This document shows, one piece after another, positions 1 through 64,000 of a stretch of DNA of 64,000 nt (its first letter is position 1; each line of letters starts with the position of its first letter). The notes under the pieces are model-generated. The model saw only the letters and a program-made list of their open reading frames with translations, ran no database searches and was not told where the DNA came from. Source of the DNA: Shewanella subflava (GTDB lineage Bacteria; Pseudomonadota; Gammaproteobacteria; Enterobacterales; Shewanellaceae); assembly GCF_025971955.1 (NCBI RefSeq), contig NZ_JAPDMX010000033.1, forward strand, positions 124,001-188,000. The letters run 5' to 3'. Position numbers and translations under genes: made by a program.

Positions 1-1283
1 GCTCATCAGCGCCCGTATTAAACGATCCCGTGTTAAATCAATATTTATCTGAACTGGGCAATAAACTTGTTGCCCATGCGACTGGGGTTAAAACCCCTTT
101 TTACTTTTTTTTACTCAGAAACGATGAAATTAATGCTTTTGCCTTTTTTGGCGGCCATGTGGGGGTTCACACAGGATTATTTCTCAATGCGGACTCAGAA
201 AGTGAGCTCGCATCCGTATTAGCACATGAAATCACCCACGTTACCCAGCGTCATCTCGCCCGTTCTTTAGAGGCGCAACAAAAAAGTTCCACTGCAACCA
301 TTGCAGGCTTACTAGGGGCGATATTATTAACTATCGCCGCACCACAGGCTGGTATGGCTGCATTAGCTACGACTCAAGCATTAGCCACACAATCAAAAAT
401 AAACTATACCCGTTTACATGAAAAAGAAGCTGACCGTATCGGCATGCAAATTTTAGTCGAAGCAGGATTTGATCCTAATGGCGCTGCTGATTTTTTTGCC
501 GAGTTAGCAACGCGTTACCGTTTTACCACTACGCCACCACAAATGCTGCTCACTCACCCATTACCTGAATCGCGTATTACTGATGCCCGTAATCGAGCGG
601 CACAATATCCAAGCCGTTATATTCCTGATAACTTAAATTATCAACTTGCGAAATCCCGTATTCAGGTCCGTTTTTCTAGCTTTAATGATGAAGCGGCGCT
701 TTCATTATTTGAAACCCAAATTAAAAAGAACACTTACACATTTAAAGAAGCGGCATTATACGGCAAAGCATTAGCGTTATTTCGTCTTAAAAAATTTGAC
801 GAATCTGAAGCGATTATCGATACATTAATCAAACAAGATGCCAATAACCTATTCTATATCGATACGAAAACGGACTTACTTGCCCAACGTAAAGCGTTCG
901 ATGATGCGATTGTATTACTCGAAGCACAACGCAAACTTAAGCCGACGTCTCAAGTCGTTAATGCCAATTTAGCTAACATTTACGTTGAGTCAGGCTCACC
1001 TAAAAAAGCCATTCCAATGCTAGAAGAACTGATATTTTTAGATAAACAGAATATACTCCCTTACCAAATAATGACCGACGCTTACCGCAAAATGGGCAAT
1101 AAAGCCTTAGAATATTATGCTAATGCTGAAGCAATGGCGCTGGCGGCTGATTATAAAGGTGCGATAGACCAGCTAAATTATGCTTATCGCCACTCTGAAG
1201 GCCAGCAGCTACAAATTGCGCGTATTGAAGCGCGTATAAGACAATTTCGTGAAGCTGACAGACAGTTAGAAGCGCTTAAATAA
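1..1283 (+). CDS. bepA: Periplasmic M48 metalloprotease with TPR tail, BepA-like (5' partial)
   Basis: The reading frame is open from the window edge, so the true start lies upstream; a GTG at 30 is only an internal in-frame codon. The zinc motif HEITH sits at 225-239 and a downstream LHEKEADRIG segment supplies the usual third-ligand glutamate of M48 peptidases. After about residue 200 the protein becomes helical and repeat-like, as in the TPR tail of BepA (YfgC), which in E. coli acts in the periplasm on outer-membrane protein assembly and LptD maturation. The next gene is the yfgD homologue, the same order as in E. coli, which supports BepA over other M48 proteins. The signal peptide is not in the window. 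Confidence 0.9.
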   Translation, partial: SSAPVLNDPVLNQYLSELGNKLVAHATGVKTPFYFFLLRNDEINAFAFFGGHVGVHTGLFLNADSESELASVLAHEITHVTQRHLARSLEAQQKSSTATIAGLLGAILLTIAAPQAGMAALATTQALATQSKINYTRLHEKEADRIGMQILVEAGFDPNGAADFFAELATRYRFTTTPPQMLLTHPLPESRITDARNRAAQYPSRYIPDNLNYQLAKSRIQVRFSSFNDEAALSLFETQIKKNTYTFKEAALYGKALALFRLKKFDESEAIIDTLIKQDANNLFYIDTKTDLLAQRKAFDDAIVLLEAQRKLKPTSQVVNANLANIYVESGSPKKAIPMLEELIFLDKQNILPYQIMTDAYRKMGNKALEYYANAEAMALAADYKGAIDQLNYAYRHSEGQQLQIARIEARIRQFREADRQLEALK

Positions 1284-1317
1284 ATCGTGTTCAAGTCCAA
1301 AAATGAAAGTTGATACT

Positions 1318-1671
1318 ATGACAAAAATTACTATTTTACATAATCCTCGTTGTTCTAAAAGTCGTGAAACCCTAGCCTTAGTGCAAGGTAAATCAGATGA
1401 TATTAACGTGGTTGAATATTTAAAAAATACCCCTTCGGTAGATGAAATCACCCATATCCTGAGTTTACTCGGATTAACCGCCCGTCAATTAATGCGAACA
1501 AAAGAAATCGAATATAAAGAATTAGGTTTACAGGATGAAACATTGACTGAAGTGCAACTTATTCAAGCAATGGTGAATACCCCTAAACTGATTGAACGCC
1601 CTATTGTGCTAACTAATGGCAAAGCTGCGATTGGCCGTCCTCCTGAAAGTGTTTTAGCGATTATTGAGTAA
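1318..1671 (+). CDS. ArsC-family reductase, YfgD-like
   Basis: A thioredoxin-fold ArsC-family protein of 117 residues with the N-terminal LHNPRCSKSRETL segment holding the single active-site cysteine, and a C-terminal region (LIERPIVLTNGKAAIGRPPE) typical of glutaredoxin-dependent arsenate reductases. An ATG at 1303 is also in frame, but GAAAG at 1305-1309 lies 8 bases before the ATG at 1318, and the shorter protein matches the family length. It lies between bepA and a DUF2069 gene, the position of E. coli yfgD. No arsenic-resistance genes are near, so a general housekeeping role is more likely than arsenic detoxification; the real substrate is not known from sequence. Confidence 0.85.
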   Translation: MTKITILHNPRCSKSRETLALVQGKSDDINVVEYLKNTPSVDEITHILSLLGLTARQLMRTKEIEYKELGLQDETLTEVQLIQAMVNTPKLIERPIVLTNGKAAIGRPPESVLAIIE

Positions 1672-1677
1672 CCATAG

Positions 1678-2058
1678 ATGACAACCCAAAGCTTATTCCA
1701 GCTATGCCGAACAGGCTATATTGCTTTAGTATTATTGTTAACCGGATGGTTTATTCAGCAAGGTCTTGAGGGTAGCTACTCTTTAGCATTTAATCTTATG
1801 TGGATTTTACCCTTATTAATGCCTCTGAAAGGTGTGATTCAAGGCAACCCATATACCTATGCATGGGCCAGCTTTATTCTTTGCCTTTATCTACTTCATG
1901 GGCTGACTTTGGTATATGTCACTGAAGAAGCATTAGCGTTTGCCGTGATTGAATCTGTGCTTATTTCTGCACTGTTGGTAGGTTTTCCATTTTATGCCCG
2001 TAAAAGAGGCAGAGAATTAGGTTTAGGCCTTAAGAAAAAATCACAAAAAACAGATTAA
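1678..2058 (+). CDS. DUF2069 inner-membrane protein
   Basis: Small integral membrane protein of 126 residues with about four hydrophobic segments and a basic C-terminal tail (ARKRGRELGLGLKKKSQK) likely to face the cytoplasm. It matches the DUF2069 family, whose function is not established. The ATG lies 6 bases after the arsC stop, so the two genes are almost certainly co-transcribed and translationally coupled. A strong intrinsic terminator follows at 2090-2116. Confidence 0.8.
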   Translation: MTTQSLFQLCRTGYIALVLLLTGWFIQQGLEGSYSLAFNLMWILPLLMPLKGVIQGNPYTYAWASFILCLYLLHGLTLVYVTEEALAFAVIESVLISALLVGFPFYARKRGRELGLGLKKKSQKTD

Positions 2059-2089
2059 CTAACTGATATAACATCAAGTTAGATATGAG

Positions 2090-2116
2090 AAAGCGCCATT
2101 ACGGCGCTTTTTTAAT
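2090..2116 (+). terminator. Intrinsic terminator after the bepA-arsC-DUF2069 group
   Basis: A perfect 8-bp stem AAAGCGCC/GGCGCTTT (2090-2097 with 2103-2110), a 5-base loop and a run of T's. It closes the upstream operon and separates it from the lipoprotein gene. Confidence 0.9.
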
Positions 2117-2176
2117 CTTGTCGTAATGAAAAATGCCATGCTATAGTCAATTCATAATAACGATAGGAATCACCCC

Positions 2177-4141
2177 ATGGCAATGAGTCGCAATATTATC
2201 TCACTTCTTGTATCAGCCTGTTTCCTCACAGCTTGTGGTGGAAGCTCAGATCCTGCGCCTTCGCCGACTCCGCCACCCGATCCTAACTTGCCGATATCCC
2301 AGTGTGATAACCCTGTCGAATGGTCAGTTGTCGAGACCACCGACAATATTGAATTTTTAACTGAATTAGCCTATCAAACAGATCAACCTGCAGTGATTAT
2401 TGCCAAACTGACAGATAAAAACTCATCAGGGATGCGTTTTCAATGGCAACAAATATCAGGAGAACCGCTAACATTGATCAGTGATAAGTCACCGGTATTG
2501 AATTTTACACCTGCTAATAGTGGAGATTATCAATTCAAACTGACTGTTAGTGGAACCGGGCAAAATATCACTCAATTCGTGACGATAAACGTTAATAATG
2601 CTCAACAATCTAGCCTTGCTGTTAACAGCGATCACCAAGTGGTTGAAGGCAATAATGTCAGCATAAGATTGGCCAGCATTAATGGCCAAATGCCAACCAA
2701 TATTGATTGGTGCATCTATTCTGGTACAGATGTCAATTTGGATTTATCCAACCCTGCGCGCCCGCTATTTGTCGCCCCCAATGTGGCTCAAGATAGGGTG
2801 ATTTCAATCAGGGCGTCTGCCGACTTTAACGGTCAAACATTAACTGATGACGTTCATATTCTTGTTACAAATGAAGCCAATATTAGCTCTCCCTATTTCG
2901 ATAGCCCATTAGCACGCACTTATGCTTATAAAACCAATTCAGCTTACAGTAACCGTTTAACTCAATGTACTTATTCCAATACCCTCAATAGCAGTTGCAC
3001 CATTTCACAACTGCCACTGATAGGTCAACAAACCACAAATCCTAGCATAAGTAATATTATGGACCGAGTGGTGGTGTCACATGATTGGATGGGGCGTAAT
3101 TTCGAACAGTTTTTGCAACAGCAAGATCCACACGGTGACTTCATCACCCTGTTACAATCTGTCAGTGCAATTGTCATCAGTTATGACATTCGTCCTTCGT
3201 TCTATTGGGTCGTCACCGGCGCCATTTATCTTGACCCAGATAATTTATGGCTCACATCAGCTGAGCGTGACAGTATTAATGAAGCTCCCGACTATCGAAG
3301 TGATTTTGGTAATGATCTGCAGTTTTTAATGCCCTGGCGACACGTCAAAAATAATCAATATGCTTATTCATCGTATCCATATGAAAACCGAACTAATCGC
3401 ACGATTAAAGACTTAACACCTAGATTAGCGTCATTGCTATATCATGAATTAGCCCATGCTAATGATTTTTTTCCACGTAGCGTGCATGCTGATCTTCAAG
3501 GACCAACATTATTAGATGATTTTTATAAACGCACAAATAACAGCGCATTGATATCTGATCAACTCAGTAATTTTTCACCTCTGCAAAGCAGTGAAATGTA
3601 TGGTCTAGCCAATGTCAGTTTTAAAGGTGAAACAGCCAATGCAACCCAAAAATCCTATGTAGCGAGTGATGTAACCAGCTTCTTCAAACCCGATCATGCC
3701 TCGGACTATTATGCCTATTCTTCAACACGCGAAGACGTTGCCATGTTATTTGAAGAGGCATTAATGAGTCACCGATATGCGATATTACGTGACGTTGCAG
3801 TGACTGATGCACCTGAGAATGCATCAGGCTCGACGATTACCGTTAATTGGGGACAAAGAGGGCGAATTGGAGAAGCGACCATCAAACCTCGTGCAGAATT
3901 TGTTATCTCAGAAATATTACCCGAAGTGGGAAGCACAACCTTAGTCGACAATTTACCTGAACCGTTACCAATGGTTGCAGGTAAATCATGGCTAGAAAAC
4001 TTAACCTTAATATCAAATGATGGCTTTGTCCCACAAAAAGTTAACCAGGTTGAACAACGCTCAAACACACAAGAAAGACCGTTAGAGCTAAGCGGCAGCC
4101 AGCATAAGATAAGACAAAAGGAAGATGATACTGTTGAATAG
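2177..4141 (+). CDS. Putative surface/periplasmic lipoprotein with HExxH zinc-protease motif
   Basis: Protein of 654 residues not assigned to a named family. The N-terminus has a lipoprotein signal with lipobox LTAC followed by Gly-Gly-Ser-Ser and a proline-rich linker. Residues about 45-230 look like two immunoglobulin/PKD-like beta domains (SGDYQFKLTVSGTG, then a second repeat). The C-terminal half holds YHELAHANDFF, with HELAH at residues 423-427 (3443-3457), a zincin-type motif, and an acidic stretch REDVAMLFEEALMSHR that could give a third ligand. AGGA at 2165-2168 lies 8 bases before the ATG at 2177. It interrupts a block that runs arsC-hda-uraA in E. coli. Protease activity is inference from the motif; the lipoprotein call is firmer. 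Confidence 0.75.
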   Translation: MAMSRNIISLLVSACFLTACGGSSDPAPSPTPPPDPNLPISQCDNPVEWSVVETTDNIEFLTELAYQTDQPAVIIAKLTDKNSSGMRFQWQQISGEPLTLISDKSPVLNFTPANSGDYQFKLTVSGTGQNITQFVTINVNNAQQSSLAVNSDHQVVEGNNVSIRLASINGQMPTNIDWCIYSGTDVNLDLSNPARPLFVAPNVAQDRVISIRASADFNGQTLTDDVHILVTNEANISSPYFDSPLARTYAYKTNSAYSNRLTQCTYSNTLNSSCTISQLPLIGQQTTNPSISNIMDRVVVSHDWMGRNFEQFLQQQDPHGDFITLLQSVSAIVISYDIRPSFYWVVTGAIYLDPDNLWLTSAERDSINEAPDYRSDFGNDLQFLMPWRHVKNNQYAYSSYPYENRTNRTIKDLTPRLASLLYHELAHANDFFPRSVHADLQGPTLLDDFYKRTNNSALISDQLSNFSPLQSSEMYGLANVSFKGETANATQKSYVASDVTSFFKPDHASDYYAYSSTREDVAMLFEEALMSHRYAILRDVAVTDAPENASGSTITVNWGQRGRIGEATIKPRAEFVISEILPEVGSTTLVDNLPEPLPMVAGKSWLENLTLISNDGFVPQKVNQVEQRSNTQERPLELSGSQHKIRQKEDDTVE

Positions 4142-4225
4142 CCTAACCCGCTAAAATCGATTGATCTTTCGAGGTTATTTCGCAGCAAACTGTTGTCGAT
4201 TAATGCGACGCTGAGTCTGTGAGGT

Positions 4226-4410
4226 AGCGTTATTGTTTATTAACTGATGATGCAGAAGCACCGACCAATATCAATAACGGTTCATTCTAGCTTGCTATAA
4301 GATTCAATGACGGCGTTAGATTTTTCGATGTAAGAATAACAACTTATCGTAAAGTCGGCCTTGTTACCATGCATCTTTCTGCGCTATTTTGGTCGCTGAT
4401 TTATTGATAT
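4226..4410 (-). repeat. Dispersed repeat family 1, copy A (inverted)
   Basis: Noncoding stretch that fills most of the gap between the lipoprotein gene and hda. Its reverse complement aligns by eye with copies at 26677-26810 and 30408-30620: shared core ATGCAT..GTAACAAGG..GATAAG..ATTCT and then CATCGAAAAATCTAA. The end near 4226-4258 (GCGTTATTGTTTATTAAC then GATGATGCAG) resembles the outer end of the 30408 copy, as expected of terminal inverted repeats. No transposase frame is visible, so it looks like a MITE-like or decayed element. Confidence 0.6.
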
Positions 4411-4453
4411 TGTTATAAAAAGCACAATAAACTCAGCCCAAAGGATTGAGTTA

Positions 4454-5164
4454 TTACAATCGGAGCATTTCTTTAATAAAAGGAATCGTTAATTTACGTT
4501 GATGTACCATGGATGCTTTATCTAATTTATCCAGTACGTCAAATAGCGTTCGCAGGTCCCGCGCCATTCGTGTCAGTAAGAATCGACCCACATCATCGGA
4601 TAACTGTAATCCACGCATTGCAGCACGGCGCTGCAATGCAACTAGTTTTTCATCATCCGCCATAGGCTGCAAATGGTAAATTAACCCCCATTGCATACGC
4701 GAGACTAAATCAGGTAAAGCAAAACAGGCTTCAATAGGTGATGCACTCGCACTGACAATTAAACGGCAGTCCTGCTGCTCTGCTATGCGATTATACAAAT
4801 GAAATAGCGCCTCTTCCCAAACAGGATGACCTGCTACCGCATCAACATCGTCAATACAGATTAAGTTTAATGCTTCGACACCTTCAAATAATGCAGGTGA
4901 AATACTAGCATGAATGCCTAATGGCACATATAGAGAACGGCGGTCTAATTCATTGGCATGGGCACAAGCTGCATGCATCAAATGTGTTCGACCAGATTTT
5001 TGCGGGCCGGATAAATATAAAGACGAGCTCAGATTCCCCTCAGCACATGCTTGGAGCTTTTGGATCAGCTCATCATTACCTGATGCAGGATAATAACTAT
5101 TAAAAGTTTCATCATCAGGTAAATAAACGGGCAAAGATAATTGACGTGGGGAGGATTGGGTCAC
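4454..5164 (-). CDS. hda: DnaA-related regulatory inactivation protein Hda
   Basis: AAA+ protein of 236 residues. Residues 8-13 read QLSLPV, the beta-clamp-binding motif through which Hda joins the DNA-loaded DnaN clamp to stimulate ATP hydrolysis by DnaA and prevent re-initiation. A P-loop-like segment (SGPQKSGRTHLMHA) lies near residue 54, a Walker B-like LICIDDVDAV near 103, and a sensor segment near 130-150. Length matches E. coli Hda (about 233). The neighbourhood (bepA-yfgD-hda-uraA) is the same as in E. coli. Confidence 0.95.
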   Translation of the reverse strand: MTQSSPRQLSLPVYLPDDETFNSYYPASGNDELIQKLQACAEGNLSSSLYLSGPQKSGRTHLMHAACAHANELDRRSLYVPLGIHASISPALFEGVEALNLICIDDVDAVAGHPVWEEALFHLYNRIAEQQDCRLIVSASASPIEACFALPDLVSRMQWGLIYHLQPMADDEKLVALQRRAAMRGLQLSDDVGRFLLTRMARDLRTLFDVLDKLDKASMVHQRKLTIPFIKEMLRL

Positions 5165-5190
5165 TCAAAATTCTCAAAAATAAACACAGC

Positions 5191-5217
5191 GGGAGCAATC
5201 ATAACATAAGTGCTCCC
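5191..5217 (-). terminator. Hairpin between the DUF2066 gene and hda
   Basis: A 7-bp perfect stem GGGAGCA/TGCTCCC with a 13-base loop lies in the gap between the DUF2066 gene and hda on the same strand. The T-rich tract after it on the minus strand is interrupted, so it could be a weak terminator or only an RNA-stability hairpin. Confidence 0.4.
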
Positions 5218-5236
5218 GAGGTAAAAATACTAGCGA

Positions 5237-6325
5237 CTATTGACTTTTCCATTCATAGATTAGCGATGTATCATTGTTTGTTTGCGGCGTTAAATATGAA
5301 TTTGCATCACCCATGGTATCTATTTTAGATAAGCGTGCATCAATACTCAGTAAACGCTGTAAATCTTCAACACTACTAAATAAACCGAGTTTGTAGGTGA
5401 TGGTGTCTTTACTGAGTTTGCTAACGGCAACCTCTTTTACTGCGCTGAGTTGTTTGAGATATTTTTCAATTTCAACAACCTGCTTCATGCTAGATACGCC
5501 AGTAAAACTTACTGAGGTTTCAAGATTGTTTCCCGAAGAGGCTATCGCATATTGGCTAATATAATAATTGGCAAGTAACGTCACAATGCGTTTAGTTGCA
5601 GATGTCACATCTACAGCTTCGCCTTGCTGCATGATAATCGGTTGTAATAACGCCCCAGTATGCGCTTTATTATATAAAGCAAGTTGAAACCTCAATTTGC
5701 CCTGTGACTCGTCAATGTCAACCATCGCAAAATAATCGGCTTGATAACGGCTAGAGGCGATATTAACAGGATTGATAAACATTCCTTTTACATCGGTTGG
5801 TGTTACCGCCATTAAATCATCTAAATCCATCAAGGGCAGAAGTACGGGTATCCCTTTATTACTCGATTCAGTGGCAAAGTCCATTCGTAAAGGGTTTTGG
5901 CTTGAATCAGATAAGATCACAGTTTCGTTATTTTCAGCCATAGTCACCCATAATAACGTCAACGGACGCTGGGCTCCCCACACAGGCAGGTTAGCCTGGC
6001 GCAGAATATTAATTACCCCTTGATGGTCAAAACTGGCCTTAAATATTAAGTCTTCATTTACCTGACTGTAACCGTATTGAATCAGCAAGGCTTCAGGGTT
6101 TTCGATTTGTGCTTTAACCATCGGGTTCATTACCACACTAGGGCTACCCGAGTTTTTAAGAAACACACTTGCCAATGCCTCTTTTAAAGCACTTGAACGG
6201 GCACTGTCAGCACGAGAGGTGACAACAATATCAGCTTCATCCAGTTTTTGTACCTCTGCAGCAAATACCTGTGCATGAGAAAAAGACAAAGTCATAAATA
6301 TAAAAGTAAGTAATTTTTTTAGCAT
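5237..6325 (-). CDS. DUF2066 exported protein
   Basis: Protein of about 362 residues starting at the ATG that gives MLKKLLTF; an upstream in-frame TTG at 6343 would add six residues, and neither start has a clear ribosome site. The N-terminus is a good signal peptide ending near SHAQVFAAE. It matches the DUF2066 family, which in many gammaproteobacteria lies directly upstream of hda as here; the family has no established function. No catalytic motif is evident. Confidence 0.8.
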   Translation of the reverse strand: MLKKLLTFIFMTLSFSHAQVFAAEVQKLDEADIVVTSRADSARSSALKEALASVFLKNSGSPSVVMNPMVKAQIENPEALLIQYGYSQVNEDLIFKASFDHQGVINILRQANLPVWGAQRPLTLLWVTMAENNETVILSDSSQNPLRMDFATESSNKGIPVLLPLMDLDDLMAVTPTDVKGMFINPVNIASSRYQADYFAMVDIDESQGKLRFQLALYNKAHTGALLQPIIMQQGEAVDVTSATKRIVTLLANYYISQYAIASSGNNLETSVSFTGVSSMKQVVEIEKYLKQLSAVKEVAVSKLSKDTITYKLGLFSSVEDLQRLLSIDARLSKIDTMGDANSYLTPQTNNDTSLIYEWKSQ

Positions 6326-6485
6326 TAGGTGACGTAAACGCAATCAAAATAAGTGGTGAAAGTGTAACATAATAAAAATCTAACGAGTAAGGTCTTTAGT
6401 CACTCTTTTTATCTGATTCTATTAGCATAAAAATTATACGACAGGACAACTCGAAAGACATAATAAATATAATGGAGTTTACCCT

Positions 6486-7718
6486 ATGAATCGCTTGTCA
6501 ATCCCACTGCAAGGTGCACAAATGCTATTTGTGGCCTTTGGTGCTCTTGTCCTCATGCCCTTACTTACCGGATTAGATACCCGTGTAGCCCTATTTACCG
6601 CAGGTATTGGTACCCTACTCTTTCAACTCGTTACAAAACGCCAAGTTCCCATATTTCTCGCCTCTTCTTTTGCGTTTATCGCCCCCATTTTATACGGGGT
6701 TCAAACGTGGGGGATCCCTGCAACAATGGGCGGCCTAATGGTTGCTGGATTTGTTTATGTATTATTAGGCTTAACAGTAAAAATCAGAGGCATTGGTTTT
6801 ATCAATAAATTACTGCCTCCTGTGGTCGTTGGCCCTGTGATCATGATAATCGGTTTAGGTTTAGCCCCTATGGCCGTTAACATGGCACTAGGTAAGACAG
6901 GAGATGGCGCAATTGAATTAATTCCCTCAAATACAGCGTTAATTATTTCATTGACGTCTTTATCGGCTACCATTTTAGTAGCAACTTTTGCCAAAGGTCT
7001 TGCCAAACTCATGCCCATTTTGGCCGGTATCACTGTAGGTTACTCGTTGAGTTTAATGTTCGGTGTGGTTGATTTTACACCTGTTCATCAAGCCGCTTGG
7101 TTATCGATACCGGATTTTGTAGCCCCTGAATTTCACTGGCAAGCGATTTTATTTATGATACCGGTTGCCATCGCACCTGCAGTTGAACATATTGGTGATA
7201 TTCTTGCGATATCCAATGTCACTGGTAAAGATTACATGAAAAAGCCAGGCTTACATCGTACTTTAACTGGTGATGGTATTGCGACTATGGCGGCATCGGC
7301 ATTTGGTGGCCCACCGAATACCACATACTCTGAAGTGACTGGCGCAGTCACCTTAACTAAAAGTTTTGACCCCCGCATTATGACCTGGACAGCAATAACC
7401 GCAATTATTTTAGCGTTTGTGGGTAAATTAGGTGCGTTGTTACAAACCATCCCTGTGCCTGTTATGGGTGGGATTATGTGTTTGCTATTTGGCTCTATTG
7501 CTGCCGTTGGCCTAAACACTCTAATTCGTAATCAGGTTGATTTATCAGAACCAAGAAACCTCAGTATTGTTGCAGTAACATTGGTATTTGGAATTGGTGG
7601 TATGGCGTTTGGGATTGGTTCATTCAGTTTAACGGGTATCAGTTTATGCGGCATCATAGCGATTATCATGAACTTAGTGCTACCTAAAACGCATAAGGAT
7701 CATCAATCAGCACATTAA
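6486..7718 (+). CDS. uraA: Uracil:H+ symporter (nucleobase/cation symporter-2 family)
   Basis: Polytopic membrane protein of 410 residues, the usual length, with about 14 hydrophobic segments in the NCS2 inverted-repeat fold. The substrate segment PAVEHIGD (about residues 236-243) and GGPPNTTYSEVTG (about 272-284) correspond to the uracil and proton-coupling residues Glu241, His245 and Glu290 of E. coli UraA. GGAG lies just before the ATG. hda is the divergent neighbour, as in E. coli, but upp does not follow in this window. Confidence 0.93.
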   Translation: MNRLSIPLQGAQMLFVAFGALVLMPLLTGLDTRVALFTAGIGTLLFQLVTKRQVPIFLASSFAFIAPILYGVQTWGIPATMGGLMVAGFVYVLLGLTVKIRGIGFINKLLPPVVVGPVIMIIGLGLAPMAVNMALGKTGDGAIELIPSNTALIISLTSLSATILVATFAKGLAKLMPILAGITVGYSLSLMFGVVDFTPVHQAAWLSIPDFVAPEFHWQAILFMIPVAIAPAVEHIGDILAISNVTGKDYMKKPGLHRTLTGDGIATMAASAFGGPPNTTYSEVTGAVTLTKSFDPRIMTWTAITAIILAFVGKLGALLQTIPVPVMGGIMCLLFGSIAAVGLNTLIRNQVDLSEPRNLSIVAVTLVFGIGGMAFGIGSFSLTGISLCGIIAIIMNLVLPKTHKDHQSAH

Positions 7719-7770
7719 TTTGTATCATAGCTATCTAATGATGGCTATGTTCCAATTAATACTCAAGCCA

Positions 7771-7965
7771 TTAAAACTTAAAGGGGCGTTTACGACTTAA
7801 CGCCCTAAGCAGCAACTCGTTTAGAAGTGAAGATTTTTGTTCATTTGTCATGGTATGCCAAGCTAGAATTTCATCCAATGTGCGATGACATCCCAAGCAA
7901 ATGTCTTGCTCATCTAAACTGCAGTGACGTATACACGGCGAAACAATATCGTGCGGGTCAGTCAT
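7771..7965 (-). CDS. DUF1289 small cysteine-containing protein
   Basis: Protein of 64 residues with the DUF1289 pattern SPCIRHCSLDEQDICLGCHRTLDEI: four closely spaced cysteines that could bind a metal or iron-sulfur cluster. A basic tail follows. Family function is unknown. Its start is 5 bases after the stop of the upstream VOC gene on the same strand, so the two are probably co-transcribed. Confidence 0.8.
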   Translation of the reverse strand: MTDPHDIVSPCIRHCSLDEQDICLGCHRTLDEILAWHTMTNEQKSSLLNELLLRALSRKRPFKF

Positions 7966-7970
7966 AGGAA

Positions 7971-8318
7971 TTATTCTGACCAGACTGCATATTCATTGCC
8001 ATTGGTATCTAAAAACTGAAACCGCCTTCCACCTGGAAAAGTAAATATGGCTTTGCTTATCTGTCCACCATATTCAGTCACTCGACTTTGTGTTTGCTCA
8101 AGTGATGAACTGTATAAAACAATTAAAGGCGCCCCATTTTCAGTTGTAAACACCGTGTCTGACTCAAAAAAGCCACCACTGATACCGACGTCTAAAAAGC
8201 AGCTATATTGAGAACCATAGTCCTGAAATTGCCAACCAAAAACCTGCTTGAAAAATGTTTTCGTTTTGGCAACGTTTTTAACCGGAATTTCTAGATAATT
8301 AATGTGATGATGTGGCAT
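7971..8318 (-). CDS. VOC-superfamily (glyoxalase/bleomycin-resistance fold) protein
   Basis: Protein of 115 residues beginning MPHHHINYLEIPVKNVAKTKTFFKQVFGW, a typical VOC beta-alpha-beta unit; the second half ends RFQFLDTNGNEYAVW, the matching module with a DTNGNE segment. A TTG seven codons upstream (8339) also opens the frame, but the ATG gives the usual family N-terminus. These enzymes bind a metal and act on varied small molecules; the substrate cannot be inferred here. Confidence 0.8.
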   Translation of the reverse strand: MPHHHINYLEIPVKNVAKTKTFFKQVFGWQFQDYGSQYSCFLDVGISGGFFESDTVFTTENGAPLIVLYSSSLEQTQSRVTEYGGQISKAIFTFPGGRRFQFLDTNGNEYAVWSE

Positions 8319-8455
8319 GGTAATATCTTTCAATAACAAAGGTTATCCACAGTATAGCGAATAACCTTTTATTGCCCAATTAACTTAAGTTGGACTAGCG
8401 AAAAGAATAATAAGCAAGGATATCTGATCGATTCGCGCTACAACCATAAGATTGA

Positions 8456-9154
8456 TTAACTGATTAACGCAGCAAATGCGCCTATCAACCCACCAAATAC
8501 TCCGCCCCAAACCACTAACCAACCTAGATGTTGTTTAATCATTTCTTGAATAATTTGTTTAACTAATTCGGGGGTTAACTCATTTAACCTTTGGTCAACA
8601 ATATTAGCGACTTTCGCTTGAATGTCGGCAATCACATCTGGCTGCTCTAATTCATTTAAGAGAATTTGATTAAACTGCTCGCTTTCTGATAACTCAATTA
8701 ATGATTGCTTCATTTTCTCAATAAAAGGCGCTTTTAATGGCAGTAGCGCTTCAGAACCACCAAACATTGCCAGCATAGCACCTAATGATGATTTCTCTAC
8801 AGTAGACACTAATGCATCGAAAGATGGTGCTAAATCCACTTTATCAATCACTGGAGCTAAGTTAATTGCTTTGCTGTCACTCACGGTGAGAAATCTATCG
8901 ATGTTTTCTTCAGTAAAAAATTGCGCCATCATAAGGTGTTTGATCCCCGCTTTGAACTCTTCAAAACGGTTAGGCACGACACCTGAACCATATAACCCAG
9001 GCACCTTTTCAAATAACATGTACACAGCCAACCAATTAGTGACTGCACCAGAAAGTGCAAATAAACCAACCGTTAATATTAATGGTTGTGCAATAAAGTA
9101 ACCCACCACAACGAATGAGGCAGCAATTACGTTAGTTAACAAACTCTTATTCAA
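8456..9154 (-). CDS. DUF445 membrane protein
   Basis: Protein of 232 residues with two N-terminal hydrophobic segments, the conserved DUF445 stretch GAVTNWLAVYMLFEKVPGLYGSGVVPNR near residue 35-62, a long helical amphipathic middle and a C-terminal transmembrane segment (LGWLVVWGGVFGGLIGAFAAL). This layout is usual for short bacterial DUF445 proteins. Function is unknown. It is separated from the upstream acetyltransferase-like gene by a strong terminator. Confidence 0.8.
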   Translation of the reverse strand: MNKSLLTNVIAASFVVVGYFIAQPLILTVGLFALSGAVTNWLAVYMLFEKVPGLYGSGVVPNRFEEFKAGIKHLMMAQFFTEENIDRFLTVSDSKAINLAPVIDKVDLAPSFDALVSTVEKSSLGAMLAMFGGSEALLPLKAPFIEKMKQSLIELSESEQFNQILLNELEQPDVIADIQAKVANIVDQRLNELTPELVKQIIQEMIKQHLGWLVVWGGVFGGLIGAFAALIS

Positions 9155-9172
9155 CCTATCATCTCCAGATGC

Positions 9173-9209
9173 TAAAAACCCCAGTATTTTAACAGTAAAA
9201 TACTGGGGT
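9173..9209 (-). terminator. Intrinsic terminator after the GNAT gene
   Basis: A perfect 13-bp stem (9178-9190 with 9197-9209) and 6-base loop; on the minus strand it is followed by TTTTT. It ends transcription of the acetyltransferase gene before the DUF445 gene. Confidence 0.9.
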
Positions 9210-9235
9210 CATAAACTATTCGTTTAACCTTAAAA

Positions 9236-9607
9236 CTAAACTCGTAAACTTTGCTCGCGATGACCATCGACTAATTTTACCTGAGCACTTGTTGCTAATA
9301 TATTGGCTCGGGCAATCATTTGGCTTGCAATACCTTGATTACGATATTTCGGCATAACGTACGCATCTTCAAAATACCATACAGGCTGTAACATTAATGA
9401 CGAAAAAGACGGGTAAAGTTGAATAAAACCGAGAATATTTTCGCTTTCAGATGCGACAAAAATAATTGAATCATTTTCAGACAATCGTTGACTTAAAAAA
9501 GTGTAACATCCATTAATGTCACTAGGGTGATCGCAGGATTGACGGTAATGATCAAAAAGATGACTTAGAGGCTGTAAATCAGTATCGGCAGCAAGACGTA
9601 TGTGCAT
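9236..9607 (-). CDS. GNAT-family N-acetyltransferase, apparently short at the C-terminus
   Basis: Protein of 123 residues with a GNAT N-terminal half (MHIRLAADTDLQPLSHLFDHYR), the central VASESENILGFIQLYP strand and the acetyl-CoA pyrophosphate loop KYRNQGIASQMI near residue 88-98. Most family members run on for a further 25-40 residues with an Asn/Tyr motif (N..A..LY); here the sequence changes after ATSAQVKLV to a non-family tail and stops. The other frames beyond do not restore the missing part. It may be a truncated, possibly inactive enzyme. Confidence 0.65.
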   Translation of the reverse strand: MHIRLAADTDLQPLSHLFDHYRQSCDHPSDINGCYTFLSQRLSENDSIIFVASESENILGFIQLYPSFSSLMLQPVWYFEDAYVMPKYRNQGIASQMIARANILATSAQVKLVDGHREQSLRV

Positions 9608-9824
9608 ATTTCATCCTTGAATTACGAATTAATTGGCTATTTGTAAAAGCTATACTCACAGCTCAAAAAGACAAGCAGATTAAAACCATGAATTACAAAA
9701 GTTTACATGTAAATAGTACAAATGTCTATTTGTTGTCTATTTGAAAAAAGCAAAGAAAAACCTCTCAATCATGCTCAACATTGGTTAAAATAGTGCTATC
9801 TTCTTTTGTGTCAAAGAGCACCGT

Positions 9825-12800
9825 ATGGCTTCCTTATATTCTCACTTTTCACAACGCCCCCTTTATCAAAAGAGCCTATTTATTGCGTTATGTTGCTATG
9901 CATTATTGTGTCTGATGCTAGGTGTTCTCGCCCCTTATCTTGCACTTAAATATGTCCCTGATCTCATCACCAAGCAAACGGGTCGTAATACTCAAATTGA
10001 AAATATTAGCTTCAATCCCTTTACCTTTGAGCTAATAGTTGACCGCCTATTAATGGCAGAAAAAACGCCTCAAGACACCTTTGTTGGATTTGAGAAACTC
10101 CTTGTTAATCTATCTCCATGGCAATCTTTGGTTAACTTAGATGTCAGTATGCAAACAATTGCCATTAGCAAACCCACAATCAACCTAGCACGAATCACTG
10201 AACAGGAATTTAACTTTTCCGATATTCTTGCATTTATCGAAAAAAATACTGCGCCAGAGACCAACACACCTCAGACTCAAGAAACCGAACTGCCATTTGG
10301 GATCCGTATTGATAAAATAACCATAGAACAAGGTGCAATTTCACTTAGCGACGCAGTGAGTGATAGCCACGTTGTTTATCCCACTATTAATTTAGAATTC
10401 AATCAATTTGATAGTTTAGCCAAAGTGGTTAAGTCAAACGATGACCCACTTGAAAAGCGAAACAACTATAAAATAATTCTTAATGACGAACACAATAGCC
10501 AGCTCACTTTAGCGGGTCAGTTTCAACTTTTCCCATTTACATTAGATATTGATCTTGCACTGGCCGATTTCAATCTTGAAAAGTATTGGCAATTTATTGA
10601 TGAGCACTTTGACATTCAACTCAATCAAGGAAAATTAAATATTGTTAGCCATATTGCATTAACAATCGATCCTGCAATTGAACCCCCGCTACAATTCAAT
10701 TTATCCAAGACAAACATCGATTTGACGGGCATTGTCGCTTCGCACGCAAATGAACGCAAAATTGCCATTGACAAAATTAAGCTCAACAATTTAGACATCA
10801 ATAGCGTGAGCAAACAAATTAACATTGAAAGTTTTGAAACTCACCAAGGTGAAATAGCAATGAAGGTTTCGCCGACTGGTGCTGATTTAATGACCTTATT
10901 AATGCCCAAAAACCTTACTGATTTAGAAACCGACACAACAGATGACAATCTTGAAGAGTCATCTGGCGAAGCCGAGTCTCCTTGGCTTATTAGTTTAAAT
11001 AAAATTAACATGACTGAATATGCAATACACCTGGGTGAATCGGTTGCCAGTGAAAATGTCATTTTATGGCAAATGGATAATATCAACATCGAAACAGGCG
11101 TTATCAAATCCGACTTATCGGTCCCATTAACTTATCAAATGTCAGCTCAAATAAATCAAAGCAGTCTGCTAGATTCATCGGGAACATTTGATTTAGAGAA
11201 TCAATCACTGGATGCTGACTTTAGCTACCAAAATGTGTACTTGCCTAAATTACAGCCTTACATTGAACCCTTTGTAAATATCACCATTGAAGATGGCGTT
11301 TTCAATACTAAAGGTAAACTGAAAATAGATAGTGCCAAGAACTTAATTTACCAAGGTGAAGCTTGGTTAGATTCATTAAACATCAAAGATAATTTACTTA
11401 AACAACCGCTATTGAGCTGGAAGCATATGGCAATCAATTCATTAGAATTTGATCGTCAAAAAAGCCAAATTAATATTGATGAAATGTTATTTGATGAGCT
11501 GTTTTCTAGAATTATCATCTTAGAAGATCGCACCACTAATATCTCACATTTATTAAAGCCTGCTGTCACTCCTGCGCCAACGGATAACAACTCACAATCC
11601 AATGCTGAACTCACGGCAAAACAGCAACAAAAAACTGAAAACGTCAACCTAGACGATGCGAATGCTAACACCGAAAATGTCAGTCCGAGTATTGAAATTA
11701 AGCGTATATCCTTCAAGAATAGTTCAGCATTTTTTGCAGATAATTCATTAACACCTAACTTTTCTTCTGGAATTGAATTACTTAACGGTCACATTAGTCA
11801 GCTATCAACAAATCCTGAAACAATCGCTAAGGTTGATTTAGCGGGTAAGATTGATAAATACGCTCCGGTTACATTAAAAGGAGAGATAAATCCTTTATTA
11901 GCTCAGCCCTATTTAGATTTAAATCTGATCTTTAAAAACGTCGAGTTGACGTCTGTTAACCCTTATTCAGGAACTTATGCTGGTTATTACATAGACAAAG
12001 GTCAAATATCATTAAACCTCACCTATAAGTTAAAAAATAATGCTTTAGTCGGTTCAAACCACGTAGTCATAGATCAATTACAGCTTGGTAAACCCAGTAA
12101 CAGTGATTTAGCAACCAGTTTACCTGTGACATTAGCCGTTGCATTATTACAAGACCGACATGGCGTTATTGATTTAGGCGTTGATGTCGAGGGCGATTTA
12201 AACTCACCCAGTTTTAGTTTTGGTAGCATTATTTGGGGGGCTCTAGGTAATATCATAACAAAAGCCATTACCGCACCATTTAGTTTGCTTGCAAATCTAA
12301 TTGGATCTGACGAACCTATGAATAACGTCAGCTTTGAATACGGTGACAGCTCAATTAGCGATAGCCAAGGAAAGCATTTATTAGCATTAACCGAAGCTTT
12401 AATCGATCGCCCATTACTTATCGTCAATGTTAAGGGTGATATAGACGCCATCAATGATAGCCAAGCACTTGCTGAACAAGCCTTAAAAGTTAAATTGGCC
12501 AAAGCCGCTGCAATCGAAATTGGTGAATTACCAGCAAATTTAACCGCCAGTCAATTCCCAACATCGGGTCCATTAAGCGATGCGCTTTATCAACTGTACA
12601 GTACTGAAATGGGTGCAAATCCAGAAGATGTCAAAGAGAGCATCATGGCAGAAAGCCAAGCAAAGTTACCACAAGAAGAATTAACTGATAATGAAATGAC
12701 AATCCGTTGGCACATTGCTTTGTACAACTTACTTAAAAATTCACAAGTTGTTGATTCTGCAGACTTAGGTATTCTGGCTCAAAAAAGAGCCAAAGCAGTT

Positions 12801-12917
12801 AAATCATTCTTAGTTGACCAAGGTAAGATAGAAAGTCAAAGAATATTCGTGATGGAAAGCCGTATTAATGCCAAACAACAAGCAGCAGAGGTACAACTAG
12901 AACTTCAAGCTAACTAG
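9825..12917 (+). CDS. DUF748 AsmA-like envelope protein
   Basis: Large protein of 1030 residues with one N-terminal membrane anchor (about residues 15-40, LFIALCCYALLCLMLGVL) and a long beta-rich periplasmic region with repeated ISKPTINL-type strands, as in DUF748 proteins of the AsmA/YhdP/TamB-like superfamily that span the periplasm and are linked to lipid transport or outer-membrane homeostasis. A low-complexity acidic linker lies about 545-600 (TDNNSQSNAELTAKQQQK). The C-terminal 190 residues look OmpA-like in outline (LLIVNVKGDIDAINDSQALAEQALKVKLAKA; RAKAVKSFLVDQGKIESQRIFV). Transport role is inference by family. Confidence 0.8.
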   Translation: MASLYSHFSQRPLYQKSLFIALCCYALLCLMLGVLAPYLALKYVPDLITKQTGRNTQIENISFNPFTFELIVDRLLMAEKTPQDTFVGFEKLLVNLSPWQSLVNLDVSMQTIAISKPTINLARITEQEFNFSDILAFIEKNTAPETNTPQTQETELPFGIRIDKITIEQGAISLSDAVSDSHVVYPTINLEFNQFDSLAKVVKSNDDPLEKRNNYKIILNDEHNSQLTLAGQFQLFPFTLDIDLALADFNLEKYWQFIDEHFDIQLNQGKLNIVSHIALTIDPAIEPPLQFNLSKTNIDLTGIVASHANERKIAIDKIKLNNLDINSVSKQINIESFETHQGEIAMKVSPTGADLMTLLMPKNLTDLETDTTDDNLEESSGEAESPWLISLNKINMTEYAIHLGESVASENVILWQMDNINIETGVIKSDLSVPLTYQMSAQINQSSLLDSSGTFDLENQSLDADFSYQNVYLPKLQPYIEPFVNITIEDGVFNTKGKLKIDSAKNLIYQGEAWLDSLNIKDNLLKQPLLSWKHMAINSLEFDRQKSQINIDEMLFDELFSRIIILEDRTTNISHLLKPAVTPAPTDNNSQSNAELTAKQQQKTENVNLDDANANTENVSPSIEIKRISFKNSSAFFADNSLTPNFSSGIELLNGHISQLSTNPETIAKVDLAGKIDKYAPVTLKGEINPLLAQPYLDLNLIFKNVELTSVNPYSGTYAGYYIDKGQISLNLTYKLKNNALVGSNHVVIDQLQLGKPSNSDLATSLPVTLAVALLQDRHGVIDLGVDVEGDLNSPSFSFGSIIWGALGNIITKAITAPFSLLANLIGSDEPMNNVSFEYGDSSISDSQGKHLLALTEALIDRPLLIVNVKGDIDAINDSQALAEQALKVKLAKAAAIEIGELPANLTASQFPTSGPLSDALYQLYSTEMGANPEDVKESIMAESQAKLPQEELTDNEMTIRWHIALYNLLKNSQVVDSADLGILAQKRAKAVKSFLVDQGKIESQRIFVMESRINAKQQAAEVQLELQAN

Positions 12918-13140
12918 GGCGTGTCGATCTTTGTTGAAAAATTATGCAGTAGCCAATGTCCCCTCAGGCAATAACAAATGAACGTCGTTTAGTCTGCTAA
13001 ATAACTGAATTTTGGGCACAATGGCTGAAGAGCCACTGCCCTTCGGGTTAGGGCTTAAATTAGCCATTGCACCGAGTTTAGTTAACGAAAAGGGTTTATG
13101 AATGGCATTAATGATACAGGGATTATTCACCAGTACCTTT
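12918..13140 (-). mobile_element. Possible remnant of a mobile or repeated element with a 62-codon frame
   Basis: Directly after the DUF748 stop the sequence reads AGGGCGTGTCGATCTTTGTT, close to the outer end of dispersed repeat family 1 at 30408 (shared GGGCGTGT, TTTGTTGA and ATGCAGTAG). The rest carries an open frame on the minus strand (12942-13130, 62 codons, starting MNNPCIINAIHKPFSLTKLG) with no recognisable domain. It could be a decayed insertion or an unrelated small gene; the repeat-like end favours the former. No matching second end is visible nearby. Confidence 0.35.
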
Positions 13141-13216
13141 TATCTGAATCAGCAATAAAGTAAAATTACATTTAATTGATATACCAACACTATTTTTACA
13201 CACCAACGAGGTTTTT

Positions 13217-13573
13217 ATGTTTGTAGTACGCTGGATTTTGGGTCGAATTATTCTTTTACTCAATTTTGTTTTTGCCCCGAAGAAGCGCCAACGCTCAGCA
13301 GATGACCAACAACAAGTTGATCTTAAAGCTCAATCATTAAGTCTTTACCAGTACAATGCCTGTCCTTTTTGCGTCAAAGTGCGCCGTGAGATGCGTCGCC
13401 AAAATGTAAATATTAATTTAGTTGATGCCAAGCAAGATAGTAATAAGCAGGAATTAGTCAACGAAGGTGGCAAGCTGCAAGTACCTTGTTTGAAAATTAA
13501 TAATAATGGCAAAGTTGAATGGTTGTATGAATCAAAGGCCATTATGAATTACCTCAATACTGAGTTTGCCTAA
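13217..13573 (+). CDS. Glutaredoxin with N-terminal membrane anchor
   Basis: Protein of 118 residues. Residues 1-21 are hydrophobic (MFVVRWILGRIILLLNFVFA) and followed by basic residues (PKKRQRS), so the protein is probably anchored with the redox domain in the cytoplasm. The domain has the dithiol motif CPFC near residue 51, the cis-proline segment VPCLKI near 94 and a C-terminal helix (LYESKAIMNYLNTEF). It fits glutathione-dependent thiol-disulfide exchange. An ACGAGG ribosome site precedes the ATG. It stands alone. Confidence 0.88.
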   Translation: MFVVRWILGRIILLLNFVFAPKKRQRSADDQQQVDLKAQSLSLYQYNACPFCVKVRREMRRQNVNINLVDAKQDSNKQELVNEGGKLQVPCLKINNNGKVEWLYESKAIMNYLNTEFA

Positions 13574-13689
13574 ATTCATCAATGTGTTAAAAGAAGATTC
13601 ATTATTTTAACCTGTCGTTAAGTTGATATTCACTTTAGCCCCCCCCAACACCAATGGTATTTGTATCGTTGAACTAGAAGGTCATTTCA

Positions 13690-14136
13690 GTGCTTAAAAT
13701 TGTTATCTCAACATCAATACTCCTTTTACTCACAGCTTGCAGTGCAAAAACCATCGATCCGATGGAGTTTGCTGGTCAATTCAAAGATAAATTTAGCACT
13801 GAAATCAAAGGTGATGGCATAAAATTGTTTGTTTATAGTGCAAAATTAGCAACAGCGGCTGACCGCAACATCAATGATGCAACAAATCGACCACCGATTG
13901 ATAGACGCAAACAAGATGCACGCAGTTATGCACAAGAAATGCGTGACAAGCAAGAGTTTCTCGAATTGTGGACACAGCAGGTACAAATTGGATTAGAAAA
14001 AACAATCGCGATGACAGGCTATTGTAAGCAAGGCTTTATCGAATTAAGCCGCTATATTGAACCTGAACGCGGTGAAATTCGTGGTGAATGTAATGATGGA
14101 GCAACGGATGAAGATATCAATACATTTGGACGCTAG
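13690..14136 (+). CDS. Predicted lipoprotein, no known family
   Basis: Protein of 148 residues starting at GTG, with AAGG about 8 bases upstream (13678-13681). The N-terminus is a short signal with lipobox LTACS. The mature part is hydrophilic and rich in charged residues (RRKQDARSYAQEMRDKQEFLELW), with two cysteines (GYCKQGF and GECNDG) that could pair in the periplasm. I recognise no enzyme motif. It is followed by the DUF2986 gene on the same strand with an 86-base gap. Confidence 0.65.
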   Translation: MLKIVISTSILLLLTACSAKTIDPMEFAGQFKDKFSTEIKGDGIKLFVYSAKLATAADRNINDATNRPPIDRRKQDARSYAQEMRDKQEFLELWTQQVQIGLEKTIAMTGYCKQGFIELSRYIEPERGEIRGECNDGATDEDINTFGR

Positions 14137-14222
14137 GGGTTTTAGTCAACATAGGCTAAAATGGCCGCAAGAATTGTTGCGATCGCTTAACGCCGTCGTA
14201 TATCAGCCATTGAAGATGTATT

Positions 14223-14420
14223 ATGAATAAAAAACAGCAGATGATAAAAAAATTGGCCAAGCGTGCCAAAGCGAGACAGAATAAAGTTGTTCCAGACAAC
14301 CCTAGCAGCAAGCCAAAAGAACGCTATATCTCCAAAGCTGAGCGAGCAAAATTAGCATTAGAGCAAGAATTACCAGCTGAAACCGTTATCGAATCCGAAA
14401 CTCCTTCAGCAAAAGAGTGA
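14223..14420 (+). CDS. DUF2986 small basic protein
   Basis: Protein of 65 residues, strongly basic at the N-terminus (MNKKQQMIKKLAKRAKARQNK) with the family-like motif RYISKAERAKLALE and an acidic tail. This matches the DUF2986 group seen in Shewanella and Vibrio, of unknown function; the basic half suggests nucleic-acid or ribosome contact but that is only a guess. A strong bidirectional terminator follows. Confidence 0.7.
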   Translation: MNKKQQMIKKLAKRAKARQNKVVPDNPSSKPKERYISKAERAKLALEQELPAETVIESETPSAKE

Positions 14421-14439
14421 TAAATCGCTTAACACGCAT

Positions 14440-14477
14440 AATAAAAAACGCCAATCAAATGATTGGCGTTTTTTATT
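14440..14477. terminator. Bidirectional intrinsic terminator between the DUF2986 gene and fadR
   Basis: A 17-bp perfect stem (14440-14456 with 14461-14477) with a 4-base loop; the core is ACGCCAATC/GATTGGCGT flanked by A and T tracts on each side, so it can work for both convergent genes. Confidence 0.92.
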
Positions 14478-14556
14478 ATTCAAGCACTCTACTGAAAACA
14501 AGACTGTTGGCGTAAAAAAATGTCGCAGGAACTAGATTTTTTCACCACAATGACGT

Positions 14557-15276
14557 TTAACTATTGTCATGCGCAATTTCTGCTGGCATATCATCACGTA
14601 ATTTCTGCCACATTTTACCACTTTCAATACCGTTTAATCGCATCAATGCTGGTACGGCTTGGTAATTTTTATCGCTAGCAAGCTTTTCTAATTCAACATA
14701 AAAATTAAATGCTAATTTTCGTGCATCTTTGCTTGAAAAATAATAACGCCCTACTCGACTATAAAGGCCTTTAAATCCGTTCAAAATCAAAACATATAAT
14801 GGATTTCCTGAGGCGAAAGCTAACGTATGATGAAGACGATAATCAAAATCAGCATACGCTTCTGCATCATCCGATAATAGATGAACAGTTGATAGAATCT
14901 CTTGCGCTTTTTCAGGGTTATGGCGAAATGATGCTCTAAAATAGATGGTACTAACATTGGCACGAGCAGACATCAACTGGTCAACCAATAAAGGAAAGCC
15001 TTCTGGATTTAAATCTGCAATCGTTTCTAGAATGTTTAATCCTGAGGTTTCCCAAAAATTATTGACCTGTGTTGGCTTGCCATGCTGAATTTTCAACCAA
15101 CCATCACGTGCTAATCGCTGTAACACTTCACGAAGCGTTGTACGGGTAACACCGATAAGTTCTGAAAGCTCACGTTCCGCAGGCAATATTGAACCTGGTG
15201 GAAATTTGTTGTCCCAAATAGAACGAACAATGTACTTCTCTGCAAAACTTGCAGGACCTTTGGCATTGATAATCAT
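14557..15276 (-). CDS. fadR: Fatty-acid metabolism regulator FadR
   Basis: GntR-family regulator of 239 residues. The winged helix covers residues about 8-75 ([54 protein letters not shown]), nearly identical in pattern to E. coli FadR, and the C-terminal domain binds long-chain acyl-CoA, releasing DNA. FadR represses beta-oxidation genes and activates fabA/fabB in enterics; in Shewanella part of that role may be shared with PsrA. nhaB lies divergently next to it, as in enterics and Vibrio. fadD is in the same window at 22216. A possible autoregulatory site lies at 15335-15351. Confidence 0.93.
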
Positions 15277-15761
15277 CAGCCTAAATTTCCTATACTTAAC
15301 TTGGCGGTTGTAGCTGACAAGCTACTTGAATTAAAACTGATCATACCAGAGAAGTAGAAAATAAAAACATTTGTTTAATCACAACACATTCGATGGCTAT
15401 TTTGTAACCAGCAAGTAATAAAATAGTCACGAACATTCAACCGTTTTTATGATTTAGCTCAAGCTTTTGAATTACAATTAAGCTTTAATTAAGCTAAACT
15501 AGCCCAAAATTACAGAACCGAATCAAGAATTAATGCCTTACTCGTTACGATAAAGGTATTTAAATCAGTTCATTATGATTTGATTAACCTGACTTGGTCA
15601 CAGCAGATCTCAGTCAAATTAATACCTGTTAATTTAGTGTATTAAGATGTTTAACTGTAGAAAAATAACATTGCGCTGTTGTCAGCTTTACGTTAATCAA
15701 AACCTTAATGATGCTTTATTTGGGCAAAAATTCATAACATAACAATATCGGAGTGGCGAAT
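15277..15761. other. Divergent fadR/nhaB intergenic region
   Basis: 485 bases without a convincing gene. AT-rich, with many TTAATTA-type tracts that may hold promoters for both genes. Apart from the candidate FadR site at 15335-15351 and the nhaB ribosome site CGGAG at 15749-15753, no named element was recognised. Confidence 0.5.
15335..15351. promoter_or_regulatory. Candidate FadR operator
   Basis: AACTGATCATACCAGAG matches the E. coli FadR consensus AACTGGTCNGACCAGTT at about 12 of the 16 specified positions and lies about 60 bases upstream of fadR, where it could mediate autoregulation or act on nhaB. The right-hand half is imperfect, so this is tentative. Confidence 0.4.
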
Positions 15762-17351
15762 ATGCCAGCAACCCAAGCTCAAGCGATGTTTAGTAACTTT
15801 CTAGGTAACTCGCCTAAATGGTACAAACTAGCCATTGTGGCATTTCTTGTAATCAACCCATTATTATTTTTTTATGTCAGCCCTTTTATCGCAGGCTGGG
15901 TATTAGTCGTCGAATTTATTTTCACCTTAGCCATGGCTTTAAAATGTTATCCACTGCAACCGGGGGGATTACTTGCTATTCAAGCCGTGATGATTGGCAT
16001 GACCTCGCCCACCCAAGTGTTACATGAAATTGAAGCCAACCTTGAAGTCTTGTTACTGCTAATTTTTATGGTCGCTGGCATTTATTTCATGAAGCAATTA
16101 TTACTCTTTGCTTTCACTAAAATGATCACTAAGATCCGCTCCAAAATTGTAGTTTCTTTAATGTTTTGCGCAGCATCGGCATTTCTATCCGCTTTTTTAG
16201 ATGCGTTAACGGTGATTGCCGTCATCATTGCTGTCGCTGTTGGTTTTTATTCTATTTACCATAAAGTGGCTTCTGGAAAAGATTTTAGTTCTAATCACGA
16301 TCACACTATCGAAGAAAGTAGCCCTCAATTAAACCATGATGAACTTGAAGATTTCCGTGCATTTTTACGTAATCTCCTGATGCATTCTGGAGTAGGTACA
16401 GCACTAGGTGGTGTTTGTACTATGGTGGGTGAACCTCAAAACTTGATCATTGCGGCTCAAGCTCATTGGAACTTTGGTGAGTTCTTTATTCGTATGGCTC
16501 CTGTGACAATGCCAGTGCTGTTCGCTGGCATATTTACCTGTTTCTTGGTTGAAAAATTTAAATTGTTTGGTTACGGCGCTCAGCTGCCAGAGGCTGTTCA
16601 TCGCATTCTGACCGATTATGCTAATTATGAAGACGAGCATCGCACAAAGCAGGATAAAGCACGATTGATTATTCAAGCGATTGTCGGAGTTTGGTTAATC
16701 GCAGGTTTAGCATTACACCTTGCTTCTGTCGGCTTAATCGGTCTTTCTGTGATTATTTTAACCACAGCGTTTAATGGTATAACAGATGAACATCAAATCG
16801 GTAAAGCATTTGAGGAAGCATTACCATTTACCGCATTGCTCGCAGTGTTTTTTGCGATTGTAGCCGTCATTATCGATCAGCATTTATTCGCCCCCGTCAT
16901 TCAATGGGCTCTCAGTTACCAAGGCAATACCCAATTGGTTATTTTCTATATCGCGAACGGTTTATTATCTATGGTCAGTGATAACGTGTTTGTTGGAACC
17001 GTTTATATTAATGAGGTTAAAGCCGCGTTAATTTCAGGGCAAATTACCCGTGATCAGTTTGATTTATTAGCTGTGGCGATCAACACTGGCACAAACTTAC
17101 CATCTGTTGCCACACCAAATGGACAGGCTGCATTCCTGTTCTTGCTCACTTCTGCATTGGCTCCGCTTATTCGCTTATCCTATGGACGTATGGTTTGGAT
17201 GGCTCTGCCATACACCATAGTGTTATCTATCGTTGGTGTTACCATGATTGAATCAGGATTTTTAGCCGATATGACCACCTACTTCTATGATAATGCTTGG
17301 TTGATACATCACTCAGCTAAAGATATTGGCGGTGCTGTTTCAGGCCATTAA
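15762..17351 (+). CDS. nhaB: Na+/H+ antiporter NhaB
   Basis: Polytopic inner-membrane protein of 529 residues with about 12 hydrophobic segments. Conserved NhaB stretches are clear: [52 protein letters not shown], and [20 protein letters not shown] with [31 protein letters not shown] near the end. It exports Na+ in exchange for protons at neutral to alkaline pH. CGGAG at 15749-15753 is 8 bases before the ATG at 15762, preferred over a GTG at 15753. A terminator follows. Confidence 0.95.
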
Positions 17352-17420
17352 TATCCGTTAATGGCAATATCTTAGGATAGACAATAATCTAGAAATATTT
17401 TATGGTCTGAGCATAGTTGA

Positions 17421-17447
17421 AACACCCTCTTTATGAGGGTGTTTTTT
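17421..17447 (+). terminator. Intrinsic terminator after nhaB
   Basis: A perfect 9-bp stem AACACCCTC/GAGGGTGTT (17421-17429 with 17435-17443), 5-base loop and a T run, placed between nhaB and dsbB. Confidence 0.88.
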
Positions 17448-17472
17448 ATCTCTCTTTTTGCAGGATAATATT

Positions 17473-17982
17473 TTGACCGCATTACAACATTTTTGTCATC
17501 AGCGTACATCTTGGGCAATATTATTTGCCTCTGGTTTAGCGCTTGAGTTAGCTGCACTGTATTTTCAATACGTATTGAAGTTTGATCCCTGTGTGATGTG
17601 TATCTACATTCGGGTTGCTGTACTTGGGATAATGTTATCGGCTTTAGTCGGGTTGATAATGCCAAAACTTTGGCTGGTTCGTTTGTTGGCGATGATAGGT
17701 TGGCTTGTATCTTCTGTATGGGGCGTCAGGTTGGCTATTGAGCTTAATGAGATGCAAGTAAATCCTTCTCCTTTTTCAACCTGCTCATTTTTCCCGGAGT
17801 TTCCTGATTTCATGCCATTAGATCAGTGGCTGCCACAGGTGTTCTCGCCAACGGGAATGTGTGGTGAATCGGTATGGTCATTTATGTCGATTAGCATGGT
17901 GCAATGGATGATAATCGGATTTGTTGTGTACTGTTTAATCTGGCTTGTCATGGTTTTACCTGCATTGACACCAAAACGCTAA
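17473..17982 (+). CDS. dsbB: Disulfide bond formation protein DsbB
   Basis: Four-helix inner-membrane protein of 169 residues. The first periplasmic cysteine pair is CVMC (near residue 37-40; CVLC in E. coli) and the second is in the loop STCSFFPEFPDFMPLDQWLPQVFSPTGMCGE. DsbB re-oxidises DsbA and passes electrons to quinone. I chose TTG at 17473, preceded by CAGGAT at the right distance; TTG at 17458 would place the start before that ribosome site. The resulting length is close to the 176 of E. coli DsbB. Confidence 0.92.
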   Translation: MTALQHFCHQRTSWAILFASGLALELAALYFQYVLKFDPCVMCIYIRVAVLGIMLSALVGLIMPKLWLVRLLAMIGWLVSSVWGVRLAIELNEMQVNPSPFSTCSFFPEFPDFMPLDQWLPQVFSPTGMCGESVWSFMSISMVQWMIIGFVVYCLIWLVMVLPALTPKR

Positions 17983-18002
17983 CGCTTGCTACCTTATGCC
18001 CA

Positions 18003-18040
18003 AAATACAAAAACAGACCAATTGGTCTGTTTTTGTATTT
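18003..18040. terminator. Bidirectional terminator between dsbB and ycgN
   Basis: A 17-bp perfect stem (18003-18019 with 18024-18040) with loop AATT and A/T flanks, usable for both converging genes. Confidence 0.92.
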
Positions 18041-18054
18041 GATAAAACCGCTAG

Positions 18055-18495
18055 TTAATCAATATCTTGAAGGGGCCATAACACAATATTATCTTCAAGA
18101 TACCTGACTTTCATTTCATTAACTGTTTTAGCCTTAACTGACATACCCGCAAGATGCATAGCCTCTTTTGAACCGGTAATTAATGGGTGCCAACTAGGTA
18201 AATCTCTACCTACAAATAAACGTCGATAGGCACAGCTATCTGGCAGCCAATGCAATTCAGGCAGGTTTTCTAAACTGATTACAGTGCATTCTGGAACGTA
18301 TTTAAATCGCTCTGGATAGCGCCGACATTGGCAACTTTCATCGTCAAGCAGATGACAAGCGGCATTGGTGTAATACAGTTCCTCTGTTTCATCATCAATT
18401 ATTTTATTTAAGCAGCACTTACCACATCCATCACATAGGGACTCCCATTGTTCAGATGTCATATCTTTTAAAGCTGTTGTTTCCCAAAAACGCAT
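18055..18495 (-). CDS. ycgN: YcgN-family (UPF0260) cysteine-rich protein
   Basis: Protein of 146 residues with the YcgN pattern [11 protein letters not shown] near residue 22, then [27 protein letters not shown] and [11 protein letters not shown], a cysteine set typical of a zinc- or iron-binding protein. Conserved [13 protein letters not shown] follows. Function is not established. It sits beside ycgL and the min operon, the same association as in E. coli. Confidence 0.9.
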
Positions 18496-18542
18496 GGCAC
18501 ATTCGTCTCTTAATACCTATCAATAAGTCAGTTGTTTACTAT

Positions 18543-18827
18543 TTACAACTTACTTTCGAAATTGATACTGGCTTTATGTTGTTCGAGTAAGTTTTCATTT
18601 GGGGGAGGAAGTTGTAAATAATACCCCTTGGCTTTTAATTCACTTTTCACTTTTTCGATATCAGCTAATGCTAAAGAGTCCCTTTTGGTTAAAGGCACTA
18701 ACATCACTAATTTTGGCGTACCAAACATGTCCATTAATGGTTGAGGTACGTCATTAAAAACATCACGTTTTTCAACAAAAAGGTAAGTATCTGCCTTGCG
18801 ACTACTTTTATATACTGCACAAATCAT
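18543..18827 (-). CDS. ycgL: YcgL-domain protein
   Basis: Protein of 94 residues that matches the YcgL family throughout: MICAVYKSSRKADTYLFVEKRDVF at the start and LVMLVPLTKRDSLALADIEKVKSELKAKGYYLQLPPP in the middle. The fold is known for the family but its role is not. It is divergent from minC, with the same grouping seen in E. coli; its product may or may not be related to division. Confidence 0.9.
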   Translation of the reverse strand: MICAVYKSSRKADTYLFVEKRDVFNDVPQPLMDMFGTPKLVMLVPLTKRDSLALADIEKVKSELKAKGYYLQLPPPNENLLEQHKASINFESKL

Positions 18828-18948
18828 TTTAGTGTAAATTTCCGCTGGTTGAAACTTGATAGTCCACTACGCACACTATAACATGGTGACCCAATAAAAT
18901 AATTGTAAATCAGATTACAAGCATAAAAATTTGGAGAATAACGACGAG

Positions 18949-19611
18949 ATGGCGAAACAAAATCTCGAGTTGAAAGCCACATCTTTTACTCTATCAGTAC
19001 TTTATATCAATAATGCTGATCTTGACATTATTGCCGCAGAACTTGATAAAAAGCTGGCTCAAGCTCCGCATTTTTTTCTTGGCGCACCATTAATATTAAA
19101 TTTAAGCGCTTTAGACGATACGCCGGTTGATTTAGCGTCATTAAGATCATTACTTATTGAACGCCAATTAGTCATTGTTGGTATTACCGAAGCTTCTATC
19201 CCTTTTTCTGTTCAGGCAAAAGATTTAGGATTGGCAGTGGTAAAATCAGGTAAGCAGGCTGCCACTGCTAAGATACCCCCGCGTGGAACAAAAATTGTTA
19301 AACAAAATATCCGCTCGGGACAACAAATTTATGCTAAAGACGCCGATTTAATTGTTTTTGGTGCTGTAGGTAATGGCGCAGAGGTGATTGCTGATGGTAG
19401 CATTCATGTATATGGGGCATTGCGGGGTAAAGCCATGGCTGGCGCTGGCGGTGACACACAGAGTGTGATTATTGCAAGCTCACTAGAAGCTGAGCTAGTT
19501 TCCGTTGCTGGACAATATTGGCTTGCAGAAAACCTGCAACAACATTGCCAAGCTCAAAGAGGTTGTGTCCGTCTTGAAGGCGAGTCTCTCACAGTTGAAC
19601 TATTGCCATAA
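18949..19611 (+). CDS. minC: Septum-site-determining protein MinC
   Basis: Protein of 220 residues. The N-terminal domain (about 1-105) binds FtsZ; the C-terminal beta-helical domain ([53 protein letters not shown]) binds MinD. Together with MinD it blocks FtsZ rings at the poles. The ATG at 18949 follows GGAGA at 18933-18937; an upstream TTG at 18931 overlaps that site and is rejected. First gene of a minCDE operon. Confidence 0.95.
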
Positions 19612-19641
19612 ATTAGGCAAATTTTAAGGATAATTATCATC

Positions 19642-20451
19642 ATGGCACAAATTATTGTTGTCACTTCGGGAAAAGGCGGCGTGGGTAAGACAACCTCAAG
19701 TGCTGCTATCGCTACAGGTCTGGCGTTAAAAGGTAAAAAAACGGTTGTTATCGATTTTGATATCGGATTACGTAACCTGGATTTAATCATGGGTTGTGAA
19801 CGCCGTGTTGTTTATGATTTTGTTAACGTGATTAACGGCGAAGCAAACTTAAACCAAGCCATGATCAAAGATAAGCGCTGCGATAAGTTATTTGTTTTAC
19901 CCGCCTCGCAAACCCGAGACAAAGATGCACTGACGAAAGAAGGCGTTGGCAAAGTTTTAGAAGATTTAGCCAAAGAATTTGATTTCATTGTATGTGACTC
20001 ACCAGCAGGTATTGAACAAGGTGCAATGATGGCACTTTATTTTGCTGATATTGCAATTGTCACCACTAACCCTGAAGTGAGTTCAGTACGTGACTCTGAC
20101 CGTATTTTAGGTATGTTGCAAAGCCGCTCACGCCGTGCTGAACAAAACCTTGAGCCGATTAAAGAATATTTATTATTAACGCGCTACTCTCCTTCGCGTG
20201 TTAAAACTGGCGAAATGCTAAGTGTTGAAGATGTGAAAGAAATTCTGGCCATTGATCTCTTGGGCGTCATTCCTGAATCTCAAGCAGTGTTGAAAGCATC
20301 TAACTCTGGTGTGCCAGTGATTATTGACCAAGAAAGCGATGCAGGCTTGGCATACAGTGACACTGTTGATCGTTTACTGGGTGAAGATGTCCCAGTACGT
20401 TTTATCACCGAAGAAAAGAAAGGGTTCCTAAAAAGGATATTTGGTAGCTAA
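19642..20451 (+). CDS. minD: Septum-site-determining ATPase MinD
   Basis: ParA-type ATPase of 269 residues with the deviant Walker [10 protein letters not shown] at residues about 10-18, Walker [12 protein letters not shown] near 115-125 and the C-terminal amphipathic membrane-targeting helix [16 protein letters not shown]-bound MinD binds the membrane and recruits MinC and MinE. AAGGAT precedes the ATG and the gene lies 30 bases after minC. Confidence 0.97.
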
Positions 20452-20453
20452 TT

Positions 20454-20714
20454 ATGTCCATACTTGATTATTTCAGAAGTACTAAAAAAACCAACACCGC
20501 CTCTTTAGCTAAAGAGCGCTTACAAATCATTGTTGCCCATCAACGTGGAGAACGAGATGCCCCTGATTACTTGCCAAGAATGAAGCAAGAAATTATCGAA
20601 GTTATCCGTAAATATGTGCAAATTTCCGATGAACAGGTCAGTGTTCAACTTGAACAGAACGATGATAATTTATCTGTATTGGAATTAAATGTGACCTTGC
20701 CTGAAGGTAAGTAA
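20454..20714 (+). CDS. minE: Cell division topological specificity factor MinE
   Basis: Protein of 86 residues, the family size. The start [12 protein letters not shown] is a membrane-interacting segment, residues about 18-32 ([15 protein letters not shown]) form the anti-MinCD helix, and the C-terminal half forms the dimer ([23 protein letters not shown]). It stimulates MinD ATPase and causes pole-to-pole oscillation. Its ATG lies 2 bases after the minD stop, so translation is coupled. Confidence 0.97.
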
Positions 20715-20747
20715 CCTCAACTCTGGATAATAAACGCTCACAAAACA

Positions 20748-20915
20748 GCTCTTTGTCTTGCAAACTGCGTTTCATTAACGTGCAATAGGTCAGCTATTTA
20801 TGTGTTAATACGCCTTGTTTTCAAAACAAATGACAAGTTTACTAAAAGATAAGCTCAATCTGTTGAATTGTGCTTATTGAGCCCATCTCTTAACCCGAGT
20901 TGAGCTTAAGTAATC
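20748..20915 (+). repeat. Dispersed repeat family 2, copy A
   Basis: About 165 noncoding bases after minE that align by eye with 47247-47420: shared blocks GTTTCATTAACGTGCAATAG, GTTTTCAAAACAAATGA and AAGCTCAATCTGTT. Both copies contain an inverted repeat GCTCAAT...ATTGAGY. It has no reading frame and lies between minE and its terminator; it may be a MITE-like unit. Confidence 0.65.
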
Positions 20916-20937
20916 TTGGCCATTAAAGGTAACCAAT

Positions 20938-20974
20938 AAAAAAGGATATGATTAATCATATCCTTTTTTATTTT
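20938..20974 (+). terminator. Intrinsic terminator of the min operon
   Basis: A continuous perfect palindrome from 20938 to 20969 (half-site AAAAAAGGATATGATT) ending in a T run and followed by ATTTTT. It may also work for the minus strand. Confidence 0.85.
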
Positions 20975-21041
20975 TAAGGGGATGAAGGCCTGTTGAGATT
21001 ATTTAACCGCGAAGATCGACATGCTCTCTTGCCAAGAGAAC

Positions 21042-22160
21042 CTATTCGCCTTTAAAAACGATATCATCCAATGTACTGCCAACTAATTCACCACGCCAGC
21101 CTTGAAGCACAAGAGGTCTCTCCCCTTGTTTATCATTAAATAACCACAATAAAAATTGATGAATTAATCTTTTAGACCCAATAAACTCTAAAGGCACAAT
21201 TTTATCTTCGCTTATATCGGTCAAACGAGTTTTAATTGTTTTAAATGCTGATTTGTAGCCAGATTTAAGTGCAATGACATCCACTTCTTCAGGGGGATTA
21301 TCAAAATCCGCAGTTGCCATCACTTTCAATAAATCTTTACCATGAAAACGTTTTTCTTGCTCCGTTAAATCATTCATTTGATTTAGTTCTGCTAAGGTTT
21401 TGGGCGCTTTTTTGGCTAAAGCAATCAATGCATGATCTTTTATTACAAAACCTAATGCTAAATTTCTCGCGACCGCTTTTTCAAGTCGCCATGCAGCCAT
21501 AACTTTTAAGCTTGCCAATTGAGAGCGAGTTAATTGAAAAGCATTCTTCACCTTTAAATAGGCTTCGGCAGGGTCCGCCCCAGTTAAGCGACCGTCTGTG
21601 ATCCGCTCCCCTTCTTCGTATAGCCAATCTAAACGATTTTGTTCAGTCAGTTTTTGTAAAATTTGCGGGTAAAGTTGATAAAGATAAGACACATCATTGG
21701 CCGCATATTGAAGTTGGGCTTCAGTTAAAGGACGCTTCATCCAATCGGTACGGGATTCACCTTTATCCAGTTCAATACTCAAACATTGCTCTACTAACTT
21801 AGCATAACCTAAACCATGACCCATTCCAGCTAAACTGGCTGCTATTTGACTATCAAATAATGGCGTAGGTTGGCATTCCCCATAATGCGCAAAAACCTCA
21901 AGATCTTCACTACAAGAATGCAGTAACTTAATGATTTTTTGATTGGTGAGTAATGCCCAAAATGACGATAAATCTTTAATCGCCACAGGATCAATTAACG
22001 CTAATGTTTTACCATCATATGCTTGAATTAAGCCTAACTTTGCGTAATAAGTACGGGTACGAACAAACTCGGTGTCTAACACCAATAATGGAGCTTGCTC
22101 ATATTGCGCCACTAACAAGGCTAATGCACTCTCATTACTTATATACTCAAACGCTAACAC
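21042..22160 (-). CDS. rnd: Ribonuclease D
   Basis: 3'-5' exoribonuclease of 372 residues for tRNA 3'-end maturation. DEDD exonuclease motifs are visible: LVLDTEFVRTRTYYAKLGLIQ (residues about 23-43), HSCSEDLEVFAHY (about 81-93) and the DEDDy Tyr segment LQYAANDVSYLYQLYP (about 149-164). A HRDC-type helical domain follows (SQLASLKVMAAWRLEKAVARN). The start is GTG, with GGAG 6 bases before. It sits beside fadD as in E. coli. Confidence 0.94.
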   Translation of the reverse strand: MLAFEYISNESALALLVAQYEQAPLLVLDTEFVRTRTYYAKLGLIQAYDGKTLALIDPVAIKDLSSFWALLTNQKIIKLLHSCSEDLEVFAHYGECQPTPLFDSQIAASLAGMGHGLGYAKLVEQCLSIELDKGESRTDWMKRPLTEAQLQYAANDVSYLYQLYPQILQKLTEQNRLDWLYEEGERITDGRLTGADPAEAYLKVKNAFQLTRSQLASLKVMAAWRLEKAVARNLALGFVIKDHALIALAKKAPKTLAELNQMNDLTEQEKRFHGKDLLKVMATADFDNPPEEVDVIALKSGYKSAFKTIKTRLTDISEDKIVPLEFIGSKRLIHQFLLWLFNDKQGERPLVLQGWRGELVGSTLDDIVFKGE

Positions 22161-22182
22161 AGCTTACTCCGTCTATTTGGGG

Positions 22183-22210
22183 GATAAAAAAACCGGCTAA
22201 TGCCGGTTTT
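22183..22210 (-). terminator. Intrinsic terminator after fadD
   Basis: A 9-bp stem AAAACCGGC/GCCGGTTTT (22189-22197 with 22202-22210), loop TAAT, and a T-rich tail on the minus strand. It separates fadD from rnd. Confidence 0.9.
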
Positions 22211-22215
22211 CAATA

Positions 22216-23889
22216 TTACGCCTTTTTAGCTTCGTCTCGAAGCTGACGGCGTAAAATTTTACCCACATTGGTCTTTGGTAATTCGTCTCGGAATTCTACC
22301 AGTTTTGGCACTTTATATCCCGTTAAATGATGACGACAGTGATCAATCAGATCTTTTTCAGTCAAAGACTTGTCTTTTGCAACTACAAATATTTTAACTA
22401 ATTCACCACTGGCCTCATTAGGCACACCAACGGCAGCAACCTCAATCACCTTAGGGTGCTGTGCAACCACATCTTCAACTTCATTGGGGAACACATTAAA
22501 ACCTGATACCAGAATCATATCTTTCTTACGATCAACGATGAAGAAAAAGCCCTTTTCATCCATATAACCAATATCGCCAGTGGCTAACCAACCTTCTTTA
22601 TCAATTACTTTGGCCGTTTCTTCAGGACGTTGCCAGTAACCTAACATAACTTGTGGGCCTTTGGCGTAAAGTTCACCGGTTTCACCTTGGGATAATACCT
22701 TGCCATCATCATCTCGTACTTGGATGGCCGTTGATGGTGCAGGAAAACCAATAGAACCATTGTAGCCATCTAAATTATAAGGGCAGCATGTCACTAGTGG
22801 TGAGGCTTCCGTTAAACCGTAACCTTCTAACAAACGCGTTTTGGTGATCGATTGCCATTTGTCAGCAACCGCTTTTTGCACAGCCATTCCGCCACCAATC
22901 GATAGCTTTAATCGACTAAAATCAAGCGCTTTAAAATCTTCATTATTAACTAAAGCATTAAATAAGGTATTGACGCCAGTCAGTGCAGTAAACGGATAAC
23001 GTTTCAGTTCACCTACAAAAGCAGGGATGTCTCTTGGATTAGTGATTAACAGGTTTTTGCTGCCTTTATGTAAAAACAGCAGACAATTCACCGTTAATGC
23101 AAAAATATGATATAGCGGCAAAGCGGTAACCACAAACTCTGTCCCATCATCGAGTGCTGGCGAATACGCGCCATTGGCTTGCAGTACATTGGAGACAACA
23201 TTACGATGAGTCAACATCGCGCCTTTAGAAACCCCCGTCGTCCCACCCGTGTATTGCAAGAAAGCAAGATCATCACCGGTGACTTCAGGTTTGACATACT
23301 GTAAGCGCCTACCTTTAGATAAGGTGTCTCTAAAAGAACGTGCATGGGGTAGGTCGTACTTAGGAACCATTTTCTTGATGTACTTCACCACGAAGTTGAC
23401 TAACGTGCGTTTTGGCGCACTTAATTGATCGCCCAAGCGCGTAATAATGACCGCTTTAACTGGAGTTTGATCAACCACTTCTTCTAAGGTATTTGCAAAA
23501 TTAGACACCACAACAATGGCTTTTGAACCAGAATCAATCAACTGATGTTTTAATTCTCTTGGAGTGTAAAGTGGATTAACATTCACAACCACCATGCCTG
23601 CACGAAGCACACCAAATAAGGCAATAGGATATTGCAATAAGTTAGGCATCATCAATGCGACTCGGTCGCCTTTTTCTAACTTCAGATCATTTTGTAAATA
23701 TGCGGCAAAAGCACGGCTTCTTTCTTCCAGCTTTCGATAGGTCATTGTTGCGCCCATGTTGATAAAAGCAGGTTGATCAGCGTATTTCGCCACTGCATTT
23801 TCAAACATCGCCAATAAAGAAGGAAATTGATTAGGGTCTATTTCTGCCGGTACATTGGCTGGTAGGTTATTAATCCAAGGCTGGTCCAC
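22216..23889 (-). CDS. fadD: Long-chain-fatty-acid--CoA ligase
   Basis: ANL-superfamily adenylating enzyme of 557 residues that activates fatty acids to acyl-CoA at the inner membrane for beta-oxidation. The AMP-binding motif [16 protein letters not shown] is near residue 215-230, the A5-like motif [10 protein letters not shown] near 355, the linker motif [27 protein letters not shown] near 425-455, and the catalytic lysine segment [14 protein letters not shown] near the C-terminus. The start is GTG, with AGGAG well placed upstream. fadR in the same window is a likely regulator. Confidence 0.94.
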
Positions 23890-24102
23890 AGGTGTCTCCT
23901 ATAATGGCCGCTGTGCTAAGACGTGCATTCCCCGTCAGCGGCTAAAACGTGTCACTATTATTTACTCTTGTTATGATTTGGCAATAATCAGTGTACGTGT
24001 TGTTATTGTTATTGCCTGTGATGAAAATCATACAAGCGTTTTAATTTTGAACATAATCACATAATTGAACGTAAAATAATAGCGCTTTAAGCGATACAGA
24101 GC

Positions 24103-25013
24103 TTATTTTAGAATAAATACTCGGATCAAGTTAATTAATCCTTCAGCATTACTCATATGCAAGTGGTGATCACCTTCGATTTCTTCCCATTGTAATCGTT
24201 TAAACCATACGTTCGCCTGTTGTTTAGCTAATTTTAACTGCTGAAAACCAGCATGACCTAATACTAATAACGTCGGAGTATCGCTTTGGCTCATTAATGC
24301 ATCGACTTGTTCAAAGGTCATTCGATATGCCGAGTCTAATTTCAACCTAGGATCGCTCCGCCAGTAATACAAACCATCAATAAACTGAAGGTTTCTAACT
24401 GAAATTAATCGGCACCATTGCTCATCCATCCCTGTTAATAGCTGTCTAGCCTTTACCACCACATCAACAGAGGCATATCCTCTTGGTTTATTAGATTCAA
24501 TGCCCGATGTTGTTTAACACTTCTATTAAGCCTCGATGCATTGCGATTTGCATCTTCAAATAATGGGGATAAGGCTTCAATGAGAATAAGCTTAGCTATG
24601 CGTTGTGGAAAACTGGCATTGTAAGCACTGGCGACTATGCCACCAAGTGAGTGGCCAAGTAATAGTATTTTCTGATTAGGATCTGAAATTAAATAATTAA
24701 CGATAGAATCTAAATCATATACATAATCAACCCAATGTAACGGATAACTGCCTGGGCGATGCGACGATAATCCATGCCCTGGCCAATCAAAAGTAATCAA
24801 TTGAAAATCTGTGGCTAACTCTGATCGTAAAAAGGCATCTGCGAGTGGTATAAAACTGTTCAGATTATCGAGCCAACCATGGCATGCCAGAATAATTGGC
24901 TTATCATCTTGTCCATAGCGTGTCGCGGATAGCGATAAATGAGCCAAAGAGATTGTCAAAGACTCGCCTTCAAAAGCGAGAGATGAATGCTGCTTTGGCT
25001 CATTGACTGGCAT
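24103..25013 (-). pseudogene. Alpha/beta hydrolase broken by a frameshift
   Basis: Two overlapping frames together make one hydrolase. The first (25013 down to 24453) has the fold start LACHGWLDNLNSFIPL, the GHSLGG nucleophile elbow and LILIEALSPLF, then runs into a foreign tail. The second (24462 down to 24103) has the expected continuation: PRGYASVDVVVKARQLL is readable in the second frame upstream of its ATG, and it holds TPTLLVLGHAGFQ and the final catalytic-His region (EGDHHLHMSNAEGLINLI). A one-base change near 24490-24515 would join them. This could be a real inactivating mutation or a sequencing error; the substrate is unknown. Confidence 0.75.
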
Positions 25014-25016
25014 AGG

Positions 25017-25859
25017 TTATTTCGCTTTTTTGATAAACTTCAAAGTCATGCGATCACTTTCGCCAATATCTAAATACTTTTGCTTATCCTGATCACCCAT
25101 CGCTAGGCGCGGCGGTAAGGTCCAGACACCTTTGGGATAATCTTTAGTGTCTTTGGGATTAGCATTCACTTCTGAGCTAGCAAGCAATTCAAAACCGATT
25201 TTCTTAGCTAATTCTACCATTTGGTTTTGTTCCATATAGCCACTTTCTGCAGCCATACCAATATTGGCACGGTGCTCAACTACACCGAATGAACCACCGT
25301 CTTTTAATACTGCATAAGCTGCATTAAATACACCTTCTAGCTGGCCTTTCATCGCCCAGTTATGCAAGTTTCTGAACGTTAATACATGATCTGCAGAATT
25401 ATCTTCACCCAGCTTGAGTTTTTCTGGTGGACTTAACGTCACAAACTGCACATTACCAACGGTCGCTTTATTATCTTCAACCCATTTTTCAAACTTTAAC
25501 CCTGCAGATTTATAATACGCAGTTTGACGAGTATCTTCTGCCGGTTTTGTTTCAAAATTAGCCGCTACATATTGGCCATTTTTAGCTAAATACGGTGCTA
25601 AAATTTCTGCATACCAACCACCACCGGGCCAAAGCTCAATAACCGTTTGATCAGCTTTTACATCAAAAAAGGCTAAAGTTTGTGCAGGATTTCGGTATAT
25701 ATCTCTTAACTTATTTGAATCGCTACGAAAATCACTGGCGACTGCAGCCGCCAGTGCATCATTGACTTTAACCTCTTCGGCTTGCACAGCCATCGGGGCA
25801 GAATACAGGCCCACTGTTGTAAAACTCACCATAATTGCGAACGCTAAATTACATTTCAT
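25017..25859 (-). CDS. Exported SAM-methyltransferase-like protein
   Basis: Protein of 280 residues with a cleavable signal peptide ending near PMAVQAEE. The body resembles the class I methyltransferase group found with periplasmic signals: VIELWPGGGWYAEILAPYL (motif I-like, about 72-90), ADHVLTFRNLHNW (motif IV-like, about 160-172) and LKDGGSFGVVEHRA (about 188-201). Enzymatic function outside the cytoplasm is unproven for this group. The start is ATG with GGGAG upstream and overlaps the stop of the upstream membrane peptidase gene by 4 bases (ATGA), so they form one operon. Confidence 0.75.
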   Translation of the reverse strand: MKCNLAFAIMVSFTTVGLYSAPMAVQAEEVKVNDALAAAVASDFRSDSNKLRDIYRNPAQTLAFFDVKADQTVIELWPGGGWYAEILAPYLAKNGQYVAANFETKPAEDTRQTAYYKSAGLKFEKWVEDNKATVGNVQFVTLSPPEKLKLGEDNSADHVLTFRNLHNWAMKGQLEGVFNAAYAVLKDGGSFGVVEHRANIGMAAESGYMEQNQMVELAKKIGFELLASSEVNANPKDTKDYPKGVWTLPPRLAMGDQDKQKYLDIGESDRMTLKFIKKAK

Positions 25860-26554
25860 TTAATACTCCCTTTTGTTGAATCGACTTTTTGCCAACAGAG
25901 CCATAACATGCCACAACTGACCGCCAACCAAATCACCACCCAACACCAAGCCGGAATCCAGGTGATTTGTGCTAACGCAACGGCATCGCCTTGCCCATTT
26001 AAACCAAACAACACCATAGGGCTAGCCATAGCGTTGAGTATTATCATCAAGCCTAATATACGCAGTAAACTGTTTAAAGGACGACTATTTTTTAATTTAA
26101 GTGGTAACAAAATAAGTCCACTTAAGCAAAGTAAAATAGCAATAGTGAGCAGATCTCTTGCCCATAAAATGACCGAGACTAGAATGGTTAAAGCCAAAAT
26201 CGACAAAGTAATACGTATGCCATCACGCCATGTGGCGAGTAAAAAAATCAAATATCCCCAAATTGCAGCCCCCAAATACCCCGAAAATGCAATCATCACG
26301 GCATTGCCTCCTTGGCTGTAACAAAGTCCAGCTCCATTTGGGAATAATTGAATATGGCTAACGATCCCCCCAGTAATTAGCGTGGCGATTCCGTGAGATA
26401 ATTCATGAAAGTAGCTTTCAAACCATTTAAAAGGCACATTGATATAAGGTAAACGAGTTATTAGAAACGCAGCGATGAGCTCTAAAAAAAATCGTCCTCG
26501 ACTGGGAGTACCAGAAGAAAAAATCGACTGATGACTTGGGTTAACATTTGCCAT
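25856..26554 (-). CDS. M50-like integral membrane peptidase
   Basis: Protein of 232 residues with a cytoplasmic N-terminus and about six hydrophobic segments. The zinc motif HELSH lies near residue 50 in FESYFHELSHGIATLITGG, which with ITGG and GLCYSQGGNAVMIAFSGYLGAAIWGYLIF fits the M50B-like (peptidase M50/DUF-type) family. Its substrate is unknown. It begins the operon that continues into the methyltransferase-like gene with a 4-base overlap. Confidence 0.78.
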   Translation of the reverse strand: MANVNPSHQSIFSSGTPSRGRFFLELIAAFLITRLPYINVPFKWFESYFHELSHGIATLITGGIVSHIQLFPNGAGLCYSQGGNAVMIAFSGYLGAAIWGYLIFLLATWRDGIRITLSILALTILVSVILWARDLLTIAILLCLSGLILLPLKLKNSRPLNSLLRILGLMIILNAMASPMVLFGLNGQGDAVALAQITWIPAWCWVVIWLAVSCGMLWLCWQKVDSTKGSIK

Positions 26555-26676
26555 TACAGTTACAAGTAACCTACCAAAATGATTAATATGCTTAGTTAAT
26601 CAGAATTAAGTCGATGAGGGAATGGCTACTAAACATTAAGATACAAACTTTTTATCTTCTGAATAACCACGATAAC

Positions 26677-26810
26677 AATCAATAAGTGATCAGAAATAGC
26701 CAAGCAAAAAATGTTTGATAACAAGGCAGATTTTTATGATAAGTCGTTTTACTACAATCGACAAAAATTCACTATTATCTTGTATTTCCATAATCTAGCA
26801 AGAAAAGTTA
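26677..26810 (+). repeat. Dispersed repeat family 1, copy B (partial)
   Basis: In the 451-base gap between the M50-like gene and the gene at 27006. It aligns by eye with 30408-30620 in the order ATCAGAAAT, GATAACAAG, TTTTTATGAT, CTACAATCGA, and with the reverse complement of 4226-4410. The outer end seen at 30408 is not recognisable here. The rest of the gap shows only AT-rich sequence and no convincing gene. Confidence 0.6.
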
Positions 26811-27005
26811 GATATTACGTTTGGTATCAATACTACCCAAAATGTGAATGGCAAGAATAGGTTTCACATCAGACTTAGCGCGTTTCGGTGATTAAAAAGT
26901 AACAAAATTGATTATGGTTTGAAGGGAATATAAAGTAGATTAGGAAAATCAGCTCAACACATTGGCTCAACCACAAAGCAACAATTTATCGATTAATGGC
27001 GAGAG

Positions 27006-27440
27006 TTACACGTAGAGATCAATACCGACCATTTGTTGTATCTCATCACGCCTATCTGCATGCTGTGTCATCATATACATCCGTATGGCGCCACGATTCA
27101 TCTCAAGTTCAGTATCATATTGTAATTTTGCACTTTCATGATCTGCAGTATTGGTGACGATATCGAATTGTGGAATTTTTCCCGAAAACTCAAATAAACC
27201 AGATTCAGCAACGGTTTGCTCTATTTCATTTTGACTTAAAAGATTTTTTTCAATGTCTTGCTCAAACGATTGAGCGGAGGACGAGGTATGGTGGTTAACA
27301 ATAGTGGTTACAGATGGATTTATCGGGTTAATTTCACCAATAGCCCCTAACGGACGATTGCCCGCAACAGCATGACTCAACGGGGTTTTCACCATGGGTT
27401 GAGTGACTGTTTTCTGAATCAATGTTGAACCAATTTGCAT
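27006..27440 (-). CDS. Uncharacterised protein, no known family
   Basis: Protein of 144 residues that I do not recognise. It has no signal peptide or membrane segment. The N-terminal half is low in structure (Pro, Asn and Thr-rich, INPINPSVTTIVNHHTSSS); the C-terminal half is helical and charged (LQYDTELEMNRGAIRMYMMTQHADRRDEIQQMVG). It stands alone upstream of tsaB, separated by 100 bases. The frame is long for chance but the protein has no supporting motif. Confidence 0.55.
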   Translation of the reverse strand: MQIGSTLIQKTVTQPMVKTPLSHAVAGNRPLGAIGEINPINPSVTTIVNHHTSSSAQSFEQDIEKNLLSQNEIEQTVAESGLFEFSGKIPQFDIVTNTADHESAKLQYDTELEMNRGAIRMYMMTQHADRRDEIQQMVGIDLYV

Positions 27441-27540
27441 TGATGTTTATCTCACAAGACCATAAAAATCATAAATGTAAATGCGTTATTGTGCTGTATT
27501 TATACCATCGATGAAAAATAACGCACAACATAATTGAATA

Positions 27541-28248
27541 TTATTCACGTCCAGGTAATTTTTTCCACGTTACCGTATCACGTAAATATACTGGCGCTAA
27601 ATCATCCACCGATGTTTGCAAGCCTTGGCTTACGCCAAATTCAGCAAGTGCTATCATGGCTTTAGCATCAGGATATTTTATCGCTTCAACTTCCTCTATC
27701 ATACAAGATAAGGCTGTTAAGCTAGGGTAAGCATCAAATCCCGTACCACAGGCTTTTATCGATTTTGATGAATCTAAGTGTAGTTCAACATCTGCTGGTA
27801 AGCAGACCTGTTCAGTACCTATTAGTGTGGCTATGCCATTTTTTGCAATAAATTGACCAACATAAACTTCATTCATCCTTGCATCAATGGCACAAAATAC
27901 TTGTTCAGCGCCGTGCTCTGTTATTGCCATTTGCGCCATGGCTGCCAAAGTAGAAATACCGATAACAGGCAAATCACAGCCTAATGCTAACCCTTGCGTC
28001 ATGCTAGTACAAATACGTATGCCGGTAAAACTACCCGGTCCTCGTCCGTATGCAATCACATCGATATCAGCAAGCGAAATGTTAGCTTCTTGAAGCACTT
28101 CATCAACCATAGGTAATAAGCGTTGGCTGTGTTCACGGGGAGCATCGGCAATACGAGTAAATAAATTACCGTCAACAGAAAGCGCAGCAGAACAAGACTC
28201 TGTGCAAGTATCAAGTGCAAGTACACGTAATGGCGAATGAAATGTCAT
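27541..28248 (-). CDS. tsaB: tRNA threonylcarbamoyladenosine biosynthesis protein TsaB
   Basis: ASKHA-fold protein of 235 residues. The start ILALDTCTESCSAAL (here VLALDTCTESCSAAL, about residue 9-23), the segment IAYGRGPGSFTGIRICTSMTQGLALG (about 66-91) and FCAIDARMNEVYVGQF (about 120-135) are typical. TsaB (YeaZ) pairs with TsaD and TsaE to make t6A at position 37 of ANN-decoding tRNAs. It follows yoaA on the same strand, as in E. coli. Confidence 0.94.
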   Translation of the reverse strand: MTFHSPLRVLALDTCTESCSAALSVDGNLFTRIADAPREHSQRLLPMVDEVLQEANISLADIDVIAYGRGPGSFTGIRICTSMTQGLALGCDLPVIGISTLAAMAQMAITEHGAEQVFCAIDARMNEVYVGQFIAKNGIATLIGTEQVCLPADVELHLDSSKSIKACGTGFDAYPSLTALSCMIEEVEAIKYPDAKAMIALAEFGVSQGLQTSVDDLAPVYLRDTVTWKKLPGRE

Positions 28249-28291
28249 GTTTACAACCCGTTTTGGAACAAAATTAAGGCGCTATGATAAC

Positions 28292-30247
28292 TTAAGGAAT
28301 TTGTTTTAAAAAGTGTAACGCACTATCTAAATCGCGTGTTCGATGCATTGGTGGTAAAGAATTGATAAATGCTTGTCCATAGGCACGATTGACAATGCGA
28401 TTGTCACATAGGATGAGTACCCCGCGATCTTTTTCATCACGGATCAACCGCCCTACCCCTTGTTTTAATGCAATAACCGCTTGAGGCAACGAAATCGCGA
28501 CAAATGGATCGCCACCTTGACGTTCAATATTCATCGCCCTTGCACGGTATAAAGCGTCATCTGGCGATATAAAAGGCAGTTTATCGATAATCACACAGCT
28601 CAATAGTTTGCCTCTTACATCAACACCTTCCCAAAAACTACCTGTGCCCAGCAAAACGGCATTGCCCAATTGCCGAAACTTTTTAAGTAAACTTTGTTTG
28701 CTTGCTTGTCCTTGAACGAGTAACGGATAACTTACTTGGCTGCGCAATAAACTGGCGACCTGTTCCAACATGCTATGGCTAGTGAATAGAATAAATGTGC
28801 GCCCCTGTGCCGCGTTAATAGCTTTCACACACACATCGACAAGTTGTTTAGCACTAAATGGTGTTTGACCCACTTTACCTAAATGTCTAGGGACACAAAA
28901 CATGGCTTGATTTGGGTAATCAAATGGACTGTCTAAAATAACTTGTGTCGCACGTTGTAGGCCTAATTCGTTAGCAAAATGACTCAGTTGGCGATTAACT
29001 TGTAAAGTAGCCGAGGTAAAAATCCAACTGGTTTCGGGATTGAATAATTGTTCACATTGCTTGGCAACATTGATTGGTGAAGCGCGTAGCGTAATAAATC
29101 TAGGCCCATACTCAACACTGTAGGCTGCATGCGGATCTTGGCATTCAAAAAATATTTTTAGCCTGTCTTTTAAACTATTAAGTTGCTCAAACGCCGTGTC
29201 TAGTTCGTCATCGCGCCCTAAGTGATGCGTCACTAGCTCACTTAATTCAACTAAAGATTGATGTAACGCCCATGAATCAATGATTAAAGATTTCGTTGCC
29301 AGAACTTGACGCCAATCAGTCTGAGCGCAGTCAAACATGGCATTATGCCAATGGGTTAATACGATGATGGCACGATTAGCTAAATGCTCTATTTGAATGC
29401 TGTCACGAATGTTGTTTTTATGAATAGAAATAAGCTGGTTAAGTAGTTTATCTATTTCTCGACTGCCAAGATGACTGCCAAAATAGCTGATGCAAATATC
29501 CGTAACCAAATGAGCTTCATCAAACACAACTACATCAGGATCTGGCAGCAGCTCCGCAAACCCAGTGTCCTTTAATAGTCTATCAGCAAAAAATAAATGA
29601 TGGTTTACCACAACAAGCTTTGCTTCCATCGCTTTTAAGCGGGCTTTTCGTGTAAAACATACATCGTAAAACGCACATTTTTTACCCGTACAGCTTTCTT
29701 TAGTACTCACCACGCTAGGAATTACTGTCGAGTGTTCTGACACTGAGGTTAAATTACCGATATCGCCATCTTTACTGAGTGTTGCCCATTGATTGATTTT
29801 TAATAAATCATCTAAAGCTTGCTCACGGTATTGGCTTGCATACTGCATTTGCTTGTCTAAACGAAGTTGGCATAAATAATTACTTCGACCTTTTAACAAA
29901 GCGATACGTGGTTTTATCTCCAGCATCGAAAGTAATGCAGGTAAATCTTTTAAAAACAATTGTTCTTGTAAGTTTTTACTCCCAGTACTCACCACAACTT
30001 GCTTACCACTTAATAATGCGGGAAGCAGATAAGCAAAGGTTTTGCCCACACCAGTACCCGCCTCTAATATTAAGTTTTTCTTTTTAACGATAGCTTCACT
30101 GACAGCGACAGCCATATCCGTTTGCACCTGGCGGCTACGATATTGGTGAACATGTCTTGATAAAGACCCACCTTCAGCAAACTCAGCAATCACAAGTGAA
30201 GTGAGGCTAGATAATTTGGCAGATATTTTGGGTTCAGTACTTAACAA
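28292..30247 (-). CDS. yoaA: DinG/YoaA-family ATP-dependent DNA helicase
   Basis: XPD-like superfamily 2 helicase. Walker A EAGTGVGKT, Walker B VVFDEAHLV, a four-cysteine iron-sulfur region (ESCTGKKCAFYDVCF) and helicase motifs GVGRLIRDEKDRGVLILCDNR at the C-terminus are clear. In E. coli YoaA works with HolC at stalled forks. The start is uncertain: TTG at 30313 would give 673 residues, TTG at 30247 gives 651, GTG at 30193 gives 633, and E. coli YoaA has about 636. None has an obvious ribosome site. I list the middle choice. Confidence 0.88.
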   Translation of the reverse strand: MLSTEPKISAKLSSLTSLVIAEFAEGGSLSRHVHQYRSRQVQTDMAVAVSEAIVKKKNLILEAGTGVGKTFAYLLPALLSGKQVVVSTGSKNLQEQLFLKDLPALLSMLEIKPRIALLKGRSNYLCQLRLDKQMQYASQYREQALDDLLKINQWATLSKDGDIGNLTSVSEHSTVIPSVVSTKESCTGKKCAFYDVCFTRKARLKAMEAKLVVVNHHLFFADRLLKDTGFAELLPDPDVVVFDEAHLVTDICISYFGSHLGSREIDKLLNQLISIHKNNIRDSIQIEHLANRAIIVLTHWHNAMFDCAQTDWRQVLATKSLIIDSWALHQSLVELSELVTHHLGRDDELDTAFEQLNSLKDRLKIFFECQDPHAAYSVEYGPRFITLRASPINVAKQCEQLFNPETSWIFTSATLQVNRQLSHFANELGLQRATQVILDSPFDYPNQAMFCVPRHLGKVGQTPFSAKQLVDVCVKAINAAQGRTFILFTSHSMLEQVASLLRSQVSYPLLVQGQASKQSLLKKFRQLGNAVLLGTGSFWEGVDVRGKLLSCVIIDKLPFISPDDALYRARAMNIERQGGDPFVAISLPQAVIALKQGVGRLIRDEKDRGVLILCDNRIVNRAYGQAFINSLPPMHRTRDLDSALHFLKQIP

Positions 30248-30407
30248 GGGGTTTGTGAATGCTCTTATAGATGGGTAAAAATGAAAATGACGGCATGAAT
30301 CAATGCAGACCAACTTAATATTAATGATACTCTAATTTAAATGCTAATTAACCTCAATTATGTTTTAGAAATGACTAATCGAAATTTAAATTGCCATCCA
30401 ATATCTT

Positions 30408-30620
30408 AGGGCGTGTTTATGTTTGTTGATAAATGATGCAGTAGGCTATTTTTCTATTACACAATCACAAACCTATTACCCCAATCACCACAAATAAGTT
30501 ATCAGAAATCGCCAACGAAAATGCATGATAATAAGACTGGTTTTTATGATAAATCATTATTCTACAATCGAAAAATCTAAAGCAGTGTTCACATATTTTA
30601 TGAAACTAGCACGAACAGTA
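30408..30620 (+). repeat. Dispersed repeat family 1, copy C (longest)
   Basis: Noncoding, in the 397-base gap between yoaA and rplT. It starts AGGGCGTGTTTATGTTTGTT then ATGATGCAGTAGG and continues into the core shared with 26677-26810 and, inverted, 4226-4410. The left end resembles that at 12918-12955. The inverted arrangement of this end sequence in the 4226 copy suggests terminal inverted repeats. No transposase frame seen. Confidence 0.6.
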
Positions 30621-30663
30621 TTTTATACGATGGGTATTTCATGAAATGGTTAACTTAGAGCCA

Positions 30664-30690
30664 TAAAAAAAGGAACCCGAAGGTTCCTCT
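30664..30690 (-). terminator. Intrinsic terminator after rplT
   Basis: On the minus strand AGGAACC-TTCG-GGTTCCT followed by a run of seven T's: a UUCG tetraloop hairpin (30671-30677 with 30682-30688). It ends the thrS-infC-rpmI-rplT operon. Confidence 0.93.
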
Positions 30691-30710
30691 TTTCAAAGCC
30701 GACTAACTAA

Positions 30711-31070
30711 TTACTTAGTTAAAGCTTCTTTTGCTTTTTCAACTAACGTTGCAAATACAACTTTGTCGAATACAGCGATGTCAGCCAAAATCTTACGATC
30801 GATTTCGATAGACGCCTTTTTCAAACCGTTGATGAAACGGCTGTAAGACAGACCATTTTGACGAGAAGCCGCATTGATACGTGCAATCCATAATTGACGG
30901 AATTGACGTTTCTTTTGACGACGGTCACGGTAAGCATATTGACCAGCTTTAGTTACTGCTTGAACAGCAACACGGAAAGTACGGCTACGAGCGCCATAAT
31001 AACCTTTAGCTAATTTAAGTACTTTTTTGTGACGAGCACGAGCGGTTACACCACGCTTAACTCTAGGCAT
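30711..31070 (-). CDS. rplT: 50S ribosomal protein L20
   Basis: Protein of 119 residues; starts [29 protein letters not shown] and contains [24 protein letters not shown], diagnostic of bL20. It is needed for early large-subunit assembly and in E. coli also represses its own operon. GGAGC precedes the ATG. Last gene of the operon, followed by a terminator. Confidence 0.98.
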
Positions 31071-31088
31071 TGTTCATTGCTCCTTTTA

Positions 31089-31283
31089 TTAAGCGTATGG
31101 TAGTTGACGTGCAATTGCTGGCACATCAGACTTAGCTACTAAACATTTAGCACGTAAGTGACGTTTACGCTTAGTGCTCTTCTTGGTCAAAATGTGACGT
31201 AAGTGTGCTTGTTTACGCTTGAAACCATTAGCGGTTTTTCTGAAGCGCTTTTGTACACCCTTGTCTGTTTTCATTTTAGGCAT
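31089..31283 (-). CDS. rpmI: 50S ribosomal protein L35
   Basis: Protein of 64 residues, strongly basic, starting [30 protein letters not shown], as in bL35. GGAG lies before the ATG. It sits between infC and rplT in the standard order and 18 bases before rplT, where L20 autoregulation is known in E. coli. Confidence 0.98.
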
Positions 31284-31372
31284 TTCTAAAACTCCGCATT
31301 GGGACGTTAATAAAACGTAAGGCGAGCGAAGTCCTCAAAAGAGTCTTCGCTACTTTTTAATTGGTTGCCCTA

Positions 31373-31915
31373 CTATTTCTTTTTAGGTGCTAGCACCATA
31401 ATTGCTTGTCGGCCTTCCATTTTCGGGAAAGATTCAACAACCGCATATACTTCCAAATCAGCCTTGATACGGTTCAAAAGATCCATACCTAGGTTTTGGT
31501 GTGCCATTTCGCGACCACGGAAACGCAGCGTAATTTTCGCTTTGTCCCCATCTTCCAGAAAACGAATCAGGTTGCGTAGTTTTACCTGATAGTCGTTTTC
31601 ATCAGTGCCAGGACGGAATTTAATTTCCTTAACCTGAACCTGTTTTTGCTTTTTCTTTTGTTCTTTTTGGGCCTTAGCCTTATCAAAAAGGAACTTACCG
31701 TAGTCCATTATGCGACAAACTGGAGGCTCAGCATTAGGGCTGATTTCTACAAGGTCAACCCCTGCTTCATCTGCTATACTCTGGGCTTCTTTAATGCTAA
31801 CGATACCAATTGGCTCACCATCTAAACCCGATAAACGGACTTCAGGAACACCGGTGATTTCATCATTGATTCTATTAGGCGCTGGTTGTCGCCCTGCTGC
31901 TCTCTTGATCTTTAT
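31373..31915 (-). CDS. infC: Translation initiation factor IF-3, AUA start
   Basis: Protein of 180 residues, exactly the E. coli length. The first ATG-initiated frame begins only at 31708 ([10 protein letters not shown]), which would lose the whole N-terminal domain. The same frame is open upstream and encodes [19 protein letters not shown], the normal IF-3 start. GGAGG at 31924-31928 lies 8 bases before ATA at 31915 (ATC at 31909 would be 14 away), so ATA is the likely start. IF-3 discriminates against such codons, and this lets it repress its own gene as known for the AUU start in E. coli. The Shine-Dalgarno lies inside the end of thrS, whose stop is 3 bases before the ATA. Confidence 0.95.
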
Positions 31916-31918
31916 GAC

Positions 31919-33847
31919 CTATTCCTCCAACAATTTTAGACTACGGAGCGAAATCTGTTGACGTATCTTGGTAGCAAAATCTTCTAGTTTTAGCTTACCT
32001 AAATCGATACCGTCACGGGTACGCACCGCAACTTCCTTATTTTCCATTTCTTGATCACCTACGACCAATAAATAAGGCACACGTCTTAAGGTGTGTTCGC
32101 GTATTTTAAAGCCTATTTTCTCATTCCTCAAGTCAAAAGATGCACGAATGCCCTGTTCTTTGAAGAATTTAACGATTTCTTCAACGTATTCAGACTGTTT
32201 GTCAGTAATATTCATTACAACAACTTGCATTGGTGCAAGCCATGTTGGGAATTTACCAGCATATTCTTCAATCAAAATACCGAGGAAACGTTCTAACGAG
32301 CCTAAAATAGCACGATGGATCATTACCGGTGTTTGGCGACTATTGTCTTCAGCAACATAAGTTGCCCCTAAACGAGACGGTAACGCGTAATCTAATTGTA
32401 CAGTACCACACTGCCAAGCGCGATCTAAACAATCATGTAATGTGAACTCAATCTTAGGTCCGTAGAAAGCACCTTCACCAGGTAATATTTCAAATTCAAT
32501 ATTATTGGCTTTAAGCGCTTGCTTTAATGCTTCCTCTGCACGGTCCCACATATCGTCATCACCAATACGCTTTTCTGGGCGTGTAGATAATTTCACAACA
32601 ATGTTTTCAAAACCAAAGGTGGCATAAGTGTCATATACCATTTGGATACATGCACTCACTTCTTTTTGAACTTGATCGTCGGTACAGAAAATGTGTGCAT
32701 CATCTTGAGTGAACCCCCGCACGCGCATCAAACCATGCAGTGAACCTGATGGCTCGTTACGATGACAACAACCAAATTCAGCCATACGTAATGGTAAGTC
32801 ACGGTATGATTTAAGCCCTTGGTTAAATATTTGCACGTGACCAGGACAGTTCATTGGTTTAACGGCATATTCACGGTTTTCGCTTTTAGTGGTGAACATG
32901 GCTTCTGAGTATTTATCCCAGTGACCACTTCGCTCCCACAACACACGGTCCATCATTAATGGGCCTTTCACTTCTTGATAAGTGTATTGACCTAATTTTT
33001 GACGAATAAACTTTTCTAACTCTAAGAATAAGCTCCAACCATCGTTATGCCAGAATACCATTCCAGGTGCTTCTTCTTGCATATGGTACAAATCTAATTG
33101 TTTACCAATTTTACGATGATCACGTTTTGCCGCTTCTTCTAAACGGGTTAAATGTGTTTTAAGGGCTTTTTTGTCTGCCCATGCAGTACCATAAACACGT
33201 TGCAGCATTTTATTGTCAGAGTTACCACGCCAATATGCACCGGCAACACTCATTAATTTAAAATGTTGGCAAAAACGCATGTTAGGTACGTGTGGACCAC
33301 GACACATGTCGGTATATTCTTCGTGATGATATAATGCTGGAGTCGCATCTTTGCTGATGTTTTCATCTAAAATGGCAATTTTGTATTCTTCACCACGCTC
33401 GCTAAATACGTCACGGGCTTCTTGCCAAGATACAACACGCTTAACCACATCATAATTAGTTTTGGCTAAGTCCATCATACGTTTTTCTAACGCATCGATG
33501 TCTTCTTGAGTCAGTTTATGCTCTAAATCGATATCATAATAAAAGCCGTTATCGATAACAGGACCAATAGCCATTTTGGTTTGAGGCCATAATTGCTTAA
33601 TAGCATGACCTAATAAATGCGCACAAGAATGGCGAAGGATTTCAACACCCTCTTCATCTTTAGCCGTGATGATAGATAAATCCGCATCGGTAGAAATAAT
33701 GTCACAAGCGTCTTTTAATTCACCATTAACGCGACCAGCAATACAGGCTTTGGCTAAGCCTGGGCCGATATCTGCTGCAACATCGAGAGTCGATACAGGA
33801 TTGGCAAACTCACGTTTGCTGCCATCAGGCAATGTAATAATAGGCAT
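31919..33847 (-). CDS. thrS: Threonine--tRNA ligase
   Basis: Class II synthetase of 642 residues starting [14 protein letters not shown] (TGS domain); AAGGA lies 8 bases before this ATG, and an upstream start at 33877 is rejected. The editing domain holds [10 protein letters not shown] and a [16 protein letters not shown] segment near 175-190; motif 2 ([31 protein letters not shown]) and motif 3 ([19 protein letters not shown]) follow, then the anticodon-binding domain. It charges tRNA-Thr and clears mischarged serine. First gene of thrS-infC-rpmI-rplT. Confidence 0.97.
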
Positions 33848-34155
33848 GAAAATTCCTTGTCCAGTGGTGACCCACACGTAGGGCCACTTGGTGTAATGTA
33901 AAATGAGTGATAAACATTAATGAAATAAAGACAGTACAAGAGTCTTAATTACCCAAAAATGTAGCCGCCAATTGTATGTGACAACCTCAAGGCGGATCAA
34001 CCTTTAACATTCGTAAAAATCAACTCAGCACGTTTAATTTAATTCCTTGCACTGAATGCATATTATAAATTGACGACTATATTTATAAATGGCAGTCAAC
34101 CACATGAGATAATGGGTTGTGTTACCCATGCACCAAAGCGTTGAGGAGAAAAGGG
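33848..34155. other. thrS leader / intergenic region
   Basis: 308 bases between divergent genes. A hairpin CCGCC...GGCGG at 33965-33995 with an inner stem TTGT/ACAA could belong to a thrS leader, where E. coli uses a tRNA-like operator, but no anticodon-like resemblance was convincing. The ribosome site GGAG near 34143 belongs to the next gene. Otherwise nothing recognised. Confidence 0.4.
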
Positions 34156-34356
34156 ATGAAGTTGTTATCTAAAGCAATCAGTTGCCCCCATTGTGGTCAT
34201 CATCAGCATGTGACGATTGATGCAAGTTCTGGCGATCAAGAGTATTATGATGATTGTCGAATCTGTTGCAATCCAATCCATATAAAAATGCATTTAGATG
34301 ACAACAGACGAACCATACAATTGTTTATTGATTCTGATGATGAACAAATATACTAA
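34156..34356 (+). CDS. CPXCG-motif zinc-ribbon-like protein
   Basis: Protein of 66 residues with SCPHCGHH at about 9-16 and DDCRICCNPIHI near 33-44, the paired cysteine knuckles of the CPXCG family, with an acidic tail. The ATG at 34156 follows GAGGAG; an earlier ATG at 34117 gives a longer unsupported N-terminus. Probably a zinc-binding protein; role unknown. Confidence 0.8.
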   Translation: MKLLSKAISCPHCGHHQHVTIDASSGDQEYYDDCRICCNPIHIKMHLDDNRRTIQLFIDSDDEQIY

Positions 34357-34601
34357 TCAAATTGCACTTAAGATATTCAGCAACGACCATTTAAGGCCGC
34401 TGCCTGTATTGAACTCACCCGCAATACCCGCTCAAAATCAGGGCAAAACAATTTTTGTAACCTAAACCGATACAAGGTATTGACGAAAAAGTTCGCTTTG
34501 CTACCAGCGCAAATTAGAACCTTAAGCGTTAGCATCTGATTATTTTAATTCACCATGTTATCCAATTAACGTGAATCATTGTTAAATATAAGGACGTGGC
34601 A

Positions 34602-35216
34602 TTACCCTAATTGCTTTCTCGCCATAATTCGTTCAACGGTGTCAACAATAACTTGAGTTTGGCTATCTATCTCGATGTTCATTGTGTCGCCAACGGCTTG
34701 CAAACCAAGATTAGTTAAGCGCAATGTTTCTGGAATTAAGTGAAGTTTAAAACCGCGATCTGTTAATTGCCCAACAGTTAAACTACAGCCATTAACGGCA
34801 ACAAAACCTTTATAAAAAATATAGTCTTTCCACTTAGCATCGACGGCAAGCTCTATATCGTAATGCTCAGGTGTATCACTAATCGAAACAATGATAGCTT
34901 GGGTATGAATATGCCCTGATAAAATATGTCCACCGATTTCACTTCCAAAGGTGAGTGAGCGCTCAATGTTAACTTGATCACCTTGTTGAACATTATCTAA
35001 GTTAGTCAGGCTTAATGTTTCTTCCATTACATCAAAGAAAACCTTATCATTCGATATCTTAGTAACCGTTAAACAAACGCCATTGGTGGCAACACTTGCC
35101 CCAATTTGCAAACGGTCAAGCAATTCAGGCTTTAGCGCAATTTCAAAACGTTTCAATCCAGCTTGCTGTTGAACCGAAACCACTTCACATGTGGCTTGTA
35201 CAATTCCTGTAAACAT
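34602..35216 (-). CDS. ribE: Riboflavin synthase, alpha chain
   Basis: Protein of 204 residues starting MFTGIVQATCEVV, the classic riboflavin synthase start (called ribC or ribE). Two lumazine-binding repeats are visible: GASVATNGVCLTVTK with GGHILSGHIH, then VAVNGCSLTVGQLTDRGFKLHLIPETLRLTNL. It makes riboflavin from two lumazine molecules. Fourteen extra residues from an upstream start are rejected. It is divergent from norM as ribC/mdtK in E. coli. No FMN riboswitch seen upstream, where only 31 bases separate the genes. Confidence 0.95.
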   Translation of the reverse strand: MFTGIVQATCEVVSVQQQAGLKRFEIALKPELLDRLQIGASVATNGVCLTVTKISNDKVFFDVMEETLSLTNLDNVQQGDQVNIERSLTFGSEIGGHILSGHIHTQAIIVSISDTPEHYDIELAVDAKWKDYIFYKGFVAVNGCSLTVGQLTDRGFKLHLIPETLRLTNLGLQAVGDTMNIEIDSQTQVIVDTVERIMARKQLG

Positions 35217-35247
35217 AACATAACTCTCGTTTAATGATGGGCTAAAT

Positions 35248-36609
35248 ATGAACAACACCGGCTTTCAGGCCCAGCGATTAATACAACTTGCCTTACCCAT
35301 TTTAATTGCACAAGTCACCCAAACAATGATGGGGTTTATTGATACCGTAATGGCTGGACGCGTCAGTGCTGTCGATATGGCTGCAGTCGCTGTAGGCACC
35401 AGTTTATGGTTGCCAGCAATATTATTTGTGCAAGGCTTATTAATGGCATTCACGCCTGTATTTTCGCAGCATCACGGCGCGAATAATCAAAGGGTGATCC
35501 CCAATTTACTGTTTCAAGCTGGCTATATTGCCATAATTGGTTCTTTAGGTGTGATGTTCTTTTTAGCCTCTTCCAGTTATATTTTGGATTTTATGGATTT
35601 AGAACCAGAATTGTACCGCCTCACCGTTGGCTATATTGATGGTATTTTATGGGGCGCCCCCGCTTTTGCTTTATATCAGGTACTCAGAGGATGTAGTGAG
35701 GGTATTTCTTACACTATGCCAACCATGATCATTGGCTTTGTTGGTTTAGCGGTGAATATTCCTGCCAATTACATTTTCATTTATGGTGAATTTGGTGTAC
35801 CTGCTATGGGAGGTGCGGGTTGTGGTGTGGCAACTGCAATGGTGTTTTGGGCCATGTTTATCTCAATGGCCATTTACATGTTAGTCGATAAAAAATTTAT
35901 TGAAATTGCTCCCTTCAAACATTTTTTTGCCCCTAAGTGGTCAACAATGAAGTCCATGATCAAATTAGGGTTTCCTATTGCTATGGCGCTATTTTTTGAA
36001 GTCAGTTTGTTTGCCGTCATAGCACTTTTTTTAGCGCCATTAGGCGCAAACGTTGTCGCAAGCCATCAAATTGCCCTTAACTTTTCATCCATGGTTTTCA
36101 TGTTGCCATTATCCATTGGTATTGCCGCATCCATTCGAATTGGATATTACCTCGGACGTGAGCGCACGGATATCGCCAAATTGGTCACCTATGTTGCCCT
36201 AGCATTATCATTATCACTAGCGATGATAACAGCAATATTAACCGTAATATTCAGACAAGAAATAGCCCTGCTTTACAATGATAACCCTGAAGTGGTTACT
36301 TTAGCAGGTAGCTTGATGTTAATGGCGGCACTGTATCAAATATCCGATTCGATTCAGGTTGTTGCCGCTGGCGCATTAAGGGGCTATAAAGACACCCGTA
36401 GTGCGTTTTATATTACCCTCTTTTCATATTGGTTTGTGGGTATGACATTAGGATATGTGCTTGCTTACACAGATATCATTGTACCTGCTATGGGGGCACA
36501 TGGTTTCTGGGCAGGCTTAATCGCGGGTTTAACTTCAGCAGCATTTTTATTTGGCGCAAGGCTGGTCTACATTCAGCGCAAAGGGATTGTGTTTGTTGAG
36601 TTAGACTAG
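35248..36609 (+). CDS. norM: MATE-family multidrug efflux protein, NorM/MdtK-like
   Basis: Integral membrane protein of 453 residues with 12 hydrophobic segments. MATE signatures include VTQTMMGFIDTVMAGRVSAVDMAAVAVG (about 22-49) and the matching C-terminal repeat GIAASIRIGYYLGRERTDIA. It exports cationic drugs using Na+ or H+. Its place next to riboflavin synthase is the same as mdtK in E. coli, so orthology is likely. Confidence 0.92.
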   Translation: MNNTGFQAQRLIQLALPILIAQVTQTMMGFIDTVMAGRVSAVDMAAVAVGTSLWLPAILFVQGLLMAFTPVFSQHHGANNQRVIPNLLFQAGYIAIIGSLGVMFFLASSSYILDFMDLEPELYRLTVGYIDGILWGAPAFALYQVLRGCSEGISYTMPTMIIGFVGLAVNIPANYIFIYGEFGVPAMGGAGCGVATAMVFWAMFISMAIYMLVDKKFIEIAPFKHFFAPKWSTMKSMIKLGFPIAMALFFEVSLFAVIALFLAPLGANVVASHQIALNFSSMVFMLPLSIGIAASIRIGYYLGRERTDIAKLVTYVALALSLSLAMITAILTVIFRQEIALLYNDNPEVVTLAGSLMLMAALYQISDSIQVVAAGALRGYKDTRSAFYITLFSYWFVGMTLGYVLAYTDIIVPAMGAHGFWAGLIAGLTSAAFLFGARLVYIQRKGIVFVELD

Positions 36610-36727
36610 GCCTTGGTTTAACACCAACTGTTGAATTTCATTAAAGTTAACAACTAAAAAAATCAAGTCAATGGTTTGCTGTCTCGGTAGGCTAAGCATT
36701 AACAAACGAGGCTCGTCGCAACGCTTG

Positions 36728-38665
36728 TTAATGCTTCAATTTTTTGGGACTTGTTTTTTTGTTTGATGTATAAGTCCTTTTGGGTTTGTAAGGTTTACCC
36801 TTTCCTTTTAAACCAGCAAAAGTCACCGCTTTTACCTCATAAATTAACTCGTCTATGCTTTGGGTGATCGGATCCATGAAATGTGCGTACTTGATTTTTT
36901 TTTGACTGATCGCTTCCAATTGTGACTCCCAATGGGCTGTCATATCAGGAATGGTCATTCGCACCGGTAATGAACAAATCAACTGGGTGCCAATTTCAGT
37001 TGCTCGTATATCTTTGCCTTTTCGGGTCAGAAATTGACGCTTAAATAGCAATTCAATGATCCCTGCTCTGGTTGCTTCTGTGCCTAATCCATCGGTATCG
37101 CGCAACACTTTTTTAATCGAAGCATCAGTAACATAACGTGCGATACCTGTCATTGCTGATAATAATGTAGCATCGGTAAAATATTTAGGCGGCGTTGTTT
37201 GCTTTTCTTTAAGCTCTGCTTGCTGACAATTAACCACATCACCTTTAGCAACCAGTGGTAAGCTGACCACAGAAAACTCACTATCACTGGACGAGCTCGA
37301 CTTGACAGGAAATAACGCTTTCCAACCTAAAGCCACAACATCCTTTTGTTTCGCAATAAACAATCCACCAGCTACTTCTGTATCGATTTGCTTATCAACA
37401 TATTCACATGGCGGATAAAACTGGACCAAATACTGCCGAGCAATAAGCTCATAAATGTTGTTTTCAGCTGCAGAAAGGCGGCTCATATCTGTTGATTTCG
37501 ATGTGGGGATAATCGCGTGATGAGCACTGACTTTTGCATCATTCCATGCTTTACTCTGCAAACTGGCATTCGCGTTATTCACAGCATCATTTAACGCTGA
37601 ACACGAATGACGGATGGCCGCAAAAACCTGGGGAACGTCATTTAAATGCTCTTTAGGCAGATAACGGCAATCTGAACGTGGGTAAGTGATTAATTTATGA
37701 CGTTCATATAATTGCTGACACGTATCAAGTACTGCTTGAGCACTAATGCCAAACCGTTTAGCCGCATCAATTTGCAGCGCAGATAAGCTATAAGGCAGTG
37801 GTGCAGGCGTAGACTTTTTATCTTGCGAGACCTTAACTATCTTGCCTAGTTGTCCTTCAACTCTGGACATCACATTCAAAGCTAACGCTTTAGACAATAC
37901 GCGATTGTCCTCATCCATATAGGGTTCGCAGGCTTTACTTGGCTGCCACTTGGCTTGATAACATTCACCAGACAACGTTTGAAAATGACCCACAACTTCA
38001 TAAAAAGGTTTAGAGATAAAATTGGCAATTTCAATATCTCGGTGCACTACAAGCCCGAGCACTGGCGTTTGTACTCGGCCGATAGACAATACACCACTAT
38101 AGCCTGATTGACGGCCTTGAAGCGTACATAAACGAGTCATATTGATACCATACAACCAATCCGCTCTGGCTCGAGCTAAAGCTGATGTGGCAAGCGGGAT
38201 AAAGTCGGTATTTTTACGCAAATTATGTAAAGCTTTGGTTACCGCGGCGGGATTTAAGTCGCTGATCAAACATCGCAACACTTGTGCTTTTTGGATTTTA
38301 GACACGCCACAATGATTAATCACTTCATCAATTAAAATTTGCCCTACACGGTCTGGGTCGCCCATATTAACAAGAACATCTGCTTGTTTAATCAGCTTTT
38401 TAACCACAGTGAATTGCTTTTTGGTGTTAGCCTTAACAACCAGTTTCCACTCAGTCGGCACGATGGGCAGATGCTCTACCGCCCATTTTTTATAATCAGG
38501 GTTATAGGCTTCAGGCTCTGCCTGCTCGAGCAAATGACCGATACACCAGGTGACCACATCACCATTCGCGGCTTTGATAAAACCATCGCATTTTTGATGT
38601 GGTTTAGGTAATACATCCACTAATGCCCTGCCAAGACTCGGTTTTTCTGCAATAAATAATCTCAC
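36728..38665 (-). CDS. topB: DNA topoisomerase III, with altered toprim motif
   Basis: Type IA topoisomerase of 645 residues (E. coli TopB 653). Start GTG gives MRLFIAEKPSLGRAL with the toprim Glu. The catalytic tyrosine is in LITYPRSDCRYLP near 326-338 and the cleft residues in SIGRVQTPVLGL. The toprim acid motif, normally DPDREGQ, reads DPDRVGQ (codon GTA, complement of 38358-38360), so the third acid of DxDxE is valine. This acid helps bind Mg2+. Strand passage may still occur since the two aspartates and first Glu remain. Whether the change is common in this lineage is unknown to me. Confidence 0.9.
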   Translation of the reverse strand: MRLFIAEKPSLGRALVDVLPKPHQKCDGFIKAANGDVVTWCIGHLLEQAEPEAYNPDYKKWAVEHLPIVPTEWKLVVKANTKKQFTVVKKLIKQADVLVNMGDPDRVGQILIDEVINHCGVSKIQKAQVLRCLISDLNPAAVTKALHNLRKNTDFIPLATSALARARADWLYGINMTRLCTLQGRQSGYSGVLSIGRVQTPVLGLVVHRDIEIANFISKPFYEVVGHFQTLSGECYQAKWQPSKACEPYMDEDNRVLSKALALNVMSRVEGQLGKIVKVSQDKKSTPAPLPYSLSALQIDAAKRFGISAQAVLDTCQQLYERHKLITYPRSDCRYLPKEHLNDVPQVFAAIRHSCSALNDAVNNANASLQSKAWNDAKVSAHHAIIPTSKSTDMSRLSAAENNIYELIARQYLVQFYPPCEYVDKQIDTEVAGGLFIAKQKDVVALGWKALFPVKSSSSSDSEFSVVSLPLVAKGDVVNCQQAELKEKQTTPPKYFTDATLLSAMTGIARYVTDASIKKVLRDTDGLGTEATRAGIIELLFKRQFLTRKGKDIRATEIGTQLICSLPVRMTIPDMTAHWESQLEAISQKKIKYAHFMDPITQSIDELIYEVKAVTFAGLKGKGKPYKPKRTYTSNKKTSPKKLKH

Positions 38666-38881
38666 ACTGATTTACCTACCATCATCGGATTAGCTTTATA
38701 CCATAGCCGCTATAAAACTCATGTTAATGCAAATCGTTTTTTTGATTATCAAAAATACATTACTGAATTTCACAAATCTTAATACAGCCAAAATACTGTA
38801 TATAATAACAGTAAAATAGCGAAGCCACTTAGTTTTGGCAAGCGCGGATAATTAAAAGCCGAAAAAATGCAGGTTAGATGG

Positions 38882-39535
38882 TTATCGAATTACCAATTGA
38901 GGATAGCGAATTAGCCATTTTTTTTGCGCGACTCTTTGCTCAAAAACAGCGAATAAACGTTTGGGGTTGTGCGATATCGTCCAATTAAATAAATCTTCAA
39001 TATCAAAAGCAAAAATAAACATTAATTTGCACGAGGGCGGAAGTGAATGCGCGTTGAATGTTTGCACACAATTCTGTTGTTCAATAACGGAATTATCTAC
39101 CAGTTTAACCGCTACTGCCGTTTGTTTTTCAGGCCAATAGGTCATCGCATCAAGGCAACAAAGATAAGGCGCATCACCATTGCGAGTATGCATTCTTGCC
39201 TGATTTTTTACCGACCAATTCAACGCTACAATCTCGTTCAATGTTTGTTGAATAAGTCGTTCTGTATCCTCGCTCAAATCACAAGCACAGAAGTAAATGA
39301 CATCGATATCATTTAAGGCACTGGTAGTAAAACCGTGTAATTTATCCCAAAAAAAATTTCTGACAAATCCGGCGGCAATTGCCCAATCAGCAATGTTTAA
39401 GCGCTTAAACACCTCAGCGCAGGCAGCTAATGCTTGCATGCGCATATCATCTTGTTCAAACCAAGTCGTTAACAAAGCTAACTGGGTTTGGGACGATGGA
39501 TATTTGGGGCGTTGTGCTTTGTCAGTCGTTATCAT
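38882..39535 (-). CDS. Nucleotidyltransferase-fold protein (YitI/DUF925 type)
   Basis: Protein of 217 residues with WAIAAGFVRNFFWDKLHG and ALNDIDVIYF, the Gly-X-Arg and Asp-X-Asp pattern of a nucleotidyltransferase fold, and YLCCLDAMTYWPEKQTAVAVKL further on, as in the DUF925 group. The chemical reaction is unknown. The ATG at 39535 is preferred to a TTG immediately before it. It lies 9 bases after maiA, so the two may be co-transcribed. Confidence 0.75.
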   Translation of the reverse strand: MITTDKAQRPKYPSSQTQLALLTTWFEQDDMRMQALAACAEVFKRLNIADWAIAAGFVRNFFWDKLHGFTTSALNDIDVIYFCACDLSEDTERLIQQTLNEIVALNWSVKNQARMHTRNGDAPYLCCLDAMTYWPEKQTAVAVKLVDNSVIEQQNCVQTFNAHSLPPSCKLMFIFAFDIEDLFNWTISHNPKRLFAVFEQRVAQKKWLIRYPQLVIR

Positions 39536-39544
39536 CAATACAAA

Positions 39545-40195
39545 CTAACTCGCATCAGCTTGCTGTTCTGGCGCGGCTTGAATAAAGGCATCCAATTGAT
39601 GGCAGTTTTCCCAAATACGTACAATATTCGGATAGGCATCTAAAGGAACATTGAAGCGTTTGGCATTATAAACTTGAGGGATTAAACAGATATCGGCCAG
39701 TGTCACTTTATTACCAAAACAATACTCACCCGCATAGCGCTCAAGTTGGGTTTCCAAAGCACTAAAGCCTAAATGGATCCAATGGGCATACCACTTCATT
39801 TTTTGGCTTTCATCTACAGCCATTTCTTTAACCAAATATTGAAGAACACGCAGGTTATCCAATGGATGAATTTCACAGGCAATCGCTTGTGCCATGCCTC
39901 TTACCACGGCTTTATCTTCAAGGTTTGTGGGCAATACATTAGCTTGCGGGTACTTCTCTTCTAAATACTCAATGATGGCTAATGATTGATTTAAACTGAA
40001 CTCACCCTGCTCATTGTTATCGACTAAGGTTGGCACCAAATGTTGAGGATTCAGTTGTTGGTATGTTTCACTGTGCTGCTCACCGCCATTGTTAACTAAA
40101 TGCACTGAAATATGCTCGGCAGATAATTTTTTTAAATTAAGCACAATCCTTACACGATAAGCGGCACTTGAACGCCAATAGCCATATAGTTTCAT
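39545..40195 (-). CDS. maiA: Maleylacetoacetate isomerase (zeta-class GST)
   Basis: Protein of 216 residues, zeta-class glutathione transferase: SSAAYRVRIVLNLK (about 9-22) replaces the SSCxxRVRIAL motif, and VTLADICLIPQVYNAKRFNV is typical near 173. It converts maleylacetoacetate to fumarylacetoacetate, using glutathione, in tyrosine and homogentisate degradation. AGGGAAA precedes the ATG. It follows fah, with a terminator-like hairpin between. Confidence 0.93.
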   Translation of the reverse strand: MKLYGYWRSSAAYRVRIVLNLKKLSAEHISVHLVNNGGEQHSETYQQLNPQHLVPTLVDNNEQGEFSLNQSLAIIEYLEEKYPQANVLPTNLEDKAVVRGMAQAIACEIHPLDNLRVLQYLVKEMAVDESQKMKWYAHWIHLGFSALETQLERYAGEYCFGNKVTLADICLIPQVYNAKRFNVPLDAYPNIVRIWENCHQLDAFIQAAPEQQADAS

Positions 40196-40209
40196 AATAT
40201 TTTCCCTAT

Positions 40210-40239
40210 AAAAAAGGCAATAACACCGCTGTTATTGCC
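40210..40239 (-). terminator. Intrinsic terminator between fah and maiA
   Basis: A perfect 10-bp stem GGCAATAACA/TGTTATTGCC (40216-40225 with 40230-40239) with a 4-base loop; on the minus strand a T run follows. It lies in the short gap between two genes of the same pathway, so it may attenuate read-through into maiA rather than ending an operon. Confidence 0.88.
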
Positions 40240-40265
40240 CTAATTCTCCGTTATTGACGCAGGTA

Positions 40266-41252
40266 TTACCCTTTATACTCAACAACTTTCTGATCGATTG
40301 AACCGAAAATACTGACATTATTCTCATCAAACATTTCAATACGAACAGTATCACCAAAACGCATAAAAGGTGTACTCGCCTTGCCATCAGCAATGATTTC
40401 AAGCATACGTTTTTCAGCTAAGCAGCTAGAACCCGCACTACGGTCATAGTTTGAAATCGTACCTGAACCAATAATCGCACCGGCGCCTAATGGGCGTGTT
40501 TTGGCGACATGAGACACTAATTGACTAAAATCAAAAGTCATATCAACCCCAGCATTAGGGCGCCCAAATAATTCACCGTTTAGGTGTGTTACTAAGGGTA
40601 AATGCACTTTGCTGTCTTGCCATTTATCTCCAAGTTCATCGGGAGTAATCGCAATAGGAGAAAAAGCGCTGGATGGTTTAGATTGGAAAAAGCCAAAACC
40701 TTTAGCAAGCTCACCTGGAATAAGATTACGCAAAGACACGTCATTCACTAGCATTAACAATTTAATGTGTTTAGCTGCATTTTCGCAGCTGATCCCCATA
40801 GCGACATCATCAGTGATCACTGCTATTTCAGACTCAAAGTCGATACCGTATTCTTCACTGGCCATTTCGATATCGGCTTTAGGAGCGATGAAGCTGTCGG
40901 AACCACCTTGATAAACCAATGGATCGGTCCAAAAGGTTTCAGGCATTTCTGCACCACGTGCTTTACGCACTAATTCAACGTGATTAACATAGGCACTGCC
41001 ATCAGCCCACTGATATGCACGCGGTAATGGCGACAAACATTTAGACTCATCAAATGCGATTGCATTGTCCATTTGACCGGCATTTAATGCTTCGTACAAT
41101 TCTTGCAATTGTGGATTTAATAAATCCCATGCATCAAGAAGCTGCTGCATAGTATGAGCAATTGCAGGTACAGCAACAGCTTGAGTTAAATCTTTGCTTA
41201 CCAACATCAGTTGGCCATCACGACGACCATTGTTATAACTTGCAAGTTTCAT
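40266..41252 (-). CDS. fahA: Fumarylacetoacetate hydrolase
   Basis: Protein of 328 residues of the fumarylacetoacetase family. The metal and active-site segment IDFESEIAVITDD (about 131-143) and the NDVSLRNLIPGELAKGFGFFQSKPSSAFSPIA region (about 162-193) are typical, as is GSGTISNYDRSAGSSCLAEKRM near 275. It cleaves fumarylacetoacetate to fumarate and acetoacetate. AGGAG precedes the ATG at 41252; six more residues upstream are rejected. Homogentisate dioxygenase is not in the window. Confidence 0.94.
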   Translation of the reverse strand: MKLASYNNGRRDGQLMLVSKDLTQAVAVPAIAHTMQQLLDAWDLLNPQLQELYEALNAGQMDNAIAFDESKCLSPLPRAYQWADGSAYVNHVELVRKARGAEMPETFWTDPLVYQGGSDSFIAPKADIEMASEEYGIDFESEIAVITDDVAMGISCENAAKHIKLLMLVNDVSLRNLIPGELAKGFGFFQSKPSSAFSPIAITPDELGDKWQDSKVHLPLVTHLNGELFGRPNAGVDMTFDFSQLVSHVAKTRPLGAGAIIGSGTISNYDRSAGSSCLAEKRMLEIIADGKASTPFMRFGDTVRIEMFDENNVSIFGSIDQKVVEYKG

Positions 41253-41404
41253 TATTGCTCCTAAATTCAAAATATCTGTTAGCCGTAATAAGAAGGCGGG
41301 CTAAATCAGACCATGACAGCTTGATTAATGATAGAAATAACCGATATCTCGCACAATAAATAGCTTGTGCGCTGAATCACATTTTTCGTCTTTAACCCAT
41401 ATTT

Positions 41405-41422
41405 TGTAAATATTTATATACA
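41405..41422. promoter_or_regulatory. Candidate TyrR box upstream of fahA
   Basis: TGTAAA-TATTTA-TATACA differs from the TyrR consensus TGTAAA-N6-TTTACA at one position. It lies about 150 bases upstream of fahA and just after tyrR, in a gap that also carries the tyrR terminator, so it fits control of fahA. Confidence 0.6.
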
Positions 41423-41431
41423 CTTAAAATT

Positions 41432-41461
41432 AAGGCCTGAAAATGATGATTTTCAAGCCTT
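41432..41461 (-). terminator. Probable terminator after tyrR
   Basis: On the minus strand AAGGCTTGAAAAT-CATC-ATTTTCAGGCCTT, a 13-bp stem with one mismatch and a T-rich sequence after it. It lies between tyrR and fahA on the same strand. Confidence 0.75.
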
Positions 41462-41525
41462 GCTTTGTTCAAATTGCCAGCAAAATATTGGCATTAAAAC
41501 GTTACACCCTTTTATGCCACCCTGT

Positions 41526-43064
41526 TTAGCGCTTTTTTGAAATACTGTAATCTCGCAGCTTATTGGCAATTGCAGTATGTGAAACCCCAAGCTTTTTGGC
41601 TAACTGCCTGGTACTGGGATAAGCAGGGTACAAACGACGCAACAAGTTTGCTTCATACTCTTTCATGGCTTCATCTAAGGTGCCTTCAAACTCTTCATCA
41701 AAATAGCCAAAACCTTCCGCATAAGAAGGAAGCTTAAGCTGCTCTACGGTTAGCTCAGCAGAACCATCCCACATAGATACCGCGCGGAAAATGGCATTTT
41801 TTAACTGGCGTACATTTCCTGGCCACGCGTAGGTGAACAAATAGTCACGACATGAGGCTGAAATACGCCGTAAAGGGCTAGAAAGCTGCTGACTATAATG
41901 CTCTAGAAACATTTCAGTTAATGGAATGACATCCACTTTACGCTCACGTAATGATGGCATGTGATAGCTAAGCACGTGAATTCGATAGTATAAATCCTCT
42001 CTAAACTCACCGGCTTGGCAAAGCTCGGCAAGATTTTTTTGAGTCGAACAAATAATTCTCACATCAGCGCGCACTTCTTCATCGCCACCCATTCGCCTAA
42101 AGGCACCATCTTGCAATAAACGTAATAGTTTAACCTGAGCGGCCTTAGACATTTCAGCTATTTCATCTAAAAATACAGTGCCGCCTTTGGCTTCTTCAAA
42201 AAAGCCACGTTTAACAATTTGGCCATTGCTGACAAACCCAAATAACTCTTCTTCTGCAACGCTATCAGGTAACGCGGCACAGTTTATCGCAATAAAAGGA
42301 TGCTCTCGTCGCATACTGGCATCATGGCTGGCACGGGCCATTAACTCTTTACCTGTACCGGTTTCACCAGTTATTAATAACGGTGCATCGAGCTGAGCCA
42401 TACGTTTTGCTTGTTTAAGCACGTCTTTCATCTTGTCACTGACCGCTAATACATTGTCAAAACCCGTTGTTTGATTTTGTAATGCATTGAACTGCTTACC
42501 AACTCTGGCGGGAGATTTAAGCGACACTACAGCACCGGCAAGAATGGTCTTATCATTATCATCAGGCAAATAAATGGGTAGCATTTCAGCCAGGTACTCA
42601 TTGGAATTGATGGTTACCCGTGCGGCTACGGCAGGGACTTGGGGGTCACTTAACCAACGAGAAAAATTGAAACCTTGTACCCAATGATTAAGCGACTCAT
42701 CAAGGACTTCATGTTCAGCCATATTCAAGGTTAACAATGCGGATTCATTAACAATCCGAATTCGCCCTTTTGAATTAAGCGAAAATACTGAATCAGGTAG
42801 CGTTTTAAGTAGGGTTTTTAACGCGTAATGCTCTTGCTCTGATGGCATAAATGACACAGTGCGCACATCATGCACACTTTCCACTTTACGAATAAGTGGC
42901 ATCAACTCTCGCAGCATTTCAAAACTGATTTCGGCAAATTGTAAATACAAAAAACCTTTATTACTGGCATCAATAGCAATCAAATTAATGCCATACTTTT
43001 CAAGTACAACGAGAATATCTTTCGCGAGGCCGACGCGATCGTTACAGCTCACTTCCAAACGCAT
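41526..43064 (-). CDS. tyrR: Transcriptional regulator TyrR
   Basis: Protein of 512 residues. The N-terminus is an ACT domain (MRLEVSCNDRVGLAKDILVVLEKYGINLIAIDA) for aromatic amino acids, then a PAS domain about 80-190, an AAA+ domain about 205-430 with Walker A GETGTGKE, Walker B GGTVFLDEI and FREDLYYRIHVL, and a C-terminal HTH (TRQLAKKLGVSHTAIANKLR). The GAFTGA loop of sigma-54 activators is absent (ELFGFVSNGQ), as in E. coli TyrR, which works with sigma-70. It lies between phhB and fahA and probably controls both. Confidence 0.96.
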   Translation of the reverse strand: MRLEVSCNDRVGLAKDILVVLEKYGINLIAIDASNKGFLYLQFAEISFEMLRELMPLIRKVESVHDVRTVSFMPSEQEHYALKTLLKTLPDSVFSLNSKGRIRIVNESALLTLNMAEHEVLDESLNHWVQGFNFSRWLSDPQVPAVAARVTINSNEYLAEMLPIYLPDDNDKTILAGAVVSLKSPARVGKQFNALQNQTTGFDNVLAVSDKMKDVLKQAKRMAQLDAPLLITGETGTGKELMARASHDASMRREHPFIAINCAALPDSVAEEELFGFVSNGQIVKRGFFEEAKGGTVFLDEIAEMSKAAQVKLLRLLQDGAFRRMGGDEEVRADVRIICSTQKNLAELCQAGEFREDLYYRIHVLSYHMPSLRERKVDVIPLTEMFLEHYSQQLSSPLRRISASCRDYLFTYAWPGNVRQLKNAIFRAVSMWDGSAELTVEQLKLPSYAEGFGYFDEEFEGTLDEAMKEYEANLLRRLYPAYPSTRQLAKKLGVSHTAIANKLRDYSISKKR

Positions 43065-43225
43065 AATACTGTGATTCCCTAATTTATTAGTGTTTTCTTT
43101 GGAAACTGAGCATACGGTAGTGTGTTATGTGGGTGGTGGCAAGTGAAGTTTACAGCAGAATTGTAACAGAGAAAGAATTCAGCGGATTACGTTAACGTAA
43201 CACGCTGAATTAAAATGTCTTGTTG

Positions 43226-43564
43226 TTAATCTAATAACTGGTCGGTCTTGGCTGCCATAATGAAATCATTCTTGTGCAATCCTTTAATAGAATGCGACCA
43301 CCAGGTCACAGTAACCTTACCCCATTCGGTAAAAATACCTGGATGATGGAACTCCTCTTCGGCTAAATCGGCTAACTTATTACTGAATGCCATTGCTAAT
43401 TTAAAGTTTTTAAACTTATAAACTCGTTCTAATTGCATCACGCCATCACGCACTTGCACAGCCCAATCAGGGATCATTCTAACCAGTTCAGCAAGCTCAG
43501 CATCAGTGACTTTTGGGGCATCAGCTTGACAAGCTTCGCATTTCATTTCGGATAGTGCGGTCAT
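43226..43564 (-). CDS. phhB: Pterin-4-alpha-carbinolamine dehydratase
   Basis: Protein of 112 residues with the family signature [35 protein letters not shown] (about 72-106), in which the His-His pair and Trp bind the pterin. It dehydrates the carbinolamine made by phenylalanine hydroxylase, allowing the cofactor to be recycled. GGAG lies 7 bases before the ATG at 43564; the upstream start is rejected. It follows phhA by 68 bases. Confidence 0.94.
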
Positions 43565-43632
43565 TGGAACTCCTAAATACATCTTATTTACTGTTTATTT
43601 AAAAAATAGGGACTCATCATCAAGCTGATAAA

Positions 43633-44436
43633 TTAACTTGCTACAACTTTTACCTTGGGAGCAAATGTGGGTTCGAACATACCTAACTCGCGGGCTTTGT
43701 TAACATAGGACATAATATCCATTTTGGCTATTTCGTCTAAGTAATCAATATGTTCAATCACATAATATATTGGCTGCATAATATCGATGCGATATGGGGT
43801 GCGCAGCACATCTAATAAATCAAACGGACGACGCTCAGGTTTATCACCCAAGGCATATAAGGTCTCGCCGGGTGAACTTAAAATGCCACCACCATAAATT
43901 TTCAATGGACCATCTTTAGCTTGCATTAGACCAAATTCAACGGTGAACCAATATAAGCGCGCCAGAAATACGCGATCTTCTTTTGATGCCGCTAACCCCA
44001 ATTGTCCATACATGTGCGAAAAATTGGCAAATGCAGGATTAGTCAGCAACGGGCAATGACCAAATACCTCATGAAAAACATCTGGCTCTTGTAAGTAGTC
44101 AAACTCTTCCTTAGTACGAATGAAAGTCGCGACAGGAAATTGCTTACTTGCCAATAATTCAAAAAACTTACCAAAAGAAATCAATGCCGGAACTGCGGCT
44201 GTTTTCCAGCCCGTTGTATTAGTTAATACACGATCTAAATCGGGTAATTGCGGGATTTTATCCACTGACATATTAAGCGCATCAATTCCTTGTAAATAGG
44301 CATCACACGCACGGCCTGGCAAGTTAGTAATTTGGCGCTGATACAACTGCTGCCAAAGGTCATGTTCTTGCTCAGAATAATTAATATATCCTTGGCTATC
44401 AGGTTGGTGAGAAATATACTTTGCTGCGTTACTCAT
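43633..44436 (-). CDS. phhA: Phenylalanine-4-hydroxylase
   Basis: Monomeric aromatic amino acid hydroxylase of 267 residues. The iron ligands lie in FHEVFGHCPLL (about residue 137-147) with the later Glu in WFTVEFGL; typical FIRTKEEFDYLQEPDVFHE precedes it. It converts phenylalanine to tyrosine with tetrahydropterin and O2. It is the first gene of phhA-phhB-tyrR and has a candidate TyrR box about 100 bases upstream. Confidence 0.96.
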   Translation of the reverse strand: MSNAAKYISHQPDSQGYINYSEQEHDLWQQLYQRQITNLPGRACDAYLQGIDALNMSVDKIPQLPDLDRVLTNTTGWKTAAVPALISFGKFFELLASKQFPVATFIRTKEEFDYLQEPDVFHEVFGHCPLLTNPAFANFSHMYGQLGLAASKEDRVFLARLYWFTVEFGLMQAKDGPLKIYGGGILSSPGETLYALGDKPERRPFDLLDVLRTPYRIDIMQPIYYVIEHIDYLDEIAKMDIMSYVNKARELGMFEPTFAPKVKVVAS

Positions 44437-44752
44437 AATTCCACTTTACGTCAACTTCACTGCATTCATATTGTGTCATCCAATCAGTTTTGTTAACTAC
44501 CTCACAGTTTATAGTCCATGCAGCATGATGCTCATTTTGTAAACAAATAAATACATCTTAACCATAAATTTATGAATAGCCTTTAAAATCAATAACCTAA
44601 TTTGGATAAGTATTTTGCCATTTGGTGTTCACATCCCTCTAAAATCAATTAAATTTCACTTAAATACTGGGTTTTTATAGTAATTCTAGTCAGCTGATTT
44701 ACAATAAGTGTATTAGACCATCTTAACGCTCGATACTTTTTAGGAATTAAAC
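44437..44752. other. phhA/galE divergent intergenic region
   Basis: 316 bases without a gene. AT-rich, with the candidate TyrR box at 44538-44555 and the galE ribosome site AGGAA just before 44753. No terminator or RNA gene seen. Confidence 0.5.
44538..44555. promoter_or_regulatory. Candidate TyrR box upstream of phhA
   Basis: TGTAAA-CAAATA-AATACA keeps the left TyrR half-site exactly and four of six bases of the right half (consensus TTTACA). It lies about 100 bases upstream of phhA, a position suited to activation by TyrR with phenylalanine or tyrosine. Confidence 0.5.
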
Positions 44753-45769
44753 ATGGCAATTTTAGTGACTGGCGGTGCAGGCTATATTGGTACTCATACC
44801 GTGGTGGAATTATTAGCTATAGGACAGGATGTCATCGTTGTAGACAATCTTTCAAACTCGAGTATCGAAGCCCTCAAACGTGCTGAAAAAATCAGTCATA
44901 AACCAGTTACCTTTTATCAAGGTGATGTGCTAAATAAAGCCTTATTACAAAAAATATTTGCAGACCACGTGATTGATTCGGTCATACACTTCGCGGGCCT
45001 AAAAGCGGTTGGCGAATCGGTAGCCAAACCCCTTAAATATTATGAAAACAATGTCACAGGTACCATAGTGTTGTGTCAGGTAATGGCTGAATATCGTGTT
45101 AAAAATCTTGTCTTTAGCTCTTCTGCAACGGTTTATGGTGAGCCGGCTAGTTTGCCCATTAAAGAGGACTTCCCGACTGGGGCAACCAGTCCTTATGGCC
45201 AATCTAAATTAATGGTTGAACATATTTTGGCAGATCTTTATCGCTCAGATAAAGAATGGAACATTGCCTGTTTACGCTACTTTAACCCCGTTGGTGCCCA
45301 TGAAAGTGGTTTAATTGGTGAAGATCCAAACGACATCCCTAATAATCTGATGCCGTTTATCTCACAAGTTGCCGTAGGAAAACGTGACAAACTAAGTGTG
45401 TTTGGTGGTGATTATGCCACCCATGATGGCACAGGGGTACGAGATTATATACATGTAGTCGACTTAGCCATCGGTCACTTAAAAGCACTTGATAAGCTAG
45501 ATACGCAGCCTGGGCTAGTAACGTATAACCTAGGAACGGGTATAGGTTACAGTGTATTAGATATGGTCAAAGCATTTGAAAAAGCCTGCGGTAAGCCAAT
45601 CGCATATGAGATCACTGACCGCAGAGCTGGCGATATTGCAGAATATTATGCAGACCCTAAGTTTGCGGCAACTGAATTAGGTTGGACAGCTAAACATTCT
45701 GTTGAGGACATGGCCAGCAGTACCTGGAAATGGCAATCAAATAATCCCAATGGTTATAAAACCAATTAA
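44753..45769 (+). CDS. galE: UDP-glucose 4-epimerase
   Basis: Short-chain dehydrogenase of 338 residues, the length of E. coli GalE. NAD-binding [15 protein letters not shown] at residues 7-21, catalytic YGQSKLMVE (Tyr-X3-Lys) near 149 and [21 protein letters not shown] near 176 are clear. It interconverts UDP-glucose and UDP-galactose in the cytoplasm for galactose use and cell-surface sugars. AGGAATTAAAC precedes ATG. No other gal genes are nearby. Confidence 0.96.
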
Positions 45770-45808
45770 TTCACGGTTAATTGCCTGTCGTTTTTGCAAG
45801 GAGAGAAA

Positions 45809-46291
45809 ATGAGTCAAACTATCGACCAAGGTCGTCGACGTTTATTTAATCGACGTAAAAGTTCCGCTTTACGACCGCCTTGGGTAAAAACAGATATTGA
45901 ATTTACCGATATTTGCACTCGTTGTGATAATTGTATTAACGCATGTGAGACCCACATCATTAAACGTGGTGATGGCGGCTTTCCTGAGGTTGATTTTAGT
46001 ATTGATGAATGCACGTTTTGTCAAAAGTGTGTCACGGCTTGCAAAGAACCCATTTTTGATATTGAACAAACTGTACCATGGTCTATTACCGCCTCGATTA
46101 AGGACTCCTGCTTAACCAACACTGGCGTATGGTGCCAAAGTTGTAAAGATGCCTGCGACCCTAGAGCCATCAGTTTCGTTATGGCCGTTGGTCAAGTGCC
46201 TAAACCTGTGATTGATGTGAGTGCTTGCACAGGTTGTGGTGCCTGTGTATCACCTTGCCCTTCTGATGCAATCACCTTGGCGAACACCTAA
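45809..46291 (+). CDS. napF: NapF-type 4Fe-4S ferredoxin
   Basis: Protein of 160 residues with an N-terminal basic segment (RRRLFNRRKSSALRPPW) and cysteine clusters CTRCDNCINAC, CTFCQKCVTAC and CTGCGACVSPC for three 4Fe-4S clusters, typical of NapF. NapF helps load the molybdenum cofactor or iron-sulfur cluster into the nitrate reductase NapA. AAGGAGAG precedes the ATG at 45809, so the first five codons of the longer frame are excluded. No other nap genes are here, so this is a solitary copy, perhaps co-transcribed with galE (39-base gap). Confidence 0.9.
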   Translation: MSQTIDQGRRRLFNRRKSSALRPPWVKTDIEFTDICTRCDNCINACETHIIKRGDGGFPEVDFSIDECTFCQKCVTACKEPIFDIEQTVPWSITASIKDSCLTNTGVWCQSCKDACDPRAISFVMAVGQVPKPVIDVSACTGCGACVSPCPSDAITLANT

Positions 46292-46409
46292 CAATACCCA
46301 TGTTCAAGGCTGCTTGGGTTGAATTTATGATTTACATGTCAGTCAAAATGATGATACTAAATCAATAATATCAAATTTAATAACACGCTATTAATAAGAG
46401 CTTTCTACT

Positions 46410-46760
46410 ATGTTCACTCAAAAAAAAGACAGTCCACAGCTGAGTTTTATTGCCCAAGGCTGCGAATTAACAGGTGATTTTCATTTTAATGGTGATGTAA
46501 TGATCAGCGGTAAATTACTCGGAGATATATCAACACAAGGCAATGTGGTGGTAGAAGCTGGCGGCGAAGTCAACGGAGATATTCAATGCCAGGATATTAA
46601 CATTACCGGTTTAGTCAAAGGTACCGTGCAATGCCAAAAGTTATATATCTCTTCAACTGGATTGTTTGAAGGCGATGCCTACAGTGAAAAGTTAGAGGTG
46701 ATTGATGGTGGACAGTTTTTAGGTCAACGTCATCGTGATGCTAAATTAACTATTGCGTAA
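46410..46760 (+). CDS. Bactofilin-family cytoskeletal protein
   Basis: Protein of 116 residues made of short hydrophobic beta rungs, with GDFHFNGDVMISGKLLGDIST, VVEAGGEVNGDIQCQDINITGLVKGTVQC and KLYISSTGLFEGDAYSEKLEV, the repeated G-D pattern of bactofilins. These polymerise without nucleotides and in other bacteria guide cell shape or localised envelope machinery. It has no membrane anchor and no partner such as an M23 peptidase next to it, so the specific role here is not clear. Confidence 0.85.
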   Translation: MFTQKKDSPQLSFIAQGCELTGDFHFNGDVMISGKLLGDISTQGNVVVEAGGEVNGDIQCQDINITGLVKGTVQCQKLYISSTGLFEGDAYSEKLEVIDGGQFLGQRHRDAKLTIA

Positions 46761-46790
46761 GCTTGATGATTTAAGTTGGCTAACGTTTAA

Positions 46791-47201
46791 TTATGATCTT
46801 GATTGAGGATAGCGCTGGCAGTTATCCTCAAGCGTTAACCAACTGACTTGATGATCAGTGTAGATATGATAATTAGGTGTCACTAAATTGGGATTATCGA
46901 GAGTAGCAATAGAGAGCGTCAGATAATCAGGATAATCCAGATGACGGTAACTGATACTGCAGCCACATTGCTGACAAAAGCCCCGGCGGATTTTTTCTGA
47001 TGAAGCAAACTCAGTAACATTACCATTTAGCCATGTCACCTGATGACGCTTAAAATCCATCCACACCATCATCACCGCCCCCGATGACAATTGGCATTGA
47101 CGGCAATGACAGTAATCCGCATCAAATGGTGTACCGTCTATTTGATAACGAAGGGCGCCGCATAAACATCCGCCTTGCAATATTTCAGTTACTTTCATCA
47201 T
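46791..47201 (-). CDS. GFA/CENP-V-type zinc protein
   Basis: Protein of 136 residues with the GFA signature: GGCLCGALRYQI (about 10-21), CHCRQCQLSSGAV (about 32-44) and FCQQCGCSISYRH. The cysteines bind zinc. The family is named for a glutathione-dependent formaldehyde-activating enzyme, although many members lack proven activity. GAGG lies before the paired ATG codons. It is a single gene with no formaldehyde-detoxification partner in the window. Confidence 0.88.
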   Translation of the reverse strand: MMKVTEILQGGCLCGALRYQIDGTPFDADYCHCRQCQLSSGAVMMVWMDFKRHQVTWLNGNVTEFASSEKIRRGFCQQCGCSISYRHLDYPDYLTLSIATLDNPNLVTPNYHIYTDHQVSWLTLEDNCQRYPQSRS

Positions 47202-47246
47202 TGCCTCTTTAACTAACCTCAGCTAGCGATAATACACGATTACCAA

Positions 47247-47420
47247 ACAACTTTTTGTCTGGCTAACTGTGTTTCATTAACGTGCAATAGGCCAGTTATT
47301 GACGTGTTAATGCGCTTTGTTTTCAAAACAAATGATAAGTTTGCTAAAAATAAGCTCAATCTGTTAAATGCAGCTGATTGAGTTCATCTTTTAACCCAAG
47401 TAACCCAAGTTGAAGTTAAC
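47247..47420 (+). repeat. Dispersed repeat family 2, copy B
   Basis: Noncoding, between the GFA gene and the DUF2982 gene. It aligns by eye with 20748-20915 over most of its length, with the same inverted repeat GCTCAAT...ATTGAGT. Near the end it carries a short tandem duplication (TAACCCAAG twice) not in the other copy. Confidence 0.65.
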
Positions 47421-47489
47421 TCAGTCCCAAATAGCCAGCTCATAAAAGAAAGTCCATGGCTATTTAACCATTTTTAAGCAAGCAAAATC

Positions 47490-48164
47490 TTAAGTGTTAT
47501 TGAGCATTGCTTGCTGTTGCCACTTGCGAAGTAAACTGACCATTTCCTTAGGATCACGGTCAAGAGCATCGTGCGAAATGTACAAATGGTAGCCCAGATT
47601 TTCCGCTAAGGTTTCACTGCGACGTCCAAACATGGCCAAAACCCCGCGATAACGCTCGCCATGACTAACAAAAGGATTAAACTCAGCACCAATGTAACGT
47701 TCTAAACTTTGCAAGTCTTCATCCTGTGTTGCAGCTGTCATCAACAAGGGGCGTTGTTCGGTTAATAAGCCTGTGGCAAGTCGAGGAGAAATAGAATCTA
47801 ATACAGGATTCATTTTTTTCACCTTAACCCCTAAATAAGGTAATTCAATTAATTCCATGTTTTGGGTAACACGTGCATTGTCAACTCGTAGAATATTATC
47901 CCAGCCTATCGTGAATTGACCTCGACGGTGAAAATAAGTCAATCCCGTCGGTGTCAATTCAAGACTCACAGCGGGCTCATTTAACTTGGCAATACCTAAC
48001 AAAAGACTGACAATCGACAAGCCAAAAATGATCAAAGAAACTGCGAATAAATGGCTGAGTTTTATAAATAGGATCAAGCTCAGTAATAAACCCAAAGCCC
48101 CAGTAACAGCCAAAGTGAGGCCATTACGTTTAGTGTGTGGATGAATCCTTAACATATCACTCAT
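47490..48164 (-). CDS. DUF2982 membrane protein
   Basis: Protein of 224 residues with two N-terminal hydrophobic segments (GLTLAVTGALGLLLSLILFIKL and FAVSLIIFGLSIVSLLLG) and a soluble PH-like beta region with ELTPTGLTYFHRRGQFTIGWDNILRVDNARV. It matches the DUF2982 group of Shewanella and Vibrio; function unknown. Its start overlaps the end of elyC by 8 bases, so they form an operon. Confidence 0.78.
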   Translation of the reverse strand: MSDMLRIHPHTKRNGLTLAVTGALGLLLSLILFIKLSHLFAVSLIIFGLSIVSLLLGIAKLNEPAVSLELTPTGLTYFHRRGQFTIGWDNILRVDNARVTQNMELIELPYLGVKVKKMNPVLDSISPRLATGLLTEQRPLLMTAATQDEDLQSLERYIGAEFNPFVSHGERYRGVLAMFGRRSETLAENLGYHLYISHDALDRDPKEMVSLLRKWQQQAMLNNT

Positions 48165-48966
48165 TGATATTCGCCTTAGGCAGGGTAACTTGATTCACCA
48201 TTTGATCTGCTGAAACCCCTTTCAACTTAATCCACAGCATACCGAGGTATTCATGAATACTTTTTTGTGAATTCAACAAAGTATCCGCATCAAGTCGCCA
48301 CCATAAGCCTTTATTCGCAATAAAATCGCCTGGGGCGGCTTCTGGTTTCATACCAAACGAGTTAAAAATCATCATTGATCGCGGCATATGCGTGGCAGAT
48401 GTGACTAATCTAAAAGGGTGTTGACCTACAAGCGGATATAAAAACATAGCTTCTTCAATGGTATCTTTAGCATCTGGGAAAGTGATTATTTTATCAGGGT
48501 TAACCCCTAGTTCAATGGCAGCCTGCTTCATGACATCCGCATGGGCGTTTTGCATATAGCCACCGTTCCAGCCACTGACCACCAGTTGGCAATCTTGTCC
48601 TAGTGACAGTTGACGTATCCCTTCAATTAAACGACCGAGTGCCACGGAGGATAATTGCTGCACTGCAGTCAAATTATCTTTATCACTATGGCCTGAACCC
48701 AACACCATAACCCAACAGGCGGAGTCAGGCACAAAAGGCTCTGAGTTAACCTTATATTGAGATTCTAACGAGTTTGTTAATAAATAGCTGATGTTGGTTT
48801 GACTTAAGCCACCCAGTAAAATAATCCCACCGCCAATGCACAACCCTGCAAACGATTTCAGTTTTAATGATGAAAAACGCCAAAGTGTAGCTGCGATGAT
48901 CATCAATAATATCGTTAGCGGAATGGGCATGAACAATTGTGATACGATTTTTTTAACCCAGAACAT
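48157..48966 (-). CDS. elyC: ElyC/SanA/YdcF-type DUF218 membrane protein
   Basis: Protein of 269 residues with two N-terminal membrane segments and a DUF218 domain: CWVMVLGSGHSDKDN (about 82), CQLVVSGWNGG and RLVTSATHMPRSMMIF (about 191-206). The layout is that of E. coli ElyC, linked to envelope integrity at low temperature and to peptidoglycan/ECA lipid carrier use. AGGAT precedes the ATG at 48966; nine more upstream residues are rejected. Ends overlapping the DUF2982 gene. Confidence 0.85.
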   Translation of the reverse strand: MFWVKKIVSQLFMPIPLTILLMIIAATLWRFSSLKLKSFAGLCIGGGIILLGGLSQTNISYLLTNSLESQYKVNSEPFVPDSACWVMVLGSGHSDKDNLTAVQQLSSVALGRLIEGIRQLSLGQDCQLVVSGWNGGYMQNAHADVMKQAAIELGVNPDKIITFPDAKDTIEEAMFLYPLVGQHPFRLVTSATHMPRSMMIFNSFGMKPEAAPGDFIANKGLWWRLDADTLLNSQKSIHEYLGMLWIKLKGVSADQMVNQVTLPKANINE

Positions 48967-49042
48967 CAAACTTATCCTATTGACAATAATCACAATAGTG
49001 TAACGATTTGGTCTGCATTTAGCGAAACCATTTTGATATAAA

Positions 49043-49072
49043 CAAAAATGCCATTGATAATATCAATGGCAT
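49043..49072 (-). terminator. Intrinsic terminator after the ROK kinase gene
   Basis: An 11-bp perfect stem ATGCCATTGAT/ATCAATGGCAT (49048-49058 with 49062-49072) with a T-rich tail on the minus strand. Confidence 0.88.
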
Positions 49073-49090
49073 CTTGACGAATAATGAGCG

Positions 49091-49987
49091 CTATTTACTC
49101 CACAGCCACGCTGCGCCACGCACACCAGATGATGCACCAAATAGATTTTTAACCACGGGTGTGCGGCACTCTCGACCTACCACATATTGGGGTAACACTT
49201 TGGGCAACTCAGTATAAATGGCATCGATGTTAGAAACACCGCCACCCAACACAATGATATCTGGGTCCATCATATTAATAACGTGCGCCAAAGATCTTGC
49301 TAAACGGTCAATGAAACGATCAAAAGCTTGTTTAGCAAACTCGTCACCATCGGCCATCATTTGGGCAATTTGAATTCCGCTATTGGCTTCTCCGCCTGCT
49401 GCGCGAAAATCACGCACAAAGCCGGTACCTGAAATAAAGGTTTCGATACAATCTTTATTACCACAGAAGCACTCGGTAGAATTATGCTCTTGCGCTGTCA
49501 TCCATGGCAATGGGTTATGCCCCCATTCGCCACCAATGCCATTACCGCCTTGGTGTACACGACCATTAATAGCAATTCCTGCACCACAACCAGTACCGAT
49601 AATGCCACCAAACACTACACCTTTGCCTGCTGCGGCACCATCAACAGCTTCAGACACCGCAAAACAGTTGGCATCATTAGCTACGCGTACTTCACGGTTT
49701 AAACGTGAACCTAAATCTTTATCTAATGGATGACCGTTAATCCAAGTTGAGTTGGAGTTTTTCACTAATCCAGTAAAAGGGGATATCACCCCTGGGATCC
49801 CAACCCCCACTGAGCCGGTCTCACCTAAATAAGTTTCAGCCTCGTTTACCAGACCAATAATGGCATCAAGCGTCTCTGGATAATTTCGTGGGGTAGGAAT
49901 ACGTTTACGAAAGAGTTCATCACCGTTATCGGCCAATGCCACTAGTTCAATTTTAGTCCCACCAAGATCGACGCCCATACGCATCAT
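49091..49987 (-). CDS. mak: ROK-family sugar kinase, Mak/fructokinase-like
   Basis: Cytoplasmic sugar kinase of 298 residues. ATP-binding [15 protein letters not shown], catalytic [11 protein letters not shown] and the ROK zinc motif [33 protein letters not shown] are visible. It resembles E. coli Mak (YajF) closely, with the same [20 protein letters not shown]-type end. Known substrates are fructose and to a lesser degree mannose or glucose. GGAG lies 9 bases before the ATG at 49987. It might supply glucose kinase activity for the nearby beta-glucoside locus, but no operator of that regulon was seen here. Confidence 0.88.
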
Positions 49988-50050
49988 AACTTGTCTCTCC
50001 ATTTGATTATTATTAATGAGATCCCATATTGGTCAAGGCAAGCAACGAGG

Positions 50051-50851
50051 CTATTTATGCTCAAACCATGCTGCAGAAGCTGCAATAAAATACGGGTTTA
50101 AAATGTTTTCTTTTTGGTTGTACTGCAATGGCGTTAATGCTGGATACTCCAGCACCAAACCACCTGCAGCCTCTAACACGGCTTGAGCTGCAGCAGTATC
50201 CCATTCGCTGGTTAAGCCCAGTCTTGGGTATACATCTGCCAGACCTTCTGCCACCATACAAAACTTTAATGAACTGCCGACACTAAGCATTTGATGCTCA
50301 CCGACAGAGTGTAAATATTCAGCCACATCGGGACTGATGTGCGAACGGCTTCCCACCACCACAGGAGTAGCTTGAATGCTACGCTGAGTAATATCTAAAT
50401 TCGTGACTTGCCCTTGATGTACAAGCCAAGCGCCCTGCCCCAAAACACCGTAATAACATTTATCTAAAACGGGCGCGTGCACTACGCCAGCTATGGCTCT
50501 GCCTTGATGAATCAAGGCAATATTGACGGTAAATTCACCATTGCGTTTTATAAACTCTTTAGTGCCATCTAATGGATCAATTAGCCAATAGGTTTGCCAG
50601 TTTTTTCGTGTTGCCCAATCAATATTGGCATCTTCTTCGCTCATAATAGCAATATTTGAAAAGTCTCTGGTTAAGCCTTTAACAATCACATTATGACTAG
50701 CGATATCTGCAGCTGTTACCGGACTGTCGTCCTGTTTCACCTCTACTTGCAAATCTGCCTGTGCATAAACGGCCATAATGGCATCACCAGCTTGTCTGGC
50801 GATAGTGACTATTTGCTGCAATTCAGCTTGAGAAAATTCAAAAATAGACAA
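50051..50851 (-). CDS. cysQ: 3'(2'),5'-bisphosphate nucleotidase CysQ
   Basis: Inositol-monophosphatase-fold enzyme of 266 residues. Metal-site motifs are MSEEDANIDW (about 70-79), WLIDPLDGTKEFIKRNGEF (about 88-106) and the C-terminal SEWDTAAAQAVLEAAGG (about 213-229). It converts adenosine 3',5'-bisphosphate (PAP) to AMP, limiting its toxicity in sulfate assimilation. Start TTG is preceded by AAGGA. The mak gene follows on the same strand after about 60 bases. Confidence 0.92.
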   Translation of the reverse strand: MSIFEFSQAELQQIVTIARQAGDAIMAVYAQADLQVEVKQDDSPVTAADIASHNVIVKGLTRDFSNIAIMSEEDANIDWATRKNWQTYWLIDPLDGTKEFIKRNGEFTVNIALIHQGRAIAGVVHAPVLDKCYYGVLGQGAWLVHQGQVTNLDITQRSIQATPVVVGSRSHISPDVAEYLHSVGEHQMLSVGSSLKFCMVAEGLADVYPRLGLTSEWDTAAAQAVLEAAGGLVLEYPALTPLQYNQKENILNPYFIAASAAWFEHK

Positions 50852-51440
50852 ATTAAATCCTTAGCAAAAACATCGATAAAATTGGAAATCGTAATCAATA
50901 TTATGCCACTGTTGATGCTATTGATTTATAACTATTTGATTGCACTTCAATCAAAAACAACTAGAACCTATGTTTATGCTGTATTTCTTCAAATGAATAC
51001 ATTCGATTAACATCCTTAAAAGAGATACTAAGCTAACCATTCAAACTGACAAAGAAAACAGTGCATCTTGCATTCGTATTCAACGTAAATAAGCGATAGG
51101 ACGCACTGAATTTAATGCTTAACAAGTCATTATTGCTTCTGATTAATGTGCTCAATTTGCAATACAAACCCTTGCTGTTCGCATCATTTGGGATACTGGC
51201 TTATCTTGTCTATGGTTAATCAACGTTTAGCGAGTATGATTTGGCGACATAATGGCGCATAAACTGATGAACATCGTGCATTTACAAATAAAAAATCACC
51301 AAAAAATGTGATTCATCAACAGTTTTCCTCAGTAGATATTTTATTGCGTTTAGCTAAGCTTTCCTTTTTATAAGAATAGCTTAGCCCAAGGTAAACACTT
51401 ATTGATATTGCCTTAATGACGCTATGTATTTGCTAATACA
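50852..51440. other. 589-base intergenic region
   Basis: No convincing gene on either strand. A long imperfect hairpin near 51357-51388 (CTAAGC/GCTTAG arms) could be a terminator for the GH3 gene read on the minus strand. A short inverted repeat AATCAC/GTGATT lies near 51294-51313. The rest is AT-rich with no recognised repeat. Confidence 0.4.
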
Positions 51441-54122
51441 TTAATCACATTGCACAGTATCTTGTTGCTGATGAGCTTGAATCACCACATCGCTGAAACT
51501 CAGTTGCACTTTTGCTGTGGTTGCGAGGTAAAATGGCGACACGATTTTACTAAAATCCATAGTGTCTTGCTTAAAACAATTTAATGACACACTGAGATTT
51601 TGCCACTCACCGGGTTTAACCAATCCCGCAATGTCGTACTGCGGTCGACATTCACCTTCACAGGCCATACCCAGCCACAGAGGGTGTGTTAAGGGATTAT
51701 CCACTTTGATACTTAATGACAGTGCAGTCTTCGTGTCACTAAAAGCACGAAAATCTCTTGGGAAATTACTGAGTAAGCCAACGGTGCCAAGCTCTGTGCC
51801 ATTGAATTTTACTAACCGCGCATCTTCTTGAACCACTCGATCCATAGTGCGGATGGTTAAGGCACTGTTGCTTGCCACACTGCTAGATAACCCCTCTCGT
51901 TGAGTCGCCGTGGCAATGAACATTGACCAAGGCGATTTGACCGCACGTTCAAATAAAGCTAAATCTTCCAGTGTTTGCGTCGCCGACAAATTGTCTTCAG
52001 ATAAGCCCTCTAAGCGAATATGCTCAGATAAATTTGATTGGTAATCTAAACCGTAACCATAAGGCAATAAAGGAGAATAAGCTTTAGCGGCAACATCACT
52101 GCTATTATCTAAAGGACGATTGACTGTTGTTTGCTGTGGAGTGGCAGGCCAAGAGAAAGACAGTTTACCTTTAAAATCATATTGCACCTTACCCTCGGGA
52201 TTGGTAAATAATACATCCGCGACACCATTACCTTCAGAACCAGGCAACCACGCAGCAACAAATGCATCGGATTGATTAAATTCAGCATTGACCCACATAG
52301 GGCGGCCACTGATAAACACTGACACCACAGGAATACCTTGCGAGGCTAGCTTTTTCAGTAACGCTAGGTCACGTTTATCACCTCGTTGGTATTCTAAATT
52401 ATCAATATCGCCATTCCCCTCGGCATAAGGCTCTTCCCCAAACACCACAATAGCCACATCAGGTTTGTTTGCAGCATCAACCTCGCCATTAACACTCAAG
52501 GTCGCACTGCCGCCTGCATTTTCTACCGTGTTTTTAATACCAGCAAATATTGAACTTGCGCCCGGAAAATCACTATTCTGATTATCAGTACCTTGCCATG
52601 TGATGGTCCAACCGCCTGACTGTTTGCCGATATTATCAGCTGCGTCACCGGCCACTAATACATTTAATTTTGGTGATAATGGCAACAAATTTTGTTTATT
52701 TTTTAGTAAGACTAACGACTCTCTTACGGCTTGTCTTGCAACGTCACGATGACTTTGTTGACCAATAAGTTCAGTCTTACCAGATAGAGGACGGTTAGCT
52801 GGGCTGGGTTTATCAAATAATCCTGCCCGAAACTTAACCCGTAAAATACGACTAACGGCATCATCGATTCTTGATAAAGCAATCTCGCCGCGGTTAACTT
52901 GGTCTATGGTATTGTGATACAAAGGCTTCCAGGCCGCTGTCGGCACCATGAATATATCTAACCCTGCATTAACCGCTTGGGCACATGATTCATTAGTACA
53001 ACCATCAACTTGTCCGTGGCCATTCCAATCACCTACCACAAAACCGTCAAAACCAAAGCGTCCTTTTAGTACATCGGTAAGAAGATATTTATTCCCATGA
53101 ATTTTCTCACCATTCCAGCTATTAAATGACGCCATAACAGATTGCGCGCCGGCCGATAAGCCTCCAACATACCCCTGAGCATGAATAGCATAGAGATCCT
53201 GTTCGCTGGCGATGTTATCGCCTTGATCTATTCCCTTTTCCGTACCACCGTCACCTAGAAAATGCTTCACGGTTGATAACACATGCTGATCGGTTAAAAA
53301 GTCACCCGTTACGGCACCTTGTAAGCCTTCTACAATCGCAAAAGAATAGTCTCTTACGATACGCGGATCTTCAGAATAGCCTTCATAGGTACGACCCCAA
53401 CGGTCATCGCGCACAACAGCAACAGTGGGGGCAAAGACCCAGTCAATACCGGTCACCATCACTTCTTTTGCCGTAATGGCAGCAATTTGTTCAATCAATT
53501 GCGGATTATTAGCCGCACCTAAGCCAATATTATGGGGAAATAACGTCGCGCCAATCACATTGTTATGACCATGCACCGCATCTGTACCCCACATTGTGGG
53601 TATCGAACTGCCATCAAGCGAATCATCAATAGATGCTTGATAAAATTGCTCGGCCAAGGCTATCCAATCAGCAGGAGTGGCATGTTTATCATTATTGGGA
53701 TAAGCACCGCCGCCATTGAGGTATGAGCCAAAACCGTATTTACGCATATCTTCAACCGTGATATCACGAATTTCAGGTTGGATCATCTGCGCCACTTTTT
53801 GCTCTAAGGTCATAGTCGCCAGTAACGTAGCAATTTTGTGTTCTAGCTCAGGATTAACATTAATCGCCGGGGCTTGTTGCGGCCAAATATTGATATCTTT
53901 GATCGCTTTTGCAGAAGCAATTTCATTGACCTTAATTGCCACAGAAGGCTCTATGTTTGCTTGATCATCCAGCATGACTGAGGGACTGTCCTTCTGTTGA
54001 CCACACGCTGACAAACCTAAAACTAAAGCGGCAGAAACCATGAGTGCCACTCGGGTTGCCGGTATTAGGTTAGATATAACATGACCTAAATCGGCAAAGT
54101 TTGGTGTTATTTCTGTTCGCAT
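51441..54122 (-). CDS. GH3 beta-glucosidase, exported lipoprotein
   Basis: Glycoside hydrolase family 3 protein of 893 residues. A long N-terminal extension leads to a lipobox (LSACGQQ, about residue 37-43), so it is probably anchored in the periplasm or outer membrane. The catalytic barrel carries MWGTDAVHGHNNVIGATLFPHNIGLGAA (about 177-204), DDRWGRTYEGYSEDP (about 239-253) and VKHFLGDGGT; the nucleophile Asp is in FDGFVVGDWNGHGQ (near 363). The ExoP-like C-terminal beta domain with Cys pair (ACEGEC) completes it. It probably splits cellobiose and short beta-glucans to glucose. Twelve bases after gluP, so same operon. Confidence 0.9.
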   Translation of the reverse strand: MRTEITPNFADLGHVISNLIPATRVALMVSAALVLGLSACGQQKDSPSVMLDDQANIEPSVAIKVNEIASAKAIKDINIWPQQAPAINVNPELEHKIATLLATMTLEQKVAQMIQPEIRDITVEDMRKYGFGSYLNGGGAYPNNDKHATPADWIALAEQFYQASIDDSLDGSSIPTMWGTDAVHGHNNVIGATLFPHNIGLGAANNPQLIEQIAAITAKEVMVTGIDWVFAPTVAVVRDDRWGRTYEGYSEDPRIVRDYSFAIVEGLQGAVTGDFLTDQHVLSTVKHFLGDGGTEKGIDQGDNIASEQDLYAIHAQGYVGGLSAGAQSVMASFNSWNGEKIHGNKYLLTDVLKGRFGFDGFVVGDWNGHGQVDGCTNESCAQAVNAGLDIFMVPTAAWKPLYHNTIDQVNRGEIALSRIDDAVSRILRVKFRAGLFDKPSPANRPLSGKTELIGQQSHRDVARQAVRESLVLLKNKQNLLPLSPKLNVLVAGDAADNIGKQSGGWTITWQGTDNQNSDFPGASSIFAGIKNTVENAGGSATLSVNGEVDAANKPDVAIVVFGEEPYAEGNGDIDNLEYQRGDKRDLALLKKLASQGIPVVSVFISGRPMWVNAEFNQSDAFVAAWLPGSEGNGVADVLFTNPEGKVQYDFKGKLSFSWPATPQQTTVNRPLDNSSDVAAKAYSPLLPYGYGLDYQSNLSEHIRLEGLSEDNLSATQTLEDLALFERAVKSPWSMFIATATQREGLSSSVASNSALTIRTMDRVVQEDARLVKFNGTELGTVGLLSNFPRDFRAFSDTKTALSLSIKVDNPLTHPLWLGMACEGECRPQYDIAGLVKPGEWQNLSVSLNCFKQDTMDFSKIVSPFYLATTAKVQLSFSDVVIQAHQQQDTVQCD

Positions 54123-54134
54123 TTGATGTCCCTA

Positions 54135-55448
54135 TTAAACTGATGTGTTTGGACGTTTAGCATCACAGCCAATCAATCCGTAGTAACAAATAAAACCATA
54201 ACAAATTAGCGGTAGTACGAAGGCTAATTGGATCCCTAATGAGTCAGCAAGCATCCCCTGTAATAATGGCACTACCGCGCCACCTACAATCGCCAAACAC
54301 AAAATACCAGAGCCTTGGCTGGTATGTTGTTTCAGATCCTGCAACGCTAAGCTGAAAATCGTCGGAAACATAATTGAGTTACACAATCCAACTAATAGCA
54401 ATGCCCACATTGCGGTTGTCCCAGCCGAAAACATCGCCGTTGCAACAAGCAAACAAGCGCATATAGCATTAAATGCTAATACCTTACCGGCTTTAATTTT
54501 CTGCATCACTAATGCACCAATAAAGCGACCGACCATAGCACCACCAAAATAATACGCGATGTAATTTGCCGCTTGAGACTCGGTTAACCCACCAATTTCA
54601 TCTTGGGTTAAAAAGTTAATTAAAAAGCTTCCAATACCGACTTCTGCGCCAACGTACACAAAAATGCCAACCGCCCCCAAAGTAAGATGCGGAAAACGCC
54701 AAGCACTGCCCGATATCGGTTGTTGGTTCAGCGGAGTATCTTTTTTGCCAAGAAGAGGCAATTTTAAGAATAAAAACAGAATCGCTAACAAGAATAGGGC
54801 CGCAGCCAAAATCAAATAAGGCACTTGAACTGTGCTTGCCTGCTCTACCGCTGATAATGAGCTAATCGCTTGATCTAACTCAGTGACAGAATCAGGATGT
54901 TCGATTGTTGATAATATTAACCAACTGCCAAAAAATGGCGCTACGGTAGTGCCAAGCGAGTTAAAGGCTTGAGTCATTGTTAGACGAGATGAAGCTGTTT
55001 CAGCAGGCCCTAATGCACTTACATAAGGATTTGCTGAAACCTGTAATATGGTGATACCCGATGCTAATACAAAAAAGGCAAATAAAAACATATTGTAAGA
55101 TGCAAAGCTAGCTGAAGGATAAAACAATAAACATCCAAGACAGGCAATCACAAGCCCAGTGATAATCCCTTTTTGATAACCAATTTTGCCAACTAGGTTA
55201 CCCGCGGGAATAGACACAATAAAATAAGCGCCAAAGAAGCAAAATTGCACCAACATCGCCTGGGTGTAATTCAACTCGAACATATTTTTAAGGTAAGGAA
55301 TTAAAATATCATTCAAACATGTTAAAAAACCCCACATAAAAAATAGTGAGGTTAATGCGATTAACGCAAAACGATAATTGCCACCTTGGTGTGAAGTGTC
55401 ATTTATCGCATCTACATCAATTGTTGCATCAGTTGTTGGCCCGGCCAT
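54135..55448 (-). CDS. gluP: Glucose/galactose MFS transporter
   Basis: Twelve-helix MFS sugar transporter of 437 residues of the FucP/GluP group. Typical: [57 protein letters not shown] near the start, and [41 protein letters not shown] in the middle. The ATG at 55448 is chosen; a GTG three codons upstream also fits. It probably takes up glucose freed by GH3, encoded just downstream. The regulator site at 55565-55578 is upstream. Confidence 0.88.
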
Positions 55449-55760
55449 ATGTTTCACCCATTTTATAGTTATCTGTTTATTGCGAATTCTTAACGCAATT
55501 AAGGCATCGCGCTTTGGCGTCTAAAACTTGTGTTGACCTTTTATCAATTAATCACTAGTCTCAATGTAAGCGCTTTCATTTTTAACATAACGATAACTGA
55601 TGTCAACGACTTTTGACGGCAACAAAACAATTTTCAACGCGCTTACTGGACCGAAAAGATAAACAATAGAGTGAATTTGAACTGGGTTTTAAATACGTTA
55701 GCATCAAAATGATCTCAATATTACCTTGGGCACTTTATAAAAAATTAAGTGAAAATAAAT
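55449..55760. promoter_or_regulatory. Divergent gluP / GH1 promoter region
   Basis: 312 bases with TGTAAGCGCTTTCA at 55565-55578 (one base from a perfect LacI-type palindrome) and a weaker match TCAACGCGCTTACT at 55634-55647 (10 of 14). Both lie between the divergent gluP-GH3 and GH1-symporter genes, so one regulator can control both directions. Confidence 0.65.
55565..55578. promoter_or_regulatory. LacI-family operator for gluP-GH3 and GH1
   Basis: TGTAAGCGCTTTCA matches 13 of 14 bases of the palindrome TGTAAGCGCTTACA found before the TonB receptor gene. The central CG step and AAGCGCTT core are typical of LacI-family sites. Confidence 0.75.
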
Positions 55761-57089
55761 ATGAAAATAACCTTACCCCCCGAATCTCCAATGTTATCAA
55801 AAGACTTTACCTTTGGCGTTGCAACCGCGTCTTTCCAAATAGAAGGGGCTGCCGATACCCGCCTACCTTGTATTTGGGATACCTTTTGTGCGCAAGCAGG
55901 TAACATTCGGGATGGTTCTGATGGCAAGCAAGCCTGTGAGCACGTTAAGTTATGGCAACAAGACGTTGAACTTATCGAATCGCTTAATGTAGATGCTTAT
56001 CGATTTTCTATTTCATGGCCTAGGGTGATAAAACAAGACGGAAGTCTTAATCAAGACGGCGTTGATTTTTACATCCATCTATTAGACAGGCTCAATGCTA
56101 AAGGCATTAAGCCTTACGTGACGTTATATCACTGGGATTTACCGCAACATATTGAAGATGAAGGCGGCTGGCTTAACCGTAAAACGGCATATTTATTTCA
56201 AGCCTATGTAGAGAAAATCGTTACCGCGCTAGGTGACAGAGTTTACTCGTACGCCACATTTAATGAACCTTTCTGTAGTGCATTTTTAGGGTATGAAATT
56301 GGCATTCACGCGCCAGGAAAAGCTAAGGTTGCCTATGGGCGTCAAGCTGCTCATCATATATTGCTTGCCCATGGATTAGGCATGCAAATATTGCAACAAC
56401 TTAGCCCCAATACAGAAAACGGTATAGTGCTGAACTTTACCCCATGCTACCCACACACAGATGCTCCCGCTGACATTACCGCTGCCAGAAAAGCAGACGA
56501 ATATATGAACCAATGGTATATCAAACCGCTATTTGATAAATGTTATCCCGATATCATTAATGATTTAGCATCAACAGACCGTCCTATTATTGAGGCTGGC
56601 GACTTTGATATCATTGCCCAAAAAATTGATTTTCTCGGGATTAACTTTTACACCAGAGCGGTATATAAAGCACATCCAGATACCCTGTACACCCAAATTG
56701 ATATGGTTAACGCTCCGAAAACAGATATCGGCTGGGAAATATACCCACAGGCCTTTACCGACTTATTAGTCTCTCTGAACCAAGCATATACTCTGCCCCC
56801 TATTTTTATTACCGAAAATGGCGCAGCAATGGCAGATAAGTTAATCAATGGTAAGGTGATGGATACAGATCGCATCGACTATTACCAATCCCACCTGAAC
56901 GCGGTTAATGACGCTATTTCTAAAGGAGTTAATGTAAAAGGTTATTTTGCATGGAGCTTAATGGATAACTTTGAATGGGCTGAAGGCTACTTAAAGCGGT
57001 TCGGGATTGTTTATGTTGATTATCAAACCCAACAACGTACCATAAAAGCCAGCGGTCTTGCTTACCGTGACTTAATTGGTTCTCGTTAA
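55761..57089 (+). CDS. bglA: GH1 beta-glucosidase
   Basis: Glycoside hydrolase family 1 enzyme of 442 residues, without a signal peptide, so cytoplasmic. FTFGVATASFQIEGA (start signature), acid/base Glu in YATFNEP (near 162) and nucleophile Glu in IFITENGA (near 350) are all present, with YFAWSLMDNFEWAEGYLKRFG near the end. It hydrolyses cellobiose or other beta-glucosides. The start at 55761 is preferred to a GTG 4 codons upstream. The symporter gene follows after 47 bases. Confidence 0.93.
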   Translation: MKITLPPESPMLSKDFTFGVATASFQIEGAADTRLPCIWDTFCAQAGNIRDGSDGKQACEHVKLWQQDVELIESLNVDAYRFSISWPRVIKQDGSLNQDGVDFYIHLLDRLNAKGIKPYVTLYHWDLPQHIEDEGGWLNRKTAYLFQAYVEKIVTALGDRVYSYATFNEPFCSAFLGYEIGIHAPGKAKVAYGRQAAHHILLAHGLGMQILQQLSPNTENGIVLNFTPCYPHTDAPADITAARKADEYMNQWYIKPLFDKCYPDIINDLASTDRPIIEAGDFDIIAQKIDFLGINFYTRAVYKAHPDTLYTQIDMVNAPKTDIGWEIYPQAFTDLLVSLNQAYTLPPIFITENGAAMADKLINGKVMDTDRIDYYQSHLNAVNDAISKGVNVKGYFAWSLMDNFEWAEGYLKRFGIVYVDYQTQQRTIKASGLAYRDLIGSR

Positions 57090-57136
57090 CGGCTCACGAT
57101 GACATAGTCAAAAATTCAGAATAATAAGAGGCTAAG

Positions 57137-58462
57137 ATGGTCAGCATAAAAGAAAAGATCGCCTATGGACTGGGTGACACAGCCAGTAATATTGTATTTC
57201 AAACAGTGATGTTGTTTCTCACTTTTTTCTACACCGACATTTTTGGGATCTCTCCTGCATTTGTGGGTACCATGTTTTTAGCTGTTAGACTAATTGACGC
57301 GATAACCGATCCTTTGATGGGCGCGCTTGCAGATAGAACCAACACCCAATGGGGAAAATTTCGTCCCTATTTGCTTTGGTTTGCCGTTCCCTTTGGCATT
57401 ATCAGTGTATTAGCCTTTACCACCCCTGATTTAGGTGAAGAAGGCAAAATGGTATATGCCTTTGTCACCTATACCGCACTAATGATGGTCTATACCGCAA
57501 TTAACATTCCATACTGTGCCTTGGGAGGGGTATTAACCGCCGATCCTAAAGAGCGCGTATCGATTCAATCCTATCGCTTTGTGTTTGCGATGTTAGGGGG
57601 ATTACTGGTGTCGGGTTTGACCTTGCCTTTGGTCGACTTTTTAGGCCAAGGTGATAAAGCTAAAGGTTACCAACTGACCATAGCAGCCATGAGTATCCTT
57701 GGCGTCGCGATGTTTTTAACCTGCTTTTGGGGAACCAAAGAGCGCTTACATCCTCCCATTGACCAACAATCTAGCTTCAAGCAAGACTTAGGTTTTTTAC
57801 TCAAAAACGACCAATGGCGCATTCTTTCTATCGCAGCTGTGTGTTTACTTTCGGGTATGGTATTAAGAACCAGTCTGGCCATCTATTACGTCAAATATTT
57901 TTTGAAAATGCCTGATTCAATTACTTTATTTATTACTTTAGGAATGTTGGGTAATATTTTTGGCTGTATGCTAGCGCAACCCTTAGCCAAAAGAGTGTGT
58001 AAAGTAAAAGCCTACATTACCTTACAACTCATTGCTGCTGCCTTGTGTGTTGTTAGCTACTTTGTGGCAGCAGAACAAACTGTGTTAGCTTTTGCCATGT
58101 TTATCCTTTGGGGATTTGCCTTCAATATGGCCACACCTCTGCTGTGGGCAAAGATGGCTGATGCGGTTGACTACGGCCAATTTAAAACAGGCGTACGCAT
58201 AACCGGTATGATTTATTCATCGATTATTTTCTTTATAAAGCTTGGTGTTGCGATTGGTGGCGCTGCCGCGGGTTGGTTGCTTTCAGGCTATGGCTATCAA
58301 GCAGACACAACGCAAACCTCTGAAGCATTAAATGGCATTTTACTGTCATTCACTCTTTATCCTGCAGTGGGTTCGATACTGGTTGCTATCGTCATGCGCT
58401 GGTATATTTTAGATTCAAACAAAGTAGATGAAATACATTTAGCGCTGAATAAACAACATTAA
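57137..58462 (+). CDS. bglT: GPH-family sugar:cation symporter, beta-glucoside type
   Basis: Membrane protein of 441 residues with 12 segments, MelB-related. Typical are GLGDTASNIVFQTVMLFLTFFYTDIFGI, FLAVRLIDAITDPLMGALADRTNTQWGKFRPYLLW (the MelB cation site region) and WAKMADAVDYGQFKTGVRITGMIYSS. It probably brings intact beta-disaccharides in with Na+ or H+. Substrate choice is by position, right after the GH1 gene. Confidence 0.88.
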   Translation: MVSIKEKIAYGLGDTASNIVFQTVMLFLTFFYTDIFGISPAFVGTMFLAVRLIDAITDPLMGALADRTNTQWGKFRPYLLWFAVPFGIISVLAFTTPDLGEEGKMVYAFVTYTALMMVYTAINIPYCALGGVLTADPKERVSIQSYRFVFAMLGGLLVSGLTLPLVDFLGQGDKAKGYQLTIAAMSILGVAMFLTCFWGTKERLHPPIDQQSSFKQDLGFLLKNDQWRILSIAAVCLLSGMVLRTSLAIYYVKYFLKMPDSITLFITLGMLGNIFGCMLAQPLAKRVCKVKAYITLQLIAAALCVVSYFVAAEQTVLAFAMFILWGFAFNMATPLLWAKMADAVDYGQFKTGVRITGMIYSSIIFFIKLGVAIGGAAAGWLLSGYGYQADTTQTSEALNGILLSFTLYPAVGSILVAIVMRWYILDSNKVDEIHLALNKQH

Positions 58463-58650
58463 GTTAACACTATTGTTGACGTAAAAATGACACAAGCTAA
58501 GGTTTAAGTCACTGATATAAAACTCAATAGACATAAGCCTTAGTCGTTATGTGACTAAGTTATCATGCGATTTTAAGACTAAGGTTCCTAATTAAAGATA
58601 AATCATGCTAATCTTCTGCCGATTTTAACAAATACAAGAATCAAGCAATT

Positions 58651-59652
58651 ATGGCTACAATTTACGATGTCTCTGTGTTGGCTGGTGTGTCTCTCGCAAC
58701 CGTGTCGCGAGTAATGAATAACAACACTAAAGTCAGCGACAAAACACGCCAAAAAGTATTAGATGCGATGGCCTCATTAGGTTATCGCCCGAATACCATT
58801 GCCCAATCGCTTGCTTCAAACTGCTCTAACAGTATTGGTGTACTTGTCTCACAATTAGATGGTCCTTTTTATGGGCCTATGATGACAGAGATAGAAACCG
58901 CGCTTCGCAGTGCCAACAAGCATGTGATCATTGCTGCAGGTCACGCCGATGAAGAACAAGAAAAAGACGGGGTAGATTTTTTAATGAGTCGCGGCTGCGA
59001 TGCATTAATCTTAGATGTAGAGGCCGTATCTGATGAGTTTTTGCTGCAACTGCATAATGGCAATACCCCTATTGTATTGATAAACCGCTATATTGAATCG
59101 ATGAAAGAAAATTGTATCTTTCTTGAAAACGAACGCGGTGGTTACATGGCAACAGATTATATTTTGTCTCTTGGTCATAAAGATATTGCCTATATTTCTG
59201 GGCCTATGTACAAACGCGATGCCAGAGATCGCTTGCAAGGTCATCAAAGAGCGCTGTCTGAACATGGAATTATGTTTGATCCCGCGTTGTGGTTTGAAGG
59301 TAACTTCCGCGAATTTGGCGGAAGTGATGCCATGAATCACCTACTTTCATTAAACAAAAAATTTACCGCTGTGGTGTGCGCCAGTGATCAAATGGCCTCT
59401 GGTGCAATTGCGGTGTGTTTGGAACAAGGCATAAAGGTGCCTGAAGATATCTCTTTTATCGGTTACGATAACATCCCGTTTCCCCAGTACATTTCTCCCA
59501 AACTGACAACTGTCAGTAACCCCATTAATGAAATGGGAAAAATGGCCGCTTTGTGGGTTTTACAGCATGTGTATAAAGATAAAAAAGTGAATGTGAACTG
59601 CTCGTTTTCACCTGAATTGTTTGTCCGAGACTCAGCCAAAAGCATCATCTAA
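58651..59652 (+). CDS. bglR: LacI-family regulator of the beta-glucoside locus
   Basis: Protein of 333 residues. The HTH (MATIYDVSVLAGVSLATVSRVMNNNTKVSDKTRQKVLDAMASLGYRPN) includes the hinge segment that contacts a CG centre; the periplasmic-binding-like domain has VVCASDQMASGAIAVCLEQGIKVPEDISFIGYDN and the effector cleft. It likely represses the flanking genes until a glucose or glucoside effector binds. Five sites resembling TGTAAGCGCTTACA are found around the locus. No such site precedes this gene itself, so it may not be autoregulated. Confidence 0.9.
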   Translation: MATIYDVSVLAGVSLATVSRVMNNNTKVSDKTRQKVLDAMASLGYRPNTIAQSLASNCSNSIGVLVSQLDGPFYGPMMTEIETALRSANKHVIIAAGHADEEQEKDGVDFLMSRGCDALILDVEAVSDEFLLQLHNGNTPIVLINRYIESMKENCIFLENERGGYMATDYILSLGHKDIAYISGPMYKRDARDRLQGHQRALSEHGIMFDPALWFEGNFREFGGSDAMNHLLSLNKKFTAVVCASDQMASGAIAVCLEQGIKVPEDISFIGYDNIPFPQYISPKLTTVSNPINEMGKMAALWVLQHVYKDKKVNVNCSFSPELFVRDSAKSII

Positions 59653-59751
59653 CGCCAGTTGTATGTTATTGGGGCGCATCATGTTGCGCAAAAACCAATC
59701 AGTGATACTCCCTCTAATGCCCGTCAGTGTCGGTTTACCTTAAGTATCGGT

Positions 59752-59952
59752 TTATTGGTAAATAACCTCATTGGGTGATGATGAATGTTTATGATACCAG
59801 TCGCACCATTCAGCGTTTATGACAGTGAAGTAACGCACTACACCGAGGAGGATGAGAAGTTGGAACCCAAACCAAGACCCACTATGCACGCGTAACTTCC
59901 CCTTGTGAACAGCGAAAAGTTCAAGCTTGATAGTCTGACAATAAACATACAA
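59752..59952 (-). mobile_element. Possible transposase C-terminal remnant
   Basis: A 66-residue frame whose C-terminus, INAEWCDWYHKHSSSPNEVIYQ, loosely recalls the DWYN..HRHS...P.E.. ending of IS3-family OrfB proteins. The rest of a transposase, and terminal repeats, were not found. This is a weak resemblance. Confidence 0.25.
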
Positions 59953-60077
59953 GTTTTAGCTAATATTCACCTCTTAAGCTAAATGAAGGTTGAATAGCGG
60001 TATTTTTGTAAAAGTTTAACCGCCAACTATCCCCCCCTTCAGAAAATTAAAATCTTCTTAATAAACAGCTTTACTAC

Positions 60078-60091
60078 AGAAAGCGCTTACA
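60078..60091. promoter_or_regulatory. Upstream operator of the TonB receptor gene
   Basis: AGAAAGCGCTTACA matches 12 of 14 bases of TGTAAGCGCTTACA. It lies 160 bases from the other receptor operator, centre to centre, so DNA looping by a tetrameric regulator is possible. Confidence 0.65.
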
Positions 60092-60231
60092 TATTTAACA
60101 ACTATTGTTACAATTACTTTTTCATATAATACAGCAAATTACCATTTACCCATGATTTTGCAACACAAACAAGTTAACAATATGTTGTTATTTTTGGTCA
60201 TTTTAATTGACTCAAGTCACAAATTACACTA

Positions 60232-60257
60232 GGTTTATGTAAGCGCTTACATAAACC
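60232..60257. promoter_or_regulatory. Main operator of the TonB receptor gene (26-bp perfect palindrome)
   Basis: From 60232 to 60257 the sequence is a perfect 26-bp palindrome with half-site GGTTTATGTAAGC and the 14-bp centre TGTAAGCGCTTACA. It is about 100 bases before the receptor ATG. Confidence 0.8.
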
Positions 60258-60359
60258 AACCAAACTCAATGTTTCGCTTTTGTAAAATAATAAATCGGTT
60301 TGCGTATTTCTTCGTAAACTATTAGAACAAATAGAATCTAGTCAATGGGGATTTCCTAG

Positions 60360-63359
60360 ATGAAAACAAGAACATTTACCAAAACTAAGCTAGCGACAAG
60401 CTTATCGCTTGTACTCGGTTTAGGTTCAATGATGCCTGCTCATGCTGCAGAAGAAGCTGGTGATGAAAATATTGAAGTGATTCAAGTTACGGGTATCCGT
60501 GGCAGTTTAGTCAAATCAATGGATGTCAAACGCAGTTCAAATGGTATCGTTGATGCAATCAATGCGGAAGATATTGGTAAGTTTCCAGATACTAATTTAG
60601 CGGAGTCTTTACAACGTATTTCAGGCGTATCAATTGACCGTCAAAATGGTGAAGGCAGTAAAGTGACTGTGCGTGGTTTCGGTCCAGACCGTAACTTAGT
60701 CATGTTGAACAACCGCCAAATGCCAACGACGACGGGTTCACGCTCATTTGATTTTGCTAACGTCGCCTCTGAAGCGATCAGTGCTGTTGAAGTAGAAAAA
60801 ACCAGCCAAGCGAAAAACTCTACAGGTGGTATCGGCGCTACAATTAACGTACTAACCCAGCGTCCGCTAAACAACCCTGGTCAAAAAGCCTCCTTTGGTG
60901 TTAAAGCTGTTGATGATACTTCAACAGATAAAGGTAACATTACTCCAGAGTTATCAGCCTTATATTCAAATACTTTTGCTGATGATAAGTTTGGTATATC
61001 TATTTCTGCCAGCTATCAAGATCGCGAAAGTGGTAACCAGCAAGCTCAGGTAGGAACTGGCTGGCGTAGTTTTCCTGGCAGTGTCGATCAAGATTGGAGC
61101 GGTTCTCCAGGCGCTAACCCAGAATGGGGTGGCGTGCCAAAAGATGCCAATCAAATTAATCGTCCGGGCGATAACGATGTCTATTCTGTTCCTCAAACCA
61201 CCATTTACCGTTTTGAAGAACAACAACGTAAACGTACCAATGGTCAATTAGTGCTGCAATATGAACCTGTTGAGAATGTACGTACTACGCTTGACTATAC
61301 CTATATGCAAAATGATGTAGATACTCAGTCACATGACGTATCGGCATGGTTTAACTTTGTGCCCACTCAAGAAAGCACTTGGTCTGACGGCCCAGTGTCT
61401 TCACCGTTAGTTTATTCAGAAACCTATCCTGGTGGTGGTGCAGACTTATCTATGGCTGCGGGTGATTTTGGTACTCGTGATGAAGGCGGCTCTTTGGGCT
61501 TCAACGTAGAATGGGATGCCAGTGATGCACTGTTTTTAGAGCTTGATTACCATAATTCCTATGCTGAGCGTTCACCAAACAGCCCTAACGGCAGTAACAG
61601 CAACTTAAGTACTGCAGCGTTTATCCGTACCAGTGCCGCCACTGACTTTACCGGTGATGTGCCTGTTCTGGCTGTGGGGAACGGTAACAATGTCCGTCCT
61701 GAAGATATGCGTATTACAGGGTCAGTATTTGGCAATGCGGTCAACCGTTCTGAAATAGAACAATTACAAATTTCAGGTACCTATGATTTTGAAGAAGCTG
61801 GCAGCATCGATTTTGGTATTGCGGCTACGGATGTTAATAATCATTCTCAATCAGTTAACGTACAACGTAACGACTGGGGTGGCGTTGGCGCTGCGGGTGA
61901 TTTAGATGCAGCATGGTTCCCTGCAGATACCGTTCAAGATAAGTTTGACGGTTCAAAAGGTAACTTTGGCAGTTATGAAGGTAGTGCATCAACCGATCCT
62001 TTAAACACCATTTTCCTTTGGGACTTCGAAGCCGTTCGTGCTCGTGCTGCTGAATTATATGACTCAAGTGCGGTAGGTGATTGTGGAAATGGTTTCTGTC
62101 CATCTACCGATTACGCTAGCGATACCGACCGTTTTACTGAAGAAAAATCTAAATCTGCGTATATACAATATAACTATTTTGGTGAAATCGGCGACATGCC
62201 ATTCGATGTTCACTTAGGTCTTCGTTACGAAAAAACCGATGTAGAATCAACCTCTGCAGTATCAGAGTACGGTAGTGCAACGTGGATAGCGGAAACAGAA
62301 ATTGCAGTTAACCCAACAGGTGAGCGAATTTTCTTAACTGAAACGGGTGATTACGATTACTACCTACCCAATGTAAACTTCAATATTGAAGTTGTAGACG
62401 ATGTTTATCTACGTGCTGCATACAGTGAAACCATTGGCCGCCCTGATTACACCTCTATTCAAGGCGGTACAGTGGTAGGCACATTAGCTAACCGTGGTGG
62501 TGGTAGTGGTACTAAGGGTAACCCTGGTTTATTACCGCTAGAATCGACTAACTACGATGTCTCTGCGGAATGGTATTTTGCTGAAGGTAGCTACGCTTCT
62601 GTAGGCTACTTCCGTAAAGATGTGACCAACTTCATCGACAATGGTGTCGTTGAATCAAACATTTATAACATTCCAGATCCATCACACAGTAAGTATGTCG
62701 ATGAAGCAATCGCTGCGGGTCAAACAACGGCTATTGCTCAACGTCAGTGGATTTATGATAACTACGGCGCAACAGATCCAAACGTGACCATTAACCCTGC
62801 TAACGGCAACATCGAAATTACCGGTAATCCAGGTGATGATGATTTACTGTTCTTAATCAATCAACCTACCAACGACAGCGAAAGCTCAGTGATTGATGGT
62901 TGGGAATTTGCAGTGCAGCATTTCTTCGGTGAATCAGGTTTCGGTATGCAAGCTAACTACACCTTAGTGAATGCCGGTGACAGTTATGACAATGCAAACT
63001 TAAATCGCCCAGGTGATTTACCACAAAATGTTGAAGTTGGTATCAGTGATACTGCAAACATTGTGGCCATGTACGAAAACTACGGTGTTACCGCGCGTGT
63101 TGCATGGAACTGGCGTGATGAGTTCTTAAATGCAACGGGTAACAATACGGGTGCTAACCCTCAATATACCGAAGCATACTCGCAAGTTGACTTCAGCATT
63201 GGTTATGACATTCCTCAAGTTGAAGGCTTAACTGTGTTCATTGAAGGGTTGAACATTACCAATGAAACAACTCGCGTGCATGGTCGTGCAAATGAGCAAG
63301 TCCTTAACTACACCCAAACAGGTGCTCGTTATGGCTTAGGTGCGCGTTACACCTTCTAA
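60360..63359 (+). CDS. TonB-dependent receptor for glucosides
   Basis: Outer-membrane receptor of 999 residues. Signal peptide ends at PAHAAEE. The TonB box IEVIQVTG precedes the plug (INAEDIGKFPDTNLAESLQRISGVSIDRQNGEGSKVTVRGFGPDRNLVMLNNRQMP), followed by a 22-strand barrel ending in RYTF with the final Phe required for assembly. Long aromatic repeats within strands suit a sugar receptor of the TIGR01782 type common in Alteromonadales. It carries oligosaccharides across the outer membrane using TonB energy. Two operators of the LacI-type regulator precede it and a terminator follows. Confidence 0.92.
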   Translation: MKTRTFTKTKLATSLSLVLGLGSMMPAHAAEEAGDENIEVIQVTGIRGSLVKSMDVKRSSNGIVDAINAEDIGKFPDTNLAESLQRISGVSIDRQNGEGSKVTVRGFGPDRNLVMLNNRQMPTTTGSRSFDFANVASEAISAVEVEKTSQAKNSTGGIGATINVLTQRPLNNPGQKASFGVKAVDDTSTDKGNITPELSALYSNTFADDKFGISISASYQDRESGNQQAQVGTGWRSFPGSVDQDWSGSPGANPEWGGVPKDANQINRPGDNDVYSVPQTTIYRFEEQQRKRTNGQLVLQYEPVENVRTTLDYTYMQNDVDTQSHDVSAWFNFVPTQESTWSDGPVSSPLVYSETYPGGGADLSMAAGDFGTRDEGGSLGFNVEWDASDALFLELDYHNSYAERSPNSPNGSNSNLSTAAFIRTSAATDFTGDVPVLAVGNGNNVRPEDMRITGSVFGNAVNRSEIEQLQISGTYDFEEAGSIDFGIAATDVNNHSQSVNVQRNDWGGVGAAGDLDAAWFPADTVQDKFDGSKGNFGSYEGSASTDPLNTIFLWDFEAVRARAAELYDSSAVGDCGNGFCPSTDYASDTDRFTEEKSKSAYIQYNYFGEIGDMPFDVHLGLRYEKTDVESTSAVSEYGSATWIAETEIAVNPTGERIFLTETGDYDYYLPNVNFNIEVVDDVYLRAAYSETIGRPDYTSIQGGTVVGTLANRGGGSGTKGNPGLLPLESTNYDVSAEWYFAEGSYASVGYFRKDVTNFIDNGVVESNIYNIPDPSHSKYVDEAIAAGQTTAIAQRQWIYDNYGATDPNVTINPANGNIEITGNPGDDDLLFLINQPTNDSESSVIDGWEFAVQHFFGESGFGMQANYTLVNAGDSYDNANLNRPGDLPQNVEVGISDTANIVAMYENYGVTARVAWNWRDEFLNATGNNTGANPQYTEAYSQVDFSIGYDIPQVEGLTVFIEGLNITNETTRVHGRANEQVLNYTQTGARYGLGARYTF

Positions 63360-63365
63360 CAAATA

Positions 63366-63405
63366 GCTCATTCAATTCTGTCCAATTGAATGAGCCGCTT
63401 TTCCC
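63366..63405 (+). terminator. Intrinsic terminator after the TonB receptor gene
   Basis: A 12-bp perfect stem GCTCATTCAATT/AATTGAATGAGC (63366-63377 with 63384-63395), 6-base loop and T-rich tail. It separates the receptor from the halogenase-like gene, which has its own operator. Confidence 0.88.
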
Positions 63406-63515
63406 TTTAGGTCGTTTGGGGTGGCCACAACCACCTCTTTTTTTACATGGATAATAAAACTCGGCAATAGGGATATTGCCTATTTTTTTAAATCAAAAAC
63501 AATCAAATTAACACT

Positions 63516-63529
63516 TGAAAGTGCTTACA
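63516..63529. promoter_or_regulatory. Probable LacI-type operator of the halogenase-like gene
   Basis: TGAAAGTGCTTACA matches 11 of 14 bases of TGTAAGCGCTTACA, with the CG centre changed to TG. It lies about 140 bases upstream of the halogenase-like ATG, in a 305-base gap that otherwise holds only the receptor terminator. Confidence 0.5.
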
Positions 63530-63664
63530 TTTTAATGAATTCTAAACTAACCCATGTTTTATCGTGCTTAGTGAGTACATTAACCTGTGAGTATTACAGC
63601 ACTATGCTGATGCCAACATAAGCACCAAAACAACATAACAAAGCAGTAACAGTAGGCAGAGTCG

Positions 63665-64000
63665 ATGCAAAAAGCAGTAACCAAAATAGTCATAGTCGGT
63701 GGCGGCACCGCAGGTTGGATCACTGCCGGATTAATAGCAGCCGAACACAATGCTGATAATGGTCGTCTCTCCCCTTCACCTAAATTAGATATCACCTTGA
63801 TAGAATCTCCCGATGTACCCACTATTGGGGTTGGTGAAGGTACTTGGCCATCGATGCGCTCTACCCTACAAAAAATAGGCATCGATGAAACCACGTTTTT
63901 ATTGCAATGTGATGCTAGCTTCAAACAAGGTTCTCGTTTCATAGACTGGCAAGAAACCTCTAAACCGTCTACTACAAACAATATGCCTAATGGACAACAC
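63665..64000 (+). CDS. Tryptophan-halogenase-family flavoprotein (3' partial)
   Basis: First 112 codons of a gene that runs off the window end. The N-terminus [23 protein letters not shown] is the FAD-binding GxGxxG motif of flavin-dependent halogenases, and [26 protein letters not shown] is characteristic of the family (PrnA-like). The family's GWxWxIP motif would be downstream. Genes of this group are often found next to TonB-dependent receptors in marine Alteromonadales carbohydrate clusters, where their substrate is not established. Here it follows the receptor with its own probable operator. Confidence 0.85.

Follow-up and report, generated by a model that had tools for sequence, protein, structure and literature searches.

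Evidence for a genus-wide AUA start codon of infC in Shewanella and its likely role in IF3 feedback

Where does translation of infC begin at this Shewanella locus, and could an AUA codon serve there for the same feedback by IF3 as the AUU start of E. coli infC? If open reading frames in the window (the whole 64-kb stretch of DNA that was analysed) are listed with only ATG, GTG, and TTG as start codons, infC appears as a 111-aa ORF from the ATG at 31708 and, because the start is placed at this codon, the N-terminal domain of IF3 is lost; a list made with all table-11 start codons gives a 180-aa infC ORF starting at ATA. The original prediction chose this ATA and described it as missed by standard gene finding. 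This holds for callers limited to ATG, GTG, and TTG, which truncate IF3 by its N-terminal domain at this locus and probably do so in many further genomes. In RefSeq, however, the annotated E. coli infC is 543 nt long, and its first codon reads ATT. The features on which the argument depends are the following.

31373..31915, minus strand: infC coding sequence (IF3, 180 aa) with ATA start, supported by the open frame, TIGR00168, and identity with E. coli IF3
31913..31915, minus strand: proposed ATA initiation codon of infC, present in 129/129 genus genomes and at 47/47 named Shewanella loci
31924..31928, minus strand: Shine–Dalgarno (SD) sequence GGAGG within the last thrS codons, 8 nt before ATA, by direct reading
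31892..31954, minus strand: block conserved at the nucleotide level, covering the last 11 codons of thrS and infC as far as codon 8
31907..31919, minus strand: possible mini-hairpin GGUC-AUAAA-GAUC with AUA in the loop, predicted at -1.1 kcal/mol, weak evidence
31919..33877, minus strand: thrS (threonyl-tRNA synthetase), upstream of infC, start as given in the ORF list
31089..31283, minus strand: rpmI (L35), the next gene, ATG start, from the ORF list, order as in E. coli
30711..31070, minus strand: rplT (L20), after rpmI, ATG start, from the ORF list, order as in E. coli

The start region of infC and its neighbourhood

Read directly on the minus strand, the start region is TTGGAGGAATAGGTC-ATA-AAG-ATC. 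The thrS gene ends in TTG TTG GAG GAA TAG, followed by GTC and then by ATA at 31915. Its stop codon TAG (31921-31919) is in frame with infC and 3 nt upstream of ATA; with the frame closed immediately ahead of GTC, the plausible starts within reach are GTC, ATA, and ATC. From ATA the frame remains open to the stop ending at 31373 and encodes 180 residues, so that the extension upstream of ATG 31708 that had been predicted is borne out by direct reading, by the ORF translation, and by the match with the NCBIfam model TIGR00168 (infC). This match covers residues 13-180 and profile positions 4-170 of 170 (E = 4e-82) and its score of 274.1 bits, against a cut-off of 60, places the product in the IF3 family; 134 of 178 aligned residues are identical with E. 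coli IF3. The GGAGG motif occupies 31928-31924 and is separated from ATA by a spacer of 8 nt (31923-31916), also as predicted. The SD duplex with the 14-nt 16S tail is computed at -9.7 kcal/mol for this infC and at -9.3 for that of E. coli, a small difference, the former value including GGUC paired by the duplex program to GAUC of the 16S tail and the latter being obtained without such pairing. An ATA codon with a strong SD at normal spacing (GGAGG, 8 nt) is the arrangement of an AUH-start infC.

The gene order thrS-infC-rpmI-rplT is that of E. coli. Beyond rplT the neighbourhood departs from it: pheST does not follow, a long ORF that looks helicase-like by eye lies at 28292-30711, and pheS is found on another contig (G000:C7:15744-16613). 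Elsewhere in the same genome, pcnB (L142, G000:C6:49042-53334) has an apparent ATT start (locus positions 1393-1398), where the sequence reads GAGGTG and then ATT ATT TTT CGC CGT; an in-frame ATG lies nine codons before the second ATT, with no obvious SD by eye. We take the N-terminus of L142 to resemble that of E. coli pcnB, a known AUU-start gene.

Conservation of the start within Shewanella

ATA is present at this site in all 129 genomes of the genus, the one studied here included. An SD followed by ATA was found once in each of them with a pattern that left codon bases 1 and 3 free, whereas the backward control pattern gave matches in 2/129; a stricter SD-start pattern, used before, had matched in 117/117 genomes, and its control gave 0 matches. 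Among the relatives, of which the best 80 of 537 were kept, 47 are named Shewanella loci with identities of up to 99%, which supports the assignment of this DNA to Shewanella; ATA is present in each of the 47. The alignment of infC starts proposed along with the original prediction is therefore uniform at the very codon for which AUA had been claimed, and the flanking triplets vary. In S. marina (L033) and in another genome with the same start region, possibly of the same species (G616), the triplet preceding ATA is GCT and codon 3 is TTT; ATC takes the place of GTC in S. morhuae and S. glacialipiscicola.

These variants weigh on the possibility that infC translation begins elsewhere, at ATC 31909, at GTC 31918, or, giving a short IF3, at ATG 31708. 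Both ATC and GTC are close to ATA, and GTC is the real start of Streptomyces sigR (PMC5472188). However, the distance from GGAGG to ATC is 14 nt, and S. marina has TTT instead of this ATC but keeps ATA; GTC gives way to GCT in S. marina and to ATC in both S. morhuae and S. glacialipiscicola; and a start at ATG 31708 would remove the N-terminal domain of IF3. We consider initiation at any of these codons very unlikely. Since ATC 31909 and GTC 31918 vary and ATC is so distant from the SD, ATA 31915 is, on this alignment, the sole candidate both well placed and invariant. A sequencing error or chance change in a gene that truly starts at ATG would require a single base only (A to G), but 129/129 genus genomes agree, other lineages also have AUA, and at least 16 changes between AUA and the remaining codons are needed on the wider tree described below, so that this explanation is already contradicted and its probability practically nil. 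As far as sequence comparison can tell, the AUA start is real and genus-wide, and we infer that initiation actually takes place at AUA 31915.

The codon belongs to a block constrained at the nucleotide level. In 46 Shewanella, synonymous variation is absent from 7 of the 10 scorable columns of the final 11 thrS codons, compared with 14/168 further upstream (Fisher p ~1e-5, relatedness ignored); L033 was left out of these columns because its thrS could not be aligned without gaps. On the infC side, codons 2, 3, and 7 are invariant in the 46 Shewanella, which makes 3 of the 7 codons from 2 to 8 (p 0.02 when compared with the thrS background, relatedness ignored). Part of this constraint is the SD. 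The nearly frozen synonymous sites of thrS (31922-31954) include ATT TCG CTC CGT AGT, well upstream of it. Nucleotide-level conservation around the start could also partly preserve ATA for other reasons.

The possible mini-hairpin with AUA in its loop lies inside this block. A 4-bp stem is found in 46/47 Shewanella, and S. marina has a different stem of 7 bp, both arms being changed with pairing still possible. A 7-bp stem is reached by ~0.3% of shuffled flanks and one of at least 4 bp by ~10%. Stems of at least 4 bp occur in 43/254 non-Shewanella loci (17%, against the ~10% of shuffled flanks), an excess in related loci, which is not convincing for a start-in-loop hairpin as a feature of the phylum. 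The hairpin is only a weak lead, because stems of this length also occur in shuffles and other loci and because Shewanella represents one lineage; that it might, together with translation of thrS to 3 nt before AUA, tune the response of infC to IF3 in Shewanella is a model that we regard as improbable. A promoter at 31961-31933, which would produce a near-leaderless infC mRNA, was rejected: it amounts to no more than a match to the consensus, the region contains 6 such matches where shuffles give 9.0, and relatives do not retain the second hexamer. No Rfam family was found at threshold within the 64-kb window.

infC start codons across Pseudomonadota

To place ATA in a wider frame, 312 infC loci of Pseudomonadota were read with one start caller, which weighed ATG, GTG, TTG, CTG, ATA, ATT, and ATC equally and picked the codon with the best SD duplex 3-11 nt away. 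It returned ATT 140, ATA 100 (47 of them named Shewanella), ATC 68, GTG 1, and ATG 1, with no call in 2, that is, an AUH start in 308/312 loci. Applied to rplT and rpmI for comparison, this caller returned ATG in 184/186 and 171/186 control loci, respectively. The 312 loci were picked to cover families among the matches listed, not at random, and some genomes appear twice (e.g., L155 and L235); the IF3 model matched in 291/295 genomes of the order sample, 180/184 of the class sample, and 160/160 of the phylum sample. A first version of the caller had given ATT 144, ATA 96, and ATC 68; the tie rule was then changed, with a net gain of 4 for ATA (L011 among the changed loci). Where AUH codons are adjacent, as in the many loci of family f8 that read ATT ATT and in L068, L234, and L296, spacing decides which of them is called.

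The exceptions are few. The ATG call of L309 is probably a miscall, as an ATT after AAGGAA lies upstream, and the ATA called in L247 is probably not the true start, a second ATA fitting better. The loci for which no start was called, L140 and L141, come from tiny endosymbiont-like genomes, and one member of the class sample starts at GTG; because of these two loci and this GTG, an AUH start is not obligatory for infC. In family f24 (L139-L141, genomes of 0.2-0.3 Mb), one locus has ATT with a weaker SD; in the other two no SD could be called and an ATG lies nearby. These very reduced genomes look as though they were losing the feedback start.

Among the loci of the order that carry genus codes, 78 genera divide into ATT 63, ATA 13, and ATC 2, none of them mixed; the 95-row tree of the order is a quick one, with 37/92 inner branches open. 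The named loci of Ferrimonas are mixed, with ATA in F. balearica (L049) and ATT in F. senticii (L050), which could make them a natural test pair within one named genus. The thrS-infC junction on a contig titled Marinobacter nauticus DP3N21-5 (L051) is nearly identical to that of F. balearica L049, and this genome is possibly mislabelled. A tree of 279 rows, without 31 of the 47 named Shewanella loci and without the two uncalled ones, and with L309 recoded by hand from ATG to ATT in this analysis only, requires at least 30 start-codon changes, 16 for AUA versus the rest, compared with 109-124 after 20 shuffles of the labels; a single row (GTG) is canonical. If a canonical codon and either of the other AUH codons were equally likely, the probability of no more than one canonical outcome among 30 would be ~8e-5, a rough value because parsimony gives a minimum, the rows are non-random, and the canonical GTG row differs at the first base too.

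The start has thus been kept non-canonical over evolution, in 129/129 genomes of the genus and in all but one of the 279 rows. Among the loci sampled, infC seems to be held off NTG starts while AUU, AUA, and AUC interchange, and this avoidance of NTG fits the known IF3 feedback loop. Going by the start calls, AUA is neither exceptional nor rare for infC. The expectation that AUA is a far rarer start than AUU is only loosely true of this gene, given AUA in 13/78 genera of the order and in 100/312 loci.

IF3 feedback and comparison with known systems

The simplest account of these observations would be that the feedback loop of E. coli operates here, AUA standing where E. coli has AUU. AUA pairs with the CAU anticodon of the initiator tRNA at two positions only, and IF3 disfavours 30S complexes carrying such imperfect codon-anticodon pairs; plentiful IF3 would then lower initiation at its own mRNA, and translation would rise when IF3 is scarce. 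This reading is helped by the persistence of non-NTG starts, the C-domain arginines in common with E. coli, the ordinary initiator tRNAs, and the canonical anti-SD. All eight arginines aligned to E. coli R99, R112, R116, R129, R131, R133, R147, and R168, which we take to be residues used in start discrimination, are kept in Shewanella IF3; E. coli Y75, also a residue affecting start discrimination, is F, which counts against the feedback reading. The 16S rRNA of this genome ends in GGATCACCTCCTTA, with a canonical anti-SD. The 20 stretches scanned for tRNA genes, which hold 49 of them as against 60 matches in the genome, contain 7 CAU tRNA genes, five with the standard initiator features (CAU and the GGG/CCC stem) and 2 without. 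With five standard CAU initiators and an ordinary 16S end, nothing unusual was found to decode AUA, and the CAU tRNA genes of the 20 stretches lend no support to special AUA decoding by an unusual initiator. In a defined in vitro system, more IF3 led to a smaller share of full-length product for pairs mismatched at the third base, including AUU/CAU (PMC10158994).

The AUA start might also be real and do no more than apply a constant brake to yield, with initiation kept low to match need and no meaningful feedback by IF3. Such a brake finds some backing in S. aureus, where non-canonical starts of three non-infC genes yielded ~10% of the AUG reporter in poor medium and, for one of the three, up to 30% in rich medium (PMC13009471). 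However, the gene held off NTG is precisely one whose product senses start-codon pairing, rplT of the same kind of loci uses ATG in 184/186, and the IF3 C-domain arginines are conserved, so that we judge a brake of this kind unlikely. Negative feedback by IF3 at AUA is most likely in Shewanella, and the interpretation offered by the original prediction is probably right. Taken as a whole, the scheme in which infC is translated from AUA 31915, positioned by a strong SD in the 3' end of thrS, with E. coli-like IF3 feedback, appears highly probable from the sequence evidence. Our result suggests that the feedback start of IF3 is more than a peculiarity of AUU in enterobacteria, and the interchange of AUU, AUA, and AUC predicts that IF3 senses a failed third-position pair and not a particular codon.

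The E. coli gene is the closest point of reference. Work by Butler (1986/1987) and Sacerdot (1996) reportedly established its AUU start and the translational autocontrol by IF3; the first codon of the RefSeq gene indeed reads ATT, as the original prediction stated, in the layout GGAGG-AATAAGGT-ATT. Shewanella shares with E. coli the gene, its order thrS-infC-rpmI-rplT, GGAGG with an 8-nt spacer, and a start one base from AUG, but has AUA where E. coli has AUU, and the codons after the start also differ (AAGATCAA versus AAAGGCGG).

Non-canonical infC starts are known well beyond E. coli. According to published reports, infC starts at ATT in Xanthomonas and Yersinia (with peptides upstream of the annotated start), in Listeria, and in B. 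subtilis, and at ATC in Streptomyces (PMC5559785, PMC3091656, PMC13068326, PMC1805508, PMC5472188). These genes resemble that of Shewanella in their non-canonical starts, misannotated in some genomes, and differ from it in having ATT or ATC and not ATA. One of these papers mentions a misannotation of IF-3 found in Gupta et al. 2007, a reference given there for work on Shewanella as well (PMC3091656), so the N-terminal extension of IF3 may already have been seen in Shewanella by mass spectrometry. None of the papers listed in a search of the literature was seen to describe AUA for Shewanella infC, and we make no claim of novelty on that ground.

The nearest parallel for the codon itself is S. 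aureus infC, for which the study cited above reports initiation density at AUA by Ribo-Ret and a suggestion of autoregulation by its authors (PMC13009471). The same gene has the same AUA start in both, but S. aureus is a Firmicute, its authors predict an extended SD at non-canonical sites whereas Shewanella has the SD core GGAGG, and initiation at AUA is backed there by Ribo-Ret. The AUA-started infC of Shewanella is most likely one more instance of a familiar mode of regulation and not a new one, and an AUA start of this gene has already been reported in S. aureus.
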